Shown here: one piece after another, positions 1 through 64,000 of the stretch
Layout of the letters: each line of letters opens with the position of its first letter
Numbering within the stretch: position 1 is the first letter of the stretch
Assembly: GCF_020614375.1 (NCBI RefSeq)
Contig: NZ_CP085330.1
Location: 1 to 64,000, forward strand
Direction of reading: 5' to 3'
DNA length: 64,000 nt
Source of the DNA: Haladaptatus salinisoli
GTDB taxonomy: Archaea; Halobacteriota; Halobacteria; Halobacteriales; Haladaptataceae
The notes under the pieces: generated by a model
What the model saw: only the letters and a program-made list of their open reading frames with translations
What the model was told of the DNA's origin: nothing
Databases searched by the model: none
Program-made: the position numbers and the translations under genes

Positions 1-90
1 ACGGAGTTTTCCGGCTACGAGACGCCAAAGAGCGGAACACCACCACTGCTTCCGGATATCCAGAAAGATATCTGTATTTCTATCCGCATA

Positions 91-112
91 GATAGCTATC
101 TAGGTAGCTATC
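91..112. repeat. Partition-site-like repeats upstream of parA
   Basis: GATAGCTATC (91-100) is a perfect palindrome. It is followed two bases later by GGTAGCTATC (103-112), which differs at one base. The second form recurs exactly at 1450-1459, just after the parA partner gene. An AGATATCT palindrome lies at 66-73. Repeats bracketing a ParA operon are typical of centromere or autoregulatory sites, so a parS-like or operator role is inferred from position and symmetry only. Confidence 0.45.
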
Positions 113-140
113 CGAATAGTTCAACCCTGTTGTCTGACGA

Positions 141-152
141 GATTTTATGAGG
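141..152 (+). promoter_or_regulatory. Probable TATA element of the parA operon
   Basis: GATTTTATGAGG has a TATA-like A+T core whose centre is about 30 bases before the ATG at 177. That fits a leaderless or short-leader haloarchaeal transcript starting near 177 and argues against the ATG at 147, which lies inside the element. Confidence 0.4.
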
Positions 153-176
153 GGTAAGCGTATAACGACCGACTGT

Positions 177-1013
177 ATGAAACGGGCCATCACACTGTGG
201 AGCGAATCCGGCGGGGTCGGCAAGACGACCATGGCGACCAACGTAGCCGCCGCGCTGGGACGACGGGGCGAGCGGGTGCTCGTGATAGACCTGGATCCCC
301 AACTGGGCAGCTTGACCGACCACGTCGGCTACCAGGAGTTGAAGACCGGCGACCGGGACCATCTCGGCCACGTCCTTCTGGACGACGAGAAGGACGTTCG
401 CTCGCTCATCGTGGAGGCGGGAGATTTCGACCTCCTGCCGTCGCACGAAGGGCTCGCGAACATCGAAAGCGAGATGGCCGCGCGAAACACCTCGCTTCGA
501 GAGTTCCAACTTCGCTCCGCGCTCAAATCCGTGGCGGCCGAGTACGACTACTTCATCATCGATCCGCCCGCGACGCTGAACGTGCTCGTGGACAACGCGC
601 TCGTCGCGGCGCGAAACGTCGTCATCCCCATCGAACTCACGCGAAAAGGGAGCATCTCCATCGAAGGGTTGGAAGATACGCTCGACAGCATGGAGCGCGG
701 ATTTCGAAAGTTCGACGACAGTTTCACGCTCGGAATCCTCGCCGTCGTCCCGAACGAAGTGGGCGACTCCAACATCTACCGGGACACGCGCGAGGAGTTG
801 GAAGTCGACGGAAAACCGGTGACGCCGTTCGGCGTGCGAAAGCGCGACGTGTTGAAAGAGGCGTGGAAGAACCAGATGAGCGTGTTCGAGTTCGCGGAGA
901 GCGACGAAACGCGCGACTTGCGCGAGTACGAACACGACCTCCTCTCGAACTTCGAGCACCTCGCTCAAATCATCGAGCACGGGACCGTCGAGATACCGGA
1001 GGTCGAAGCATGA
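177..1013 (+). CDS. parA: ParA/Soj-family partition ATPase
   Basis: This is a MinD/ParA-type P-loop ATPase of 278 residues that should drive segregation of a plasmid-like replicon or a chromosomal origin. The Walker A motif SGGVGKTTMATN starts at residue 11. The usual signature lysine of KGGVGKTT is Ser here. DLDPQ near residue 41 is the switch I region and YDYFIIDPPATL near 120 is Walker B. An in-frame ATG at 147 would add 10 residues, but the TATA-like element overlaps it, so 177 is preferred. The stop overlaps the next gene's start (ATGA), so the two are probably co-transcribed. The orc1/cdc6 gene 4.4 kb downstream supports a maintenance role. Confidence 0.88.
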   Translation: MKRAITLWSESGGVGKTTMATNVAAALGRRGERVLVIDLDPQLGSLTDHVGYQELKTGDRDHLGHVLLDDEKDVRSLIVEAGDFDLLPSHEGLANIESEMAARNTSLREFQLRSALKSVAAEYDYFIIDPPATLNVLVDNALVAARNVVIPIELTRKGSISIEGLEDTLDSMERGFRKFDDSFTLGILAVVPNEVGDSNIYRDTREELEVDGKPVTPFGVRKRDVLKEAWKNQMSVFEFAESDETRDLREYEHDLLSNFEHLAQIIEHGTVEIPEVEA

Positions 1014-1384
1014 CCAAAGACGACCGCTACGGCGCGACCGACGACGACTACGGCGACGATTTCGACAGTTACGCCGCGGAAACGACTACGAGTGCCGACA
1101 CCGACGCGACGAACGCGAACTCCGCGACGACCGACTCGAACACCGAGGCGCTCCCGTTCATCTTCGCCCGCAGAACCGTGAAAGCCGACCGGGAAGCAGT
1201 GCCGGTGTACGTCCAAGACGAGACCGCGGCGGAGATCGACGACCTCGAACGGGAACTGAGCCAGACGTTCGGCGGCGACAAGGTGATGGCGCTCGACGTA
1301 CGCGAAGCTCTCATCCGTGCCGGACTGGAGAACGCGGACGACGTGCAACGCGTGATGGAGGAATGGGGGTACGGTCGTCGGTGA
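1010..1384 (+). CDS. Small acidic ParA-operon partner, possible centromere-binding protein
   Basis: The gene encodes 124 residues and overlaps parA by 4 bases. Residues 1-50 are low-complexity and rich in Asp, Thr, Ser and Ala, probably disordered. The C-terminal half, beginning near RRTVKADREAVPVYV, looks folded, with helices around ETAAEIDDLERELSQ and LDVREALIRAGLENADDV. Small DNA-binding partners encoded after parA are usual in partition cassettes, and that role is inferred from position alone. No ParB nuclease or KorB domain is visible. GGTAGCTATC-type repeats occur both before parA and 66 bases after this stop. Confidence 0.7.
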   Translation: MTKDDRYGATDDDYGDDFDSYAAETTTSADTDATNANSATTDSNTEALPFIFARRTVKADREAVPVYVQDETAAEIDDLERELSQTFGGDKVMALDVREALIRAGLENADDVQRVMEEWGYGRR

Positions 1385-1411
1385 CGAAGTAGCCTACGTC
1401 TTGCGGATATC

Positions 1412-1459
1412 TCGAAAGCTTTCTGAACATCTATCTACCAAGGTGGAAAGGTAGCTATC
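1412..1459. repeat. Inverted and direct repeats after the parA operon
   Basis: GAAAGCTTTC (1414-1423) is a perfect palindrome. CTACC (1435-1439) and GGTAG (1450-1454) can pair as the arms of a hairpin. GGTAGCTATC (1450-1459) repeats the element at 103-112 exactly. This is a candidate second half of a partition site. The rest of the 1385-1712 gap shows nothing else convincing. Confidence 0.4.
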
Positions 1460-1678
1460 GAGTTAATACGGCTGTCGGAACAGATTAGCCAGCCGGTCCG
1501 GAGAAGCGAGTTCGAGAGGCGGGACAGGAGGAAGGACGGATCCTTCCGGTCGGCCGAGCCGGATTCCCCGGCGGCGTGGTCGGCCGACCGACTCGGTTCG
1601 GAGATTCGGCGGTAGCATCGAACCGACTCGCATCGATGGTTCGTGTGGCAGGCTCTCGATAATTCGTCCGAAGAATAC

Positions 1679-1686
1679 CTTTTATT
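1679..1686 (+). promoter_or_regulatory. Probable TATA box for the methyltransferase gene
   Basis: CTTTTATT lies about 30 bases before the ATG at 1713, the usual spacing for a short-leader haloarchaeal promoter. Confidence 0.4.
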
Positions 1687-1712
1687 GTGCCACCGGTCGG
1701 AGAGAAGACGAA

Positions 1713-2267
1713 ATGGGTTTTCACACGTTCGATCCGGAGCGGGCGAGCAAACTGGAGGACACGGAGCGATATCGATACGTCTCCCGCGACGAGTTGGTCG
1801 GGTATCTCGACGGGTCCGGTGGCGATATCGTCGCCGACCTCGGGAGCGGTACCGGATTCTACACTGACGATATCGCGCCCTTCGTCGACCGCGTGTTTGC
1901 CGTGGACGTACAGGAGGCGATGCACGACCGGTACCGAGAGAAGGGCGTTCCCGAAAACGTCTCGCTCGTCACGGCGGACGTCGTCGACCTGCCGTTCGAA
2001 GGCGGCGAACTCGACGCCGTGTTCTCCACGATGACGTTCCACGAGTTCGCCAGCGAGGACGCTCTGGCGGAAGTCGCCCGCGTCGTCCGACCGGACGGGC
2101 GTGCAGTCCTCGCCGACTGGAGCGCAGAGGGTCGCGGCGAGAGCGGGCCGCCGGTCGAGGAGCGCTACGCTCTCGAAACGGCGCGCGAGATGGTCGAGTC
2201 CGCCGGATTCGAAATTCGATGCGGAGTCGAACGACCGGAGACGTTCGTGCTCGTCGCCCGTCGCTGA
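1713..2267 (+). CDS. Class I SAM-dependent methyltransferase
   Basis: The 184-residue protein has the Rossmann SAM fold. Motif I is VADLGSGTGFYTDD near residue 40. An acidic residue after strand 2 (FAVDVQEAM) should bind the ribose. A TADVVDLPF segment and FSTMTFHEF, the post-motif II region, follow. It resembles the UbiE/Methyltransf_11 group, whose substrates are small molecules, and the actual substrate is unknown. It ends one base before the next gene, so the two may be co-transcribed. Confidence 0.85.
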   Translation: MGFHTFDPERASKLEDTERYRYVSRDELVGYLDGSGGDIVADLGSGTGFYTDDIAPFVDRVFAVDVQEAMHDRYREKGVPENVSLVTADVVDLPFEGGELDAVFSTMTFHEFASEDALAEVARVVRPDGRAVLADWSAEGRGESGPPVEERYALETAREMVESAGFEIRCGVERPETFVLVARR

Positions 2268-2268
2268 G

Positions 2269-3060
2269 ATGAACCGTCGATCCCTGCTCGGCGCGCTGGC
2301 GTTGGCTTCGAGCGCCGGGTGCGTCGAACATCCACTCCCGCCGCTCCGGGGCGTCGTGACGCGAAAGCGAGTCGTCGGCCCGTCGGGAGCACTGCTCGTC
2401 GTCACGCAAGACGATATCTCGGTGAGAAACCCGCGACTCGCGGACGACCTTCCGCGCGAAGGGGAGCGGGGCAACGCCTCCGTCACCGGGAAACAGCTCG
2501 AAGGACTTCCGGAGGTCGAGTTTCGGGTGAGGATTCGACACGGAAACCGAAGTTACGTCGACGGTATCGAAGCGGACGAGACGGAGGTGTATCGGACGAA
2601 TCGAAGCGCGTTCAATCGACTGATGGTCGCCGACCGAATCGAGTTCCAGATCGGTGTGGTGAACCGACCGTCGCTGCTCACGCCGAGCCGCGTGGTTCGA
2701 ACGGGGCGCATCGAGCGAAAGTGGGTCGTCGGCGTCCGCGAGAAGGAGACGGATCGCGGACGAAAACGGACGAAACGATACGAGTTGTTGAACGTCTCCG
2801 AGGACGGTATCGAGGCGAATCGGTCGGTTCTCGACGCCGACCGGACGGTAGGGACGAACGTCGATGCGAAGCTACGAGAACGGTTCGATTCCGTCGACTA
2901 CCACCTCGTCGTCGCACACGACGGGCGTCGTCGAGTCTACCGGACGGAGCGACGACAGTTCAACCGAGCGCGGGTCGATAGGCGGAGGACGTTCGAAGTG
3001 GACGGCGAGTACGGCGGGCAGTTGGTTCGGTACGTTCAGCGGGACGCGAAGGGACAATAA
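2269..3060 (+). CDS. Putative lipoprotein of unknown function
   Basis: The protein has 263 residues. The N-terminus MNRRSLLGALALASSAGC is a short basic segment, a hydrophobic core and a lipobox (SAGC). Two arginines precede the hydrophobic stretch, so Tat-like export is possible. The mature part is rich in Arg and Val with repeated YRT-R patterns (VYRTNRSAFNR, VYRTERRQFNR), suggesting an internal duplication of a beta-rich domain, roughly residues 80-150 and 200-255. I do not recognise the family. The start is fixed by the signal peptide and by its position one base after the methyltransferase stop. Confidence 0.75.
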   Translation: MNRRSLLGALALASSAGCVEHPLPPLRGVVTRKRVVGPSGALLVVTQDDISVRNPRLADDLPREGERGNASVTGKQLEGLPEVEFRVRIRHGNRSYVDGIEADETEVYRTNRSAFNRLMVADRIEFQIGVVNRPSLLTPSRVVRTGRIERKWVVGVREKETDRGRKRTKRYELLNVSEDGIEANRSVLDADRTVGTNVDAKLRERFDSVDYHLVVAHDGRRRVYRTERRQFNRARVDRRRTFEVDGEYGGQLVRYVQRDAKGQ

Positions 3061-3108
3061 ATCACATTTCGCTATATTATTCCGCAGCGGTGTTCTCCGA
3101 GCATCCCG

Positions 3109-3867
3109 GTGTCGAAGAAGTACGTACCTTTTCCAGCCCACCCGCGGTCATCGGCGGCGGCCTCTTCGCCGGGAACTGTTCCCGCGCCGACTTCCGTATC
3201 GGCGGTCGCGCTCGTCGCCGCCGCGTTCGCCGCCGTACTGTACCTCCTCGTGGGGTTCGTTCTGCTCGGCATCGCCGTGTCGGTGGTGACTCCCTCGCTG
3301 TCCGCCGAGTCGTCCCGCGATGCCCGTTTCGCGGTGGCTCCCGCGCTGACTTCCTTCGTGGGGGCTTCCGGTCTCGGCCGTCGAACGCGAGGGGCGGCGC
3401 GTATCGAAGCGGTCCGACGCCTGACGACTACCTCGATCGGAGGTGCGCTGATCGAACCGCCGTCCGCTTCGAACGTAGCGGCTAGAGTCGGCACGGTCGG
3501 AGGACTCGCGTTCGCGGTCGTCTCCCTCGCGACCCCGTCGCCTTCTCGTCCGCAACTCGTCCCGTTTTCCGCCGTATCGCGGGACGGAGTTCCGGTCGCC
3601 CCCGTCGTCACGATCGGTTCGGTCCTTCCGGTCGTCTCGATCAGTTCGATTCCTCCGGTCGTTCCGATCGATCCGGTCATTTTGATCGTCCTGATCGTTC
3701 GGCATCGAACTCACCCGAGGGAAAGTTGGGCGCGCAGTTCCTTTGGCGTGGTGGCGCTCCGTCGAACCGCGGTTACGGCGACCGGTAGCCGACACGCCGA
3801 AGTCCGCCGAACGCTACCGCGAGCGGTCGCGGTGACGGACGCGAAACGTTCGGCTGTCACCGGGTGA
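3109..3867 (+). other. Low-complexity stretch with a possible membrane-protein reading frame
   Basis: A 252-codon frame opening with GTG contains one convincing membrane segment, residues about 31-59 (VALVAAAFAAVLYLLVGF). It has no ribosome site, is unusually basic for a haloarchaeal protein, and ends in degenerate Pro/Ile/Val repeats. The DNA at 3595-3705 consists of imperfect units of about 27 bases of the TCCGGTCGTTCCGATCGAT type. Overlapping minus-strand frames are Asp/Arg-rich repeats and look worse. It may be a decaying membrane-protein gene or an expanded repeat tract. The gap 3868-3942 holds only a possible TATA (CTTAAACG) for the next gene. Confidence 0.3.
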
Positions 3868-3942
3868 CACACTTAAACGTGTTCGGCCCTAACCTCAGGT
3901 AAGTCCGGTCGTCGGAGCGAGCCTCCGCGGTCGGAACGGAGC

Positions 3943-4935
3943 ATGAACAAGGAGAAAACGTACGAGCAGTTGTACAGCGACGCCATCCCCTCGGTCGTCT
4001 CCGTCTACGTCACGCCGCGGAACGTCGCCGGACGGGCGCGGTCGGGCGCCGGGTCGGGGTTCGTCTACGACCGCGAGGGTCACATCGTCACGAATCACCA
4101 CGTCGTGAGCGGTTCCGACGAAGTGGAACTCCGGTTCAGCGAGGGCGACTGGCGAACGGGACGGGTGGTCGGCCGGGACGTCGACACCGACCTCGCGGTC
4201 GTACGGGTGACCGACCTGCCGGAGTACGCGAACCCGCTCCCGATGACCGCGAACGAGCCGAAACCGGGGCAACGAGTCGCCGCCCTCGGAAATCCGATGG
4301 GTCTCGACGGAACCATCACCACGGGTATCGTCAGCGGGACGAATCGCTCGCTTCCGACGGGTAACGGGTTCGCCATCCCCGACACGGTGCAGACCGACGC
4401 CGCCATCAATCCCGGGAACAGCGGCGGCCCGCTCGTGACGCTCGACGGCGAAGTCGTGGGCGTCAACCGCGCACGGCAGGGCGACAACATCGGGTTCGCC
4501 ATCTCGGCGGCCATCGCCGAGCGAGTCGTCCCCGACCTCGTCGACGACGGGTTCTATCGGCATCCGTACCTCAAGGTATCGACGCTGGACGTTTCCCCGC
4601 TCGTCGCGGAGGCGAACGGCCTTACGGAGACGGGCGGCGTTCTCGTCGTCGACGTGCGCCTCGGCCCGGCGAGCGGTGCCCTCGTGGGGTGCGAGGCGGT
4701 TCGCGTGCTCCGCGGACGCGAGATTCCGATCGGCGGTGACGTTATCGTCGGCGTAGACGACCGGCCCGTCCGCTCCCACGAGGAACTGATGCGCTACCTC
4801 ATCACGGAAACCCAACCCGGCGAGGTGGTCGAGGTCGAACTCGTGAGAAACGGACGGCGGACGACCGAACCGGTAACCCTCGGAGAACGGCCGAAGGACT
4901 CCGGTCGCGGCGGCGTCAGCGTCGCCGTGGAGTGA
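3943..4935 (+). CDS. HtrA/DegP-like trypsin-fold serine protease with PDZ domain
   Basis: This 330-residue protein is a chymotrypsin-fold protease with one C-terminal PDZ domain. The catalytic triad is visible: His53 in TNHHVVSG, Asp83 in DTDLAVV and Ser160 in NPGNSGGPL. The oxyanion-loop sequence and GFAISAAIAERVVPDL are also typical of DegP/HtrA. Residues about 205-320 form the PDZ domain, interrupted by a Val/Arg-rich insertion near 235-250. The N-terminus (MNKEKTYEQLYSDAIPSVV) has no signal peptide, so the mature protein is probably cytoplasmic, unlike bacterial DegP. A quality-control role is inferred. It abuts the orc1/cdc6 origin region. Confidence 0.9.
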   Translation: MNKEKTYEQLYSDAIPSVVSVYVTPRNVAGRARSGAGSGFVYDREGHIVTNHHVVSGSDEVELRFSEGDWRTGRVVGRDVDTDLAVVRVTDLPEYANPLPMTANEPKPGQRVAALGNPMGLDGTITTGIVSGTNRSLPTGNGFAIPDTVQTDAAINPGNSGGPLVTLDGEVVGVNRARQGDNIGFAISAAIAERVVPDLVDDGFYRHPYLKVSTLDVSPLVAEANGLTETGGVLVVDVRLGPASGALVGCEAVRVLRGREIPIGGDVIVGVDDRPVRSHEELMRYLITETQPGEVVEVELVRNGRRTTEPVTLGERPKDSGRGGVSVAVE

Positions 4936-4950
4936 TCGTGAGCCGAGAAA

Positions 4951-5016
4951 ACAACGGAAACGGTGGTGTTAATTCGAACCGTCGAGTGTTTCGGAAACAA
5001 CGGAAATAGTGGGGTT
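4951..5016 (+). repeat. Two ORB-like elements, 3' side of orc1/cdc6
   Basis: ACAACGGAAACGGTGGTGTT occupies 4951-4970 and ACAACGGAAATAGTGGGGTT occupies 4997-5016, in the same orientation and 46 bases apart. They match the window-wide consensus ACARCGGAAAYNNYGGKGT at every defined position. Confidence 0.75.
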
Positions 5017-5085
5017 CGACTAGCGGTCGGGGTCGAGGGGAGGCGGTAGGAGAGGGCGCTTACGGGAAAAAGACGTTGTTGCGAA

Positions 5086-5235
5086 GAGGACGAAGGGAGG
5101 AAAGAAGACGGTTAGAGAAAGGGGACGATTGGAGAAAGGGGACGATTGGAGAAAGAAGACAGGAGAAAGGGGACGGTTATAGGGAAGAAGACGGTTGGGG
5201 AAAGGAGACGATTACAGGAAAGAGAGGAGACTGCC
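5086..5235. repeat. Purine-rich degenerate tandem repeat
   Basis: Imperfect units of about 17-20 bases (GAGAAAGGGGACGATTG and variants such as GGAAGAAGACGGTTGGG) run through this stretch. The top strand is almost entirely purine. The frames across it read Arg/Lys/Gly/Glu repeats and are not believed. Confidence 0.6.
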
Positions 5236-5258
5236 AAAAAGGGAGTGGAGGCAGCCAA

Positions 5259-5278
5259 ACAGCGGAAACGGTGGTGTC
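5259..5278 (+). repeat. ORB-like element
   Basis: ACAGCGGAAACGGTGGTGTC is a full consensus match, 97 bases beyond the orc1/cdc6 stop codon. Confidence 0.75.
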
Positions 5279-5374
5279 TGACGCCACGCCGTCAAGCGAA
5301 AACGAAGAGTAGTTCCGAGACGGGCCGAATTTGGCGCTGGTAGCCGAATCGGTAGCGGCGATTCGCGTCGTCGA

Positions 5375-6616
5375 TTAGCTCTCGTTTTCTTCGACGAGCG
5401 ATTGGTAGTACGGACGGATGCTCTCGTGGACGCCGGCGAGTTCGATGGTTTCTTCGAGCGCGCTGACGACGAGTTGCAGGTCCTGTTTCAGGGCGTGTTC
5501 GCGGTACTTACCGCCCGACATCCCCTCGTTTTTCTCCGTCGAGGAGATGACGCCGAGCATCGCGAGGTCCGCGAGATGGTCGCGCATTCGTCTGCTCGTG
5601 AGAGCTTCCGTGCCGATGTGGTTACACAACTGTTCGTAGCGCGGGCGGATGTCGCGCGACCGGGCGGGGGTGTTCCCCTCGGCTTCGATGGACGTGAGCG
5701 CGTAAAGGATGAGTCGGGCGTGTTGCGTGAGGTCCGCGACGCCCTCCATGATCCGGTCGCGTTCGAGTTTCCGCCGCGCCTCTTGGACGTGCTGGTCGAC
5801 GACTTGTTCCGCGGCGTCCTTCCGCGCGAGGTCGCCGGCTTCGAGGAGCAGGTCGAGCGCTTGCCGGGCGTCACCGGCGTCCTGTGCACCGTAGGCGGCG
5901 CAGAGCGGAATCACGTCCTCCGCGAGCGCGCTCTCGTGGAACGCGACTTGATCGCGCTGGCGAAGCACCTTCTGCAGTTCCGTCGCGTTGTACGGCGGAA
6001 ACGAGACCTCCTTCTCGCAGAGCGACGAACGAACTTTCGCCGACAGGGAGTCGCGGAACGAGAGGTCGTTGCTGATACCGATGAGTCCGATTTTGGCGTG
6101 TTCGAGGTAACCGTTGCTCCGCGCACGCGGAATCTGATAGAGGATGGAGTTGTCGTTTATGTGGTCGACCTCGTCGAGGACGATGATGATCGTTCCGCCG
6201 AGTTTGTCGAGTTCGTCCCACAGGAAACTGTACACCTGCGCCTGCGGGTAGCCGGTGTTGCTGATCTGGTCGGCGGGGTCGCGGAGCGTGTTGACGAGTC
6301 GAACCGCGACCTGATAGCTCGAATTGAGTCCATCGCAGTTGATCTCGATGACCGAAAGCGAAATATCGTCGTATCGGGCGGCGTCCTCTTGGAGCTGCTT
6401 GAGCAGGAATCGCGTCGCGGCGGTCTTTCCGACGCCGCTTTTCCCGTAGAGGAAGATGTTCGACGGTGCCTCGCCGTTGATTATCGGCTGAAGCGCGGCG
6501 TGATACTCCTCCAGTTCGTCGTCCCGACCGACGAGATTGTTGGGCGTGTACTCCTCCAGGAGAGCATCCCGATTTTTGTAGAGGGAGTTATCTCGGTCGA
6601 AACTGAACGATGACAT
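5375..6616 (-). CDS. cdc6: Orc1/Cdc6-family replication initiator
   Basis: This 413-residue AAA+ ATPase should bind origin repeats and recruit the MCM helicase. Walker A is GKSGVGKT (58-65), Walker B is IIIVLDEVDH (143-152) and sensor 1 is GISND (180-184). The C-terminal part (about 290-400) is the winged-helix domain that contacts ORB elements; SRDIRPRYEQLC and SRRMRDHLADLAMLGVI fit its recognition helices. Length is normal for the family. The gene is surrounded by matching ORB-like repeats on both sides, which suggests a dedicated initiator-origin pair. The ATG at 6616 is 25 bases after a strong TATA, so the mRNA is probably leaderless. Confidence 0.95.
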   Translation of the reverse strand: MSSFSFDRDNSLYKNRDALLEEYTPNNLVGRDDELEEYHAALQPIINGEAPSNIFLYGKSGVGKTAATRFLLKQLQEDAARYDDISLSVIEINCDGLNSSYQVAVRLVNTLRDPADQISNTGYPQAQVYSFLWDELDKLGGTIIIVLDEVDHINDNSILYQIPRARSNGYLEHAKIGLIGISNDLSFRDSLSAKVRSSLCEKEVSFPPYNATELQKVLRQRDQVAFHESALAEDVIPLCAAYGAQDAGDARQALDLLLEAGDLARKDAAEQVVDQHVQEARRKLERDRIMEGVADLTQHARLILYALTSIEAEGNTPARSRDIRPRYEQLCNHIGTEALTSRRMRDHLADLAMLGVISSTEKNEGMSGGKYREHALKQDLQLVVSALEETIELAGVHESIRPYYQSLVEENES

Positions 6617-6638
6617 TACCGAACCTTTTCACCGAATG

Positions 6639-6649
6639 GTATATAAAAC
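6639..6649 (-). promoter_or_regulatory. TATA box of orc1/cdc6
   Basis: On the minus strand GTTTTATATA is centred about 27 bases upstream of the ATG at 6616, the spacing expected for a leaderless transcript. Confidence 0.6.
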
Positions 6650-6734
6650 TGGGCCGTCCGTTGTTTCTTCTGTTTCTCGGTGTTTAAGTATTCCGCGGGT
6701 CGAAAGGGGTGCGCTGTTTCCGATGTCCGTACCG

Positions 6735-6820
6735 AATTCGGTGTTCTGATTCCGTGTTCTTGTTCGATGTTTTGGTTCGGTGTTCCGGTTCGAGATTCCG
6801 ATTCGAAGTTCCGGATCGAC
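6735..6820. repeat. Degenerate GGTTCGGTGTTCC-type tandem repeat
   Basis: About six imperfect units of 12-15 bases are recognisable, such as ATTCGGTGTTCTG, GGTTCGGTGTTCC, GGTTCGAGATTCC and GATTCGAAGTTCC. No coding potential is seen. Confidence 0.5.
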
Positions 6821-6869
6821 ACCCGTCCTCCGCGTCGGTCTTCGTCGCCGATCCTCTTCGTTGACGGTC

Positions 6870-6914
6870 GTGATTTCCGCAGTTGTGATTTCCGCAGTTG
6901 TGATTTCCGCCGGT
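6870..6914 (-). repeat. Three tandem 15-bp mini-ORB-like units
   Basis: GTGATTTCCGCAGTT is present at 6870-6884 and 6885-6899, and GTGATTTCCGCCGGT at 6900-6914. On the minus strand each unit contains GCGGAAATCAC, identical to the core of the ORB-like copy at 7799-7818, but it lacks the GGGGT tail. They may be half-sites or reduced ORBs for the initiator encoded 250 bases away. Confidence 0.55.
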
Positions 6915-7067
6915 CATGACTTCTGATGTTCGAGACGTTCGATTGTCGTACGTCTGAAGGAGTGCACGACCGGAGGACGTTTCCCTTGTAGGCTCTCCCT
7001 GCGCGGAGTACGGACAAAGTACAGACGCGGCCGACTTCACCTAGCAGTCGACCGACGAGAAAGGCGG

Positions 7068-7087
7068 ACAGCGGAAACGGCGGGGTA
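7068..7087 (+). repeat. ORB-like element
   Basis: ACAGCGGAAACGGCGGGGTA is a full consensus match, about 190 bases left of the A+T-rich stretch. Confidence 0.75.
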
Positions 7088-7210
7088 AGCGCGAGGTAAA
7101 AAGCGGAAAGAAGGGTTTGAAGCGGTTGCGGGGACGTATACGCGTCGAATCAGAAGGGACGCGTCTGCTCGACGTTCGGTGTTTCTCCCGTTCTTTATAA
7201 AAACACACCC

Positions 7211-7230
7211 GCCCCACGATTTCCTGTGTT
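7211..7230 (-). repeat. Diverged inverted ORB-like element with adjoining G-run
   Basis: Read on the minus strand this is AACACAGGAAATCGTGGGGC, aligning with the consensus at GGAAAYNNYGGGG but differing in the ACARC part. A run of seven G (7236-7242) follows on the plus strand. Together with the forward copy at 7506 it forms an inverted pair bracketing the A+T-rich stretch, the classical haloarchaeal origin geometry. Confidence 0.5.
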
Positions 7231-7255
7231 TTGTCGGGGGGGAGGGTATGGTAGC

Positions 7256-7370
7256 GAAAAAAGAGCCTCTGAAAAGACGATAGTTTTATTAGGTACTCCG
7301 TTCAACCATATCCGTAGTACAAGAACATAGAGTAAGTTAAACTGAGTTCAACTAGATTATTGTTGTTTCC
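7256..7370. other. A+T-rich stretch, candidate DNA-unwinding element
   Basis: The sequence from 7261 to 7370 is about 35% G+C by hand count. It includes GATAGTTTTATTAGG and the especially A+T-rich part at 7321-7360. It lies between oppositely oriented ORB-like repeats. No open frame of haloarchaeal character crosses it. Confidence 0.5.
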
Positions 7371-7374
7371 GTCG

Positions 7375-7475
7375 GCCGTCTTCCCTCCGATCGGCGGTTT
7401 TACCGTTATCGTCGGTATCGTTTCCCGCCGGTGTCGTTTCTCGTCGATATTGTTTCTCGTCGAGGCCCGCTTTCC
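7375..7475. repeat. Degenerate TCGTTTCTCGTCG repeats
   Basis: Units such as TGTCGTTTCTCGTCG and TATTGTTTCTCGTCG, with weaker TATCGTTTCCCGCCG copies, follow each other at about 15-16 bases. No function is visible. Confidence 0.45.
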
Positions 7476-7505
7476 GATTCTCGTCACCCTTCCCGCCCGA
7501 CGAGA

Positions 7506-7525
7506 ACAACGGAAACGACGGGGTG
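7506..7525 (+). repeat. ORB-like element
   Basis: ACAACGGAAACGACGGGGTG is a full consensus match on the right flank of the A+T-rich stretch. Confidence 0.75.
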
Positions 7526-7659
7526 GGTGTTCGGCAACCGACGCTCGTGAACTCCGCGTTCGAATCGAACGTACGAAACGAGAGAATCGCTCACGTTCTC
7601 TCGGAATAACGCGCTCACAGCGTCTCGATCACTCCGACGCATTGCTGACGAGACTCGAC

Positions 7660-7765
7660 TCGCGTCGTTCACCCGTTGCCGCTTATCACCGCCGCTCATC
7701 GCCGCGACTCTTCTACTTCCTATCGTCACTCGCTACCTCCCGTCGTCACTCACCGCCGTCTACCG
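7660..7765. repeat. Degenerate CGTCACTCRCC / TACCGCCG repeats
   Basis: Short units (CATCGCCGCGACTC, TCGTCACTCGCTACC, TCGTCACTCACCGCC, GTCTACCGCCGTTCG) recur at about 14-16 bases. This is another low-complexity patch between ORB-like elements. Confidence 0.4.
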
Positions 7766-7798
7766 CCGTTCGTCGCTCGTCCAATTACCTTCGACCAA

Positions 7799-7929
7799 AC
7801 AGCGGAAATCACGGGGTCAGTGTTCCGGCAAATCGGCCCGTTACTCGAACTCCGCCCCCTGAATTCCGCCTCCTTGGTTCCATCTCCCCAGGTTCGAACC
7901 GGTCGAGAAACAGCGGAAACCGTGGGGTC
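7799..7929 (+). repeat. Two ORB-like elements
   Basis: ACAGCGGAAATCACGGGGTC (7799-7818) and ACAGCGGAAACCGTGGGGTC (7910-7929) are full consensus matches in the same orientation, 111 bases apart. Confidence 0.75.
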
Positions 7930-8165
7930 GATTCGACACGAGGATGGCGACGCGACAACCGCGAACGGTTCGGACGCGGTCGATGCCGATTCGGACGCGT
8001 ACGGCGCGCTCTTCGGGTGACGACTCGGTCGGGACTCCTTTCCCGGATTCGAACGACCCCCATCGTCGTCCGAGCGTCCGCATCGGAACTCGACCCTCGC
8101 TGTTCCGAACTACCGCCGTTCGAACCGTCAGACGACCGTTCTTCGACGATGCCGTCTCCGCCAGA

Positions 8166-8185
8166 ACAGCGGAAATGATGGTGTT
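8166..8185 (+). repeat. ORB-like element
   Basis: ACAGCGGAAATGATGGTGTT is a full consensus match. Confidence 0.72.
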
Positions 8186-8279
8186 CGAGGAGCGCCGAAC
8201 GGACACCGTCGGCGAAACGGATACTCGGCCTCGTCGCACGTTCCGCAACCGTCCGAACCGAAGCAGCCGAAGGGTCGAA

Positions 8280-8430
8280 GGACGAGAATCGAAGAGTCGG
8301 CAAACCGGCGAATCGGCAAATCAACAAATCGACGAAGCGGAAAATCAACAAATCGGCGAAGCGGCGAAACGACAAGTCGGAGAAACCGCAAATCGGCGGA
8401 ACGGCGAAGCAGGTAACTCGAAATTCGCCG
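8280..8430. repeat. Degenerate AATCGGCGAA / AATCAACAAATCG repeats
   Basis: Imperfect 8-13-base units (AATCGGCAAATCAACAAATC, AATCGGCGAAGCGGCGAAAC and similar) run in tandem. Frames through it read Asn/Gln/Ala/Glu or Arg repeats and are not genes by codon use. Confidence 0.5.
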
Positions 8431-8448
8431 AACGATTTCCCCACCGAA

Positions 8449-8468
8449 ACAACGGAAATCGCGGTGTC
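8449..8468 (+). repeat. ORB-like element, rightmost origin copy
   Basis: ACAACGGAAATCGCGGTGTC is a full consensus match, 145 bases before the 3' end of the next gene. Confidence 0.72.
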
Positions 8469-8613
8469 GCGGTCTCCGTCGTCGCGTTTGGAAGCTCCTT
8501 CTCGAAACCGTCGTTCGGCTCGAAAAACTCGACTCAAAACCTCTAACCCAAAAACCACCAAATCGAAAACACCGCCCGATAATCCGGCTCGAAACGACTC
8601 GAAAGGTCTCGAC

Positions 8614-9420
8614 TCAGAGATTCTGCTCGACTTCCAAGATACGCGCGTCACACCCCTCGCAGGTCGCGGCCACGACCTCCATCGAGCGACAGCAGGATTC
8701 GACCGTCTCTTGTTCCGCCGCGATAGTGCCGCCGCACTCCGGACACGTCTCGAGGAAGATACGAAGACCGCTCAAGATGCGACTCTGGTTGTCCACGGTG
8801 AGTTCGTCCCAGTCGCCGTAGCGGCCGCTGAGGACGCGAGCAGCGGCGAGGTCGGCGACCAGCGCGGCGTGAGACTCCCACTGCCCGAGCCGTCGACCGT
8901 CGATTCGTGCGAGGAAGGCGCTGTCGTGTTCTTCGAACTCCAGATCCTCCTCGTCCGCGCCGAGGATGCGACTCAGGTCGCTCTTTTCGGCACCTTCCTC
9001 CGTGACGCGTTCCATGGCGTCGTGCCACGTCGTTCGGAACTCCTCGTCGAGACAGAGGTCGTCGATGTCTTCGCACGGGGCGATGACGTTCGCCTCGGTG
9101 AGCACTTCCTCGGGTTCGCGGTCGGTCTCCTGCGGGGCGGGCGTCGCCACCTCGTGCTTGTCGAACAGCCGCAGTAGCCGGTCGGGGAAGTACTTCTTCG
9201 TGAGCGCTGGCGTCCCTGGCACGAGATACCCGCGGAGGTAGATCGCTGCCAGACTGAAAGCGAAAAAAGCGACGCCGAGGACCGGCGTGACGAACATCAA
9301 CCCCGCGCTAGCGAAGACGGCTATCGTCACGTTGACTATCGTACAGGGAGTACAGCGGTTCTCCCCCGTGTACTCCGGCTGCCGGAAACGGTCGACGAAT
9401 CTCGGAAGCTCCGTACTCAT
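8614..9420 (-). CDS. Membrane protein with C-terminal zinc-ribbon motifs
   Basis: The protein has 268 residues. Residues about 25-70 contain two closely spaced hydrophobic helices (TIVNVTIAVFASAGLMFVTP and VLGVAFFAFSLAAIYL). A CTPC pair precedes them. An acidic soluble domain follows. The C-terminus carries CPECG, CC and CEGC motifs, consistent with a zinc-binding fold. The ATG at 9420 is preferred because upstream codons are A+T-rich non-coding DNA. The architecture looks like a conserved haloarchaeal protein of unknown function. It borders the origin region. Confidence 0.8.
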   Translation of the reverse strand: MSTELPRFVDRFRQPEYTGENRCTPCTIVNVTIAVFASAGLMFVTPVLGVAFFAFSLAAIYLRGYLVPGTPALTKKYFPDRLLRLFDKHEVATPAPQETDREPEEVLTEANVIAPCEDIDDLCLDEEFRTTWHDAMERVTEEGAEKSDLSRILGADEEDLEFEEHDSAFLARIDGRRLGQWESHAALVADLAAARVLSGRYGDWDELTVDNQSRILSGLRIFLETCPECGGTIAAEQETVESCCRSMEVVAATCEGCDARILEVEQNL

Positions 9421-9475
9421 TTCGTTCGCTACTATTCCGCTTCGACAATATATACTTATTGCTAAACACGTCTGA

Positions 9476-9640
9476 AAAAATCCGGAAAAGGCGAGAATCG
9501 GCGGAGAAGGCGAGGAAAGCGGGGAAGGCAAGAAAAGGCGGAGCAGACGAAGAAAGGTGAGGGAGGGCGAGGAAAGCGGGGAATAGACGGGAAAGAGGGG
9601 GAAAGCGGGAGAATAGACGGGGCGTCGTAAAAGGCGGACG
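9476..9640. repeat. Purine-rich degenerate repeat
   Basis: Units such as GGCGAGGAAAGCGGGGAA recur imperfectly (9512-9529, 9567-9584) among GAATAGACGGG blocks. It fills the gap between two minus-strand genes and resembles the purine-rich tract at 5086-5235. Confidence 0.5.
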
Positions 9641-9702
9641 TCGTCTCAGGCGACGGATCCGGAGACCCCCGCATCTCGCTATCACCGTTCTCGTCCCGGT
9701 TG

Positions 9703-11298
9703 CTACCGTCGTTCGGACGGTTCCGCACTCGGAAGGCGAATCGTCACGGCGCTCCCTCGCGGTCGGTTCGAGTCGAACGCGAGTTCACCGCCGAATTTCC
9801 CGACGACCCAGTTCGTCAACCAGAGACCGAGTCCGCTTCCGTGCTGAAGTGCCGTCTCCCGACCCTCGCTAAGCACCGACCGTTCTTCCTTCGGAATCCC
9901 CGGACCGTCGTCGGTCACGGTTACGTCTATCCACTTGCCTCGGTTCGATTCGACGGTCGCCGCCGCGATAGTAACGATGGGATTCTCCCGGTCGTTGTGT
10001 TCGACCGCGTTTTCCAGTATCTCGTTTACGACGGTATCCAGCGTCTTGTCGCCGTACACCCAGGCGGCATCCGGGAGGTCGGCGGTGAGTTTCACGTTCG
10101 GATACGATTCCCGGAGGTCGGAACAGGCGCGTTCGACGATGCCCGTGATTTCGGTGGTCGTCCTCGTTTTGCTCTTTCTGTCGAGCGTCTCCCCGATTTC
10201 GCGAGCCTTCTCGCTGACGTCGATCAGCTCGGTCGCTTTCCGTTTTATAATCTCGGCGCTCTCCGCCGTCTCCGGAATCGATTCCACGAGGTTGTCCGCG
10301 TGACCGAGTACGACGTTCAGGTCGTTCCGGAGGTTGTGGCGCAGAATACGGTTGAACACCTGAAGCCGCTGCTCTCGGCGGAGCAACTCCTGTCGCGTTC
10401 GAATCGAATTTATCGCGTACGCGACGCTGTTTCCGAACTTCGAGAGAACGCGCCGTTCGGTTTCGTCGAACGCGTGCGGGTGGTCGGCGTACACGTTCAG
10501 CACGCCGTAGACGGAATCCCCGTACTGGAGCGGAATCGCGGCTCTACAGCAGTAGTCACGCTCGAGCGTCTGTTCCCACCGTCGCTCGGGCGAGTCCGCG
10601 GCGACGTTCCGGTTGATCCGTATCTCCCCGAGTTCGACAGCGCGCGAGGCGGACTCGGACTCGGCTCCCGTCGTTTCGTCGCGGAACGCGGCGTCGGAAC
10701 ACCCTCCCTCGGTTTCGGCGGAGACGCGCGGAACGACCTTCCCGTCGTCCACGTCCCCTATCCACGCGTGGAGATACGATTCGGAGCCCGCGAGACGTTC
10801 GCAGACGGATTCTTCGATTTCCTCGCGGGTCGTGGCTTCGAGAAGCGACTGGCTGACGTCCCATATGAGGTCGTTGATGTCGAGCTGTCTGCGGACGGCT
10901 CGCTCGGCGCGTCGGTGGGAGACGGCGTTTTCGATTCGATTCGCGAGCGCGACGAACTGACGACGCCCCGTTCCTTTCCGGAGATAGTCGGTGACGCCGG
11001 CCGAAATCGCCTCGCTCGCCGTCTCCTCGCTCCCGCCCCCGGTCATGAGAATGAACGGAATCTCCGGGCTCGCCCGCCTGACCGCATCGAGCAGTTCGAG
11101 CCCGTTCATCTCCGGCATCTCGTAATCACTGACGACGCAGTCGAACTGCTCTCGTTCGAGGCGGGCCAGGGCCTCCGTTGGGTGGTTCTCGGTGTGAACC
11201 GTCACGTTGGGGTGTTCTTCCCTGAGGACGTTCGACGCGACCGTCGCGAAGAACTCGTTATCTTCGACGTGCAACACCCGGACAGGGCGACGTTCCAT
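9703..11298 (-). CDS. Receiver-GAF-histidine kinase hybrid sensor
   Basis: The protein has 531 residues. Residues 5-125 form a CheY-like receiver with phospho-acceptor Asp58 in VVSDYEMPEMNG and the conserved K108. A GAF domain covers about 150-300. The kinase core follows, with H-box His321 (RILRHNLRNDLNVV), N-box NEILENAVEHN and G-boxes DGPGIP and GSGLGLWL. This receiver-first order is common among haloarchaeal soluble hybrid kinases. No membrane segment is seen, so the signal is probably intracellular or relayed by another kinase. It is a single gene with no adjacent response regulator, and the input is unknown. Confidence 0.9.
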   Translation of the reverse strand: MERRPVRVLHVEDNEFFATVASNVLREEHPNVTVHTENHPTEALARLEREQFDCVVSDYEMPEMNGLELLDAVRRASPEIPFILMTGGGSEETASEAISAGVTDYLRKGTGRRQFVALANRIENAVSHRRAERAVRRQLDINDLIWDVSQSLLEATTREEIEESVCERLAGSESYLHAWIGDVDDGKVVPRVSAETEGGCSDAAFRDETTGAESESASRAVELGEIRINRNVAADSPERRWEQTLERDYCCRAAIPLQYGDSVYGVLNVYADHPHAFDETERRVLSKFGNSVAYAINSIRTRQELLRREQRLQVFNRILRHNLRNDLNVVLGHADNLVESIPETAESAEIIKRKATELIDVSEKAREIGETLDRKSKTRTTTEITGIVERACSDLRESYPNVKLTADLPDAAWVYGDKTLDTVVNEILENAVEHNDRENPIVTIAAATVESNRGKWIDVTVTDDGPGIPKEERSVLSEGRETALQHGSGLGLWLTNWVVGKFGGELAFDSNRPRGSAVTIRLPSAEPSERR

Positions 11299-11469
11299 CC
11301 TACACTACTGGTCTTGCAGGTGACCGATAAATAACTTTGTCCTGTCTCCTGATTTCCAACCGATGGTATCAACTGACGGTCACCGACGGTCGTTTCCGCC
11401 GCCTCCGTCTCCTCCGCCGCTTCAACCGCGTTCGAGCGGGTTTATCCCGGCCGTTCGCGTAGGTGAAGC

Positions 11470-11892
11470 ATGGATCCTCGAATCAGCATCGTCACGCTCG
11501 GCGTATCCGACTTCGAAGCGTCCGTTCGGTTCTACGAAGCGGGTCTCGGACTTCCGATGCGAGAACGAGCGGACGACTCCCCCATCGCCTTCTTCGAGTT
11601 GGCGGGAGCGTGGCTCGCCCTTTATCCGCGGGAACTGCTCGCCGAAGACGCGACCGTCTCCCCCGACGGAAGCGGGTTCGAGGGGGTTACGCTCGCCCAC
11701 AACGTCGAATCGAAGGCGGAAGCGGACGCGGTTCTCGACGAGGCGGTCGCGGCGGGCGCGGAGCTAGTGAAACCGGCGCGCGATACCGACTGGGGAGGGT
11801 ACTCCGGCTACTTCGCCGACCCCGACGGTCACCTCTGGGAGGTCGCGTGGAATCCCCACTGGGAGTTCGACGAGGCCGACGAGGCCGACTAG
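11470..11892 (+). CDS. VOC-superfamily (glyoxalase-like) protein
   Basis: The 140-residue protein has paired beta-alpha-beta-beta-beta modules of the vicinal-oxygen-chelate fold, starting RISIVTLGVSDFEASVRFYE and ending YFADPDGHLWEVAWNPHW. The Glu in LWEVAW matches the usual C-terminal metal ligand. The N-terminal position normally occupied by His is not obvious (IVTLGV), so catalytic type is uncertain. Such proteins act in detoxification, dioxygenation or antibiotic binding. The stop overlaps the convergent oxidoreductase by 4 bases. Confidence 0.85.
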   Translation: MDPRISIVTLGVSDFEASVRFYEAGLGLPMRERADDSPIAFFELAGAWLALYPRELLAEDATVSPDGSGFEGVTLAHNVESKAEADAVLDEAVAAGAELVKPARDTDWGGYSGYFADPDGHLWEVAWNPHWEFDEADEAD

Positions 11893-12674
11893 TCCTCGGA
11901 CACCGCGTCGCCTTCCCATCCCTCGCTGTACACCGATTCGTCGGGAACCCCGATGTCCGCGAGTTTCTCCTTCGTTTCGACGACCATCTCCGGCACGCCG
12001 CAGAGGTAGAAGTCGGTGGAATCGGGGTCGGGAACCACCGCTTCGACGTGCTCTTGAACGTGTCCGGTTCGTCCCTCCCACTCCGCTTCCGAGAGCGAGT
12101 AGGCCACGGTGAGGTTCTCGTGTTCCGCTTCTAGCTGATCGAGCGTTTCGCGGTACATGATGTCCTCCTGCGTTTTCTCGCCGTAGAGGAAGGTCGCTCG
12201 CCCCTCGCCCGCTCGAAGGTACCGCTTTAGCATCGCCACCGTGGGCGTGATGCCGGTGCCGGTCGAGACGAACGCCACGTCGGTGTCGAAATTTCGGAGG
12301 TAGAGGTTCCCGCCGAGGTCCTCGATTCGGATCGTATCGCCGGGTTCCCGGTCGTGCATGTACACCGAGGCGGTGCCGTCGTCGTATCGCTTTATCGCCA
12401 GCGTGATGCTGTTCGTCCCCGGAAGCGACGTCGCGGTGTAGGGACGAACCACTTCGTCGTCCTCGTCGCCCCCTCCGCCCTCGCTGTTTCCGTCGCTGCT
12501 TCCGCCCTCGTCACCGCTTCCGTCCCCGTCGCCTTCCTTCTCCTCCGCGTCTCGTTCGAAGTGGAGGCGCGTGTGCTGGCCGGGTTCGAAATCGAACGGT
12601 TCGTCGTCGACCAACCGGAACTGTTTCACTCGCGGCGTCATCTGATGTATCGACGCGATTTCGACCTCTCGCAT
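11889..12674 (-). CDS. FAD/NAD(P)-binding oxidoreductase, ferredoxin-NADP reductase family
   Basis: The 261-residue protein has an FAD-binding barrel with RPYTATSLPG (about 76-85), the usual RxYS/T flavin motif. The NAD(P)-binding domain has VAFVSTGTGITPTVAML, then FLYGEKTQEDIMY, and ends DFYLCGVPEMVVETKEKL. There is no 2Fe-2S domain. An insertion of about 28 residues made almost only of Gly, Asp, Glu and Ser (residues 46-73) interrupts the flavin domain between two strands. It is probably a flexible acidic loop. The partner electron carrier is unknown. Confidence 0.88.
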   Translation of the reverse strand: MREVEIASIHQMTPRVKQFRLVDDEPFDFEPGQHTRLHFERDAEEKEGDGDGSGDEGGSSDGNSEGGGGDEDDEVVRPYTATSLPGTNSITLAIKRYDDGTASVYMHDREPGDTIRIEDLGGNLYLRNFDTDVAFVSTGTGITPTVAMLKRYLRAGEGRATFLYGEKTQEDIMYRETLDQLEAEHENLTVAYSLSEAEWEGRTGHVQEHVEAVVPDPDSTDFYLCGVPEMVVETKEKLADIGVPDESVYSEGWEGDAVSED

Positions 12675-12792
12675 GGGTGATGCAAAGTCCGTGCGACCCG
12701 TAAACGAACCGGCCGAGAGCCCCCTCCCGAGGAGTTCACCGACTTCGCGGAGTGGCCGCAGGGCATAACTGCGACGGAGACTGAGCTATCCC

Positions 12793-13167
12793 ATGGTAGA
12801 CGTGTCCGACCTCCCCGACGACTTGCCCCGGAACAAACGGCGTTCCATGCGGCGAGTGCGGACGGTGAGCCGCCTGCTGGACGAGGCGTTCCGCGTCCCC
12901 GGCACGAACTTCCGATTCGGCCTCGACCCGGTTCTCGGCCTCCTCCCGGTCGGCGGCGACGCCGCCAGCGCGCTCATCTCGCTCTACATCGTCGTGGAGG
13001 CGTATCTGATGGACGTTCCCCGGCACGTTCTCGCCCGAATGGTTGCGAACGTCCTCGTCGACGCGCTCGGCGGGTCGGTACCCATCCTCGGGTCGCTCTT
13101 CGACGCCACGTGGAAGGCGAACCGCCGCAACCGCGAACTGCTCGAAAAGCACGTCGAACGCTACTGA
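12793..13167 (+). CDS. DUF4112 membrane protein
   Basis: The 124-residue protein matches the DUF4112 pattern: an R-rich N-terminal helix, then LDPVLGLLPVGGDAASALISLYIVVEAY and a second hydrophobic region VANVLVDALGGSVPILGSLFDATWKANRRN. Two membrane segments are likely. Function is not known for the family. The ATG at 12793 lies just after a conserved-looking A/T-containing leader. Confidence 0.85.
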   Translation: MVDVSDLPDDLPRNKRRSMRRVRTVSRLLDEAFRVPGTNFRFGLDPVLGLLPVGGDAASALISLYIVVEAYLMDVPRHVLARMVANVLVDALGGSVPILGSLFDATWKANRRNRELLEKHVERY

Positions 13168-13180
13168 AGTTCGCGCTCGG

Positions 13181-13780
13181 TTACGTCTCGTTCGCGAGGA
13201 GTTGGGCGACCGAAACCGCCGCGAACGCGGCGACGAGAATGACGCCCCAAACCAGGTCGGGAACCAACGAAATAGGTGGAACGCCGAGCCACGCCGCCGC
13301 CGCCGTCAACACGCCGACGGTGGTGATGCGGCGGTAGTAGCTGAACCACGGGACCTCGTCACCGACCTCCGACTCGTCCCCCCGCTTGGTCTCCGTCGCA
13401 CCCTCTCCGTGGAGATCGAGGTAGGGGTCGAACTGGTCGGCCAGCGGCCCGCGCTCGACGATGCCGCGGCTCTTCTGGTACTCGATGATACCCTCGCTGT
13501 CCAGTTTCGGGAGGTGCGATTGGTAGAGCGCGATGTAGACGCGTTGGCGCTCGTCGGAAGTGAGCGCCTGGACCGTGGTGTCGTTCTCCCACGCGGCCAC
13601 CTGTTCGGCGATGTCCCGCATCTCGACCGGGCCGTCCGTGTCCTTCAGGTAGCGCAGGGCGTCTCGGCGGCGTTGGGTCTGGAGGATGTGGAAGATCTTG
13701 TCGCGCGAGAGGGGTTCCGGACGTTCCGCTTCGGTACTCCCGAATCCGCCGGTCGTCGCCGAGTCGGATTCGACACTCAT
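13181..13780 (-). CDS. DUF7344-like winged-helix protein with C-terminal membrane anchor
   Basis: The protein has 199 residues. Residues 25-105 (LSRDKIFHILQTQRRRDALRYL through YQSHLPKLDSEGIIEY) form the winged-helix-like domain of haloarchaeal DUF7344 proteins. A second copy of the family lies at 53069. The C-terminus has two hydrophobic segments (ITTVGVLTAAAAWLGV and VWGVILVAAFAAVSVAQLL), giving a membrane-bound putative regulator. Its targets are unknown. The following gap 13781-14087 shows only a possible TATA (TTTTAAAAAGG) and no gene. Confidence 0.82.
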   Translation of the reverse strand: MSVESDSATTGGFGSTEAERPEPLSRDKIFHILQTQRRRDALRYLKDTDGPVEMRDIAEQVAAWENDTTVQALTSDERQRVYIALYQSHLPKLDSEGIIEYQKSRGIVERGPLADQFDPYLDLHGEGATETKRGDESEVGDEVPWFSYYRRITTVGVLTAAAAWLGVPPISLVPDLVWGVILVAAFAAVSVAQLLANET

Positions 13781-14087
13781 CGTCCTGCGGTCCGGTACGC
13801 GTCGCTTTCTCCTCGCCGTCTGTCGTTCAAGCCGGGATTGCCGCCGCCGTTTCTCGTTAGGCGCCGTCCTCGTCCCGGTAATCGGTCGTTTCGTTGCTCG
13901 CGTGCCATGTAGTTCAATATCTACGGTGGATTTTAAAAAGGTGTTGGGTCTGCGTCGGTGGTAAACGACCCGTTTCCGCTCCGTTCGCGCTTCGACCGTT
14001 CGGCGTTCGCTCGGCGTTCGAGACCGCTCTCCTCGTCGATCCAGTCACGAGTCTTTTAATACCTCGAAAGCGAAACTTTCTCCGACG

Positions 14088-14459
14088 ATGGCGAGTTTCG
14101 ATAGGGGAGAGTACCGGCGGGTCGTTCGACGGCTCGCGAACGACGTTCACGAGCGAATGGCCGCCGGAATGAGCACGCGCTCCGCCCTCTACCGCTCGGT
14201 CGGCGAGTGCGTCGTCGACCTCTGGAACTTCGACGTGTCGCTTCGCATCTGCGAACTCTCGGAGCGCGACCCCGAAATCGAGGTGGTGGCCGAGGTGGTC
14301 TCCGAAGACGCGAGCGACACGCACGCGGACTACGAGGTGTACGTTCGAGCGATGGCGTTCTCCGTCCTCTCGCAGGACGTCCGCGAGACGGTCGAAAACA
14401 CCGTTCGGACGGACGCCGAAGTACCGAACTCCCGCGACGCGGGTGAACTCACCGAGTAA
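14088..14459 (+). CDS. Conserved small haloarchaeal protein, unknown function
   Basis: The 123-residue protein is soluble, acidic and mostly helical. It has no recognised catalytic motif. G/C-ending codons, an acidic composition and the TATA-like TTTTAATACC about 30 bases before the ATG support a real gene. Confidence 0.7.
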   Translation: MASFDRGEYRRVVRRLANDVHERMAAGMSTRSALYRSVGECVVDLWNFDVSLRICELSERDPEIEVVAEVVSEDASDTHADYEVYVRAMAFSVLSQDVRETVENTVRTDAEVPNSRDAGELTE

Positions 14460-14497
14460 GGCAGTGCACTTACCCGTCGCGAGTCCATCCTTCCGCT

Positions 14498-14689
14498 ATG
14501 TCCGACTCCGACCGCTCAGACGAGGAGTTCTCACCCTGTGCTAACTGCGGTGCGCTCGTCGACCTCGCCGACCACCACGCCACGGTGATCGTCGAGCGCG
14601 GCGTCACCGCCAACGAGACCGAGCGAGTGACGCTCCACTTCTGCAGCGACGACTGCTTGGAGGAGTGGACGGGACCGCTTCCGGAGTGA
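14498..14689 (+). CDS. Small CxxC zinc-finger protein
   Basis: The protein has 63 residues with CANC near residue 13 and CSDDC near residue 49, the expected four cysteines for one zinc site. Haloarchaea encode many such small zinc-finger proteins, most with unknown partners. Confidence 0.78.
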   Translation: MSDSDRSDEEFSPCANCGALVDLADHHATVIVERGVTANETERVTLHFCSDDCLEEWTGPLPE

Positions 14690-14790
14690 CCGGGAGCGGT
14701 TTGCGGGCACCCGTCACGACACCCGAGTAACCGGCGCGTACCGCAAAAACGCTCTCCCTGCTTTACACGCTTTCGAATCCCACTCCCCGC

Positions 14791-14979
14791 ATGGAGCTTC
14801 CGCGTCCCGAGTCGCCGTGGAAACGCGCCGCGCTCGTCGCGGGTGCCGTCGTCGGGTTCCTCGCGTTCTCGCTCGTCGGCTTGCCCGTCGCGCTGCTCGC
14901 GGTGGAGTTCGTCGTCGGAATCGCGGCGACGGTCGTCTCGGTACTCACCGAACCTCGTAGGGGTCGGCGTCCGGCATGA
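14791..14979 (+). CDS. Small two-helix membrane protein
   Basis: The protein has 62 residues with two hydrophobic segments (AALVAGAVVGFLAFSLV and ALLAVEFVVGIAATVVSVL) and a basic C-terminal tail. Its 3' end overlaps the 3' end of the convergent uracil-DNA glycosylase-like gene by 35 bases. Codon use and hydropathy support it. Function is unknown. Confidence 0.6.
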   Translation: MELPRPESPWKRAALVAGAVVGFLAFSLVGLPVALLAVEFVVGIAATVVSVLTEPRRGRRPA

Positions 14980-15607
14980 ACCGCCCCAAATCGACCGTCT
15001 GCTGGTAGTCCGACGCGAGGATGGCGTTCAGCCTCGCTCGGAGTCGATCGGCGTCGCGCGGTCCCCACTCGCGCGGGTCTCGGACCGGCACGACGAGGAA
15101 TCCGCGACCCTTGATTTCCTGCGCGTGGAGCGACTCCATGTCGACGTCCAACTTCTCCGCCTGCGCGGTGAACTCCCAGAGGACGTGTTCGGTCGCGCGC
15201 TCGCCGACCGGAAGCAGGACGTGCGCGGCGATGGCGCGGAGTTCCGCGTCGAAAAATCGCTCCATGTCGGCGTACTCCGAGGGAGTCGGTTTTCGACCGT
15301 CCGGAAGACAGCACATGTGGAGGTAACTCGCGAACAGGTTCGCCACCGCCGGTTCGTCGCTGTAGGCGTCCCCCAGAAAGCCCGCGTCGTTCAACACCGG
15401 TTGGAGGCGCTCGCCGACCTCGCTTCCGGTGAAGGGGACGCCGGTTTCGGCTCCGCCGTGGACGCCCGGATGGTCGCCGACGACGTGGAAATCGGCGTTC
15501 GCGTCGCCGTAGCCGAACACCGCGCTCGGTCCGCCGGGGGTACACTCGTACTCGCAGGGCGGGCGCATGCCGAACGGATTGCTCGTTCTATCCGTGACGT
15601 TCTGCAC
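14945..15607 (-). CDS. Uracil-DNA glycosylase-family protein
   Basis: The 220-residue protein has the UDG-superfamily pattern: FGYGDANADFHVVGDHPGVHGG near residues 31-52, then GVPFTGSEVGERLQPVL and a late HVLLPVGERA. The N-terminal PPCEYEC could contribute cysteines to a 4Fe-4S cluster as in family 4 and 5 enzymes, but only two are visible. The role inferred is uracil removal from DNA. The GTG at 15607 is chosen because the TATA-like CCTTTAACGG on the minus strand is centred 26 bases upstream, predicting a leaderless mRNA. An ATG at 15568 is the alternative. Confidence 0.75.
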   Translation of the reverse strand: MQNVTDRTSNPFGMRPPCEYECTPGGPSAVFGYGDANADFHVVGDHPGVHGGAETGVPFTGSEVGERLQPVLNDAGFLGDAYSDEPAVANLFASYLHMCCLPDGRKPTPSEYADMERFFDAELRAIAAHVLLPVGERATEHVLWEFTAQAEKLDVDMESLHAQEIKGRGFLVVPVRDPREWGPRDADRLRARLNAILASDYQQTVDLGRFMPDADPYEVR

Positions 15608-15627
15608 GGGACTTCGTAACACCGTGA

Positions 15628-15637
15628 CCGTTAAAGG
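15628..15637 (-). promoter_or_regulatory. TATA element of the UDG-like gene
   Basis: CCTTTAACGG on the minus strand is 26 bases from the GTG start at 15607. Confidence 0.4.
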
Positions 15638-15701
15638 CGACGCGGTTTTCGGCTCGAATCGGCCGGTCGGCTTACGGGACTCGAAGTCGTATCGCCGGGG
15701 C

Positions 15702-16073
15702 ATGGCGAACACCGACAGCGGTTCGATAGAACTGTCCCGACCGGAAGCGCGAACCGTCATTTCGGCGCTCTCGGAGTTCCAAAGCACGGGCGGCGGAACC
15801 GAGGGCGAGCGAGCCCTGAACGTCAGGGAGCACCTGAAAGAGGAGTTCGGGTTCGAGGAAGAGGAGACGCCGAGCGCGCTGTTCGAGCGGTTCGGCGAGG
15901 GATTCTTCGAGGACACGAGCAGCGAGACCGTCGCGCTGTCCGACCGCGAGGCGGAGACGACCGTCTCCGCGCTCTCGTCGTTCGAGAATCAAGCCCCCGA
16001 CGAAAACCGCGAGACGCTCCGCGACGTTCGACGCCGGTTCGAAAACGAGTTCGGCGTGAGCGGCGCGCGGTAG
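15702..16073 (+). CDS. Small acidic haloarchaeal protein with a duplicated motif
   Basis: The protein has 123 residues. Two related segments, IELSRPEARTVISALSEFQ (about 8-26) and VALSDREAETTVSALSSFE (about 80-98), suggest internal duplication of a helical unit. The family is not recognised. It converges on the EF-1A gene with one base between the stops. The ATG at 15702 is chosen because upstream codons lie in the divergent gene's promoter. Confidence 0.7.
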   Translation: MANTDSGSIELSRPEARTVISALSEFQSTGGGTEGERALNVREHLKEEFGFEEEETPSALFERFGEGFFEDTSSETVALSDREAETTVSALSSFENQAPDENRETLRDVRRRFENEFGVSGAR

Positions 16074-16074
16074 C

Positions 16075-17340
16075 CTACTTCTCGCTCACTTCCAGCACCC
16101 GACCCGCCGCGATGGTCTGGCCCATGTCGCGCACCGCGAAGCTTCCCAGTTCGGGAATCTCCGAGGACGGTTCGATGGAGAGCGGTTTCTGCGGTCTGAT
16201 GGTCACGACCGCCGCGTCGCCGCTCTGGATGAAGTCGGGATTCTCCTCCTCGACCTCGCCGCTCGCCGGGTTGATCTTCTGGTCGATGGCCTCGATGGTG
16301 CAGGCGACCTGCGCGGTGTGGGCGTGGAAGACCGGCGTGTAACCCGCGGTGATGACGCTCGGGTGCTGCATCACGACTATCTGGGCCGTGAACGTGTCCG
16401 CGACCTTCGGCGGGTCGTCCGCCGGACCGGCAACGTCGCCGCGACGGATGTCGTTCTTCCCGACGCCGCGCACGTTGAATCCGACGTTGTCGCCCGGTTC
16501 GGCCCGCGGTACTTCCTCGTGGTGCATCTCGATGGTCTTGACATCGCCGCTCACGTCGCTCGGCTGGAACGAGACGGAGTCGCCCGTGTTCAGGGTTCCC
16601 GTCTCGACGCGTCCGACCGGCACCGTGCCGATGCCGGAGATGGTGTAGACGTCCTGGATGGGCAGGCGGAGCGGCGCGTCCGTCGGCGGCTCAGGTTCGG
16701 GCAGGTTGTTCAGCGCTTCGAGGACGACGGCGCCGTCGTACCACGGCGTGTTGTCGCTGTGGTCGACGACGTTGTCCCCCTCCAGCGCCGAAACCGGGAT
16801 GAACTCGGCGTCGTCGGTGTCGAAACGGACCTGGTTCAACAGGTCTTTCACCTCCGCGACCACCTCGCGGTAGCGGTCTTCGTCGTAATTGACCGCGTCC
16901 ATCTTGTTCACGGCGACGATGAGTTCGTTGATGCCGAGCGTCCGCGCGAGGAAGACGTGTTCCTGCGTCTGCGGCTGGACGCCGTCGTCCGCACCGACCA
17001 CGAGCACGGCGTTGTCGGCCTGCGACGCGCCCGTGATCATGTTCTTCACGAAGTCGCGGTGGCCCGGCGTGTCGACGATGGTGAAGTAGTACTCGTCGGT
17101 GTCGAACTCCTGGTGGGCGATGTCGATGGTCACCCCGCGCTCGCGCTCCTCGGCGAGGTTGTCCATCACGTAGGCGAACTCGAAGCCGCCCTTGCCCTTC
17201 TCCTCGGCTTCCTTCTTGTGCTGTTCGATGACGTGCTCGGGTACGCTCCCCGTCTCGAAGAGGAGTCGCCCGACCAAGGTGGACTTTCCGTGGTCGACGT
17301 GGCCGATGATGGCTAGGTTCTGGTGTGGTTTGTCTGGCAT
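16075..17340 (-). CDS. tuf: Translation elongation factor EF-1A (EF-Tu type)
   Basis: The protein has 421 residues, the usual haloarchaeal length. GTPase motifs are G1 GHVDHGKST (13-21), the switch II motif DTPGHRDF and G4 NKMD. Domains 2 and 3 follow, including [12 protein letters not shown] and the C-terminal [18 protein letters not shown]. It delivers aminoacyl-tRNA to the ribosome. Two oddities stand out. The switch II motif has Thr where archaeal EF-1A normally has Cys (DCPGH). The gene is not followed by the S10 gene or preceded by rps7/fusA, so this may be a second paralogue. Confidence 0.93.
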
Positions 17341-17501
17341 ATCCCCATTCCCCGTATCTGATGTTCTCGGTCGCCAGCCACAAAAACGGTTGCGTCGAAA
17401 TCGTCCGTTTCCGCACGCTAGGGGTCGAATTAACTCGCTCGCGGACGCCACCATCGCCGGAGAAAGTATTTATCACCGAACCGTGATGATGACGTTACCA
17501 C

Positions 17502-17951
17502 ATGTCCTCGCTCTCCCGGCGCGCGGTTCTCCGGTTCGGCGGTGCGACGTTCGCTTCCGGCGTGGCCGGGTGTTCCAGTCTCACTTCCTGGTCGGGACCC
17601 GATCCCCCGAAAATCGTGCATTTCGGAGCCATGAATTTCGACGACGAACCGCACACCGTCCGCGTGCTCCTCCGAAAGGACGGTAAATCGGTGTATCGGA
17701 AGTCGCTTCGCTTGAACGCCGGCGAACCGGCCGACCCTTCCGGCGGGGCGTTCGACGGGTATCCGACCGAGGCGGGTGCCGACGTCGTCTACGCGTGGCG
17801 GGACGACCAATCGAAAGAGGAGCGACGCGAACTCGATTTCGGCGACTACGGCACCGACTGCGTCGGCTTCAAAATCCTCGTCGGGTACCACGACGAACCC
17901 ACTTCGGACGTTTCCATCTGGCGGACGGTGAACTGTAACGCGGACCGGTAG
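17502..17951 (+). CDS. Tat-exported lipoprotein, unknown function
   Basis: The 149-residue protein starts MSSLSRRAVLRFGGATFASG, a twin-arginine signal, followed by the lipobox VAGC. The mature domain is a small beta-rich fold (HTVRVLLRKDGKSVYRKSLRL) with cysteines in DCVGF and NCNADR that could pair. The family is not recognised and a surface-anchored role is inferred from the signal. Upstream gap 17341-17501 has a possible TATA (AGTATTTATC). Confidence 0.8.
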   Translation: MSSLSRRAVLRFGGATFASGVAGCSSLTSWSGPDPPKIVHFGAMNFDDEPHTVRVLLRKDGKSVYRKSLRLNAGEPADPSGGAFDGYPTEAGADVVYAWRDDQSKEERRELDFGDYGTDCVGFKILVGYHDEPTSDVSIWRTVNCNADR

Positions 17952-18015
17952 TACTCGGCAAATCGCCGCTCGCCGCTCCCCGCCGTTTTAAGCCGCTCAC
18001 GCACCACTCTCGGAT

Positions 18016-19074
18016 ATGAAAGCCGCAGTTCTGAAAGCTTACGGCGAACCGCTTGCCATCGAGGACGTACCGGAACCCGACCCCGACGACCACGGCGTCG
18101 TCGTCGAGACCGAGGCCTGCGGAATCTGCCGGAGCGACTGGCACGCCTGGCAGGGCCACGGCGAGTGGGCGGACGACCAGGTTCCGGTCGGACAGATTCT
18201 CGGCCACGAACCCGCCGGACGGGTCGCGGCGGTCGGGGAGCGGGTCGAGAGCGTCCGCGAGGGCGACCGCATCGCGGTTCCGTTCAACCTCGGACGCGGC
18301 CACTGCGGCTACTGCCGGAACGGTCACGGCAACGTCTGCGAGAACGGCATCGCCCTCGGCTTCGAGGAGGCCGCCCCGGGCGCGTTCGCCGAACGGGTAC
18401 ACGTCCCCTACGCCGACTACAACGCGGTGCACCTCCCCGACGGCGTCTCGCCGGTCGAGATGGCCGGCCTCGGCTGCCGGTTCGTCACGGCGTACCACGC
18501 GCTCGCCCACCGCGTCGACCTGACGCCGGGCGACTGGGTGGCGGTTCACGGCTGCGGCGGCGTCGGCCTATCGGCGGTTCACGTCGCCGACGCGCTCGGC
18601 GCGAACGTCGTGGCGGTCGACGTGGACGACGCGAAACTCGACCGGGCGCGGGAACTCGGCGCGGACGAGACGATAGACGCCCGCGCGGAGGACGTTCCCG
18701 CGACGATTCGCACCCGTCTCGGCGGCGCGCACGTCTCCGTCGACGCGCTCGGCATCGCCGAAACGTGCCGAAACTCCGTCGATTGCCTCCGTCGTCGGGG
18801 CCACCACGTCCAACTCGGACTGACGACCGACGAGGAACGGGGCGAGATTTCCCTCCCGACGGACGCGATGACGATGCGCGAGATCACGTTCGTCGGTTCG
18901 CGCGGGATGCCGCCCTCGCGGTACGACGAACTCCTCCGGATGCTCGAACGCGGGACGCTCTCGCCCGAGAAACTCGTGACGAAGACGGTGTCGCTGGCTG
19001 ACGTGCCCGCCCGCCTCGGCGCGATGAGCGAGTTCGAGACGACCGGAATCGAGGTCGTCGAGTTCTCGAACTGA
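18016..19074 (+). CDS. Zinc-dependent alcohol dehydrogenase
   Basis: The 352-residue protein is a medium-chain dehydrogenase. Catalytic zinc ligands are Cys38 (CGICRSDWH), the GHEPAG motif (His64, Glu65) and probably a later Cys. The structural zinc loop has Cys97, Cys100 and Cys108, but the usual first Cys of the four appears missing. The NAD(P) site is GCGGVGLSAVHVADAL, with an acidic VDVDD after strand 2 suggesting NAD. Substrate is unknown. The gene stands alone. Confidence 0.88.
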   Translation: MKAAVLKAYGEPLAIEDVPEPDPDDHGVVVETEACGICRSDWHAWQGHGEWADDQVPVGQILGHEPAGRVAAVGERVESVREGDRIAVPFNLGRGHCGYCRNGHGNVCENGIALGFEEAAPGAFAERVHVPYADYNAVHLPDGVSPVEMAGLGCRFVTAYHALAHRVDLTPGDWVAVHGCGGVGLSAVHVADALGANVVAVDVDDAKLDRARELGADETIDARAEDVPATIRTRLGGAHVSVDALGIAETCRNSVDCLRRRGHHVQLGLTTDEERGEISLPTDAMTMREITFVGSRGMPPSRYDELLRMLERGTLSPEKLVTKTVSLADVPARLGAMSEFETTGIEVVEFSN

Positions 19075-19075
19075 G

Positions 19076-19381
19076 GCTACCGCGGGTCGTTCCGAGCGGT
19101 TTCAGCGAGAAAACGTAATTCACGGGTGGTCCGGGCGGAAGGTTCGGAGTACGAACTCCCCGGCCGGTCTCGGCCTCCTCCGAATCGCGCCCATCGTCCT
19201 CCTCCTGTCGGCCACTCCCGTCATCGGAATCTTCCTCATCGCGGGCGCGGCGACCGCCGACGCCGGATTGGTCGGGTGGGTCGGCATCGTCGTGATTCCG
19301 CTCGCGCTCCTCGGAATCGGACTGTACCAGCCGACCGGGGATCGGTCGAATCGGTGGCCCTCCCTCGAAGAACGGGCGTAG
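19076..19381 (+). pseudogene. Start-less small membrane-protein frame, possible frameshifted gene
   Basis: An open frame ending in TAG at 19379-19381 reads LLRIAPIVLLLSATPVIGIF, then ADAGLVGWVGIVVIPLALL and a polar tail QPTGDRSNRWPSLEERA. Codons are strongly G/C-ending and two membrane helices are clear, so it looks translated. No ATG, GTG or TTG occurs in this frame between the dehydrogenase stop and the first helix. A GTG at 19126 is in a neighbouring frame, so a single-base indel would join them. It could be a recent pseudogene, a sequencing error or a non-canonical start. Confidence 0.4.
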
Positions 19382-19391
19382 AAGGCGTCGC

Positions 19392-19667
19392 TCACACCGG
19401 CGCTTCTTCGAGACAGCGCACCTGCTCCCAGTCGCCCGACTCGTCCAGCCGGTAGAGCCGCTGGCGCGCGTCGGGGATGTACACCTCCTCTTTGACGGCA
19501 CCGATCTCCGTCAAACTGTCCAGCGCGCTCCTGACCGTCCGCGCGGAGAGCCGCGACCGTTGGACGATCTCCTTTTGCGTGTGGGAGCCGTCGTACTCCA
19601 GAACTTTGAAAACGAGCTTCGCGCTCGGCGGGAGGTCGCACAAGCGAGCCAGCGTCTGCTCTTTCAT
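19392..19667 (-). CDS. Winged-helix transcriptional regulator
   Basis: The protein has 91 residues. A MarR/TrmB-like winged helix spans about 15-70, with SAKLVFKVLEYDGSHTQKEIV as helices 1-2 and SRLSARTVRSALDSLTEIG as the recognition helix, followed by a wing (KEEVYIPDARQRLYRL). There is no effector domain. The target is unknown. It converges on the start-less membrane frame. Confidence 0.82.
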   Translation of the reverse strand: MKEQTLARLCDLPPSAKLVFKVLEYDGSHTQKEIVQRSRLSARTVRSALDSLTEIGAVKEEVYIPDARQRLYRLDESGDWEQVRCLEEAPV

Positions 19668-19784
19668 GAACGGGACGACGGACGCCGACCACTAAATTAC
19701 TCGCTAACTTGGAGGTAACCCAGTGTCGCTTGTGTCACCGGTAAAAGCGGAGGTTCTTTTATGGATGGCTGTGAATCATAAGGT

Positions 19785-19982
19785 ATGCAGCCTGAACTTG
19801 CAAGTCGGGAGCGCGCGTCCGACGTAGACCTCCTCTTCTGCCGAGAGTGCGGAGAGCGTTTCGACGCCGACACCGCGACGGACGACGGCTGGCGGTATCG
19901 ATGCCCGAACGACGACTGCGACGGAGAGGGGATTCGAGAGGACCTCTATCCGGTAGAGGACGTACTACCCTCCCGCCGATAA
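19785..19982 (+). CDS. Small zinc-ribbon protein
   Basis: The protein has 65 residues with CRECGERF (about 19-26) and CPNDDC (about 40-45), one four-cysteine zinc site. A TATA-like TTTTATGG is about 27 bases before the ATG. It probably contacts protein or nucleic acid, but no partner is evident. Confidence 0.75.
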   Translation: MQPELASRERASDVDLLFCRECGERFDADTATDDGWRYRCPNDDCDGEGIREDLYPVEDVLPSRR

Positions 19983-20079
19983 TCGAGACGGCGTTCGACT
20001 ATCGCTCCCGCTCGTTTTCTTTCGCGGATGCTCGATGGAAACCCTTTAAGTCGCCGCACTCCCCGGAGACGAACGTCGA

Positions 20080-20523
20080 ATGCGGATAGACGGACTACTC
20101 ATCCAGGTGCTCGCAACTCTCATGCTCGTCGCCGGGCTCTCGGTCACCGGCTACGCGCTCCTCCAACCGCCGCAGGGTGACACGACGTACACGCTCTCGG
20201 TCGAGCGGGTGAACGAGAACGAACCGGGCGTGCGCTCCGCGTCGGTGGAGTACGGCGACCTCTCGCGCGAGGCTCGCGTCGCCTTCGGGCGCGCGAAGCT
20301 CGACGGTTCGTACCGGTTCCCCGAGACGCCCCCGTCGCAGTTGGACGTCAACTCGTTCGTCGTCACCGACGACGCCGTCTTCGCGCTCGAAATCACCGAG
20401 CGCGAGCACATCACCGAGCGGATGGCCACCCTGTTCGGCGGGACGATAACCGCGCTCATCGGCGTCTTCGTCTTCGTCTCGTGGCTCGACGTGGTCAGCG
20501 GATTCCGATCCCGGACGAGCTAA
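20080..20523 (+). CDS. Two-helix membrane protein, unknown function
   Basis: The protein has 147 residues. An N-terminal helix (LIQVLATLMLVAGLSVTGYALL) is followed by an extracellular-type acidic beta domain of about 80 residues, then a C-terminal helix (LFGGTITALIGVFVFVSWL). The stop overlaps the convergent gshA-like gene by 4 bases. Composition is typical of the host. Confidence 0.75.
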   Translation: MRIDGLLIQVLATLMLVAGLSVTGYALLQPPQGDTTYTLSVERVNENEPGVRSASVEYGDLSREARVAFGRAKLDGSYRFPETPPSQLDVNSFVVTDDAVFALEITEREHITERMATLFGGTITALIGVFVFVSWLDVVSGFRSRTS

Positions 20524-21587
20524 CTTCCGGTCAACTCCGCCACGTCTTCGACCAATCGGTCCGCGTACTCCCGTCTGATTCGGAGCGCCTCCTCGCGCGG
20601 GAGCGTCCACCCGTGTTCGATGCGGTCGGATATCGGGTGGTAGCGCGTCGTATCGAACCCCATCGTGGTCAGGTAATCCTGCACGCGAAGCGACCCGAGT
20701 CCCTCGTTGATGGCCGCGGTGCTGAGCTCTCGCACCTCGGGAAACGGCGGGATTCCTATCTTCTCCGTCCGAATACCCGTCTCACCGACGACGACGTCCT
20801 TGTACTCCGTCTGCTGGAGGAGGTTCGCGACGTCGCTCACGAGGCGCAGAATCTGACTCGGGAGGGCGGTGTCCGGCGCGCGCCACTCGACCGTCGGCGA
20901 CCGGTGGCGGAGGCGAACCGGCGTCAGCACCGCGTCTTCGCGCTTGAAGTACTCGGAGAACGTCCCCGTTTCGATACCGCGCTCCCGCGCGATGAGTTGG
21001 AGGACGAAGTACTGCTCGTCGATGCGCTCTTCCCACTGGTCTTCGCTCTCGGCGTAGTCCCAGAGGTCGCGGTAGCGCGCGAACGTCGAGTGCGACTCGT
21101 AGCGATACACCGCGGCGCGCGAGGAACTCGCCAGTTTGCTCCCGTCGAAGTACGGCGACGAGGAGACGAGCGCGAGCGCCGGGTCGAGCGCCGTGAGCAG
21201 GTTCAACTGCCGAACGACGTTCCCCCGGTCGAAGTGGACGTGCGTCCCCGCGCAGTTCTTCGCGTACTCCATGTCGTCCCCGTACATCCGCTCCAGCAGT
21301 CGCCCGCGTTCGCTGGTGACGGGGAGCGATTCGCGGGCGAGCGGGGTTCCGAGCGGAACCAACGATAGGTCGCGTTCGTCCGCCGCGTCGCAGACGGTTC
21401 GCAGTATCGACCCGAACTCGCGGCGGAGTTCCTCCGCGTTCGAGACGGGCGGCGTCTGCACCTCTATCAGCGGCGCGACGAACTCGGGAACGACGTGCTC
21501 GCTCACCTCGGCGAGGCCGTCCGTGTCGGTCGCTAATTCCCCCGATTCGTCGATAACCCAGTATTCCGCTTCGAGTCCGATTTTCAT
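20520..21587 (-). CDS. gshA: Glutamate-cysteine ligase, GCS2/YbdK family
   Basis: The protein has 355 residues with the GCS2 pattern: GLEAEYWVID at the N-terminus (metal and glutamate site), CAGTHVHFD (about 131-139), and TPVRLRHRSPTVEWRAPDT. Haloarchaea use gamma-glutamylcysteine as their main small thiol, and the Haloferax enzyme GshA belongs to this family, so ATP-dependent Glu + Cys ligation is the likely reaction. The ATG at 21587 places the GLEAEYW motif at its usual N-terminal position. No bis-gamma-glutamylcystine reductase gene is in the window. Confidence 0.8.
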   Translation of the reverse strand: MKIGLEAEYWVIDESGELATDTDGLAEVSEHVVPEFVAPLIEVQTPPVSNAEELRREFGSILRTVCDAADERDLSLVPLGTPLARESLPVTSERGRLLERMYGDDMEYAKNCAGTHVHFDRGNVVRQLNLLTALDPALALVSSSPYFDGSKLASSSRAAVYRYESHSTFARYRDLWDYAESEDQWEERIDEQYFVLQLIARERGIETGTFSEYFKREDAVLTPVRLRHRSPTVEWRAPDTALPSQILRLVSDVANLLQQTEYKDVVVGETGIRTEKIGIPPFPEVRELSTAAINEGLGSLRVQDYLTTMGFDTTRYHPISDRIEHGWTLPREEALRIRREYADRLVEDVAELTGS

Positions 21588-21754
21588 CTTCCCCCTCCCC
21601 GGTCGGTGACCATCGCCGCCCACCTCGTCCCCTCCCTCTCGCACTTCTCGCCCCTCGCGTACCGCTGTGCCCGGCCTTTGGAGATTCGAACGTCACCGAA
21701 CGATAGGTATTGTAGGACACTCGTCTGTTAATATCTTACGCGGATTATGTCCCT

Positions 21755-23581
21755 TCAGAGCCCCCAGAACGAGACGATTCCCGCCACCGTCACGACCGAG
21801 AGGAGCAACTGGAGCGGCGCGCCGATTCGGAAGTAGTCGGTGAACTTGTACCCGCCCGGCCCGTAGACGAACAGGTTCGTCTGGTAGCCCACCGGCCCGA
21901 GGAACGACGTGGAGGCGGCGAACGTCACCGCGAGGACGAACGCGAAGGGGTTCGCGCCGATGTCCACCGCCGCCTCGATGGCGACCGGAATCATGAGGAC
22001 GACGCTGGCGTTGTTGCTGATGACCTCGGTGACGAGGCCCGTGGCGATGTAGAACACCCAGAGCACGGCGACGACGGGGAGGAACTTCGCGCTGGCGGCG
22101 ACGAGACCGCCGAGCAGTTCCGCCCCGCCGGACTGTTCGAGCGCTATGCCGAGCGGAATGACGCCCGCGAGCAGGAAGATGACGTTCCACTCCACCGAGT
22201 CGTACAGTTCGGTGGGTCGCAGCACGCCGGTCACGACCATCGTCACCACGCCGCCGAGCGCCGTCACGAGGATGGGGAAGATGTCGAGCGCGGCGAGCGC
22301 GACCACGCCGAAGACGATGGCGAGCGCCGCCGGAATCTTGTCGGTTCGGTAGTCGGGGTCGGCCACCTCGTGCGCGACGATGAAATCCCGATTCGCGGAG
22401 AGGCGGTCGATGCTGTCCGCGGACGCCTGCACGAGCAGGGTGTCGCCGACGCGGATCGTTATCCGGTCGAGGCGGTCCCGGATGAGTTCGCCGCGGCTTC
22501 GAAAGGCGAGGACGGTGGCGTCGTACCGCTCGCGGAACGTCGAACTCTCCAGCGTCTCGCCGACGAGCGTGGAACCGGACGGAACGACCACCTCGACCAG
22601 CGTCTGCTCCTCGCCGGGTTGCATCTCCGCTTCAGACGTCGGCGTTCCGACGGGCGTCAACTCGTCCAGCGTCAGGAGCGAGCGGAGGGTCGACCGGTCG
22701 GTTCGGAGTTTGAGCACGTCGCCCGCCCGGACGGTCTTCTGGCCGAGGGGGTCGAGGAACGCCTCGTCGTCGCGGACGATCTGGAGGATGTCAGCGTCGA
22801 ATATCGCCCCGTCGATGGCGTCCTCGACGGTCTCGCCGACGAACGGCGAGCCCTCTTCGACCCGCACCTCGGTGAGGTAGTCTTCCATCTCGTACTCCTC
22901 GATGTAGTCCTCCTGCGGCGGCACGCGCTCCGGCAGGAGTCGATGCCCGACGAGCAGGAGATAGAAGCTCCCGGTCACGAGGACGACGAGTCCGAGGCCG
23001 GTGAACTCGAACATCGAGAAGCCGTGGAGCGAGGGGTGCTCGTCGGCGAGGCGCGCCGCCACGTTGCTGGCGAGGATGTTGGTCGAGGTGCCGATGAGCG
23101 TGAGCATCCCGCCGAGCATCGAGGCGTACGACAACGGGATGAGCAGTTTCGAGGGTGACGTTCTCCCCTCGTGCGCGAGGTCGGTGATGACGGGAACGAG
23201 AATCGCCACGACGGGGGTGTTGTTCACGAACCCGGAGGCGGGGCCGGCGACGCCGATGGTGGCGAACAACTGCTTTCGGAGGTCGGTCCCCGCGAATTCG
23301 GCCAGTCGGCTCCCCAGTAGCTGGACGACCCCGGTCTGGCTAACGCCGGAACTCAGGATGAGCATCGCCAGCACGGTGATGGTCGCCTCGTTCGAGAACC
23401 CCGAGATTCCCTCCACCGTGTCGATTCCGGTCCACGGTTCGAGCACCATCAGCGTGACCATCACCAGGATGGCCGTCACGTCCACGGGCAACAGCTCGGT
23501 CGCGAAGAGCACGAGCGCGAGCACGACCACGGCGAACACCACCACCATGTCCGTCGTCACGCCCGCCCCGGCCTGCAACAT
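21755..23581 (-). CDS. SLC13-type permease with two TrkA-C domains
   Basis: The protein has 608 residues. An N-terminal block of membrane helices carries SGFSNEATITVLAMLILSSG and NNTPVVAILVPV, and a C-terminal block has TEVISNNASVVLMIPVA and TSFLGPVGYQTNLF. These are the duplicated SLC13/DASS signatures. Two RCK/TrkA-C regulatory domains lie between, at about 230-310 and 325-405. The substrate may be an anion such as sulfate, phosphate or a dicarboxylate; Na+ coupling is inferred from the family. A TTGTAA-type inverted repeat is located about 60 bases upstream. Confidence 0.87.
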   Translation of the reverse strand: MLQAGAGVTTDMVVVFAVVVLALVLFATELLPVDVTAILVMVTLMVLEPWTGIDTVEGISGFSNEATITVLAMLILSSGVSQTGVVQLLGSRLAEFAGTDLRKQLFATIGVAGPASGFVNNTPVVAILVPVITDLAHEGRTSPSKLLIPLSYASMLGGMLTLIGTSTNILASNVAARLADEHPSLHGFSMFEFTGLGLVVLVTGSFYLLLVGHRLLPERVPPQEDYIEEYEMEDYLTEVRVEEGSPFVGETVEDAIDGAIFDADILQIVRDDEAFLDPLGQKTVRAGDVLKLRTDRSTLRSLLTLDELTPVGTPTSEAEMQPGEEQTLVEVVVPSGSTLVGETLESSTFRERYDATVLAFRSRGELIRDRLDRITIRVGDTLLVQASADSIDRLSANRDFIVAHEVADPDYRTDKIPAALAIVFGVVALAALDIFPILVTALGGVVTMVVTGVLRPTELYDSVEWNVIFLLAGVIPLGIALEQSGGAELLGGLVAASAKFLPVVAVLWVFYIATGLVTEVISNNASVVLMIPVAIEAAVDIGANPFAFVLAVTFAASTSFLGPVGYQTNLFVYGPGGYKFTDYFRIGAPLQLLLSVVTVAGIVSFWGL

Positions 23582-23641
23582 GCTCGAAAATACGGAGGTA
23601 CCTCGGAAAAAGCTTTCCAGACGACCCGCGGAAAAACGTTT

Positions 23642-23654
23642 TTGTAAGTTACAA
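23642..23654. promoter_or_regulatory. TTGTAA-N-TTACAA inverted repeat upstream of the permease
   Basis: The 13-base sequence has perfect 6-base arms about one central base and starts 61 bases upstream of the permease ATG. Its symmetry suits a dimeric winged-helix repressor. Nothing else stands out in the 23582-23874 gap, and the plus-strand 64-codon frame at 23732 is not convincing. Confidence 0.35.
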
Positions 23655-23874
23655 GTGACGAAAACAACGGATTTGAAAAATATTTCGAGCGCTTTCGCAT
23701 ATCATCGAACACCGCTCTCCTTCAACCCGCGGTGAGCGTCGTCGCCGCTATCTTCGTCGGCGCGAACGTCGGCGGCTCTTCCCGGGAGTCGCTGTCGGTG
23801 CGCGCGTCGCCTTCGCGCTCGGCGCGGTCGCACTCCCGTAGGTCCGTCGTCCCCGCTCTTCGCCGCTCGTCCGG

Positions 23875-26259
23875 TCACTCGACCAGTCGCTCCATCGTCT
23901 CCCTCTCCCCCGGCGAGAGACCGTAGGCTCGATAGACGAGCCGGTCGATGGCGGCGTCCGTTCGCGCCAGTTTCTCGTCCAGCTCCGCGGCGCGACGGCG
24001 GGCGTCGAGGAACTCCGCCGCGCCGTCGGGCGTCGGCACGCGGAGCGATTCGAGTCGGTCGCGGAGCGAGATGGTCTTCGTCGCCCGGTCGGGGAACGCG
24101 TCGCCTTCGACCGCCGACGGGACGTACCACCTGAGCAGGTCGCGCCACGCCGCGTCGCCGTCGAACGTCAGCGCGGGAATCGGCTCGGTTTCGACGAATC
24201 CCCACGAATCGACGCCTTCGCTTCCTTCCTCTCCGCTCCCTCTTCCCTCCTCACCCCCTCCCGTCTCCCTCGCGTCCTCGCCGGGTCGATACCGCGCCGT
24301 GGCCGCGAAGACGAGTTTCCCGCCGCGTTCCTCGACCGACACCGAACCGAGTCGGAGACCGTCCCGCGCGCTCGTCGTCTCGGCCAGTATCGAGTCGCCG
24401 AGCGGTTCGGCGACCTCGCCGAACCGGGGTCCGTCCGCTTCCGGAAGTCGAACGTCGACGCCGTCCCGTTCGCGTCGGAGTTCGCCCATTCGGTTCGCGA
24501 GCGCGGCCAGCGCGTCGCGCTCGTCCGCTCCCGCAGGGACGGGCAACCGCTCAGCGAACATCGGTTTGAACCGGAGGTACCCCCCGCTGACGTGCGTGCC
24601 GCCGTACACCTGTCTGAACCAGCAGGCCGCCGCGGTCGAGTTGACGACCGCGAGGAGGTATCGAAGCGGGAGGTCGGAGCAGGGGCGCGGGCGAACGCTG
24701 TAAAGCGTGTTGAGGGCGTAGAAGCCGTCCGCGTCGTACGTCGCCGCCGGACGGTCGCTGATGTCCCGCAGCAGTAACTTCTCGCACTCGAAGACCCCTC
24801 GGTCGCGCAGGCCGCCGTACTCGTCCTCGCCGATGAGCGACGGATCGAACCGTACCCACTCGCCGTCCCACTCCAGCCCGTAGCGCGAGACGTCGCCGCC
24901 GCAGACGAGCTTCTCGCGGTCCGGCCCGGGGTCGTCCACGACGAGCTTCTCCCGCACGTTCCCGGTGTGGATTCCCTCGGTCAGCGAGACGTGTTCCCCG
25001 AGGTCGTCGTGCTCGCGCAGGAGTCGCTCGGCGACCGGGACGAAGGCGGGGTCGATGCCGACCGGAATCACCCTGTCGCCGAGTTCGTCCACGAACGACC
25101 GGGAGAGCGTCGTCTCCGTCGCTCTTCGGATCCCACCCGGCGAGTCGGCCTGCCGGACCCGAATCGTCTCGGTCGGCCCCGCGTCCGTCTCGACGGTGAC
25201 GACGAGCGGGTAGACGCTGGCGTCCGCGAACACCGACGCCGCCGACACGTCGAGCAGTTCCACCAATCGGTGACGGTCGAGGAGGCGGTTCCGGAGCGTC
25301 CGCCCGTACCGCGCCGTGGTCCACTTGTTCGGAACGACGCACGCCACCCTGTCGCCGAGTTCCGCCATGCGCTCCAGAAACGGCACGTAGAGGTCGAACG
25401 ACCCCGTCGCCGAGTCGTACCGCTCTTTGAGGTCGGATTTCGTCTCCGCCGGGATGTGTCGGCTCCGAACGTAGGGCGGGTTGCCCACGACCGCGTCGAA
25501 TCGTCCCCCTCGGAGCACTTCCGGATCGTCGCCGGCGAGCGCGTCGCCGACCCGGAGGTTGTCGGCCGGCCAGACGCCCGTTTCCAGCCACACCGCCGAC
25601 CGGGCGAGTTCGACCGCCAGCGGGTCCACGTCCACGCCGAAGACGCGGTTCTCGGCGACGTACCTCCGCGCCCGCTCCGCCGGTTCGTCGCGCGACTCCG
25701 CGAGGCGGTCGATGGCGCGGACGAGGAAGTGACCGCTCCCCATCGCGGGGTCGAGCACCCGGGCGTCCTCCGTCCCGTCGAGCGCCCGCGAGACGGCGTA
25801 CTCGACCACGTCCTCCGGCGTGTAGTACGCGCCGACCGCCGCCCGGCGCGCCGGCGCGTCGACGAGCCGAACCCCGTCGTCGGTTACGGTCGGTTCGCGG
25901 TCGAGCAGGCGTTCGTACGCCCCGCCGACGTGACGGGTCGAGAGCGATTCCCAATCGACGTCGGCCGCCAGCGACGAGAGCCGCGCCTCCGTCGCCGGCG
26001 ACAGCGATTCGAGTCGCTCCCGCTCCGCTTCGAGCTCCGGACCGGCGGCGAACGGCGGTTCGCTCCGCCCTCGCGCCGCCGCGAACGCCGCGACGAGAGC
26101 GCGAAACGTCCCGACCAGCGCGGCGTCGAACGCCCGTTCGATTTCGTCGTCCGGGTTCTCCGCGTCGAGTAACTCGTCCGTGACCAGTTCGAGGGCTCGC
26201 CGGACGACACCGTCCGGAATCTCCGACTCGCGTCCGTCGCCGCCGCGGAGCGCGTCCAT
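23875..26259 (-). CDS. Eco57I-like N6-adenine DNA methyltransferase
   Basis: The 794-residue protein carries GAYYTPEDVV, SAM motif I VLDPAMGSGHF (168-178), GVDVDPLAVELAR and catalytic NPPY (260-263). A TaqI/Eco57I-type specificity region follows, containing YALNTLYSVRP and NSTAAACWFRQVYGG. Type IIG enzymes normally carry an N-terminal PD-(D/E)XK nuclease. Here the first 140 residues are helical and lack that motif, so it may be a modification-only enzyme. A Gly/Glu/Ser linker lies near residues 655-680. No restriction, BREX or DISARM gene is adjacent. Confidence 0.85.
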   Translation of the reverse strand: MDALRGGDGRESEIPDGVVRRALELVTDELLDAENPDDEIERAFDAALVGTFRALVAAFAAARGRSEPPFAAGPELEAERERLESLSPATEARLSSLAADVDWESLSTRHVGGAYERLLDREPTVTDDGVRLVDAPARRAAVGAYYTPEDVVEYAVSRALDGTEDARVLDPAMGSGHFLVRAIDRLAESRDEPAERARRYVAENRVFGVDVDPLAVELARSAVWLETGVWPADNLRVGDALAGDDPEVLRGGRFDAVVGNPPYVRSRHIPAETKSDLKERYDSATGSFDLYVPFLERMAELGDRVACVVPNKWTTARYGRTLRNRLLDRHRLVELLDVSAASVFADASVYPLVVTVETDAGPTETIRVRQADSPGGIRRATETTLSRSFVDELGDRVIPVGIDPAFVPVAERLLREHDDLGEHVSLTEGIHTGNVREKLVVDDPGPDREKLVCGGDVSRYGLEWDGEWVRFDPSLIGEDEYGGLRDRGVFECEKLLLRDISDRPAATYDADGFYALNTLYSVRPRPCSDLPLRYLLAVVNSTAAACWFRQVYGGTHVSGGYLRFKPMFAERLPVPAGADERDALAALANRMGELRRERDGVDVRLPEADGPRFGEVAEPLGDSILAETTSARDGLRLGSVSVEERGGKLVFAATARYRPGEDARETGGGEEGRGSGEEGSEGVDSWGFVETEPIPALTFDGDAAWRDLLRWYVPSAVEGDAFPDRATKTISLRDRLESLRVPTPDGAAEFLDARRRAAELDEKLARTDAAIDRLVYRAYGLSPGERETMERLVE

Positions 26260-26290
26260 TGGTTCCGAATCACTCCGTTGTCGGATAACT

Positions 26291-26563
26291 CTACTCCGCG
26301 TACAGCGAGTAGGCGATGGCGGCGAAGCCGATGACGGTGAGCGCGCTCTCGATGACGAGCACGAGGTCGCGGTTCACGGTGAACACCTGATCCGCGAGCC
26401 CCGCGAGAATCGCGCCGAGGGTGACGACGCCGAACCCCACCGCCAGGGACCGGAGCGCGGGCGACCCGGTTCGGCGGTACGCCTTGAACGCGAAGTACGT
26501 TATCACGCCGCCGAGGACGAGCGTGAGCGTCTTCAGGGCGATGACGAGTGGCGTGACGTTCAT
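26291..26563 (-). CDS. Small three-helix membrane protein
   Basis: The protein has 90 residues and three hydrophobic segments (LVIALKTLTLVLGGVITYFAF, ALRSLAVGFGVVTLGAIL, LVIESALTVIGFAAIAYSLY). Its ATG overlaps the stop of the upstream regulator (ATGA), so the pair is one transcript and the regulator probably controls or senses through it. Such regulator-membrane pairs are common in haloarchaea; the signal is unknown. Confidence 0.78.
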   Translation of the reverse strand: MNVTPLVIALKTLTLVLGGVITYFAFKAYRRTGSPALRSLAVGFGVVTLGAILAGLADQVFTVNRDLVLVIESALTVIGFAAIAYSLYAE

Positions 26564-26931
26564 GTTTCCTTTCGCACCTCCTCCCACAGTCGTTCGAGGC
26601 GTTCGTCGGTCGTCCGCGGCGGTCGCTCTATCGTCACGTCGAACTCGCGGTCGTCCGTCAGCGCGATGTTCACGGACTCGACCGCGATTCGATACCGCGA
26701 CGTGTGGTGCCCGTCTTCGCGGATTTCCGTCAGCTCCGTGACGAGCGAGGCGTCGCTCAGCGTGTCGAGCTTCCGGTAGAGCGTCGAAAGCGGGATGTCG
26801 GTCGAATCGGCGAGTTCGCGTGCTGTCATCGGGTTGTCTAGTTCCATGATAATTCGTCGGCAGGCGGGGTCATCGAGGGCGTCGAGTATATCCTGCAGTT
26901 CGGGCGCTTCGTCTGCCAAGTCCCGCACCAT
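26560..26931 (-). CDS. Winged-helix transcriptional regulator
   Basis: The protein has 123 residues. An ArsR-like winged helix covers about 10-75: DILDALDDPACRRIIMEL, then TARELADSTDIPLSTLYRKL as the recognition element. A beta-rich C-terminus (TSRYRIAVESVNIAL) may be the dimer or ligand part. The ATG at 26931 is chosen because an AATTAT box is about 30 bases upstream. A GTG at 26958 would add nine residues. It is translationally coupled to the membrane protein gene. Confidence 0.8.
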   Translation of the reverse strand: MVRDLADEAPELQDILDALDDPACRRIIMELDNPMTARELADSTDIPLSTLYRKLDTLSDASLVTELTEIREDGHHTSRYRIAVESVNIALTDDREFDVTIERPPRTTDERLERLWEEVRKET

Positions 26932-27032
26932 TCGGCCCCACCTTTCTCGGCTCGACACATAATTGGTTCGACTACTGCGAGCGTTCTCGTCCCCCGAGGA
27001 TCACCGAAAAATCGCCCGAGGGAGCGGGAAAC

Positions 27033-27052
27033 TACCCCACCATTTCCGCTGT
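27033..27052 (-). repeat. Isolated ORB-like element 18.6 kb from the origin
   Basis: On the minus strand this reads ACAGCGGAAATGGTGGGGTA, matching all defined positions of the element repeated around the orc1/cdc6 gene. It lies in the 121-base gap between the copA stop and the regulator gene, directly abutting the copA stop codon. Confidence 0.65.
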
Positions 27053-29665
27053 TCACCGACGAAATCCGAGGAGTCGGTAATCGCGGTCGGGCGTGTACCC
27101 GCGGAAGAGCATGCTGTTCGCCAGCACGCTCACGCTGGAGAACGCCATCGCGCCCGCCGCGAGCGCGGGTTGCAGGAGGCCGAGCGAGGCCAGCGGAATC
27201 ATCGCCGTGTTGTAGCCGAGCGCCCAGAAGAGGTTCTGTTTTATCTTCGAGAGCGTCCCCGCCGAGATGCGGACGGCTTTCAGCACGTCGCGCGGGTCGT
27301 CGCGCATGAGCGTCACGTCCGCCGCCTCGATGGCCACGTCGGTCCCGCTTCCGATGGCGGTTCCGACGAAGGCCGCGGCGAGCGCCGGGGCGTCGTTCAC
27401 GCCGTCGCCGACCATCATCGCCCGCTTTCCGTCCGACTGCACCTCTTCGACCGCGGTCGCCTTCTCGTCCGGGAGCACTTCCGCGCTGACGCGGTCGCGG
27501 TCGATACCGACCCGTTCGGCCACGGCGCGGGCGGTCCGCTCGTTATCGCCCGTGAGCATGCGCACGTCCAGTCCGCGCGCTCGGAGGTCGGCGACGGCCT
27601 CTTTCGCGCCGGCTTTCACCTCGTCGGCGTCGGCGACCACGCCCGCCAGTCGTCCGTCGACCGCGACCAGCATCGCCGTCTTCCCCTCGCGTTCGAGTCG
27701 TTCCATCGCGCCCTCCGCGGGCGTCGGGTCGATTCCCTCGTCGCGCAGGAGTTTTCGATTGCCGACGAGGACGGTTCCGCGACTCGTCTCCGCCCGGACG
27801 CCGTGCCCGGGGACGTTCTCGAACGAGGTCGGCTCCTCGACCTCGACGCCGCGCTCCCTCGCACCCTCGACGACGGCTTCCGCGAGGGGGTGTTCGCTCC
27901 CGCGCTCCGCGCTGGCCGCCGCGGAGAGGACGAACTCTTCGGTCACTTCGGGGCGCGAACCGCTCTCGACCGCCTCGACGCCGCCGTCGGCCGCGGGTTC
28001 GACGGCGACCACGTCGGTCAGGCGCATCTCGCCCTCGGTGAGCGTCCCCGTCTTGTCGAAGACGACGGTGTCCACGTCCTTCACTCGCTCCAGCACGTCG
28101 CCGCCCTTGAACAGGACGCCGGTGCGAGCGCCGATGGCCGTGCCCACCATCGTCGCGGTCGGCGTTGCGAGGCCCAGCGCGCAGGGGCAGGCGATGAGCA
28201 CCGCGCTGGCGAAGACGACGACCGCGAACTCGAACCGCGAGACGGCTCCGCCCGCCGCCTCGGGGCCGCCCGCGACCGGACTCCAGAGGGGGAGGGCGTT
28301 CGCGAGTCCGGCGAGCGTCTCGGGGAAGAGGTACCAGACGAGGCCCCAGAACAGCGCGTTGGCGATAACCGCCGGAACGAAGTAGGCGCTGATTCGGTCG
28401 GCGAGGTTCTGAATCTCGGGTTGGCGGGACTGGGCCTCCTTCACCGTCCGGACGATCTGCTGGAGGGCGGTCTCCTCGCCGACCCTCGTCGCCCGAACCG
28501 TGAGCGCGCCGTTCTCGTTGATGGTCGCGCCGATGACCTCGTCGCCTTCGCGCTTTTCGACGGGGACGGACTCCCCGGTGACCATCGACTCGTCCACCGC
28601 GCTCTCGCCGTCCTCGACGACGCCGTCGGTCGGAACCTTTTCGCCGGGGCGGACGCGGAGCAGGTCGCCTTCTTCGACCTCGTCCAGCGGGATTTCGCGC
28701 TCGTTTCCGTCCGAAATCACCGTCGCGGTGTCGGCTTCCAGTTCGAGCAGTTCGCGGAGGGCGTCGCTCGCCCTGCCTTTCGACCGGGCTTCGAGCCAGT
28801 TACCCATCGTGATGAACACGAGGATGAGCACCGCGCTGTCGAAGTAGGTTCCGCCGGGGACGAGATTCAGCAGGACGGCGACGCTGTAGAGGTACGCCGT
28901 GGTCGAACCGAGCGCGATGAGCACGTCCATGTTCGCCGTCCCGTTCCGCACGAGCGCCGTGTAGGAGTTCTCGTAGAACTCCCTGCCCAGCGCGACTTGC
29001 ACGGGCGTCGCCAGCAGGAACTGCACGAGTCGGATATCGACGCCGAACAGCGTCTCGCCCAGAAAGTCGGGGAAAAAGAGGTGTTCGAACATGAAAAAGA
29101 CCAGCGGAAGCGCGAGCACCGTCCCGAACAGCGTCAGGCGGAACTGCTTCCGAATCTCCGCGTCGCGCGCCGCTCGTCGGGCGTCTCCGTCCTCGTCCTC
29201 GGCGTCGTCCTCCCGGACGGACGCGTAACCCGCCGACTCGACGGCGTCGTAGAAGTCCGCGACGCTCGCTTCGGCGGGGTTGTACTCGACGCTCGCCTCG
29301 TCGGTGGCGAAGTTCGCGTCGGCGTGCAGGACCCCGGGAACCGCTTCGAGCGCCGCTTCGACCGACTCCGAGCAGTTCGCACAGGACATGTCCGATACGC
29401 CGACGGTCGTTCTCGCGCGAACCGGTTCGTATCCCGCGTCCTCGATGGCCGCGTAGACGTCCGCCAACGAAACCTCGTCGGGGTCGTACTCGACGGTTCC
29501 CTCGTCGGTGGCGAAGTTGACGGTCGCTTCCCGCACGCCGTCGAGCGATTCGAGCGCCTCCCCGACCGTTCCGGAGCAGTTCGCACAGCTCATGCCGCGG
29601 ATTTCGAGTTGCGTTTTTTCCGTCACGGTCATCTCCTTGTCACTACCTACGGGGTTCTTATTCAT
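27053..29665 (-). CDS. copA: Copper-exporting P1B-type ATPase CopA
   Basis: The protein has 870 residues. Two N-terminal HMA domains carry CANC (Cys27/Cys30 and Cys95/Cys98). Membrane helices lead to the CPC transport motif (493-495), the phosphorylated Asp537 in DKTGTLT, TGDN, and the hinge [13 protein letters not shown] plus N(X6)YN in the seventh helix ([13 protein letters not shown]) and MxxSS in the eighth ([10 protein letters not shown]) indicate Cu+ export (IB-1). The ATG at 29665 is used; ATG 29632 is possible. A copper-type regulator and chaperone pair lies 8.3 kb downstream. Confidence 0.93.
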
Positions 29666-29912
29666 GCACCTTGTCCTTTAGAAACCTCGAATAGCGATGC
29701 CAGAAACCTCCGATTCGTTCGGGCGAAGCGCCGAAATACATCACCGAAAAAACCGAAACCGGGTGTTCGCCTCGCTTCATCGGCAGTACACCGTCGTATC
29801 CGCGACGTTTTACGTAGAAACGAAGATAGCTTTCGGCGATACGTCGCGCCCTCCTCGCGTTCGCGCTCGCCCGCTCCGTCGTCACCGCCTGACGCACCTC
29901 TTTTTCGACGGC

Positions 29913-30173
29913 ATGGGGTCGACTCCCGGTCCCGAAACCACCCGCTTCTCGGGCGACCTCGCTCCCGGGCTGTCGGCGGAAGGGATCACCGACCGCGCCG
30001 CCGGCGGCGACGCGTGGGGACCGGTTCACCGCTGCCGATTCGAGGCGACCGGCGTCGGGAACGGGAGTCGAGTACGTCGAACGGAGACGCTCGAAGCGAC
30101 GAGCGTCGGCGCGACGCGGGTGACGCGGCCGCCGTGGTACGCGGAGGCGACGAAGAACACCTCGAAGCGGTGA
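29913..30173 (+). CDS. Small hypothetical protein
   Basis: The frame has 86 codons, is strongly G/C-ending, and has a TTTTT-containing element about 14 bases before the ATG. The product has no membrane segment or known motif and is near neutral. It converges on the SPW gene with one base between stops. It is plausible but could be a chance frame. The preceding 29666-29912 holds the copA promoter and nothing else clear. Confidence 0.4.
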   Translation: MGSTPGPETTRFSGDLAPGLSAEGITDRAAGGDAWGPVHRCRFEATGVGNGSRVRRTETLEATSVGATRVTRPPWYAEATKNTSKR

Positions 30174-30174
30174 C

Positions 30175-30552
30175 TCACCGCTGCCCGGTCGGTGTTCGGT
30201 CCGCCATCGTCGCGGAACGCGCCTCTCGAACCGCCCGTCCGCCGAGCGCCGCCAGCAGTACCCCGACTATCGCGTCGCCCCAGAGGGGAAGCGGCCCGGC
30301 GCTCGCGACGACGAAGGGTCGCGTCGTCTGCCAGAGACCGAGCAGTCCGAGGAAACCGCCCGCCGCGATGCTCATCGACCGCCCGCGCCACGCGGAGACC
30401 GCCCCGGCGAGCGCGAGGAGCAACACCGCGACGCCGACGAGCATATCGTTCCAGAAGTTCTCGGCGAGCATCGCCTCGTAGACGACGAACGGTGCGACCA
30501 GCAACCAGATGCCGAGCGGTGCGCCCGCCACGACGGCCCTGTTCTTCCGCAT
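30175..30552 (-). CDS. SPW-repeat membrane protein
   Basis: The protein has 125 residues with two SPW-type repeats. The first is GIWLLVAPFVVYEA followed by NDMLVGVAVLLLALAGAVSA. The second is LGLWQTTRPFVV followed by WGDAIVGVLLAALGG. Four membrane helices are expected. The family is common in halophiles and actinobacteria and its function is unknown. Confidence 0.85.
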   Translation of the reverse strand: MRKNRAVVAGAPLGIWLLVAPFVVYEAMLAENFWNDMLVGVAVLLLALAGAVSAWRGRSMSIAAGGFLGLLGLWQTTRPFVVASAGPLPLWGDAIVGVLLAALGGRAVREARSATMADRTPTGQR

Positions 30553-30667
30553 TGCGTACCCTCCGAACGACGCTCCCGACGATAAGTCGAACGGCTACCG
30601 GATCAAATTAACTTTCATTAGTACAAGTACGGGTGATTTATCCGTCCGAGAGTCGTAGCGACGACCG

Positions 30668-31144
30668 ATGCGAGACACCGCGACTCTATCGGATTCGTAC
30701 ACCGTCGTGAGCGAGATTCTGATGCCGAACGACGCCAACAACCTCGGACGGGCGCTCGGCGGGTCGATACTCCACTGGATGGACATCTGCGCCGCCATCG
30801 CTTCCCGTCGATTCGCCCGACGGCAGGTCGTCACCGCGTCGATGGACCACGTCGATTTCCTCGGTCCCATCGACCTCGGCGACATCGTCGTCGTCGAGGG
30901 GTACGTGTTCGAGACCGGGCGGACGAGCATGGACGTGTTGGTCGACGTTCGCGCGGAGCGACCGAGCGAAAACGAGGTGCAGGCCACCGCGACGTCGTTT
31001 TTCACCATGGTCGCGCTGGACGACGACGAACGTCCGACGACCGTTCCCGACGTCGCCTGTCCGACCGAGGACCAGGCGACGCTCCGCGACGACGCGCTTC
31101 GACAGCGTCGCGAGCGCCGGGAGTCGCTCGAAACCGCCCCTTAA
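30668..31144 (+). CDS. Acyl-CoA thioesterase, hotdog fold
   Basis: The protein has 158 residues of the YciA/BACH group. MPNDANNLGRALGGSILHWMDICAA is the characteristic region, with Asn21 and Asp22 corresponding to the catalytic pair, followed by VTASMDHVDFLGPIDLGDIV. It should hydrolyse medium or long acyl-CoA. Its stop overlaps the convergent nrdB stop by 4 bases. Confidence 0.88.
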   Translation: MRDTATLSDSYTVVSEILMPNDANNLGRALGGSILHWMDICAAIASRRFARRQVVTASMDHVDFLGPIDLGDIVVVEGYVFETGRTSMDVLVDVRAERPSENEVQATATSFFTMVALDDDERPTTVPDVACPTEDQATLRDDALRQRRERRESLETAP

Positions 31145-32136
31145 GACCAGTCGAGCGACCCGGCGTCCCGGTACTCGGCGACGTTCGTCTCGAAGAAGTT
31201 CTTCTCCCTGTTCAAGTCGGTCGCCTCCGACATCCACGAGAACGGATTTTCGGTTCCGTACCGCGCGTCCATGTCGAGTTGGCGCAGTCTGCGGTCGGCG
31301 ACGTACTCGACGTACTCCGCGAACTGCTCCGCGCTCATCCCGACGATTCCCTCGGGACAGGCCTCGCGGGCGTAGATCTTCTCCAGTTCGACGGCTCGCT
31401 TCACGAGCCGGTCAATCTCCGCCTCGAACTCGTCCGTCCAGACGTCGGGATTCTCTCGTCGAATCTCATGGATGAGGTCGACGCCGAACGCGAGGTGGAG
31501 CGACTCGTCGCGCATGATGTACTCGAACTGCTCGCCGACGCCGACCATCTTCCCCCGTCGTTTCAGGCCGAGCATCATGGCGAACCCCGCGTAGAAGAAG
31601 ATTCCCTCCATGATGACGTAGAAGCCCACGAGGTCGCGGACGAGCGCCCGCACGTCTTCGGTCGTCTCGACGCTGAAATCGTCGCGGTCGACGGCCCGCG
31701 TCAGCTCGACGACGAACTCGTCCTTCTCGGCGATGGAAGGGATGCGGTCGTACATCCCGTACAGGTACTCGGGGTCGAACCCGAGCGAGTCGCAGCAGTA
31801 GATGAACGTGTCCGTGTGAATCGCCTCCTCGTACGCCTGTCGGAGCAGGTACTGGCGGCACTCCGGCGCGGTGACGTACTCGTAGAGGGCGAGCACGAGG
31901 TTGTTCGCGGTCAGCGACTCGGCGGTCGAGAAGAATCCGAGGTTCCACTCGACCAGCCGTCTTTCCTCGTCGCTCAGTTCGTCGCCGCTCCACTGCCGCA
32001 CGTCGTCGCCCATCGGAATCTCCTCCGGGGTCCAGTTGTTGGCGACGCCCGCGCGGTAGTACTCCCGCGCCCAGTCGTAGTCGATCGGCAGTATCTTGTT
32101 CGGGTCGTGTTGGTTGTCGATGTCGAGTATCGTCAT
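31141..32136 (-). CDS. nrdB: Ribonucleotide reductase small subunit with Phe at the radical site
   Basis: The protein has 331 residues. Metal ligands by pattern are Glu73 (TAESLT), Glu104 and His107 (YEEAIHTDTF), Glu177 (YVIMEGIFFY), Glu211 and His214 (RDESLHLAFG). The residue four after His107, normally the radical Tyr, is Phe111. The first ligand is Glu where E. coli has Asp. Both are hallmarks of subclass Ic R2, exemplified by Chlamydia, which uses a Mn/Fe centre. With the NrdA encoded just upstream it reduces ribonucleoside diphosphates. Only two bases separate the genes. Confidence 0.93.
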   Translation of the reverse strand: MTILDIDNQHDPNKILPIDYDWAREYYRAGVANNWTPEEIPMGDDVRQWSGDELSDEERRLVEWNLGFFSTAESLTANNLVLALYEYVTAPECRQYLLRQAYEEAIHTDTFIYCCDSLGFDPEYLYGMYDRIPSIAEKDEFVVELTRAVDRDDFSVETTEDVRALVRDLVGFYVIMEGIFFYAGFAMMLGLKRRGKMVGVGEQFEYIMRDESLHLAFGVDLIHEIRRENPDVWTDEFEAEIDRLVKRAVELEKIYAREACPEGIVGMSAEQFAEYVEYVADRRLRQLDMDARYGTENPFSWMSEATDLNREKNFFETNVAEYRDAGSLDWS

Positions 32137-32138
32137 CG

Positions 32139-34568
32139 TTACTGGCAGGCATCGCAGGTCGGGTCTTCGACGCTCGGTAGGTCGTCCGACGCGTCGTTCG
32201 TTTCCGTCTCGTCGCTCGCTCGGCTTTCGTCGCCGGTTCGCGTCCCGTCGGTTCGGGTCTGCGTCTTCCCGTACTCGGCCGTGTCGACGGTGGATTTCTC
32301 TATCTGGCTCGCGCCGAGCGTCCGCAGGTAGTACGTCGTCTTCAGCCCGTGCTCCCACGCGAACTGGTACACGTCGTCGAGCAACTGCCCGTCGGTCGAG
32401 GGGAAGAAGACGTTGTGCGACTGGCTCTGGTCTATCCAGCAGGCTCGCCGCGCGGTCAGCCGAATCTGGTGACGCGGGTCGATTTCGAACGCGCCGCGGT
32501 GCAGTTCGCGGAGGTCGGACGGGATGGACTCTATCTCCCCTATCGAGCCGTCGTGGTACTTGATGCGGTCTACCATCTCCGCGTCCCACAGGTCGCGTTC
32601 CTTCAGGTCGTCGACGAGGTGCTCGTTGACGACGGTGAAATCCCCCGTGACGTTGGATTTCACGTACAGGTTGGAGTACATCGGTTCGATGGAGGGGGTC
32701 GTCCCCGCGATGGTCGAGATGGTCGCGGTCGGTGCGACGGCCATCGTGTTGGAGTTGCGCATCCCGTGGTCGGCGACGTGTTCGCGGACGCGCTCCCAGT
32801 CGAGGCGCTCCTCGAACTCGACCGGAATCTCGCGTCCCCGCTCCTCGGCGAGCAGTTCGACGGTGTCCTGCGGCAGGAGGCCGCGACTCCACTTCGACCC
32901 CTCGTAGCTCTCGTAAGTGCCCCGCTCTCGCGCCAATCGGGAGGAGTTCAGGACGGCGTGGTACGACACGAACTCCTGCGTTTCGCCCGCGAACTCGACG
33001 GCGAGCTCCGACCGCATCGGAATCCCCCGCTCCAACAACGCGTCGTGGAATCCCATCACGCCCAGACCGACGGGTCGGTGGCGCGCGTTCGACCGCTCGG
33101 AGTCCTCGGTCGGGTAGTAGTTCAGGTCGACGACGTTGTCGAGCATCCGCATCGCGGTTTCGACGGTGTCGGCCAACCGCTCGCGCCGGAGTCCGTCCTC
33201 GTCCACGTGCCGGGCGAGGTTCACGGACCCGAGGTTGCAGACCGCCGTCTCGTCCGTGCTCGTGTTGAGCGTGATTTCGGTGCAGAGGTTCGAAGAGCGG
33301 ACGACGCCGGCGTGGTCTTGCGGCGACCGGACGTTGCAGGCGTCCTTGAAGGTTATCCACGGGTGTCCGGTCTCGAACAGGCGCGTCAGCATCGTCCGCC
33401 AGAGCTCCCGCGCCTCGACCTCCTCGTACTGCCGAAGCTCACCCCGCTCGGCCGCCCGTTCGTATGCTTCGTACCGCTCCTCGAAATCGGTCCCGTAGGC
33501 GTCGTGCAGGTCGGGAACCTCGTCCGGCGAGAAGAGCGTCCAGGTCCCGCCCTCCCGGACGCGCTTCACGAACAGGTCGGGAACCCACGCCGCCGTGTTC
33601 ATGTCGTGGGTGCGGCGGCGCTCGTCGCCCGTGTTCCGTTTCAAGTCGAGAAACGCCGGGAAGTCGAGGTGCCACGGTTCGAGGTACGCGCAGGCCGCCC
33701 CCCTCCGCTTACCGGAGCGGTTGATGGCCGCGGTCACGTCGTTGCTTATCTTCAGGAACGGGACGATACCGCTCGACTCGACGCCCGTCGATTCGATGCG
33801 CGAACCGGACGCCCGGAGGTTCGTCCAGTCGGTTCCGATGCCGCCCGACCACTTCGACAGGCGGGCGTGGTCGCCGTATCGCTCGAAGATGTGGTCCAGG
33901 TCGTCGGCAACAGTCGTGACGTAGCAGGACGATAGCTGCGGTTGTGTCGTCCCCGCGTGGAACAGCGTCGGCGTCGAGGGAACGAACCGAAGCCTCGACA
34001 TCGCCTCGTAGAACTCTTCCGCGCGCTCCCGTCGCTCGCTCGCCTCCTCCCGGAGGGCGAGCCCCATCGCCACCCGCATCCAGAACGCCTGCGGCAGTTC
34101 GACGGGCGCGTCGTCGATTCTGAGGAAGTATCGCTGCGAGAGCGTCTCCATCGCCATGTAGGAGAGCAGGTCGTCCCGCTCCGGTCGGAGCGCGTCGGCG
34201 AGTCCGTCGAGGTCGTACGAGAGCAGGCGCTCGTCCAACAGGTCCGCGTCGACGCCTCGGCGGACGTTCTCGACGAACGCCTCCCGGTACGCCCGTTCGT
34301 CGTCGCGCGAACCGACGACCCTGCGCCGATACCCCCGCCGAAACGCGTTCGCCGCGACGTCGTCGTACGCCGGGTCGCGCTCGATGCGCGCGCTCGCCGC
34401 CTTCGCCACGGCGTCGTACTTCTCCTCGCGGGTCGCGCCGTCGTACAGTTCCCGCTCTACTTCGCGGACGAGTTCCTCGACGGCCTCGTCCGCGACCGAT
34501 TCGACCCCCGTTCGCGCCCGTTCCACTATCGAGCGAATTCCCTCGCTCGTCGTCGTGCTGTGACTCAT
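32139..34568 (-). CDS. nrdA: Ribonucleotide reductase large subunit
   Basis: The protein has 809 residues. Redox Cys215 is in SSCYVTT. The thiyl-radical site is NLCTE (Asn427, Cys429, Glu431), the second active-site Cys444 is in CNLGSVN, and the C-terminal CDACQ pair (805-808) shuttles electrons from thioredoxin or glutaredoxin. There is an R1 N-domain but no clear ATP-cone, so overall activity may not be dATP-inhibited. An acidic Thr/Asp/Ser linker precedes the C-terminal pair. The ATG at 34568 is favoured over an upstream GTG. A 12-bp inverted repeat lies just before the TATA. Confidence 0.95.
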   Translation of the reverse strand: MSHSTTTSEGIRSIVERARTGVESVADEAVEELVREVERELYDGATREEKYDAVAKAASARIERDPAYDDVAANAFRRGYRRRVVGSRDDERAYREAFVENVRRGVDADLLDERLLSYDLDGLADALRPERDDLLSYMAMETLSQRYFLRIDDAPVELPQAFWMRVAMGLALREEASERRERAEEFYEAMSRLRFVPSTPTLFHAGTTQPQLSSCYVTTVADDLDHIFERYGDHARLSKWSGGIGTDWTNLRASGSRIESTGVESSGIVPFLKISNDVTAAINRSGKRRGAACAYLEPWHLDFPAFLDLKRNTGDERRRTHDMNTAAWVPDLFVKRVREGGTWTLFSPDEVPDLHDAYGTDFEERYEAYERAAERGELRQYEEVEARELWRTMLTRLFETGHPWITFKDACNVRSPQDHAGVVRSSNLCTEITLNTSTDETAVCNLGSVNLARHVDEDGLRRERLADTVETAMRMLDNVVDLNYYPTEDSERSNARHRPVGLGVMGFHDALLERGIPMRSELAVEFAGETQEFVSYHAVLNSSRLARERGTYESYEGSKWSRGLLPQDTVELLAEERGREIPVEFEERLDWERVREHVADHGMRNSNTMAVAPTATISTIAGTTPSIEPMYSNLYVKSNVTGDFTVVNEHLVDDLKERDLWDAEMVDRIKYHDGSIGEIESIPSDLRELHRGAFEIDPRHQIRLTARRACWIDQSQSHNVFFPSTDGQLLDDVYQFAWEHGLKTTYYLRTLGASQIEKSTVDTAEYGKTQTRTDGTRTGDESRASDETETNDASDDLPSVEDPTCDACQ

Positions 34569-34599
34569 TGGCTCCACCCTGCCCTGTCCGACGACGGAG

Positions 34600-34644
34600 G
34601 TATAAAGCTTTCCAACTAGACTTTCACTTTCTAAAGTCTAGTTG
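34600..34644 (-). promoter_or_regulatory. nrdA promoter with a perfect 12-bp inverted repeat
   Basis: CAACTAGACTTT (34613-34624) and its exact complement AAAGTCTAGTTG (34633-34644) are separated by 8 bases. On the minus strand the TATA-like TTTATA (34601-34606) lies directly downstream, 33 bases before the nrdA ATG. The repeat therefore occupies the BRE-side of the promoter, a typical operator position. It is also 13 bases after the Rieske-fusion stop, so a transcript-end hairpin is an alternative. It does not match the bacterial NrdR box. Confidence 0.55.
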
Positions 34645-34656
34645 ATTAACGTCGCG

Positions 34657-36402
34657 TCAGTTCGTCTCGTGTATCTTCTCGCCGCGGTTCAGTCGCTCGG
34701 CGATGACGTAGGTCTGTTCGGCCTCCCGGCGCGTCGGGAAGTGGGCGGCCATGTAGCGAGCCAGCGCGACGAGCGCCAGTTCCCGCTCGCGCTCGTCCTC
34801 GCGCAGGTCGAACTGGGCGAACGACGCTTCGAGGTTCTGGAGCGTGTGGAAACCGGCGTCCTCGCGGAGGAGTGCCCGGCCGAGCGTCCGCTTCAAGTCG
34901 GCGGGGTCGCCGCCCGCCGCGAAGTGCTCCGCGACGAGCCTCGCGGCGTCGTTCACGCCACCCTCCTCGTCGAACGTTTCGAGCAGCGTTTCGCGGAGGT
35001 CGGCGGGGTCGGCGTCCGACGACTCGACGTTCGGCAGTGGCGCGGGCGGCGTGTTCAGGAAGCGGTCGAGGTAGACGCTCATCGCGCCCGTCAGGACGCC
35101 GCGGTACAGCGCGGTCGAGCTCGCCCGCCTCGCGGCCCGCTGCACGGCGTTGTTGTAGGTGAAGGTGTGGTGGACGGTGTTCCAGTCGCTGAACTCGTTG
35201 GCCGTGCCGAACCGCGCGATTCGAACCACGGACGCGAAAGCGACGCTGTCGGCGAGTTGCTCGCAGGTCGCGCCGCCCCGAATCGCGTCCGTCAGCGCGT
35301 CGAGGCTGGCGTGCGGGTCGTCGGAGAGCAGGGTGTCCGCGAAGTCGTCGGGCTCTTCCCACGTCTCGTTCGCGCCCGCTTCGACCAGCGCCGGGAGGTC
35401 GTCGAAGACGTCGAACAGGAGGTCCGCGAGGTCGATGGGCTGGGTCCACGACGAGAGCTCTTCGCTCCGCCGAGCGTCGGTCAGCCGCGGGATGACGCTC
35501 GGCAGGACGGTCGAGGCGTGCTCCCAGCCGACGTGGTCCAGCAGTTCGAGGCTCTTGTTGACGAAATCGAAGCTGTGGCCCGCGTCGAGGTAGAGGTGGT
35601 CGGTCGCGGCGGCGTAGAGCATCTCGGCGACCCGCTCCGGTTCGAGCGTCGCGATGGCTGTTTGAAGGCAGCGTTCCGCGCCGTCGTCGTCGCGCACCTC
35701 GGCGCAGTCGCGGAACCACCGTCGGAGGCGCTCCGCGGGCACCTCCCGCGTCTCGAAGGAGGGCTGGTCGAAGTGCGGCGCTTCGCCCTGGCAGTCGGAG
35801 GCGACGTGGCGAAGCCCCGTGAACAGCGCCCGCGGGCGGTCAGCTTCCCGGAGGTCGGGGAGCACGTTCGCCATGCAGGAGTGGATGGTCAGCCCCGAAC
35901 TCCAGCCCTGCTCGCGGTAGCGCGTTCCGAACTCCGCTCCGATTCGCAGGGGTTCGGACGCCGGTACGTCCTCGTTCGACAGGCCGATGACCGACTTGGC
36001 GACCACGAGGCGGAGGTTCTCCTCGAGGCCGGTTTCGAGCCGTCCCTTCCAGCGCTCTTCCGGCGGTCCGTCCGGTTCCGGGTGGAGGTCCACGTACACG
36101 CCGCCGTCGCGCTCCTCGACGGGGTACGCCTGCACGTCGTCGGCCCACGGGTCGAACGTGTCGCCGCACGAGAGTTCGAACCGGGCGTGGTGCCAGTGGC
36201 AGGTGAGAATACCGTCGTCGAGGCTACCGTCGCTCAACGGGAACCCCATGTGCGGGCATCTCAAATCGGTCACGTACGGTTTCCCCTCGTGCCAAAATGC
36301 GCCCAGAGAACGGCCGTCAACGTTGATTGCCATCTTCTCCTTTTCTTTCAGTTCTTCAATGTCAACTGCTTTTACGAAGTTATCGTTCGTCTCCGAACTC
36401 AT
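34657..36402 (-). CDS. Rieske 2Fe-2S protein with a large helical C-terminal domain
   Basis: The protein has 581 residues. The N-terminal 100 residues are a soluble Rieske domain with Cys49-His51 (CPHMG) and Cys68-His71 (CHWHH) as cluster ligands. Residues about 140-581 form a long, mainly helical domain with repeated His-containing segments (HSCMANVL, ATDHLYLDAGHSFDF, WNTVHHTFTYNNAVQ) that I do not recognise. There is no signal peptide, so it is probably a cytoplasmic redox protein. The ATG at 36402 starts a normal Rieske N-terminus; ATG 36417 is possible. Confidence 0.8.
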   Translation of the reverse strand: MSSETNDNFVKAVDIEELKEKEKMAINVDGRSLGAFWHEGKPYVTDLRCPHMGFPLSDGSLDDGILTCHWHHARFELSCGDTFDPWADDVQAYPVEERDGGVYVDLHPEPDGPPEERWKGRLETGLEENLRLVVAKSVIGLSNEDVPASEPLRIGAEFGTRYREQGWSSGLTIHSCMANVLPDLREADRPRALFTGLRHVASDCQGEAPHFDQPSFETREVPAERLRRWFRDCAEVRDDDGAERCLQTAIATLEPERVAEMLYAAATDHLYLDAGHSFDFVNKSLELLDHVGWEHASTVLPSVIPRLTDARRSEELSSWTQPIDLADLLFDVFDDLPALVEAGANETWEEPDDFADTLLSDDPHASLDALTDAIRGGATCEQLADSVAFASVVRIARFGTANEFSDWNTVHHTFTYNNAVQRAARRASSTALYRGVLTGAMSVYLDRFLNTPPAPLPNVESSDADPADLRETLLETFDEEGGVNDAARLVAEHFAAGGDPADLKRTLGRALLREDAGFHTLQNLEASFAQFDLREDERERELALVALARYMAAHFPTRREAEQTYVIAERLNRGEKIHETN

Positions 36403-36795
36403 GTTAATCACTACCATATGGGAAAGTGTAAATGTTCGCTCAAACGAATTCCTGTAAGAATACTGTGGTGATGCAAAAAAGCGTCCGTGATTCGGAAGGT
36501 GAGGAAAACTCACGGCCGTATGTCTCCCGTTCGTTGTGGTCGAACCGAAGAAAATAGCTCGTCCGGCATCGGTGAAACTCTCGGCAACTGACGGGGATTC
36601 GCGCCGAATAGAGAGGATGCATTCACGAGACGCTCAAAAAATATGGGATTTCGTCACCTCCGCCACGGACCGGCTGACGCCCACCAGCGAGGTGAGAGCG
36701 TCGTCCGCAGTGAGCGTACAGCGAGCCTCGAACGGATCGGTCGAGTCGTCGGAAACTGTTTTCCATATCGGTGGCGTGTTGCAGACGGGGTAACT
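36403..36795. other. Intergenic, divergent promoters
   Basis: This 393-base gap separates the divergent Rieske-fusion and SnoaL-like genes. It is A+T-rich at 36405-36490. No convincing gene or RNA is seen. The upstream extension of the plus-strand frame to 36643 lacks haloarchaeal character. Confidence 0.5.
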
Positions 36796-37218
36796 ATGAC
36801 CACCGAAGAAAGCGAACGTCTGGCTCGGCGCATGCAGGAGGATGTTTGGAACGAGGGAGATCTGGACGCGATCGACGAGCTCCTGGCCGAAGACTTCGTC
36901 CAGCATTCCCCGTGGGAGGCGTCGGAACTGCACGGTCGGGGGGAGTTCAAACGACAGGTCGAGGAGTTCCACTCGGCGTTTCCCGACCTGGAGGGCACCG
37001 TGGACGAGGTGATCGCGGACGGTGACCGGGTCGCTAATCGGTTCACGATGCGTGCGACCCACGAGGGCGAGTTCATGGGCGTCGAACCGACGGGCGAGAC
37101 CGTGGAACTCCAAGGGACGATCTTCGCTCGCGTCGAGGACGGGAAGATTGCTGAACGGTGGGTCGTCGACGACGTCTACGGTTTCCTAAAACAGCTTGGC
37201 AAAATCTCCGAGGGGTAG
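36796..37218 (+). CDS. SnoaL-like/NTF2-fold protein
   Basis: The protein has 140 residues of the SnoaL-like polyketide-cyclase/ester-cyclase group. Signs are NEGDLDAIDELLAEDFVQHSPW, FHSAFPDLEGTVDEVIADGDRVANRFT, GEFMGVEPTGETVELQG and IAERWVVDD. Members act on small molecules or have no known activity. The ATG at 36796 is preceded by GGGGTAACT and gives the standard N-terminus. Confidence 0.85.
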   Translation: MTTEESERLARRMQEDVWNEGDLDAIDELLAEDFVQHSPWEASELHGRGEFKRQVEEFHSAFPDLEGTVDEVIADGDRVANRFTMRATHEGEFMGVEPTGETVELQGTIFARVEDGKIAERWVVDDVYGFLKQLGKISEG

Positions 37219-37409
37219 TCGTGCGTCCCCGATATAGCGGCTGTACCAGCGAGAATCGGGATACCCAGCGAGCCCATCTTCCGGGAGTGGTTCCCGGTAC
37301 CTGTCTCTGATTTGTTCGTGGACTTCCTTTACCGCCCACGCTCGCCGTGAACGTTCGCTCGCTACACGTTACCAAACCCTTCCCTAAATCGGATTGCGTT
37401 ACCTGTATG

Positions 37410-38006
37410 TTAGTTAGCGACGCCCTCTTGGAGTCGCTCGTACCGGTCGGCGAACTGCGACCGACACGACGGGCAACAGAAGTGGTACAGTTCGCCCTCG
37501 ATGCGGGTGGACTCGCCCTCGCTCGTGACGGTGTTGCCGCACTCGACGCAGTCGGGCACGAACTCGATGGTCCCCGGTTGCGGGTTCCACTCGTCGTCCA
37601 CGAGCAACTGCACGTCGTATTCGAGGACGGCGTCCTCCCCGATGGCGTCCGAGAGGAGCGTCTCGACCGCCCGTTCGCGGAGGTTCGTCTTGCAGACGAG
37701 GTGCGCGTCGGCGGTGACGAAGACGTGCTCGACGCCCTCGAACGACGCCAGCGACTCCTTGACCTCGTCGACGCGACCCGGCTTGGCGTTGACGGTGACG
37801 AGGAGCGAGAGACCGTCGGTGAGGATGTCGTGGTCGAGGTCGACCGTGAAGCGGCGGATGACCCCCAGTTCCTGCAGGCGCTCGACGCGGTCCGACACCG
37901 TCGGCGGCGAGAGTCCGACCGTCTCGGCGATTTCGTTGTACGGGCGGCGCGCGTCCTCCACGAGCAACCGAATTATCTCCCGGTCGGTGTCGTCGATTTG
38001 TCTCAT
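37410..38006 (-). CDS. Lrp/AsnC-family regulator with C-terminal TRASH metal-sensing domain
   Basis: The protein has 198 residues. The helix-turn-helix spans about 5-50 (YNEIAETVGLSPPTVSDRVERL) and an Lrp ligand/RAM-like domain about 60-140. The C-terminal TRASH zinc or copper site has Cys153/Cys156 and HFCCPSC (Cys177, Cys178, Cys181). In Halobacterium a protein of this architecture controls the copper ATPase gene, and this gene is divergent from an HMA copper chaperone, so copper sensing is likely. A TATA (TTTTATC) on the minus strand lies about 26 bases before the ATG. A 14-base palindrome lies in the shared promoter. Confidence 0.88.
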   Translation of the reverse strand: MRQIDDTDREIIRLLVEDARRPYNEIAETVGLSPPTVSDRVERLQELGVIRRFTVDLDHDILTDGLSLLVTVNAKPGRVDEVKESLASFEGVEHVFVTADAHLVCKTNLRERAVETLLSDAIGEDAVLEYDVQLLVDDEWNPQPGTIEFVPDCVECGNTVTSEGESTRIEGELYHFCCPSCRSQFADRYERLQEGVAN

Positions 38007-38081
38007 TGCGCTTCGATTGAAGTGGGGTGATAAAACAGCTTTCGATATTTCGCTCCCCCCGTCGGTACAACCACTGTCTAC

Positions 38082-38095
38082 TGTGTTCGAACACA
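38082..38095. promoter_or_regulatory. TGTGTTCGAACACA palindrome between copper regulator and chaperone
   Basis: This perfect 14-base palindrome lies in the 193-base divergent promoter region, 76 bases from the regulator start and 105 from the chaperone start. The A+T stretch at 38106-38121 may be the chaperone TATA region. It is a candidate site for the Lrp-TRASH dimer. Confidence 0.4.
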
Positions 38096-38199
38096 AATTC
38101 CGCTCAGTAAATAAATGAATTATCCGACCGACGCGCGGCGAGGGAGGATTTCGCGACGAACTCGAAACGGAGAAAAAGGGCGAACGAGAACGTTCTAGC

Positions 38200-38397
38200 A
38201 TGGTAACGACGATATCGGTCGATGGAATGAGCTGCGGTGGCTGCGAAGAGAACGTCGTCGACGCGCTCGAAGGCGTTTCGGGCGTCTCCGAGGCGAGCGC
38301 CGACCACGAAGCCGGAACCGCGACGGTCGAAGGTGACGCGAACGCCGACGAACTCGCCGCCGCCGTCGAGGACGCCGGCTACTCGGCTTCTCCCTGA
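38200..38397 (+). CDS. HMA-domain copper chaperone
   Basis: The protein has 65 residues and is one heavy-metal-associated ferredoxin-like fold with MSCGGCEENV (CxxC at about residues 12-15) and a C-terminal EDAGYSAS. It is CopZ-like and would hand Cu+ to CopA (27053-29665). It is divergent from the TRASH regulator. Its 3' end overlaps the convergent oxidoreductase gene by 19 bases. Confidence 0.88.
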   Translation: MVTTISVDGMSCGGCEENVVDALEGVSGVSEASADHEAGTATVEGDANADELAAAVEDAGYSASP

Positions 38398-39443
38398 AGC
38401 GTTGGTCCTTCCTCGCGCGCCTCCCTCCCTCGGTCGAGGAGCGCGCCGACGTTCACCGTCTCGCCGGTCGCTACGGACTCGTACGCCGCTTCCGTGAGCG
38501 CCGTCACCTGCAGCCCGAACCGCCCGGACACCGCAGGTTCCCGCTCGCCCTCGACCGCTTGCACGAACGCGACGAGTTTCCGCCGAGTGAGTTGGCGAAA
38601 TCCGGTGGTCGATTCGTCCGCTCGGACGCGCGTCGTTCCGTCCGCGTCGACGACGGTCATCTCGCCGTCGTGGTAGTCGATGCGCCCGTCCGTCCCCCAG
38701 ATGACGATTCCCTCGTGCGGGTCGTGCGCCGACCCGTCGCCGGTCACGCCGATGCTCGCGGTAATTGTCCGCCCGTCGCGTTCGAGCGTGGCGGCTAACG
38801 CGGAGTTGACGTCGACGTCGTGCCCCCGGTTGTCGGTCACCGCGGCGACGGACGCGGGGCGCGCGTCGGTCGTCCAGAGAAGCGCGTCGAGCAGGTGCGA
38901 CCCGGAGTCGTACAACTGACCGCCGCCCGACAGGGAGGGGTCCGTTCGCCACGTTCCCTCCTGAATCGATATCCACTCCTGTCCGAGATAGCAGTTGACC
39001 GAGTGAACGTCGCCGATACGACCGCTCTCGACCGTCTCCTTCAGTTCGCGAAAGAGGGGGTGGAAGTGTCGCTGGTAGCCGACCTGGAGAACGCGGTCGA
39101 GTTTGCTTGCCGTCTCCACGAGGTCGACGGCGTTCTCGACGCCCGTCGCCATCGGCTTCTCGACGAAAACGTCGACTCCGGCGCGGAGGCAGTCCATCGC
39201 CTGCCGGTAGTGGAGCGTGTGCGGCGTGACGATGCTGACCCCGTCCAGTTCGTCCCCGTGCGCTTCGAGCATCGCTTCGTGCTCCGCGTACGCCGGCGCT
39301 CCGTGCGTCGATTCGAACGCTTCGCGCGACGCCGCCGAAACGTCCGCCCCTGCGACGATTTCCACGCCGTCGATGTCCGCGAGGATTTCGAGTTCGATGC
39401 TTCCGAGACCGCCGAGGCCGATAGCCCCCAGTCGCGTGCCCAT
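38379..39443 (-). CDS. Gfo/Idh/MocA-family NAD(P)-dependent oxidoreductase
   Basis: The protein has 354 residues. An N-terminal Rossmann fold (AIGLGGLGSIELEIL) is followed by the EKP motif (VFVEKPMATG) whose Lys is catalytic, and a C-terminal alpha/beta substrate domain with YDSGSHLLDALLW. Members oxidise or epimerise sugars, often nucleotide sugars. Its closeness to glycosyltransferase genes hints at polysaccharide metabolism. Confidence 0.88.
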   Translation of the reverse strand: MGTRLGAIGLGGLGSIELEILADIDGVEIVAGADVSAASREAFESTHGAPAYAEHEAMLEAHGDELDGVSIVTPHTLHYRQAMDCLRAGVDVFVEKPMATGVENAVDLVETASKLDRVLQVGYQRHFHPLFRELKETVESGRIGDVHSVNCYLGQEWISIQEGTWRTDPSLSGGGQLYDSGSHLLDALLWTTDARPASVAAVTDNRGHDVDVNSALAATLERDGRTITASIGVTGDGSAHDPHEGIVIWGTDGRIDYHDGEMTVVDADGTTRVRADESTTGFRQLTRRKLVAFVQAVEGEREPAVSGRFGLQVTALTEAAYESVATGETVNVGALLDRGREAREEGPTLQGEAE

Positions 39444-39654
39444 ACTCGTCCGCAGTATCTCGCGGTGATAAATGAATCGGATTCTGTGAACGACGGTCTC
39501 CGCCGACGAACCCCGTTTACGGACGAAATCGCCTCATCTGTCGAGGATACGTTTGTCGGCTTATCAGTCCTTCCTTTACACCTGATGACGTGTTTCGAAT
39601 CGCCCAGAATACCTATTGAACGCCGCGTCGCCTAATTGATAGAAGGGTGATAAA

Positions 39655-40860
39655 ATGGCCGATGTAGCAGTAATCCACATGGATATGATGGCGAAAGGAG
39701 GTGGAGAAGCGGTGGCGATGAACGTCCTCGAAGCGTTACAGGCCGACCACGACGTGACGCTACTGACGCTGACGACGCCCGACTTCGAGGAGCTCAACGA
39801 CTACTTCAACACGGACGTCGACTCGGTTTCGGTGCGGAAGGCCGGTCACCTCGCGCCGTTCGTACACGAGACGTACGGATTGAAGTACTACGTCCTCCAG
39901 AACGCGCTTCTCAGTCGATACGCTCGGCGTCACGCGGACGAGTACGACCTGCTCGTCAGCACCATCAACGAACTCGGCCTCGAAACGGACTCCGTCCAGT
40001 ACATCCACTTCCCGTTCGACTGGACGGTCAGCCTCGACAACCGCGAGCACATCTTCCACCCCACGGTAGAGGACGACTCGTTCTACGAGAAGCTCTGTAC
40101 CCGAATCGCGGGCGTCAAACGGGAGGACATTCGGGCGAACACCCTCCTGGCGAACTCCCGCTGGACGGCGTCGGTCGTCGAGGACGCCTACGGGACGAAG
40201 CCCCGAGTGGTGCACCCGCCCATCGACACGAGCGAGTTCGAACCCCGCCCGTGGGAGGAGCGCGAAGACGGGTTCGTCACCCTCGGACGCATCGAGCGGA
40301 GCAAGCGCATCGCGGAGATGATCGAGATAATCGACGACCTCCGAGAGCGCGGTCACGACACCCACTTCCACGTCATCGGTCCGACGGTCGACGAGGAGTA
40401 CCGAGAGGAGGTGGCGGCGATGGCGCGAGACCGTCCGTACGTCGAACTGGAGGGCGAGATTCCGCGGTCAGAACTGGTCGAACGAGTCTGCAACCACAAG
40501 TACGGCATCCACGGCAAGCGGTTCGAGCACTTCGGGATGGCCGTCGCGGAACTCGCCGCCGCCGGCGCGATTCCGTTCGTTCCGAACGACGGCGGACAGC
40601 ACGCCATCGTGGACGACCGGGAGGAACTGCTCTACGAGTCGCCGTCCGACGCCGTCGAGAAGATGGACGGCGTGCTCTCGGACCCGTCGCTCCAGCGAGA
40701 CCTGCGAACCCGCCCCGACGAGATACGCCGTCGGTTCGGACGAGAACGCTTCCGCGACGAGATTCGCGCCGTCGTGACCGACGCGCTCAAGGGGTCGGAC
40801 GGCCGCCGCTCCGGCGTGCGGGTCGAACTACCGGACGACGTGGCCGAGAGCACCGATTAA
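39655..40860 (+). CDS. GT4-family glycosyltransferase
   Basis: The protein has 401 residues of GT-B fold. The acceptor domain opens with GGGEAVAMNVLEAL. The donor domain includes FVTLGRIERSKRIAEMIEII and KYGIHGKRFEHFGMAVAELAAAGAIPFVP, an EX7E-like donor site as in ALG11-type enzymes. It probably adds a hexose to a lipid-linked or surface glycan. AGAAGGGTGATAAA before the ATG gives a purine-rich ribosome site. It converges on another glycosyltransferase with a 4-base overlap. Confidence 0.87.
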   Translation: MADVAVIHMDMMAKGGGEAVAMNVLEALQADHDVTLLTLTTPDFEELNDYFNTDVDSVSVRKAGHLAPFVHETYGLKYYVLQNALLSRYARRHADEYDLLVSTINELGLETDSVQYIHFPFDWTVSLDNREHIFHPTVEDDSFYEKLCTRIAGVKREDIRANTLLANSRWTASVVEDAYGTKPRVVHPPIDTSEFEPRPWEEREDGFVTLGRIERSKRIAEMIEIIDDLRERGHDTHFHVIGPTVDEEYREEVAAMARDRPYVELEGEIPRSELVERVCNHKYGIHGKRFEHFGMAVAELAAAGAIPFVPNDGGQHAIVDDREELLYESPSDAVEKMDGVLSDPSLQRDLRTRPDEIRRRFGRERFRDEIRAVVTDALKGSDGRRSGVRVELPDDVAESTD

Positions 40861-42059
40861 CGCCACCGCGAGTACACCGCCTCCAACGAGTCGACCGTCA
40901 CCTCCCACGAGTAGTTCTCCTCGGCGTAGGTCCGGCAGGCGCGGGACGCCGACCGACGAGCCTCCGTCGATAGCTCCGCCCACGCCATCATCCGCCGCGC
41001 CAACGCCTCGGGAGCCGCCGCCTCCGCGAGCACCGGCTCCGGAACCCCGGCGTTCGATTCGAGACCGGAGAGCAACTCGACCGTCCCGCCGACCGGCGTC
41101 GCCACCGCCGGAGTTCCGCTGGCAAGTGCTTCGAGCGTCGCCAGCCCGAATCCCTCCAACTCCGTCGTCGGCAGGACGAACAGGTCCGCGGCGGCGTACG
41201 CGCTCGGCAGCGCCTCGTCCGGAACGTATCCGAGAAACGTCGTCTCGTCGGCGACGCCGAGTTCCGCCGCCGTCCGCTCCAGTTCGTCCCGGAGCGGCCC
41301 GTCCCCGGCGATGTACAGTCTGGCGTCGGGGCGGTCCGCGACGACGCGCGAGAACGCTTCGAGCAGCAGGTCGTGGCCCATCCGCGGACTGAGCCGACGC
41401 ACGGTGAGAAACGACGGCGCTCCCGTCAACCGCTCGAACTCGCCCGAATCGGGCCGGAACGTCTCGACGTCGACGCCGCCCGGCACGACCTCCGATCGGG
41501 CGGCCTCGCCGTACGTCTCGCGCATTCGGTCGCGCATGAACCCGCTCAGTGTGACGACGCCCCTCGTCCGGTCGAGTACGAACCGCTCGACGGCGGTTCG
41601 AACCTTCGCGTTCAGTTCCCGACGCGCCGTCGATTCGTCGGCCTCCCGCGTCCGGATTCGGTACTCGGTCGGCCACGGACTGTGGAACGTGGCGGTTCGC
41701 GGAACCTCGTCGTCGGCGCAGAGATGCACCAACAGCGACGTGACCGGCCCCTGAAAGCTGAGCAGGTCGAACGGTTCCTTCTCGCTCGCCTCCCGGACGA
41801 ACTCGTCGACGCGCCCGAGCGCCGCCGGAACCTGCGGGAGAATCTCGTCCGCCCGCCGGTCGGCGATCTCGATGTCGTACCGATACACGTCGATCCCCTC
41901 GACCGATTCGCGGCGCGGAACGTCGCCCCGCCGTCGGGTGACGACCGACGCGCGGTGGCCGCGCTCGACGAACCGTCTCGCGGTCTCGTAGACGTAGCGC
42001 CCGGTGCCTCCGGAACCGGGGTCCGGATAAAAGTCGTGGGCTCCGACGAGTACGTGCAT
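40857..42059 (-). CDS. GT4-family glycosyltransferase
   Basis: The protein has 400 residues. DFYPDPGSGGTGRYVYETARRF is the typical N-terminal glycine loop. FLTVRRLSPRMGHDLLLEAF begins the donor domain and PTTELEGFGLATLEALASGTPAVATPVGG is the EX7E donor site. The linkage made is unknown, but a surface polysaccharide or protein glycan is likely given the neighbours. Confidence 0.9.
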   Translation of the reverse strand: MHVLVGAHDFYPDPGSGGTGRYVYETARRFVERGHRASVVTRRRGDVPRRESVEGIDVYRYDIEIADRRADEILPQVPAALGRVDEFVREASEKEPFDLLSFQGPVTSLLVHLCADDEVPRTATFHSPWPTEYRIRTREADESTARRELNAKVRTAVERFVLDRTRGVVTLSGFMRDRMRETYGEAARSEVVPGGVDVETFRPDSGEFERLTGAPSFLTVRRLSPRMGHDLLLEAFSRVVADRPDARLYIAGDGPLRDELERTAAELGVADETTFLGYVPDEALPSAYAAADLFVLPTTELEGFGLATLEALASGTPAVATPVGGTVELLSGLESNAGVPEPVLAEAAAPEALARRMMAWAELSTEARRSASRACRTYAEENYSWEVTVDSLEAVYSRWR

Positions 42060-42143
42060 GGTCGTCGTTCTACGTCCGCGCTCTAATGCACACCGGCCAT
42101 TGCTTAGTTGACCCACCCCGCCGAATAGCAACAGGGGACTACA

Positions 42144-42956
42144 ATGGTGGAATATGATTTCAACGACAAGGTAGCGTTCGTGACCGGCGCGGCCCGCGGA
42201 CAGGGACGTTCGCACGCGCTCCATTACGCGAAACACGGGGCCGACGTGGTGGCCACGGACATCTGCGAGACGAACGAACGGTCGGGCTACGAGATGGGCG
42301 ACAAGACCGAGTTGGACGAGACGGTCGAACTGGCCCGCGAGGAGGGGGCCGACGTCGTCGGCGTCCAACTCGACGTCTCGAAGGAGGGCGACGTGAAACG
42401 CGGCGTGGAGCGCGCCGTCGAGGAGTTCGGCAAGATAGACATCCTCGCCAACAACGCGGGCGTCGCGCCCGCCGCCGGACTGCTGGAGATGGACGAGGAG
42501 ACGTGGGACTACGCGCTCGACGTGAACCTCAAAGGGATGTGGCTCTGCGCCAAGCACGTCGGACTCCACATGGCCGAACGAGGCGAGGGCGGACGCATCG
42601 TCAACACGTCCTCCACGGCGGGACTCGTCGCCTCGCCGGGACTCGGCCACTACACCGCCGCCAAACACGGCGTACTCGGGCTGACGAAGACGCTCGCCAT
42701 CGAACTCGCGCCCCACGACGTGACGGTCAACGCCGTCTGTCCGACCGCGGTGGACACGGCGATGGTCGGCGGCATCATCGAGAACATCGACGACGACCTC
42801 GCCGAACTCGCGGAGCAGTCCGGTCCCGACAACGTGCTCGGGGATATCGTGCAACCGGAGGACGTGAGCGCGGCGTTCATGTGGCTCTCCAGCGACGAGG
42901 CGCGCTACGTGACGGGAATCGCGCTCCCGGTCGCGGCCGGGGCGACGGCGCTCTGA
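42144..42956 (+). CDS. Short-chain dehydrogenase resembling mycofactocin-coupled SDRs
   Basis: The protein has 270 residues. The cofactor motif is TGAARGQGRSHA (15-26), with DIC after strand 2 suggesting NAD. NNAGVAP follows, and the catalytic Ser and YTAAK are in place. The TGAARGQGRSHA form with the following acidic DICE is the signature of the SDR group that uses tightly held NAD with mycofactocin in actinobacteria. No mycofactocin biosynthesis gene is in the window. The alcohol substrate is unknown. Confidence 0.88.
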   Translation: MVEYDFNDKVAFVTGAARGQGRSHALHYAKHGADVVATDICETNERSGYEMGDKTELDETVELAREEGADVVGVQLDVSKEGDVKRGVERAVEEFGKIDILANNAGVAPAAGLLEMDEETWDYALDVNLKGMWLCAKHVGLHMAERGEGGRIVNTSSTAGLVASPGLGHYTAAKHGVLGLTKTLAIELAPHDVTVNAVCPTAVDTAMVGGIIENIDDDLAELAEQSGPDNVLGDIVQPEDVSAAFMWLSSDEARYVTGIALPVAAGATAL

Positions 42957-43037
42957 ACGCGTCGAGCGACCCCCGAATCGGAACCCGTTCCGTGCCGGAA
43001 GGCGAACCTACTAAGCGGTCGCCGACCGACTCTCCAC

Positions 43038-44174
43038 ATGGACGACACGTACGTCGATAAGGGATTGGAGAACGTCGTCGCGGCCGAGACGCGGCTCTCG
43101 TCCATCGACGGAGAGGCCGGGGAACTCGTCATCGGCGGCTTCCCGCTCGCCGAACTCGCCGCGAACGCGACGTTCGAGGAGACCGTCTTTCTGCTGTGGA
43201 ACGACCGCCTGCCGACGGCGGACGAACTCGACGACCTCCGGGACGACCTGCGGGAGCACCGCGCGATTTCCGACGAGACGCGGAACCTGCTCCGCGAAGC
43301 CGCCGACCGAGGGCAATCGGCGATGGACGCCCTCCGGATGGGCGCGGCGAGCGCCACCCTCGCCCGAACCGACGGCGAGAGCCCGGAGCGGGACGCCCTC
43401 GTCGCCGTCGCGCAACTCCCGACCGCGGCCGCCACCTACTGGCGGTACCGAACGGGAGAGGAACCGCTCGACCCGCGTTCGGACCTCGGCCACGCCGCGA
43501 ACTACCTCTACATGCTCACCGGCGAGGAACCGAGCGACGCGGCGACCAGAGGGTTGGAAACGTACCTCAACACGGTCGTCGACCACGGCCTGAACGCCTC
43601 GACGTTCGCCGCTCGCGCCATCGTCTCGACCGAATCCGACGTCGTCTCCGCGGTCACCGGAGCGGTCGGTTCGCTGAAGGGGCCGCTCCACGGCGGCGCT
43701 CCCGGCCCGGTGTTGGACATGTTGTTCGACGTCCGCGACACGGGCGACCCCGAGGGGTACGTCGAGGAGACCCTCGACGCCGGGGAGCGACTGATGGGTT
43801 TCGGCCACCGCGTCTACCGGGTGCGCGACCCCCGCGCGGAGGTGCTGTCGGCCGCCGCCGAGCGGTTCTACGCGGACGACGGCGACGAGGCGTTCTTCGA
43901 ATTCGCGCGGGAGTTCGAGGAAACCGCCGTGGACGTGCTGGCTGAGCGCAGACCCGATCTCACCCTGCAAACGAACGTCGAGTTCTACACCGCCGTCCTC
44001 CTGAACGGTATCGGCGTGCCCCGCGACCTCTTCACGCCCACCTTCGGCGTCGCCCGCGTCGGCGGCTGGACGGCCCACTGCCTCGAACAGCTCGAGGACA
44101 ACCGAATCGTCCGCCCCCGCGCCCGGTACGTCGGGGAGACCGGTCGGACGTGGACGCCCGTCGAGAACCGGTAG
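43038..44174 (+). CDS. Citrate synthase-family protein
   Basis: The protein has 378 residues. His218 (GPLHGGAPGPV) and His257 (MGFGHRVYRVRDPRA) are the active-site histidines. The third catalytic residue, Asp in NVDF of classical citrate synthases, appears as Glu315 (NVEFYTAVLL). It condenses acetyl-CoA or a related acyl-CoA with oxaloacetate. The N-terminus GLENVVAAETRLSSIDGEAGEL is normal for the family. It may be a second citrate or methylcitrate synthase and not the main TCA enzyme. Confidence 0.9.
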   Translation: MDDTYVDKGLENVVAAETRLSSIDGEAGELVIGGFPLAELAANATFEETVFLLWNDRLPTADELDDLRDDLREHRAISDETRNLLREAADRGQSAMDALRMGAASATLARTDGESPERDALVAVAQLPTAAATYWRYRTGEEPLDPRSDLGHAANYLYMLTGEEPSDAATRGLETYLNTVVDHGLNASTFAARAIVSTESDVVSAVTGAVGSLKGPLHGGAPGPVLDMLFDVRDTGDPEGYVEETLDAGERLMGFGHRVYRVRDPRAEVLSAAAERFYADDGDEAFFEFAREFEETAVDVLAERRPDLTLQTNVEFYTAVLLNGIGVPRDLFTPTFGVARVGGWTAHCLEQLEDNRIVRPRARYVGETGRTWTPVENR

Positions 44175-44214
44175 CGCGGCGAGCCGATCGAACCGCGACC
44201 GCCGAACCGTTCGG

Positions 44215-44739
44215 TCAGTATGGGTGGGTGTCGGGCCCCTCGGGGAACGTGTACGCCGACAGCCACGGCGGCGGTTCGCGGTCTTTCGCCCACCGGAACA
44301 GGTCGCGCTTCTCGTTCGCGTAGTAGAGCCGGTACGCGTCGACGTAGTCGTCCGCTTTCCACTCGCCCGTGGCCTGCGGCGGGTCGCCGGGGTCGCCCGG
44401 CCAGTCGAGCCCCGCGATCCGGTCCCCATCGAGTCGGCGGACGGTCGCCCACGAACCGTGGAACTCGTCCTCCGTGTGGTCCCATCGATACCGCCACTCG
44501 TCGTGGGCGCGGGCCGTGTACTCGCGGAGGTACTCCCAGTTTTCGAGCGCCCGCGCGGCCCACCGCGTCAGCGGATGGTCGGGATGGGTGAAATAGAGGT
44601 CCTCGCCCTCGTATCCGCGAAGCTGCGCCGCCGTCGTCAGCACCATCGAGCACTCGAAGACGCTGCTCGTGACGTGGCGGTCGACGAGCCACCGAGTCGC
44701 CCGTTCGAGGTCCCTGTCCAGCCAGAACGCGTTGACCAC
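44215..44739 (-). CDS. Conserved protein of unknown function
   Basis: The protein has 174 residues. It starts VNAFWLDRDLERATRWLVDRHVTSSVFEC and contains HPLTRWAARALENWEYL and DEWRYRW. This pattern (aspartate-rich start, DRHV, HP-W-R, W-YL) resembles a phage/bacterial family of small uncharacterised proteins related to pyrimidine-dimer glycosylase-like folds. I am not certain of the link. Conserved His and Asp residues suggest an enzyme. Confidence 0.68.
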   Translation of the reverse strand: MVNAFWLDRDLERATRWLVDRHVTSSVFECSMVLTTAAQLRGYEGEDLYFTHPDHPLTRWAARALENWEYLREYTARAHDEWRYRWDHTEDEFHGSWATVRRLDGDRIAGLDWPGDPGDPPQATGEWKADDYVDAYRLYYANEKRDLFRWAKDREPPPWLSAYTFPEGPDTHPY

Positions 44740-44764
44740 GGCGGAAACTACGTCCCCGCTCGAA

Positions 44765-46198
44765 TTATGTCCACCGGCCGGTTCGACGGAACGTCGGCGT
44801 TCCCGGATTCCCGCGGTCCTCGTAGCCGAGCGAGCGAAGCGCGTACAGCAGGTCGGTGCGGGCGTACGACTCGCGGGCGGTGACCGGCCTGCCGTCCTCG
44901 GTGAACTCGGCGGTTCGCTCGGCGACGTCGTCGAGTTCGACCGTCGGTTCGTCCTCCAACGCCAGCTCGACGGCGGCGTCCGGGCCGCCGAGGGCGTACC
45001 GTTCGACCTTCGACTCGACCCTGCTCCGGAGGTCGCGGAGCGTCCGGCGACCGCAGCGCTCCGGGCTGCGAATCTCCTTCGCGTGCTCGACCAGCCCCCG
45101 GTTCGCCGCGATCGCCTCGTCCCAGTCCTCCACGGCGCGCGCGGCGAGCGATTCGAGGGCGTCCGCGTCGGCGACGAGCGGGTGTCCTTCCGGAACGCAG
45201 TCGTATATCCACGGCTCGTCGCGCAGGAGGAGCACCTGTCCGCTGGCGGCCTGCTCGAACGGCGTCCGGGCCATCGTCTCGTACTCGCTGGCGCAGACCG
45301 CGATATCGCCCTTTTCGAGCGCCCACTCGTACGTCTCGCGGGACGCCTCGGAATGGGCGTCCACCCACTCGCGGCGGCGGTACTCGTCCGGAATCGACTC
45401 CATGCTCGTCATCAGCGTCCGAACGCCGAACTCGCGGTACAGCGTCTCCGCCACCGCCAACACCTCGTCGGCGTGTTTCTTCGACCACAGCGACCCCGCG
45501 ACGTGGAGCCACTCCGGTTCGTCGCCGTACCGCTCCTCGAACCTGTCGAACTCGACGGGGCTGCCGCTCTCTATCGCCCCGTCGAGCGCGGACTCGACCA
45601 CGTCCCGCCGGAGGTACTCGCTCGCATGCTCTCGAAACGCCGCCGCGTCTATCCCCGCCGTGAACCAGATGCCGTCCGCGAACGCGGTTCCGCAGAGCTC
45701 CATCCGCATCTGATAGGCGTCGCGGTATCGACAGTACCGGTACTTGAACGGCACCTGGAGGTCGTGCACGTTCGCCACCACGTCGAACGGTCGAACCTGC
45801 GCGGCCCAGTGGTCGGTGTGGTCGAGCAACCACTTCTTGAGCGTGAACCGTCCGGTTCGAAGCTGGTCTACGACCACGTCCACGTACGCCCCCTGCTCGT
45901 GGACGGCCGCTTCCAGCGCCGTCAACTGGTCCTCCGTGTAGCCGTTCTCGGTGAACATCGACCCGCGCGGGTTGTCGGCCATGAACGGTTCCGCCTCGAC
46001 GAGCGTCACCCGCTCGCGGTCGGCCAACACGTCGCCCTCGTCGTAGTTCGCTCGCTCGCGCGGCGGCAGCAGCCAGTAGACGTGCATCGTCTCGTCGCGG
46101 CGTAGCCACTGTTCGACCCACGAAACGGCGTCGTTGAGCGTTCCGCTGCTGCTCGCGTCCTCCGGCCGGTACACCTCCGGAACGATGAGTACGCGCAT
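44765..46198 (-). CDS. GT-B glycosyltransferase-like protein
   Basis: The protein has 477 residues. It begins MRVLIVPEVYRPEDASSSGTL. The C-terminal half has HVAGSLWSKKHADEVLAVAETL and EYETMARTPFEQAASGQVLLLRDEPWIYDCVP, an arrangement like GT4 donor domains (E near 318, then FEQAASG). The N-terminal domain departs from standard GT4. Activity and sugar are unknown, but two glycosyltransferases lie nearby. Confidence 0.72.
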   Translation of the reverse strand: MRVLIVPEVYRPEDASSSGTLNDAVSWVEQWLRRDETMHVYWLLPPRERANYDEGDVLADRERVTLVEAEPFMADNPRGSMFTENGYTEDQLTALEAAVHEQGAYVDVVVDQLRTGRFTLKKWLLDHTDHWAAQVRPFDVVANVHDLQVPFKYRYCRYRDAYQMRMELCGTAFADGIWFTAGIDAAAFREHASEYLRRDVVESALDGAIESGSPVEFDRFEERYGDEPEWLHVAGSLWSKKHADEVLAVAETLYREFGVRTLMTSMESIPDEYRRREWVDAHSEASRETYEWALEKGDIAVCASEYETMARTPFEQAASGQVLLLRDEPWIYDCVPEGHPLVADADALESLAARAVEDWDEAIAANRGLVEHAKEIRSPERCGRRTLRDLRSRVESKVERYALGGPDAAVELALEDEPTVELDDVAERTAEFTEDGRPVTARESYARTDLLYALRSLGYEDRGNPGTPTFRRTGRWT

Positions 46199-46293
46199 CT
46201 CGCTGTCCTCGCGTGACGGTTTCGTACCACGGACTGGGGCTTGAATCTGCGGGCCTTCGAAACGTTTAGACGCGCACCGACCAATCTCGGGGC

Positions 46294-47298
46294 ATGAGCG
46301 ACCTGTTGGTTCGCGCGGCGCGCGGCGAGCGCACCGAGCGACCGCCCGTCTGGTTGATGCGACAGGCCGGACGGTACATCCCCGAGTACCGCGACATCCG
46401 CGAACGATACACGTTCAAGGAAGCGATCAAGACGCCCGAAGTGGCGGAGCGAATCACCCTGCTCCCGTGGAAGCTGTTCGAACCGGACGGTCTCGTCATG
46501 TTCTCCGACATCCTCACCGTCCTCGAACCGCTCGGCTTCGACTACCGCATCGAGAGCGGCGTCGGTCCCGTCGTCTCGAACCCCGTCGCCGGCCCGGACG
46601 ACGTCCCCGCGGAAGCGAGCGACGTGGCCGCCGAGGTCGACTACGTCGGGAAACTGCTCGAACGACTGCGGGGGAGCGTCGGCGACCGAACCAGCATCAT
46701 CGGCTTCGCCGGCGGTCCGTACACCCTCGCTTCCTACGTCGTGGGCGACGAACCCGCTTCGCGCGACCCGATTCGACGCTTCCGGGCGAACCATCCCGAG
46801 GCGTTCCGCGACCTGCTCGAAGCGTTCACCGGCGTCGTGGAGGAGTACGTCGCGTATCAGGTCGAACGCGGCGCGGACGTGGTGCAGGTGTTCGACACGT
46901 GGGCGGGCGTGCTCACCCCCGACGACTACCGGGAGTTCGTGCTGCCGCTTCACCGGCGCATCTTCGACGCCATCGACGTGCCGTCCATCGTCTTCGCACG
47001 CCACCCCGGCGGGAAACTCGACTTACTGGCTGAGTCGGGCGCGGACGTGGTCGGACTCGACTGGACGGTCGACATGGCCGACGCGCGGGCGGAACTGGGC
47101 GACGTTCCCGTGCAGGGGAACCTCGACCCCTCGTACCTGCTCGGCGACGCGGAGTTCGTCCGGCGGAAGACCCGCGAGGTCATCGAGAAGGCGGGCGACT
47201 CGGGACACATCCTGAACCTCGGCCACGGCATCGACCGGACGACGCCGGTGGAGAACGCGAAGGCGTTCGTGGAGACGGCGAAGGAAGTCGACCGCTAG
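46294..47298 (+). CDS. hemE: Uroporphyrinogen III decarboxylase
   Basis: The protein has 334 residues. WLMRQAGRYIPEYR near residue 20 binds the substrate carboxylates and VMFSDILT carries the catalytic Asp. GFAGGPYTLASY and NLGHGIDRTTPVEN are further signatures. It decarboxylates the four acetates of uroporphyrinogen III to coproporphyrinogen III. It converges on the hemG-type gene. Confidence 0.96.
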   Translation: MSDLLVRAARGERTERPPVWLMRQAGRYIPEYRDIRERYTFKEAIKTPEVAERITLLPWKLFEPDGLVMFSDILTVLEPLGFDYRIESGVGPVVSNPVAGPDDVPAEASDVAAEVDYVGKLLERLRGSVGDRTSIIGFAGGPYTLASYVVGDEPASRDPIRRFRANHPEAFRDLLEAFTGVVEEYVAYQVERGADVVQVFDTWAGVLTPDDYREFVLPLHRRIFDAIDVPSIVFARHPGGKLDLLAESGADVVGLDWTVDMADARAELGDVPVQGNLDPSYLLGDAEFVRRKTREVIEKAGDSGHILNLGHGIDRTTPVENAKAFVETAKEVDR

Positions 47299-47344
47299 TT
47301 CATCGCATCACCGGGGCGAACTGGTTCCGTTCTCGCTCATAAAC

Positions 47345-48610
47345 TTACGCCCGAGTCGCCAGCGACTCGGCCAACCGCCGGGCTTCGCGAATCCGACTCG
47401 GCACGCCCATTCTGGCGGTGTAGTTCGTCGCGAGGTGAATCCCCTCGGGCAGTCGAACTTCGTCGAGCGCGTCCCACGAGGCGTCGTAGGCCGGGAACCC
47501 GCGTCGGAGGCGGGCGACGCTCAGCACGTCCGCCTCCGCGTCCATCACGTGCTCGAACTCCGTCGCCGCGATTTCGCCGAGCGTCTCGTCGCTCTCCTCG
47601 ACCAGTTCGGGATTCCTCATCCCGCCGAGGAAGACGGTATAGACCCCGTCCCGCCCGAACATGCTCGCGTTCCACGAGACGCCGAGCGTGTCGAGACCTT
47701 CGTCGTGCCGAACCTGATAGCCGAATCCCTCCCGGTCGCAGTCGGCGCGGAGGTGCACCAGCGCGAGGGGGTTGTAGTTCAGTCGCGCGAGGGCGCTCGC
47801 GGATGTCGGCGCGAGGGTCGAAAGCAGGTCGGCGCTCGCGTCGGCGGGCGCGGTGACGACCACCTCGTCCGCCGCGAGCGCCTCGGATTCGGTTTCGAGG
47901 AGGTAGCCGTCCTCGGCTTCTCGAATCTCGGTGACGGGCGTTTCGAGGCGGACGTTCTCCGCGTGGGCGTCGTACAGGGCTTCGGGGAGCGTTTGCACCC
48001 CCTCCTCGAAGGAGATGGCGGGCGCGGAGCTTCCGCCCGCCATCGCTCGCTTCAGGGCCGGTTTGAGCAGCGAGCCGTGCTTCCGTTCCATCTCGAGAAC
48101 GCCGGAGAGCGCGTGCTTGACCGGCATCCGCTCGGGTTCCGAGCCGTAAATCCCGCCGAACAGCGGGCCGATGAGGTTTCGATACGCCTCCTCGCCGAAC
48201 TTCCGGGTGAACAGTTCGGCGGCGGTTTCCTCCGGGTCCGCGGGGGCCGTCTGCGGCTCCTTCAGCGCGTCGAGTTTCCCGCGCCACGTGAGCAGGTCGG
48301 TTCGCCCGAACTCCTCGACGGAGAAGGGCGCTCGCCGGAGCTTCCCCCGCGCGTAGACGAAGAGCTTCGTCTCGCCCGCCTCGATGACTTCGTCTTCCAG
48401 TCCCAGATCGGCGACGAGTTCGGCCACCGGTTCGGTTCTGCGGAGTCGCTGCGGCCCCCACTCCAACAGGTAGCCGTCGACCCGCCCGCTCCGGATGACG
48501 CCGCCCGGTTCCGAGTCGGCTTCGAGGACGACGTGGTCGACGCCCCGACGTTCGAGGTGGTGGGCGAGCGCGAGTCCCGTGACGCCGGCGCCGACGATGC
48601 CGACCGTCAT
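47345..48610 (-). CDS. hemG: HemY-type protoporphyrinogen (or coproporphyrinogen) oxidase
   Basis: The protein has 421 residues of FAD amine-oxidase type. The dinucleotide motif is GIVGAGVTGLALAHHLE with EADSEPGG. A late FAD-contact region is GIHLATNYTARMGVPS, and RKFGEEAYRNLIGPLFGGIYG is typical of HemY. It oxidises the porphyrinogen ring with O2; which of the two substrates is used cannot be told from sequence. Its ATG overlaps the hemH stop by 4 bases, so the two are co-translated. Confidence 0.92.
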   Translation of the reverse strand: MTVGIVGAGVTGLALAHHLERRGVDHVVLEADSEPGGVIRSGRVDGYLLEWGPQRLRRTEPVAELVADLGLEDEVIEAGETKLFVYARGKLRRAPFSVEEFGRTDLLTWRGKLDALKEPQTAPADPEETAAELFTRKFGEEAYRNLIGPLFGGIYGSEPERMPVKHALSGVLEMERKHGSLLKPALKRAMAGGSSAPAISFEEGVQTLPEALYDAHAENVRLETPVTEIREAEDGYLLETESEALAADEVVVTAPADASADLLSTLAPTSASALARLNYNPLALVHLRADCDREGFGYQVRHDEGLDTLGVSWNASMFGRDGVYTVFLGGMRNPELVEESDETLGEIAATEFEHVMDAEADVLSVARLRRGFPAYDASWDALDEVRLPEGIHLATNYTARMGVPSRIREARRLAESLATRA

Positions 48611-49656
48611 CGGCCGAAGGGGGCGTTCAGGCACAGCGCGCCCGGGGAGTCCGTACACCGGCACCGGCGGAACTGGTAGTACGACGGGTCGAAGTCGGCG
48701 ACGAACGGTTCGACGAGGTCGGCGAGCACGCCCGCGAATCGCTCGTCGTCGTGCGGAACCGGAACGCGGTGGAAGTCGAGTCCCGCTTCCTCCGCCTCCT
48801 CGCGGAGTTCGTCGTCCAGTTCCGACAGCGTCTCGCTCTGTTCGTGCATGAAGCTGATGGGTTCGACCACGACGCGCTCCGCGTCGACGTCGGCGACGAC
48901 GTCCTCGACTTCGGGTTCCGTCCACGGAATCTCGCGGTTGCCGTGGTTCTGGAAGCCGAGCGAGTACGACTCGACGCCGAGTTCGCTCGCCATCACGTCG
49001 CAGAACTCCTCGACGTACCGGTCGTAGCGACTTCCCTCGTCGAGGTAGTGGGTCGGCGTTCCGTGCGCGGAAAAGAGAAGTTCGGTGTCGTCGTCGGCGA
49101 GGTCGAGTCCCGCTTCGGCGGCGTACGTCCGGACGTTGTCGGCTCGAATCCGGTTGTACGTCGGATGTCGGTGCCAGCCCGTTATCCGGTGTATCGGGAC
49201 GTCCCAGTCGCGTTCCGCGACCGCGTCCGCGAGTTCGTCGAGCGACGCGACGGTCGTCGACGCGCCGCAGAGCGGGTAGACGGGGAGGCCGACGAGTTCG
49301 TCCACGCCGTCTTCGTGCGCCCGCTCGACGGCGTCCGCGATGAACGGTTCGGTGAACTGCATCCCGACGTAGGTCGTCGCGTCGAACCCGCGAGCGTCGA
49401 GTTCGGCCTCCAGCGCCTCCGCCTGCGCTTTCGCCTGCGGGTCGAGCGGCGACCCGCCGATCTCCTCGTACTCCTCGACGAGGCCGGGGGCGCGACGTTC
49501 GGCCAGTTGTCGAGAACGCTTTCGCGCTTCCGCTTCGGTCGTGTCGCCTTCGAGGTCGGCGTTGTTCACGAAGATGCGCTCCAGATACCCGAGGACGTTC
49601 TCTCGCGTCGGTTCGGACGGTTCTCCGAAGTTGAGCACGACGACGCCGGTGGTCAT
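48607..49656 (-). CDS. hemH: Ferrochelatase
   Basis: The protein has 349 residues. LLFSAHGTPTHYLDEG carries the catalytic His and EPISFMHEQSETLSELDDEL the acidic Glu. It inserts Fe2+ into proto- or coproporphyrin. The C-terminus is cysteine-rich (RRCRCTDSPGALCL), reminiscent of ferrochelatases with an extra cluster, though with only three cysteines near the end. It is first in the hemH-hemG transcript. Confidence 0.94.
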   Translation of the reverse strand: MTTGVVVLNFGEPSEPTRENVLGYLERIFVNNADLEGDTTEAEARKRSRQLAERRAPGLVEEYEEIGGSPLDPQAKAQAEALEAELDARGFDATTYVGMQFTEPFIADAVERAHEDGVDELVGLPVYPLCGASTTVASLDELADAVAERDWDVPIHRITGWHRHPTYNRIRADNVRTYAAEAGLDLADDDTELLFSAHGTPTHYLDEGSRYDRYVEEFCDVMASELGVESYSLGFQNHGNREIPWTEPEVEDVVADVDAERVVVEPISFMHEQSETLSELDDELREEAEEAGLDFHRVPVPHDDERFAGVLADLVEPFVADFDPSYYQFRRCRCTDSPGALCLNAPFGR

Positions 49657-50155
49657 GTTCGATTCTCGGGACGGACGCGCCGAATAGTTGTCGTTTGCCG
49701 ACCCGGCGGATCGGCGCGGCCTTTTCTTCGGCGGTCCCCGTCGGGTCGATTCCGCTACCGGCCGCGAAACGAGGTGGTATTTTCGTTTACTTCTCGCATT
49801 TTAGTCAGTTCGTTCGGTTTCCGCTCGTTTCTTCGTGTCTGAGACGTTTTACGAGGCGGAATCGTCCCGTTTCCGAACAGTCTCCCGCCGTCGGCGATGG
49901 GTCGGAATCGGCGGGCGCTACGGCGCGTTTTCGGCGCTCGCCGGAAACGGCGGATTTCCGCGTTCGATCCTTTTATCGCAGCTTTCTGACGTAATCCGCC
50001 CCTCCCTATCGCACGGGACACCTGCCGAAGTTCTATTCTATCGGTTCCTACACAAAAATTGGAAGATATTTCGCCGTCCTTACTTTTTGCAACGTATTTC
50101 ACCCTACATACCAATAAGTAGTTACATATGGTCGACGCTCGTGTACTCTTCCCGG
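49657..50155. other. Intergenic, promoter region
   Basis: About 500 bases separate divergent hemH and the binding-protein gene. The 3' part is A+T-rich (50050-50130). The frames that run through it are basic or aromatic-rich and lack G/C-ending codons. I see no gene, RNA or repeat. Confidence 0.5.
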
Positions 50156-51928
50156 ATGTCAGAGAAATCAAACGTCACGCGGCGACGCTTTTTGAAGTCG
50201 ACGGGGGGTGCGGCGTCCGCCGTCGCGCTCTCCGGTATGGCCGGGACGGGCGGCGCTCAGCAGTCGAATCAACAGGGAGGCGACAGGACGCTCCAACTCA
50301 TCAACTCCACGATGACCACCCTCGACCCCATAAAGGCGACGGACACCGCCTCGGGGACGGTCATCCAGCAGGTGTTCGACCCGCTGATGAACTATCCGGA
50401 GGGGAAAATCGCGGTCGAGAGCTTGCTGGCGAAGAAACAGGAGGTGTCGGACGACTTCACGACGTACACGTTCACGCTGAAGCAAGGCGCGCGGTTCCAC
50501 AACGGGAAGGAGGTCACGGCGCAGGACTTCGTCTACTCGTGGGAGCGACTGGCCGCCTCGTCGAACTCCCGACGGTCGTACTTCATCCTCGAGTCCGTCG
50601 GAGTGAAACACCAGACGACCGGCGACGGGAGCTACAAACCCGGGTCCCTCGCGGTCAACGCGAGGGACAAGTACACGCTGGAGATGGAACTCCAAAGGCC
50701 GTTCCACTCCACGCTCGAGATGCTGTCGTACACCTCGTTCGCGGCGATTCCGGAGGGTCTCGTCGGCGATATTCAGGGTTATCAGGGGGAGATGCCGTAC
50801 CAGCGGTTCGCCACCAGCAACCCCATCGGTGCAGGACCGTTCAAGTTCGACCGCTGGAGCAGTAACAACGAGGCGGCCGTCACGCGGTTCGACGACTACC
50901 ACCGCGGAAGGGCCGACGTCGCCGGCGTCCGGTGGAGCATCATCGAGGACGACCAAGCCGCCTACACGTACCTGATGAACCAGAACGCCGACGTGGGATT
51001 CAACGAGCAGATTCCGACGGCGCAGTACGACCCTAGCAAGGTGACCATCCAGAACACCGACAAACTCGGCCGCAGGTCGGGCACCTACGGTCCGGTGCAG
51101 AACGGCGAGACGATGGACTACCTCGCGGTGCCGACCATCAACTCCTTCTACCTCGGATTTAACACGGCGAACGTCGAGAAAGCGGCGCGCCAGGCCGCGG
51201 CGTACGCGCTGAACCAACAGACCACCGTCGATCAAGTGTTCAAGGGGCGCGGGGAGGCCGCGTACCACTTCACGCCGCCGCGCATCTACCCCGGCGGTGC
51301 GAACGCGTACGACCAACACGCGCGGAACAACTACCCGTACGGCTACAACGAGACGCAACTGGAGCAGGCTCGACGGGTGATGGAGCAGGCGGGGTACGGA
51401 AACAACAACCGGTACCAGTTCACGCTGACGACCTACGAATCGACGACGTGGCAGGAGATAGCGAAGGTACTGCGGGACCAACTGCAAGCGACGCACATCG
51501 ACCTGCAACTGGAGCAGGCTCCGTTCTCGGTTCTGCTCAACCGCGGTCGGAGCGGGAGCCTGCAGGCGTACACGCTCGGTTGGATCATGGACTGGCCCGC
51601 GCCGGACAACTTCCTGCAACTGCTGTACCCGCCGCGGACGGACACCTCGCAGTCCGACCCGCTGGCGTACACGAACTGGTCGGGGACGCAGGCCGCGAAG
51701 CGGGCGACGCAGGCGTGGGAGCGAATACAGAACAACCCCGCTCCGACCGACCAGGCGAGGCAGACCCGGAATCGAGCGTACGTCCAGATAGAGGAGGCGA
51801 ACTGGGAGGACGTGACGTTCCTGCCGGTGTACCACCGCACCGACGAGCGGTTCTCCTATCAGTCCATCAGTCTCCCGAAGTTCGGCGCCGCCGGCGCGAG
51901 CAGGCAGATGTACGACACGACGACCTGA
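50156..51928 (+). CDS. Tat-exported family 5 solute-binding protein (peptide/nickel type)
   Basis: The protein has 590 residues. The signal MSEKSNVTRRRFLKSTGGAA is twin-arginine, followed by a short hydrophobic core ending GAQQ, with no lipobox Cys. The SBP_bac_5 fold is shown by TLDPIKATDTASGTVIQQVFDPL, TLKQGARFHNGKEVTAQDFVYSW, SNPIGAGPFKFDRW and LGWIMDWPAPDNFL. It would bind an oligopeptide or similar ligand outside the cell. No permease or ATPase gene follows, so it works with transporters encoded elsewhere or is released. Asn, Gln and Tyr content is higher than in its neighbours. Confidence 0.9.
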   Translation: MSEKSNVTRRRFLKSTGGAASAVALSGMAGTGGAQQSNQQGGDRTLQLINSTMTTLDPIKATDTASGTVIQQVFDPLMNYPEGKIAVESLLAKKQEVSDDFTTYTFTLKQGARFHNGKEVTAQDFVYSWERLAASSNSRRSYFILESVGVKHQTTGDGSYKPGSLAVNARDKYTLEMELQRPFHSTLEMLSYTSFAAIPEGLVGDIQGYQGEMPYQRFATSNPIGAGPFKFDRWSSNNEAAVTRFDDYHRGRADVAGVRWSIIEDDQAAYTYLMNQNADVGFNEQIPTAQYDPSKVTIQNTDKLGRRSGTYGPVQNGETMDYLAVPTINSFYLGFNTANVEKAARQAAAYALNQQTTVDQVFKGRGEAAYHFTPPRIYPGGANAYDQHARNNYPYGYNETQLEQARRVMEQAGYGNNNRYQFTLTTYESTTWQEIAKVLRDQLQATHIDLQLEQAPFSVLLNRGRSGSLQAYTLGWIMDWPAPDNFLQLLYPPRTDTSQSDPLAYTNWSGTQAAKRATQAWERIQNNPAPTDQARQTRNRAYVQIEEANWEDVTFLPVYHRTDERFSYQSISLPKFGAAGASRQMYDTTT

Positions 51929-51943
51929 CGGCGAGTCCGCGAG

Positions 51944-52258
51944 TTAGAGCCACTCCGCGGCCCACGTCTCTATCTCCTCGAAGATGGGACAGAGCGAGCG
52001 ACCTTTCTCGCTCAGGCTGTAGTACGTCGCTATCGGCGCGTCCTCCTCGGTGCGGCGGCTGACGAACCCCGACTCGCGCAGGTCGTCCAGCACGCGAGAG
52101 AGCGTCCGCGAACTCGCGCCGGTGGAGCGTTTGAGTTCGTTGAACCGTTTCTCGCCGTCCAACAGGTCGTAGAGGACGACCAGCCGCCACTGCGAGCCGA
52201 TCTGCTCGAACGACTCGACGACCGAACACGCGCCCTCCTCGACGGTTTCCGATGACAT
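51944..52258 (-). CDS. HxlR-family winged-helix regulator
   Basis: The protein has 104 residues. The HxlR pattern is CSVVESFEQIGSQWRLVVLYDLLDGEKRFNELKRSTG, then SRTLSRVLDDLRESGFVSR and YYSLSEKG. A single cysteine near the start (Cys11) could sense redox state, as in several family members. It converges on the binding-protein gene with 15 bases between. Confidence 0.88.
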   Translation of the reverse strand: MSSETVEEGACSVVESFEQIGSQWRLVVLYDLLDGEKRFNELKRSTGASSRTLSRVLDDLRESGFVSRRTEEDAPIATYYSLSEKGRSLCPIFEEIETWAAEWL

Positions 52259-52370
52259 CGGTGTAATCGGGTTACGCCTACGCCCGCGAAACCATAAATC
52301 GGTTCGGGTTCGAATCAGGTAACGAAATGATACTGCGGTCGGACGCGAAGCGCCACTCCCCCCGCGAACC

Positions 52371-52553
52371 GTGACGGACGCGCCGTCCACCGGATTGTAC
52401 CACGTGACGAAAGGCTGCGCCGACGTGGAGCGAACGCGGGAGTTCTGCGAGGACGCCCTCCGCGAGCGGCGCGACCACCTCCGGTCGCGGGGCGTCCGCG
52501 TCTCGCCGAGTGGAGCGGACGAAAACAAAAATATATTTATCTTTCTAACGTGA
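52371..52553 (+). pseudogene. Possible remnant of a VOC/glyoxalase gene
   Basis: A 60-codon GTG-initiated frame reads GLYHVTKGCADVERTREFCE, close to the glyoxalase N-terminal pattern (G-HHVT-xx-D-ERT-FYxdvL). It then loses similarity and ends in an A+T-rich promoter. The normal second half and the metal ligands are absent. It may be a degraded dioxygenase/glyoxalase gene. Nothing else is seen in 52259-52564 apart from the TATA-rich AAATATATTTATC at 52531-52543. Confidence 0.35.
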
Positions 52554-52564
52554 CAGAATCTGGT

Positions 52565-53011
52565 ATGGAACGAGCGCTAGCCGTCGTCGAAGCGTCCGAG
52601 TCGGCGAAGAATCTGGTTCGGGAGGCGGGCGAGTTCGCGGCGGGCGTCGGTGCGAGCCTCGTCTTGCTCCACGTCACGACCACCGAAGAGTACGAGAACA
52701 CGCGCGACTCCCTGGAGCGCATCTCCGCACTTGAAACCTCGTACACCGCCGGACAGGCGCTCGAAGGGGCCCGTCAGTTCGCCGCGGACATCGGGCGGGA
52801 AGTGCTCGACGGTGTCGACGCGGAGTACGAACCCGTCGGACGCATCGGCGACGAACGCGACGAGATTCTCGCCGTCGCCCACGAGTACGGGTGCGACCAC
52901 GTCTTCCTCGCGGGGCGAAAACGGTCGCCCGCCGGGAAAGCCATCTTCGGCGACCGAACTCAGTCGGTCATCCTCGATTTCGACGGCGCGGTCACCGTGG
53001 TCACGGAGTAA
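52565..53011 (+). CDS. Universal stress protein (UspA family)
   Basis: The protein has 148 residues. The N-terminus RALAVVEASESAKNLVREAGEFA and the C-terminal nucleotide loop AGRKRSPAGKAIFGDRTQSV are Usp features. Family members bind ATP or AMP and act as stress-linked regulators. The strong TATA-like AAATATATTTATC is about 28 bases upstream. The ATG at 52565 is favoured over a GTG at 52550 by the TATA spacing. Confidence 0.87.
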   Translation: MERALAVVEASESAKNLVREAGEFAAGVGASLVLLHVTTTEEYENTRDSLERISALETSYTAGQALEGARQFAADIGREVLDGVDAEYEPVGRIGDERDEILAVAHEYGCDHVFLAGRKRSPAGKAIFGDRTQSVILDFDGAVTVVTE

Positions 53012-53068
53012 CCCTCGTTCTGTTCGAATCGCAATTGGTAAGTTGTTCACTAGTTACTCTATAACCGA

Positions 53069-53431
53069 ATGCTTGGCCGACTGCTCACGGGCGGGCCGGT
53101 TTCGGAGCCGATAGCCCTGTCCCGGGACGACCTCTTTACCCTCTGTCGCGTCGAGCGTCGGCGGCACGCCATCGCCGTCATGGCCGAGGTGGAAACCGCG
53201 ATTCCGATGCGGACGCTCGTCGAGGAGGTGACGGCCCGTGAGTTCGGTCCGAACGCGACGACCAACCAGCGAACCACCGTCTACACGACGTTCTACCAGC
53301 AGCACGTCTCCGTGCTCGAGGACGCAGACGTGCTCTCCGCGCCCGACGGCCCGAGCGGCGTGCTCTACCCCGGCGAGAACGCGCCGCCCATCGCCGAACT
53401 GCTCACTTACGTGGACGAGATATCCGACTGA
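53069..53431 (+). CDS. DUF7344-like winged-helix protein
   Basis: The protein has 120 residues. LSRDDLFTLCRVERRRHAIAVM through TVYTTFYQQHVSVLEDADVL matches the domain seen at 13181-13780, but without the membrane tail. It is a putative haloarchaeal transcription regulator. Confidence 0.78.
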   Translation: MLGRLLTGGPVSEPIALSRDDLFTLCRVERRRHAIAVMAEVETAIPMRTLVEEVTAREFGPNATTNQRTTVYTTFYQQHVSVLEDADVLSAPDGPSGVLYPGENAPPIAELLTYVDEISD

Positions 53432-53441
53432 CCCGCCGCCT

Positions 53442-53984
53442 TCACCACTCGCTTCCGAGCCGCCTGCGCGCGACGAGGTAGCCCGCGTGGGTCCGCCACC
53501 GCCTTCCGCTCTCCGCGTGCTCGACCCGGTAGCGCGCCCCGCAGGCCCCGCACCGCCGCCGCGCCGGACGTTTCACGGCCTCCGACGCCCGGTAGCGGCG
53601 GGCCTCCCAGTCGCAGGACGAGCAGACGAGTCGGAGGCGCGCGTCGGCGAACGACCGGCAGTGTCGGGGCGCGTCGAGTTCCCGCGCCTTCTCCGCGAAC
53701 CGCGAGCCGTGTCCCGACTCGCCGTACCGCTGGAACTCCCACGCGTGAACCAGTTCGTGGCGGATGGTTCCGGTGAACTCCGCCCAGCCGAACGCGCGGT
53801 AGGCGTCCCACGTCAGTCGAATCGTCACCCGGCCGGTTCCTCGGTGGTAGACGCAGGCCCCCGCCCGGCGCATCGCTCGTTCCGAACACTCCCAGTCGAC
53901 GGCGGAGAGGTCGACCTCGACGGGAACCGTCTCGGCGTAACTGGCCGCGGCGTCGAGCAGTTCGTCGCGCGTCGTCGGCTCCAT
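53442..53984 (-). CDS. SprT-like zinc metalloprotease
   Basis: The protein has 180 residues. The zinc-metalloprotease motif HELVHAWEF has His76, Glu77 and His80, with a likely third ligand His92 (GHGSRF). A C-terminal zinc ribbon (CSSCDW and CGACGARY) follows. This is the Spartan/SprT arrangement, linked in eukaryotes to DNA-protein crosslink repair; the haloarchaeal substrate is unknown. Confidence 0.87.
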   Translation of the reverse strand: MEPTTRDELLDAAASYAETVPVEVDLSAVDWECSERAMRRAGACVYHRGTGRVTIRLTWDAYRAFGWAEFTGTIRHELVHAWEFQRYGESGHGSRFAEKARELDAPRHCRSFADARLRLVCSSCDWEARRYRASEAVKRPARRRCGACGARYRVEHAESGRRWRTHAGYLVARRRLGSEW

Positions 53985-54042
53985 CCGGCGGTGGTTCTCA
54001 TCCCCGGGTCATAACTTTCCCTCTCGCGGCCGAAGCGCTCGC

Positions 54043-54528
54043 ATGGAGACCGCCGAAACCCCGCGGCCGGAAACCGCCAAGGAGCGACTCGTGCGGACGT
54101 TCTGGGAGCGACACTCGAATCCGAAGAGCGGTTGGACGCGAGCACTCTCCTATCCGGCCGTGATGGTCGCGCTCTACCGCCACGACTGGAAGTTGCTCGG
54201 AGCGACGGTGCTCTTCGTCGCCGTCAACCCCGTCCTCTTCCCGAAGCCCGACCCGGAGAGAGCGGGGGATAGCTGGATGTACAGGGGCGTCCTCGGCGAG
54301 CGACTCTGGATGGAACGCGGCGACAAGCGCGGTTATCCGAACGTCTTGAACGCGCTCAACGTTCCGATCTTCCTCTGCGGACTGTACGCGGCTTATCGCC
54401 GAAAACCCCGAGCGACCGCCCTCTGCACGCTCCTCTCCGCCGGGCTCAAATTCTGGTTCGTCGGCGAGATGGTGCGCTACTACGAGGCGCACCGCGAGGA
54501 ATTCGACTCCCCGTCAGCGTCGGATTAG
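54043..54528 (+). CDS. DUF6653-like membrane protein
   Basis: The protein has 161 residues. WERHSNPKSGWTRALSYP near the start is the family hallmark. Two to three hydrophobic segments follow (LLGATVLFVAVNPVLFP, ALNVPIFLCGLYAAY, ALCTLLSAGLKFWFVGEM). Function is unknown. The stop overlaps the convergent aldo/keto reductase by 4 bases. Confidence 0.8.
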   Translation: METAETPRPETAKERLVRTFWERHSNPKSGWTRALSYPAVMVALYRHDWKLLGATVLFVAVNPVLFPKPDPERAGDSWMYRGVLGERLWMERGDKRGYPNVLNALNVPIFLCGLYAAYRRKPRATALCTLLSAGLKFWFVGEMVRYYEAHREEFDSPSASD

Positions 54529-55370
54529 TCCAGTTTCGCCAACTCGTCGTCGGAGAGGTCGATGGTCGACGCTTCGACGTTCGAGCGGAGGTGGTCGACG
54601 CTCGACGTGCCGGGAATCGGAAGCACGACGGGCGAGCGGTGGAGGAGCCACGCGAGCGCGATCTGGCGGCGCGACGCGTCGTGCGCCTCCGCGACCTCGT
54701 CCAGCGCGTCGGCCTCGTCGTCGAGGTCGCCCGCGCCGATGGGATACCACGGGATGAATCCGATTCCCGCGTCCTCGCAGGCTTCGAGGACGTCCTCGTG
54801 CTCGCGGTCGGCGACGTTGTACCGGTTCTGGACGGTGGCGACGTCGACGATGTCGCGGGCGGCGTCGAGTTGTTCCACGTCCACGTTGCTCAGCCCGACG
54901 TGTTCTATCTTCCCCTCGTCTTTCAGCTCCGCCAGCGCGTGGACGGAGTCCTCGAACGGCACGTCGGGGTCGGGACGGTGGTGTTGGTAGAGGTCGATGC
55001 TGTCGGTGCGGAGGCGGTCGAGGCTCCCCATGATGGCGTTTCTTAGGTAGTTCGGGTCGCCGTTCGGAATCCAGTCCCCGTCGTCGTTTCGGAGCAGACC
55101 GCCCTTCGTCGCCACGACGAGTTTGTCGGGGTAGGGGTGGAGCGCCTCCCCGATGAGTCGCTCGCTGACGCAGGGTCCGTAGGAGTCCGCCGTGTCGATC
55201 AGATCCACGCCGAGCGAGACGGCCTCGTGGAGCACGCGGTGCGCCTCCGCCTCGTCGTCCGGTCGGCCGATGATATCCTCGCCGGTCAAGCGCATCGCTC
55301 CGAAGCCCAGTCGGTGAACGGTCGTCTCCCCGCCGATGTCGAAGGTGTCGCTCTCGTTCTCGAGCGCCAT
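54525..55370 (-). CDS. Aldo/keto reductase
   Basis: The protein has 281 residues of TIM-barrel AKR fold. GFGAMRLTGED, DLIDTADSYGPCVSE (Asp and Tyr of the tetrad), VVATKGG (Lys) and DLYQHHRPD (His) give the full catalytic set. The C-terminal IPGTSSVDHLRSNVEA binds NADPH. It reduces aldehydes or ketones, with unknown substrate. Confidence 0.92.
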   Translation of the reverse strand: MALENESDTFDIGGETTVHRLGFGAMRLTGEDIIGRPDDEAEAHRVLHEAVSLGVDLIDTADSYGPCVSERLIGEALHPYPDKLVVATKGGLLRNDDGDWIPNGDPNYLRNAIMGSLDRLRTDSIDLYQHHRPDPDVPFEDSVHALAELKDEGKIEHVGLSNVDVEQLDAARDIVDVATVQNRYNVADREHEDVLEACEDAGIGFIPWYPIGAGDLDDEADALDEVAEAHDASRRQIALAWLLHRSPVVLPIPGTSSVDHLRSNVEASTIDLSDDELAKLD

Positions 55371-55553
55371 GGGGGACGATGGTGCGACAGCGAGTAACCT
55401 CTTTTGGCGCCTCGAACCCCGGCTACCGAGCGGTTCGCGTAGAATCGACGATTCGCGGCGTCAGCGCCGCTGGTCGTCTAGTTATCCGTTTTCGGGTCGG
55501 AACGACCCGATTTCGACGGATTCGATGAGCGAGTTTCCTCTCCCCTGACCCGA

Positions 55554-55609
55554 CGCATTACGCGGTGGAAACGAACAAGCCAATCCGTTCTGCCATCGAA
55601 CGTAATGCG
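55554..55609. repeat. CGCATTACG inverted repeat after the glutamate dehydrogenase gene
   Basis: CGCATTACG (55554-55562) and CGTAATGCG (55601-55609) are exact complements 38 bases apart, in the gap between the aldo/keto reductase start and the gdh stop. It may be a regulatory site of the divergent reductase gene or chance. Confidence 0.25.
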
Positions 55610-55645
55610 CCAACCGTGGCTCGTTCGTCGTCTCGTCTCGTTACG

Positions 55646-56935
55646 TCACGGCCAGAGCCCGCGGGCCGTTTTCGCCTCCCCGACTCGGTTGAGGGCGACG
55701 ATGTACGCCGCGTCGCGCCAACTCGTGTCGCCCGCTTCGACCTCCTGCCGGACGTCGTTCCACGCGGACAGCATCTCCGTCTCCAGTTCGTTATTGACCC
55801 GCTCCAACGACCACTGGCGGCGGTTGATATCCTGCAGCCACTCGAAGTACGAGACCGTCACCCCGCCCGCGTTGGCCAAGATATCCGGAATCACCGGGAT
55901 TCCCCGCTCCTCGAAGATGGCGTCGGCGGCGAAGGTCGTCGGACCGTTGGCCCCTTCGACGATGATGTCAGCCCGAACGTCGTTCGCGTTCTCCTCGGTG
56001 AGGACGTTTCCGACCGCGGCCGGAATCACGACGTCGACGTCGAGTTCGAGCAACTCCTCGTTCGTGAGCGTGTTCGGAGCGCCGTGCCGCATCACCGCCT
56101 CCGGTTGCTCGTCGTGCGTCGCGATGGCGTGCGTATCGAGGCCGTTCGTATCGTAGACGGCTCCGTTGACGTCGCTGACGGCGACGACGGTCGCGCCCCA
56201 ATCGTCCAGCAGGCGGGCGGCGTTCGCGCCGACGCTGCCGAATCCCTGGACGGCTATCGTCGTCTCTTCGATGTCCTTGTCGTAGTGTCGGATCGCCTCG
56301 CGGGCGATGATGGCGACGCTCCGTCCGGGCGCTTCTTCGCGTCCGTGGCTTCCGCCGATGACGGGGGGTTTGCCGGTGACGACGCCGGGGGTCGTCTCGC
56401 CTTCCTGCATCGAGTAGGCGTCCATGAACCACGCCATCGTCTGCGCGTCGGTGCCCATGTCCGGTGCGGGGATGTCGCGTTTCGGCCCGATGGTGTCGCG
56501 GATTTCCTCCGCGAATCGCCGCGTCAGTCGTTCCTTCTCGGCGGTGCTGAGGTCTTTCGGATTGACGACGATTCCCCCTTTCGCGCCGCCGAACGGGAGG
56601 TCCATCACCGCGCACTTCCACGTCATCCACATCGAGAGGCCGATGCACTCTTCCGCCGTGACGCCGGGGTGATACCGCAGTCCGCCCTTGTACGGACCGC
56701 GAACGTCGTCGTGTTGCGCGCGGATGCCGGTGAACACTTCGACGGTTCCGTCGTCGCGCTTGAGCGGAACCGCGACCTCGACGACCCGCGTCGGGTGTTT
56801 GAGCCGCTCGATGATACCGTCGTCCACGTTGATGTGCGCGGCGGCCTCGGTTAGCTGTCGCCGAGCCGTTTCGAGCGCCGATTCCGATTCGGTTCCTCCG
56901 TCGGAGTTCAGACCATCGAGCATGTTGATCGCCAT
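55646..56935 (-). CDS. gdhB: Glutamate dehydrogenase (Glu/Leu/Phe/Val family)
   Basis: The protein has 429 residues. [13 protein letters not shown] and [13 protein letters not shown] (catalytic Lys119) are the family signatures. The dinucleotide fold is [17 protein letters not shown] with [12 protein letters not shown], where Asp at the end of strand 2 favours NAD. It interconverts glutamate and 2-oxoglutarate plus ammonium. The ATG at 56935 fits; upstream codons belong to another frame. A 49-residue zinc-ribbon gene precedes it. Confidence 0.93.
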
Positions 56936-56963
56936 AGATGTATACCGAGATTCTCGACCGAAG

Positions 56964-57113
56964 TCATTCGTAGGGCATTCGACGATTTCGCATCGACGTC
57001 CCGCAGTCCGGGCAGCTACCGGGGGCGCTGGTGGCACGAAGCGTTTTGCCACACTCGAGACACTCGTAGTCGGATTCGGAGCCCGCCTCGTAGTCCACGT
57101 CTTTCGGTGCCAT
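56964..57113 (-). CDS. Small rubredoxin-like zinc-ribbon protein
   Basis: A 49-residue gene too short for ordinary gene finders. The product starts [20 protein letters not shown] and has CLECG and CPDCGTSM, two CxxC knuckles as in rubrerythrin/rubredoxin-like ribbons. The ATG is at 57113. It lies 28 bases upstream of gdh on the same strand, suggesting co-transcription. Codon use is strongly haloarchaeal. Confidence 0.8.
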
Positions 57114-57196
57114 ATTCGACACCGGGTACTATGCCGTCCCCGGGCCATAGCAGAACGGGGTTAATAGTACACCCCGAAAGGGAGTGACAGGGTTTA

Positions 57197-60061
57197 CTAT
57201 TCAACCGTGCGCGACTGAACCGACCGTTCGACGAGCGAGGCGAACAGTTTCCGCTGTATCCGACGAACGTGGTCGTAGAACGCCGTGTGCGAGATGCCGA
57301 GCATCGACGCCACGTCGCGGCCGGTCACGTCGCGGGACGAGTCGAAGTACCCGCTGTGATACGCGACCGTTGCGACCTCCAACTGCCGCTCCGTTAACTC
57401 GCCGTCGAACGAGCCGGGCCTCTCCGTCCGGTCCGCGGCCTGCGAGTGCGTCCGTTGTGCCGTCAGTTCCGCCGAATCGTACGAGTTCGAAACGACCTCG
57501 TCGATCTCCCGCGTCGTGATGGAGTCGGGGACGTCCACCACCAGTCGGATGCCGTCCGGCGTCGCTCGCAGTTTTCGGAAGACCGCGCCGTGGTCGGTCA
57601 GCGCGGACGCGATGAAGTGACCGTTGACCTGCAGGTTCACCAGTCCGCCGTCCGCGGTTTCCCGAATCGCTTTGGCGCTCGTGATTCCGACGAACTCGTC
57701 CACCTTGTCGACGACGTCCCGCGGGGACGTCCCTTCGACGGTCGCGAAAACGAGGGTCGTTCCTTCGTCCTTCGCTACCTCCCCTTCGACCTCTATCGTG
57801 CAGCCCGCCGCCTCGGCGAGTCGGTACAGGACGGCGCTCGAATCCGTGATTCGATACTCGAGTTCGACGGCGGAGTCGCTTCGCAGCGCCTCCTTCCGTT
57901 GGACGGCGTTGATAGCCGACGCGACGGTTTCGCCGAGTTCGCGGAGAACCGACCGGACCATCTCGTCGAACGCGTCCGGATGGTCCGCGTACACGCTCAG
58001 CGTCCCCAGTTGCACGTCGTCGTAGACGAGCGGAATCGCCAACACCGACTGAAAATCGCGCGAGACAGCCTGTTTGCACCACGCGTCGGTGCGGAGGTGG
58101 TCCGCGACGTTCGAGACGCGCGTCGTTTTCCCTTCCCGCGCGGTTCGGATGGTCGGTTCGACGGCCGTCCCCTCCGCGTCGAGGTTCAGGCGAACGCCGT
58201 CCAGATAGCCCCGTTCGTTCCCCGCCCACGCTCGCGGGTGGAGCGTCCGGTTCAGCGCCCTGGTCTCGGCGATCCAAGCGAACGAGAACCGGTCGTTCGC
58301 GGTCAATCGCTCGCACACCGCCTGCTCGATGTCCGTGCGCGTGTCCGCCCGAACCAGGGCCTGGTCGATCTCGCGGATGATCTCGTTCACTTGATTGACC
58401 TGCGAGAGCTGCTGATTTCGACGCTGGAGTTCCTTGTCGCGTTCGTGAAGGTCGCCGTCTCGCTCGACGCGGTCGAACGCCGCCTCGGCGGTCGCCGCCA
58501 GCAACTCCGCGACCTCCTCGCTGACGGCGTCGAAGGCGGCGCTGTCCACGGCCGCGAGCAAGAAGATACCGTGCCCGCCGAGGGGTACGACGATGTAGTC
58601 CTCGACGCCGGACGACGACGCTCCCCAGAGCGGGGACCGCGCGTTCTCGTCTACCAACGTCTCGTCCTCGACGAACGACCGACTGATAACGCTACTCTGG
58701 TCGAGGCTGAGTTCCGGAAGGTCGCCGATAGCCCTCGTGAGTTCGTCGCCCGCGGCGGTCGGATACAGGACGTTTTGCTCGCGGTCGAACAGGTACACCG
58801 CCGAGGTCGCCGGCGGAAGCACCGAGGCGGTGTCCGTTACGACCTGCTCGGCGATTTCCGGTTTCGTTTCCGCGTAGAGGAGGCTCCGAGTCGTCTGGTG
58901 CAGTTGCGTCAGCGCCTCCTCGCGTTGTTTCCGCTTCGTGATGTCGCGGCAACTGTACAGCCTCGTTCCGCCCTGAATAGACACGTTCCGAACGTTGACG
59001 AGCAGCGTGTGTTCCGTCCCGGACTGGTCCACGGCGGTGCACTCGATGTTCGTGAGCACGTTCTTCGCTTCGAGTCGGTCGGGGTCGAAGAGGTCGTCGC
59101 CGAGAAGCGCGTCTATCGTCTCGAACTCGTAGATGTCCTCCGCGGTGTACCCGAAGATGAAGTGGACGTTGGGGCAGACGTACGTGAACTTCCCGTCGTC
59201 GTCGGTGATGAGAATCGTGTCGGTCATGTTGTTCAGCGTAACCCGATGGAGTTCCTCCGACCGCTCGAGTTCCTCCTCGAGTCGAGCGCGCTCTTCGACT
59301 TCGGTTCCCTCGACGACGAGTCGACCGACGTCGCCGCCGTCGTCGGTCACGGGGTGGACGGAGAACTCGATTCTCGTCTCGACGCTCGAATCCGCGAACT
59401 CCGCCTCGAACTCGGTGTGCTCCCCCCGTTTTCCCCGCCGCACCGCGCTCTGAACTTCCCGGCGGGCCGCCTCCCCTTCGAACAACGGAAGGGCCCACAA
59501 TCGCCTCCCCGCGATATCGCGTTCGTCGAGATCCAATCGATGAAGCGCCGTCCGGTTCGGACGAACGACGGTTCCGTCGGCGTCGAGGACGAACGCGAGA
59601 CGGCCCGGGTCGGAAAAGAGCGCGTCGAACTGCCTCGAACGAGTCCGCGCTCGGCGGTTTCGAACCGCTCGCCGGAGACACCGCTCGAGAGCCCCGCCCC
59701 GCTCGTCGGCGGACAGCGGTACGTACTCGGCGACGTCGGCCGAGACCGCGCGTCTCGCGAGCGACTCGCTGCCGTCTACGGGAGCCAGGACGAACGGGAC
59801 GGAGCCGTCGCACGAGCGCACTTCGTCCGCCAGTTCCAACCCGTCGCAATCGGCGAGGCGGAACGCGCCGACGACGCAGTCCATCGAACCGGATTCCCGT
59901 ACCAACGCGGTTCTCGCCCGTTCGCCGTTCGCGACGAACCGAGCCGATAGCGCGCCCGCCTCCTCGATCTCTTTTCGAACCAGTCGTTGCCACGACTCCG
60001 GCCCGACGAAGAGCGCGCGAATATCACGGGAGGTATCTTCGGACGACCGCGGCGTATTCAT
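57197..60061 (-). CDS. Bat-type multidomain sensor-regulator
   Basis: The protein has 954 residues. Domains in order are a receiver-like fold (about 14-130), two PAS domains (140-260, 268-385), two GAF domains (400-545, 575-725), the bacterio-opsin-activator linker domain (735-880) and a C-terminal HTH_10 helix-turn-helix (895-950: LTERQLEVATVAYHSGYFD, DVASMLGISHTAFYDHVRRI). The receiver lacks the phospho-acceptor: Ala66 stands where VVSDY would have Asp. It probably senses redox, light or a small molecule and activates transcription. Targets are unknown. Confidence 0.92.
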   Translation of the reverse strand: MNTPRSSEDTSRDIRALFVGPESWQRLVRKEIEEAGALSARFVANGERARTALVRESGSMDCVVGAFRLADCDGLELADEVRSCDGSVPFVLAPVDGSESLARRAVSADVAEYVPLSADERGGALERCLRRAVRNRRARTRSRQFDALFSDPGRLAFVLDADGTVVRPNRTALHRLDLDERDIAGRRLWALPLFEGEAARREVQSAVRRGKRGEHTEFEAEFADSSVETRIEFSVHPVTDDGGDVGRLVVEGTEVEERARLEEELERSEELHRVTLNNMTDTILITDDDGKFTYVCPNVHFIFGYTAEDIYEFETIDALLGDDLFDPDRLEAKNVLTNIECTAVDQSGTEHTLLVNVRNVSIQGGTRLYSCRDITKRKQREEALTQLHQTTRSLLYAETKPEIAEQVVTDTASVLPPATSAVYLFDREQNVLYPTAAGDELTRAIGDLPELSLDQSSVISRSFVEDETLVDENARSPLWGASSSGVEDYIVVPLGGHGIFLLAAVDSAAFDAVSEEVAELLAATAEAAFDRVERDGDLHERDKELQRRNQQLSQVNQVNEIIREIDQALVRADTRTDIEQAVCERLTANDRFSFAWIAETRALNRTLHPRAWAGNERGYLDGVRLNLDAEGTAVEPTIRTAREGKTTRVSNVADHLRTDAWCKQAVSRDFQSVLAIPLVYDDVQLGTLSVYADHPDAFDEMVRSVLRELGETVASAINAVQRKEALRSDSAVELEYRITDSSAVLYRLAEAAGCTIEVEGEVAKDEGTTLVFATVEGTSPRDVVDKVDEFVGITSAKAIRETADGGLVNLQVNGHFIASALTDHGAVFRKLRATPDGIRLVVDVPDSITTREIDEVVSNSYDSAELTAQRTHSQAADRTERPGSFDGELTERQLEVATVAYHSGYFDSSRDVTGRDVASMLGISHTAFYDHVRRIQRKLFASLVERSVQSRTVE

Positions 60062-60213
60062 CGTCGAAGCGTTACGACTCGAGGGATAAAGCTTGATGCG
60101 ACTCGTTTTTTTCGCCGCGAACGCCGGTCGGGGGTTCCGTCCTCGCCGGAAACGCCGAGATTTTCGCGCTTCGCACCGCAGTACATAAATCGTTCCCCCT
60201 CATTCGTGCTACT

Positions 60214-60690
60214 ATGTCGCAGGAAGTCTCTCGGTTCGACGGTGAATCCGGTCTTCCGCCCGCCGTGTACCAAGCGCTGCAGACGTTCAAAGCGGGCGTG
60301 CTGAGCACCGGGCTGATGATGTTCATCCTCGTCGTCGCGGAGGCGGAGGCGCGCTTCGAACTCGGCGTTCCCGCCGCGGTCGCGGGGTTCGTCGGGATGC
60401 CCAACCGGTTGTACCTCGGATTCATCGCCTTCGTCCTCTTCGGTATCGTCGTCTGGCCGCTCCTGTTCGCGGCCGTCGAGGGGCGTATGACCTCGTTACC
60501 GGGGGGCGACGACATCGGCATCCGCGGAATCCTGTTCGCGTTGGTGCTCTGGGTCGCGTTCCTCGTTCTCGGGTCGGCGGGGCTCCACCTCGCCGGGCCG
60601 TTCCTCGTGCTCTACCTCGTCTTCTCCCTCATCGCCCACCTCGCGTACGGCTACTCGCTGGGCGTGTTGTACGGCCGATTCACGCGGTGA
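60214..60690 (+). CDS. Four-helix membrane protein beside cytochrome oxidase
   Basis: The protein has 158 residues with hydrophobic segments near 30-48, 66-90, 105-122 and 128-150, and no signal peptide. The family is common next to haloarchaeal heme-copper oxidase genes, but its role is unknown. Its stop is immediately followed by the convergent coxA stop. Confidence 0.8.
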   Translation: MSQEVSRFDGESGLPPAVYQALQTFKAGVLSTGLMMFILVVAEAEARFELGVPAAVAGFVGMPNRLYLGFIAFVLFGIVVWPLLFAAVEGRMTSLPGGDDIGIRGILFALVLWVAFLVLGSAGLHLAGPFLVLYLVFSLIAHLAYGYSLGVLYGRFTR

Positions 60691-62424
60691 TTACTCCATC
60701 CGCTCCTCCAACCACTGCCACTCGCGGGTGAAGAAGCCGTCCTCCTTCAGGTTCCACACGTCCGCGTCCGTGATGACCGGTCCCTTCCGGTAGGACTGGA
60801 GCATGTTCCACACCCAGGCGAGCGTCCCGAGCGCGATGAGAACCGCGCCGACGGTCGCGACCTGCTGGAGCGGTTCGAACCGCTCGGCGTACCTCGCGTA
60901 CCGCCGCGGCAGGCCGAGCATCCCGAGCACGATGAGGGTGTTGAAGGCGACGTTCACGCCGATGAAGCTGAGCCAGAAGTGAACCTTCGCGAGCGTCTCG
61001 TTGAACATCCGCCCGGTGAAAAGCGGGTACCAGTAGTAGACGGCCGCGAACATGCCGAACGGAATCAGCCCCATGATGATGAGGTGGAAGTGGCCGACGA
61101 CGTAGTAGGTGTCGTGGTAGATGAGGTCGACGGGAATCGACGCCAGAAAGACTCCCGTCACGCCGCCGATGATGAACGTCGCTATCCCGCCGACGCAGAA
61201 CAGCATGGGAGCTTCGAGGCGAACTCGCCCGTTCCACATCGTCGATATCCAGTTGAACACCTTCACCGCGCTCGGCACCGCGATGGCGAGCGACACCGCC
61301 ATGAAGCTCACTCGCAGGCGCGGGTCGAGGCCGGTCGTGAACATGTGGTGGGCCCAGACGCCGAACGAGAGGACGCCGATGGCGAGCGTCGAGTAGACGA
61401 CGAACTTGAACCCGAACAGTTCCCTGCTCGCGAACTTGGGCAGGATGAGGCTGACGAGGCCCATCGGCGGGAGGACGAGGATGTACACCTCGGGGTGGCC
61501 GAAGAACCAGAAGAGGTGCTGCCACAGAATCGGCCCGCCGCCCTCCAACGCGAAGAACGAGGTGCCGAAGTTCCGGTCGAGCAGGAGCATGATGAGCGCG
61601 CTGCCCAGCAGCGGGAACGCGAACAGGATGAGACCGGCCTGCGTGAGGAGCGTCCACGAGAAGATGTCGAGGTCCGACCACTCGACGCCGTCTCCCCGTT
61701 GCGTGAACGTCGTGGCGATGATGTTGATCGCGCCGATGGTGGTGCTGACGCCCGAGAGGTGCAAGCCGAGGAGCATCAGATTGATGGTCGGATTCGGCTT
61801 TTCGGCCGAGAGAGGGGTGTATATCGTCCATCCCGTCTCCGGCGGTTTGAGCAGGAAGAACGGGCGGGCGGCCGCCTCGCCCAGGACCGGTTCGATGATG
61901 TGGCCGCCGATATCTGAGATGAGACCGAAGCGAACCAACAGGAACGCGGGAGGGAGGAGCCAGAAGCCGATGGCGTTCAGCCGCGGGAACGCCATGTCGT
62001 CGGCGTCGAGGAGCAGCGGGAGGAAGTAGTTGGCGAAGCCGAACAGCACGGGCGTGGCGAAGAAAAAGAGCATCGTGACGCCGTGCATCGTGAACAGGCC
62101 GTTGTACGTCTCCGCGTCCCAAACGTCGACGCTGGAGGTAAAGAGCTCCGTCCGTATCATCATCGCGTCCATCCCGCCCCAGAAGAACGCGACCGAGCCG
62201 AGGAGCAGGTAGAGCGCGCCGATGTCCTTGTGGTCGACCGTCGTGATCCATCTGACGAGTCCGGTCGGTTTGCCGTATCCGGTTTCGAAGCCGGTGACGT
62301 ATCCTCCGTCGGCTTTGGCGTCGGGCGTGGTTTCCAAGTCTAACGAGCGAGCGATCCAGAGTGCGACCGCCACCAGCGCGAGTCCGAGCAGCGCACCGGC
62401 GGCGGCCTGACCGAAGCGGTTCAT
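60691..62424 (-). CDS. coxA: Heme-copper cytochrome oxidase subunit I
   Basis: The protein has 577 residues with about 13 membrane helices. Heme ligands are in TMHGVTMLFFF and GHFHLIIMG. The CuB site is WFFGHPEVYIL, with the His-Tyr crosslink pair as in A-type oxidases, plus HHMFTTG. It reduces O2 to water and pumps protons. Subunit II and III genes are not adjacent; only a small membrane protein and a Usp gene flank it. Confidence 0.95.
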   Translation of the reverse strand: MNRFGQAAAGALLGLALVAVALWIARSLDLETTPDAKADGGYVTGFETGYGKPTGLVRWITTVDHKDIGALYLLLGSVAFFWGGMDAMMIRTELFTSSVDVWDAETYNGLFTMHGVTMLFFFATPVLFGFANYFLPLLLDADDMAFPRLNAIGFWLLPPAFLLVRFGLISDIGGHIIEPVLGEAAARPFFLLKPPETGWTIYTPLSAEKPNPTINLMLLGLHLSGVSTTIGAINIIATTFTQRGDGVEWSDLDIFSWTLLTQAGLILFAFPLLGSALIMLLLDRNFGTSFFALEGGGPILWQHLFWFFGHPEVYILVLPPMGLVSLILPKFASRELFGFKFVVYSTLAIGVLSFGVWAHHMFTTGLDPRLRVSFMAVSLAIAVPSAVKVFNWISTMWNGRVRLEAPMLFCVGGIATFIIGGVTGVFLASIPVDLIYHDTYYVVGHFHLIIMGLIPFGMFAAVYYWYPLFTGRMFNETLAKVHFWLSFIGVNVAFNTLIVLGMLGLPRRYARYAERFEPLQQVATVGAVLIALGTLAWVWNMLQSYRKGPVITDADVWNLKEDGFFTREWQWLEERME

Positions 62425-62555
62425 TGTGGCGTGTGGAACGAGTTATCGTCGAGTGCTGGCGATGGTTTAACGCGATACGGTTCGTACTGCCGAGTTGGAA
62501 GGGGCGTCCCTTAACCCTCGGGGCCATTCTCAGTATCTGAAAACGCGCTCGGGTT

Positions 62556-62957
62556 TCAGATGGACTTCTCGATGGGCACTCCGACCACCGGATGGCTCGT
62601 CTGCAGGAGCACCGACTGGGTGATGCTCCCGAACAACACCTTCTGGGCGGGGCTCCGCTTCTGGCTGAGGCCGATGACGATTTCGTCGGCGTCGAGGTCG
62701 TCCGCGAGCGTGAGCAGGTCGTGCGCCGGGTCGGTCGCGTCGGTGTTCTGCTCCGTCTCGACGGTGCACGTCTCGGCGAGTCGGTCCTCGAACACCCCGA
62801 GCGCCGCCCGCCCGTTCTCGACCTGCTCCTCGTCGTTCCCGCCGTGAAGCGAGTTCACCACGTACACGGTGTCGTCCTCGCCGAGTCGCGACCGAAGGTA
62901 GTCGCAGATTCGCTCGCTCGTCTCCGCGGCGTCGGTTCCGGCGACGATGTGGGCCAT
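62556..62957 (-). CDS. Universal stress protein (UspA family)
   Basis: The protein has 133 residues. HIVAGTDAAETSERICDYL opens the fold, and GLSQKRSPAQKVLFGSITQSVLLQ is the nucleotide loop. Signs point to ATP or AMP binding. The ATG at 62957 gives the normal Usp start. It is 131 bases upstream of coxA on the same strand. Confidence 0.88.
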   Translation of the reverse strand: MAHIVAGTDAAETSERICDYLRSRLGEDDTVYVVNSLHGGNDEEQVENGRAALGVFEDRLAETCTVETEQNTDATDPAHDLLTLADDLDADEIVIGLSQKRSPAQKVLFGSITQSVLLQTSHPVVGVPIEKSI

Positions 62958-63127
62958 ACGCGTGACAAGAACTGGCGGGGGTATAAACCGGACGGGAGAG
63001 GACGTGGCACATTCCTCGCTCGCTACAGGACTCGCGGGTGCCTCCGCGCGAGCGGTGCGTTCACCCTCGTTCGGCGGTCGCTCCTCGTTCCGTAGGATTA
63101 CTACGTCTCCGACGCGCACCGTCTCGC

Positions 63128-63880
63128 ATGGGCGCTGTCGCACGACTCGCGGAGTCCGTCCGCGAGGCCGACACGGTCGTCGCGCTGACCGGGGCCGGAA
63201 CGAGCACCGCGTCGGGGGTCCCCGACTTCCGGAGCGATTCGGGCGTCTGGAACCGATTCGACCCCGAGGATTTCCACTACCGCCGATTCCGGACGGACCC
63301 GGCGGGATTCTGGGCCGACCGCGTCGAACTCCACGAGACGATGTTCGGCGGCGATATCGAACCGAACCCCGCCCACGACGCGCTCGCCGAACTCGCGGAG
63401 GCCGGCCACCTGCACGCGATTCTCACGCAGAACACCGACGGCCTGCACGACGGGACGACGCCGGCGGAACTGATCGAACTGCACGGCAACGCCCACCGGG
63501 TCGTCTGCGAGGACTGCGGTCGCCGGGTCGACGCCGCTTCCGTGCGGAAGCGCGTCGAATCGGGAGAGCGCCCGCCGCGCTGCGAGGACTGCGGCGGCGT
63601 CTTCAAGCCCGACGTGGTGTTGTTCGGCGAGCGACTGGACGAACGCGACATCCGACGCGCCCGCGAACTCGCGAAGCGAGCCGACGCGTTCCTCGCCGTC
63701 GGTTCGTCGCTCAGCGTCGAACCCGCGGCGTCGTTGCCGAGAATCGCCGCCCGCTCCGGCGCGGTGCTGGCGGTCGTCAACCTCGACGAGACGCCCGTGA
63801 GCCCGATGGCCGACTTCGACGTGCGCGGCGACGTGACCGAGGTGCTTCCGAAACTCGCGGAGCGCGTCGGAGACGCGTGA
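63128..63880 (+). CDS. Sirtuin-type NAD-dependent deacylase
   Basis: The protein has 250 residues. GAGTSTASGVPDFR (22-35) binds NAD, TQNTDGLH (100-107) and catalytic His119 (ELHGN) complete the site. Four cysteines, Cys127, Cys130, Cys152 and Cys155, hold the structural zinc. It removes acyl groups from lysines, with Alba-like or metabolic proteins as possible targets. The remaining 63881-64000 holds no complete gene. Confidence 0.93.
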   Translation: MGAVARLAESVREADTVVALTGAGTSTASGVPDFRSDSGVWNRFDPEDFHYRRFRTDPAGFWADRVELHETMFGGDIEPNPAHDALAELAEAGHLHAILTQNTDGLHDGTTPAELIELHGNAHRVVCEDCGRRVDAASVRKRVESGERPPRCEDCGGVFKPDVVLFGERLDERDIRRARELAKRADAFLAVGSSLSVEPAASLPRIAARSGAVLAVVNLDETPVSPMADFDVRGDVTEVLPKLAERVGDA

Positions 63881-64000
63881 GCGTCTGCGCGGTTCGGCTC
63901 GTTTTCGGCTCCTACCGCTCGGTCCGCCGCTCGCGCTCTTCGTCGGCCCTCCGCTCGACGGTCACTTACCCAACATTTTTGGCAGATTACCGGATGAGGG

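Follow-up and report, generated by a model that had tools for sequence, protein, structure and literature searches.

Why does a perfect copy of a replication-origin box stand between copA and a regulator gene, 18.57 kb away from the nearest origin box (8449-8467)? We addressed this question in a window of 64,000 nucleotides, the whole stretch of DNA that was analysed. The window carries the origin of contig C4 (539,871 bp, 10.7% of the genome), where nine perfect copies of ACARCGGAAAYNNNGGKGT lie around the orc1/cdc6 initiator gene, within 4951-8467 and all on the plus strand. The same replicon encodes ribonucleotide reductase subunits (window 31141-34577, minus strand), and its counterpart in H. 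caseinilyticus encodes EF-1 alpha (NZ_CP111037.1:24375-25640). The location of these genes suggests that this secondary replicon is a chromid rather than a dispensable plasmid. On the H. pallidirubidus chromosome NZ_CP085301.1, the box pattern and the orc gene are present twice, 551,849 bp apart and with identical spacing, which reflects either a real tandem chromosomal integration or an assembly artefact.

The minus-strand ACAGCGGAAATGGTGGGGTA reported in the initial annotation was confirmed exactly at 27033-27052, its position 27033 being one extra flanking base. The box itself, ACAGCGGAAATGGTGGGGT, agreed at every position with the consensus drawn from the nine boxes of the origin and starts at the base directly 3' of the copA TGA stop codon. 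copA and the regulator are arranged in tandem in the same direction. The mechanical ORF of the regulator spans 26560-26958 with a GTG start, and the gene probably begins at the ATG at 26931, which is conserved and agrees with the RefSeq annotation in H. caseinilyticus. With this start the gap is 121 bp long (26932-27052) and contains the box, a T-rich patch, which is possibly the copA terminator, and a conserved promoter-like block whose TCGAAC lies 62 bp past the box. An Eco57I-like N6-methylase with a TaqI-type specificity domain (23875-26259, minus strand) adjoins the regulator; it is kept there and is less conserved than copA. We looked for the features of a replication origin at the distal box and found neither a second box in the gap nor an adjacent orc gene, only the single box.

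Table 1. Coordinates of the origin, the distal box with its surroundings, and the related sites (positions of the window, unless a contig is given).
Feature	Position	Strand	Remarks
orc1/cdc6 initiator gene of the replicon, 413 aa	5375-6616	minus	Pfam Cdc6_lid, Cdc6_C; 90-97% identity across the family
Origin boxes 1-3 (starts 4951, 4997, 5259)	4951-5277	plus	3' side of orc1/cdc6
Origin boxes 4-9 (starts 7068, 7506, 7799, 7910, 8166, 8449)	7068-8467	plus	5' side of orc1/cdc6
Weak inverted box ACACAGGAAATCGTGGGGC	7211-7229	minus	Two mismatches to a looser pattern; beside an AT-rich stretch
Small membrane-type hypothetical protein after the regulator	26291-26587	minus	Kept with the regulator in the family
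HTH_20 helix-turn-helix regulator, 123 aa from conserved ATG 26931	26560-26931	minus	Pfam, RefSeq annotation of ortholog
Promoter-like block AGTAGTCGAACCAATTATGT of the regulator	26957-26976	minus	57 bp past the box; 91% pairwise identity, 10 species
Distal ORB-like box ACAGCGGAAATGGTGGGGT	27034-27052	minus	Pattern match to the origin-box consensus
copA, heavy-metal (copper-type) P-type ATPase, 870 aa	27053-29665	minus	Pfam HMA, E1-E2_ATPase, Hydrolase; RefSeq name of ortholog
LLM-side perfect box, intergenic	C4:529509-529527		Downstream of LLM-class oxidoreductase gene
Weaker one-mismatch box ACATCGGAAACGGTGGTGT	C4:525470-525488		Between EthD-domain and ABC-transporter genes
Halorussus mini-clusters	G033:C2:52.5-53.0k, G034:C4:182.2-182.8k, G014:C2:330.8-332.2k, G037:C5:133.6-134.2k, G017:C2:163.3-163.7k, G030:C2:115.1-115.5k		

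The initial annotation had judged a chance match in 64 kb unlikely, and the numbers bear this out. A first-order Markov model built on the window predicts 0.00017 occurrences of the full degenerate pattern per 64 kb, 0.0014 on C4 and 0.013 in the 5.04-Mb genome. We observed 12 perfect matches genome-wide, and all 12 lie on C4, the origin-bearing replicon, so that equally good copies are not common and the box goes together with the replicon of its own orc/cdc6 gene. The 12 comprise the nine origin boxes, the copA-side box, C4:529509 and C4:168514. A reversed control pattern gave no match in 30 genomes. Contigs C1 and C2 also carry boxes, in clusters resembling other origins, which have the right half in common with those of C4 and a different left half. 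Since the left half differs, the copA-side box carries the identity of the C4 replicon's Orc. Two candidate distal sites were rejected. The perfect match at C4:168514 and its partner 315 bp away are coding, as they fall in an aldolase/citrate-lyase gene region and keep a constant, codon-multiple spacing in several species. For the conserved ACACCGGAAAY...GGTGT type (C4:87036), the copy of H. caseinilyticus falls within an integrase gene.

Besides Haladaptatus, the family comprises Halorussus and Halomicrococcus. For the copA side we compared ten species, nine of Haladaptatus and Halomicrococcus gelatinilyticus, the G-numbered genomes being partly drafts. The same regulator follows copA in all ten. 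Seven species have a perfect box, G005 and G001 have one with a single mismatch, and in H. caseinilyticus it is clearly degraded. Relatives with the origin therefore keep the box in the copA/regulator gap, nine of the ten with at most one mismatch. Its offset from the copA stop is 0 nt in 9/9 Haladaptatus species, and in Halomicrococcus it lies ~25 nt further. The fixed box positions show 95% pairwise identity across the ten species, compared with 51% for the N positions, 61% for the spacer and 74% for the last copA codons. A permutation of the fixed positions against the other non-coding columns gave P 5e-5, which treats columns and species as independent and is a guide only. Most substitutions in the box fall at positions that also vary among the origin boxes (the A/G at position 4, NNN and the G/T at position 17), the pattern that would be expected if one protein reads both the origin boxes and the copA-side box. 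As far as sequence comparison can tell, selection has maintained this element in Haladaptatus and Halomicrococcus as a replicon-specific Orc box at the 3' end of copA.

The distance between the copA-side box and the origin is ~19 kb in G000 and G002, 24 kb in G007, ~31 kb in G003 and G006, 33 kb in G001 and ~93 kb in G004. It is ~68 kb in G005, if circular, and >150 kb in Halomicrococcus. Given this variation, the site is tied to copA rather than to the origin. We abandoned a rule by which distal sites would always be no more than ~30 kb away and oriented against the array, since it fails in G004, G005 and Halomicrococcus; neither the orientation nor the distance of the distal sites relative to the origin is constant.

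The initial annotation had described the box as standing alone. It is indeed single between copA and the regulator, but the replicon has a conserved site across the origin at C4:529509 and a weaker one at C4:525470. The former lies ~15 kb on the origin's other side if C4 is circular, as we infer, and in the complete circular record of H. caseinilyticus the LLM-side box has the same arrangement, at 16 kb. The LLM-side box is kept in all ten species checked, eight times perfectly and twice with one mismatch (G004, G005). It follows the LLM gene also in G001, G002, H. caseinilyticus and Halomicrococcus, and in Halomicrococcus it lies between convergent genes. In G003, G006 and G007 a 2.5-kb gene has been inserted between the LLM gene and the box, which is retained; its 850-aa product is presumably penicillin-acylase-like, as judged by eye from the sequence. 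The flanks of the LLM-side box have otherwise diverged. In G000, H. caseinilyticus, G005 and G006 the weaker site (ACATCGG...) has EthD on one side and ABC-transporter genes on the other; in G001 it lies upstream of EthD. The G005 copy is perfect. Of two marks of a titration locus, a conserved position outside the origin in relatives was thus found, while a cluster of several boxes was not, the two perfect intergenic sites of C4 being scattered.

Each of the listed Halorussus genomes with the origin has 1-4 perfect off-origin copies; most of these share the replicon of the origin or, in drafts, sit on a separate contig. Mini-clusters of three perfect boxes, seen in Halorussus only, are found 100-240 kb from the origin in the Halorussus genomes of Table 1. 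In the four Halorussus genomes whose context was read, the off-origin copies lie beside a 46-aa zinc-ribbon-like ORF. A homolog of this ORF is present in the genome of the window, 0.7 kb from C4:87036 and near an integrase gene. We found no box downstream of copA in the Halorussus copA loci examined, where copA is not beside the regulator. The regulator homologs of Halorussus have a similar promoter block and no box, and one single-contig Halorussus genome (G016) has no copy of the motif. The 434-kb record of the Halorussus aquaticus plasmid, NZ_CP100401.1, contains the origin twice, ~387.4 kb apart, a sign that its assembly may retain overlapping ends. Dispersed boxes are a recurring feature of this replicon, and their loci differ between genera. 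Haladaptatus strains YSMS36 and QDMS2 have related replicons (Orc ~80% identical) without copA, on which all perfect copies lie within ~4.5 kb of the orc gene. This means that distal sites belong to a part of the family and not to every replicon with such an origin.

The initial annotation had proposed a distal Orc1 site, and both the replicon-specific motif and its conservation in relatives strongly support this reading of the sequence. We put it at about an even chance that the element is a genuine Orc1/Cdc6 binding site outside the origin which most likely serves initiator titration or initiation control. Orc1 would bind the copA-side box, and the off-origin boxes would soak up the initiator, or help to inactivate it, once replication has passed through the origin and its flanks. 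Such sequestration would damp re-initiation and help to set the copy number of the replicon. We favour titration or control because the LLM-side site persists through changes of neighbouring genes and lies between convergent genes in Halomicrococcus, which is hard to explain by promoter control. We also favour it because boxes outside the origin lower origin activity in H. hispanica (PMC3936714) and because a distal locus of RctB sites on V. cholerae chromosome II is thought to act in this way (PMC6090056). Against titration, one or two boxes make a small sink compared with the nine at the origin, H. caseinilyticus retains the origin though its copA-side box is degraded, and the YSMS36 and QDMS2 replicons have no perfect copies away from the origin region. 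The main rival, possible but rather doubtful, is that the Orc1-bound site serves transcription, coupling the regulator, or the termination of copA, to the initiator level or to the passage of replication. The distance from the box to the TCGAAC of the promoter-like block would suit this, as nine species have 61-62 bp and Halomicrococcus has 51 bp, so that the two spacings differ by roughly one turn of the helix. So would the presence of copA and the regulator beside the box in every one of the ten species, and a non-initiator Orc1 paralog, Orc1-2, regulates transcription in Saccharolobus (PMC9738581). However, Halorussus retains the regulator's promoter block and has no box there, the LLM-side sister site has outlasted changes in its adjacent genes, and the motif is of the origin type and not a promoter element such as ANTTTC.

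A structural role appears unlikely. In this account, Orc1 bound to the origin and to the outlying boxes would join the two into loops, or would label the origin region for segregation. On V. cholerae chromosome II, handcuffing by the initiator has been described (PMC6090056). The sites flank the origin on both sides at ~14-31 kb, in the opposite direction to the array, in G000, G002, G003, G006, G007 and H. caseinilyticus, in the last with the copA-side box degraded; however, copA-side distances of ~93 kb (G004), ~68 kb (G005, if circular) and >150 kb (Halomicrococcus) do not fit. We know of no handcuffing by an archaeal Orc1. It is still less probable that the box is read by a different protein, such as the HTH regulator encoded next to it. 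An operator could well lie where the box does, upstream of the regulator gene, but the origin array is made of the same letters, the LLM-side site has no such regulator, and the regulator homologs in Halorussus have no box. The least probable account is a chance match or a neutral relic of a rearrangement that moved an origin box. The single copy and the degraded version in H. caseinilyticus would agree with it, while only ~0.0014 matches are expected on C4 and nine of ten species keep the box with at most one mismatch although the spacer has diverged to 61%. The relic, which the initial annotation had considered, is further disfavoured by the selective conservation of the box, whose offset from the copA stop is identical throughout the nine Haladaptatus species although its distance from the origin ranges from ~19 to ~93 kb.

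Little has been established, to our knowledge, about how initiation is restrained at the individual origins of archaea that have several. In the literature searched, which covered few subscription journals, neither conserved single Orc boxes at tens of kb from an archaeal origin nor distal Orc1 sites in haloarchaea were found to be reported, and the haloarchaeal evidence for titration there comes only from a box-rich region touching the origin. The box type and titration by origin-adjoining boxes (oriC2D) are known, whereas conserved single boxes tens of kb away appear to be new. Such far Orc boxes, anchored to genes, conserved over two genera and specific to a replicon, offer small and precise targets (19 bp each) for studying archaeal initiator titration or off-origin action of Orc1.

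Among known systems, the haloarchaeal ORB type TAACAGCGGAAACAGTGGGGTGGGGGGGT of Origin II lies next to Hla_3512 and Hwa_HQ2959A (PMC3528665). It shares the core letters ACAGCGGAAAC...GGGGT with our boxes and stands beside an orc/cdc6 gene. Those known boxes are inside the origin, whereas the copA-side box is 18.6 kb away, single and without the long G-string after GGGGT. In H. hispanica, boxes downstream of cdc6E (oriC2D) lower the activity of oriC2 according to box number, and they are proposed to titrate the cognate Cdc6 from outside the minimal origin (PMC3936714). There, however, 11 boxes lie directly downstream of cdc6E, in contrast to the one remote box at copA. The counterpart of this negative-control region in the window, with the same layout, is the group of three boxes directly downstream of orc1/cdc6 (4951-5277). 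The distal RctB-site locus of V. cholerae chromosome II, thought to titrate the initiator, likewise belongs to a secondary chromosome and lies tens of kb from the origin there (PMC6090056), but it is bacterial, has an unrelated initiator and comprises six sites within 74 kb. The Orc1-2 DNA-damage response element of Saccharolobus is another case of an Orc1-family protein acting away from origins, although there a non-initiator paralog uses an ANTTTC motif inside promoters (PMC9738581). datA of E. coli and the DnaA-box clusters of B. subtilis and S. coelicolor are initiator boxes outside oriC by which untimely initiation is repressed (named in PMC10950094); they are clusters for bacterial DnaA, while the copA-side box is single. 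With somewhat less than even confidence, we propose that the secondary replicon of Haladaptataceae has an archaeal counterpart of these clusters that is built from single sites. In it, single Orc1/Cdc6 boxes dispersed at fixed genes (after copA, after the LLM oxidoreductase and in the Halorussus mini-clusters) would jointly control the initiation of that replicon only.
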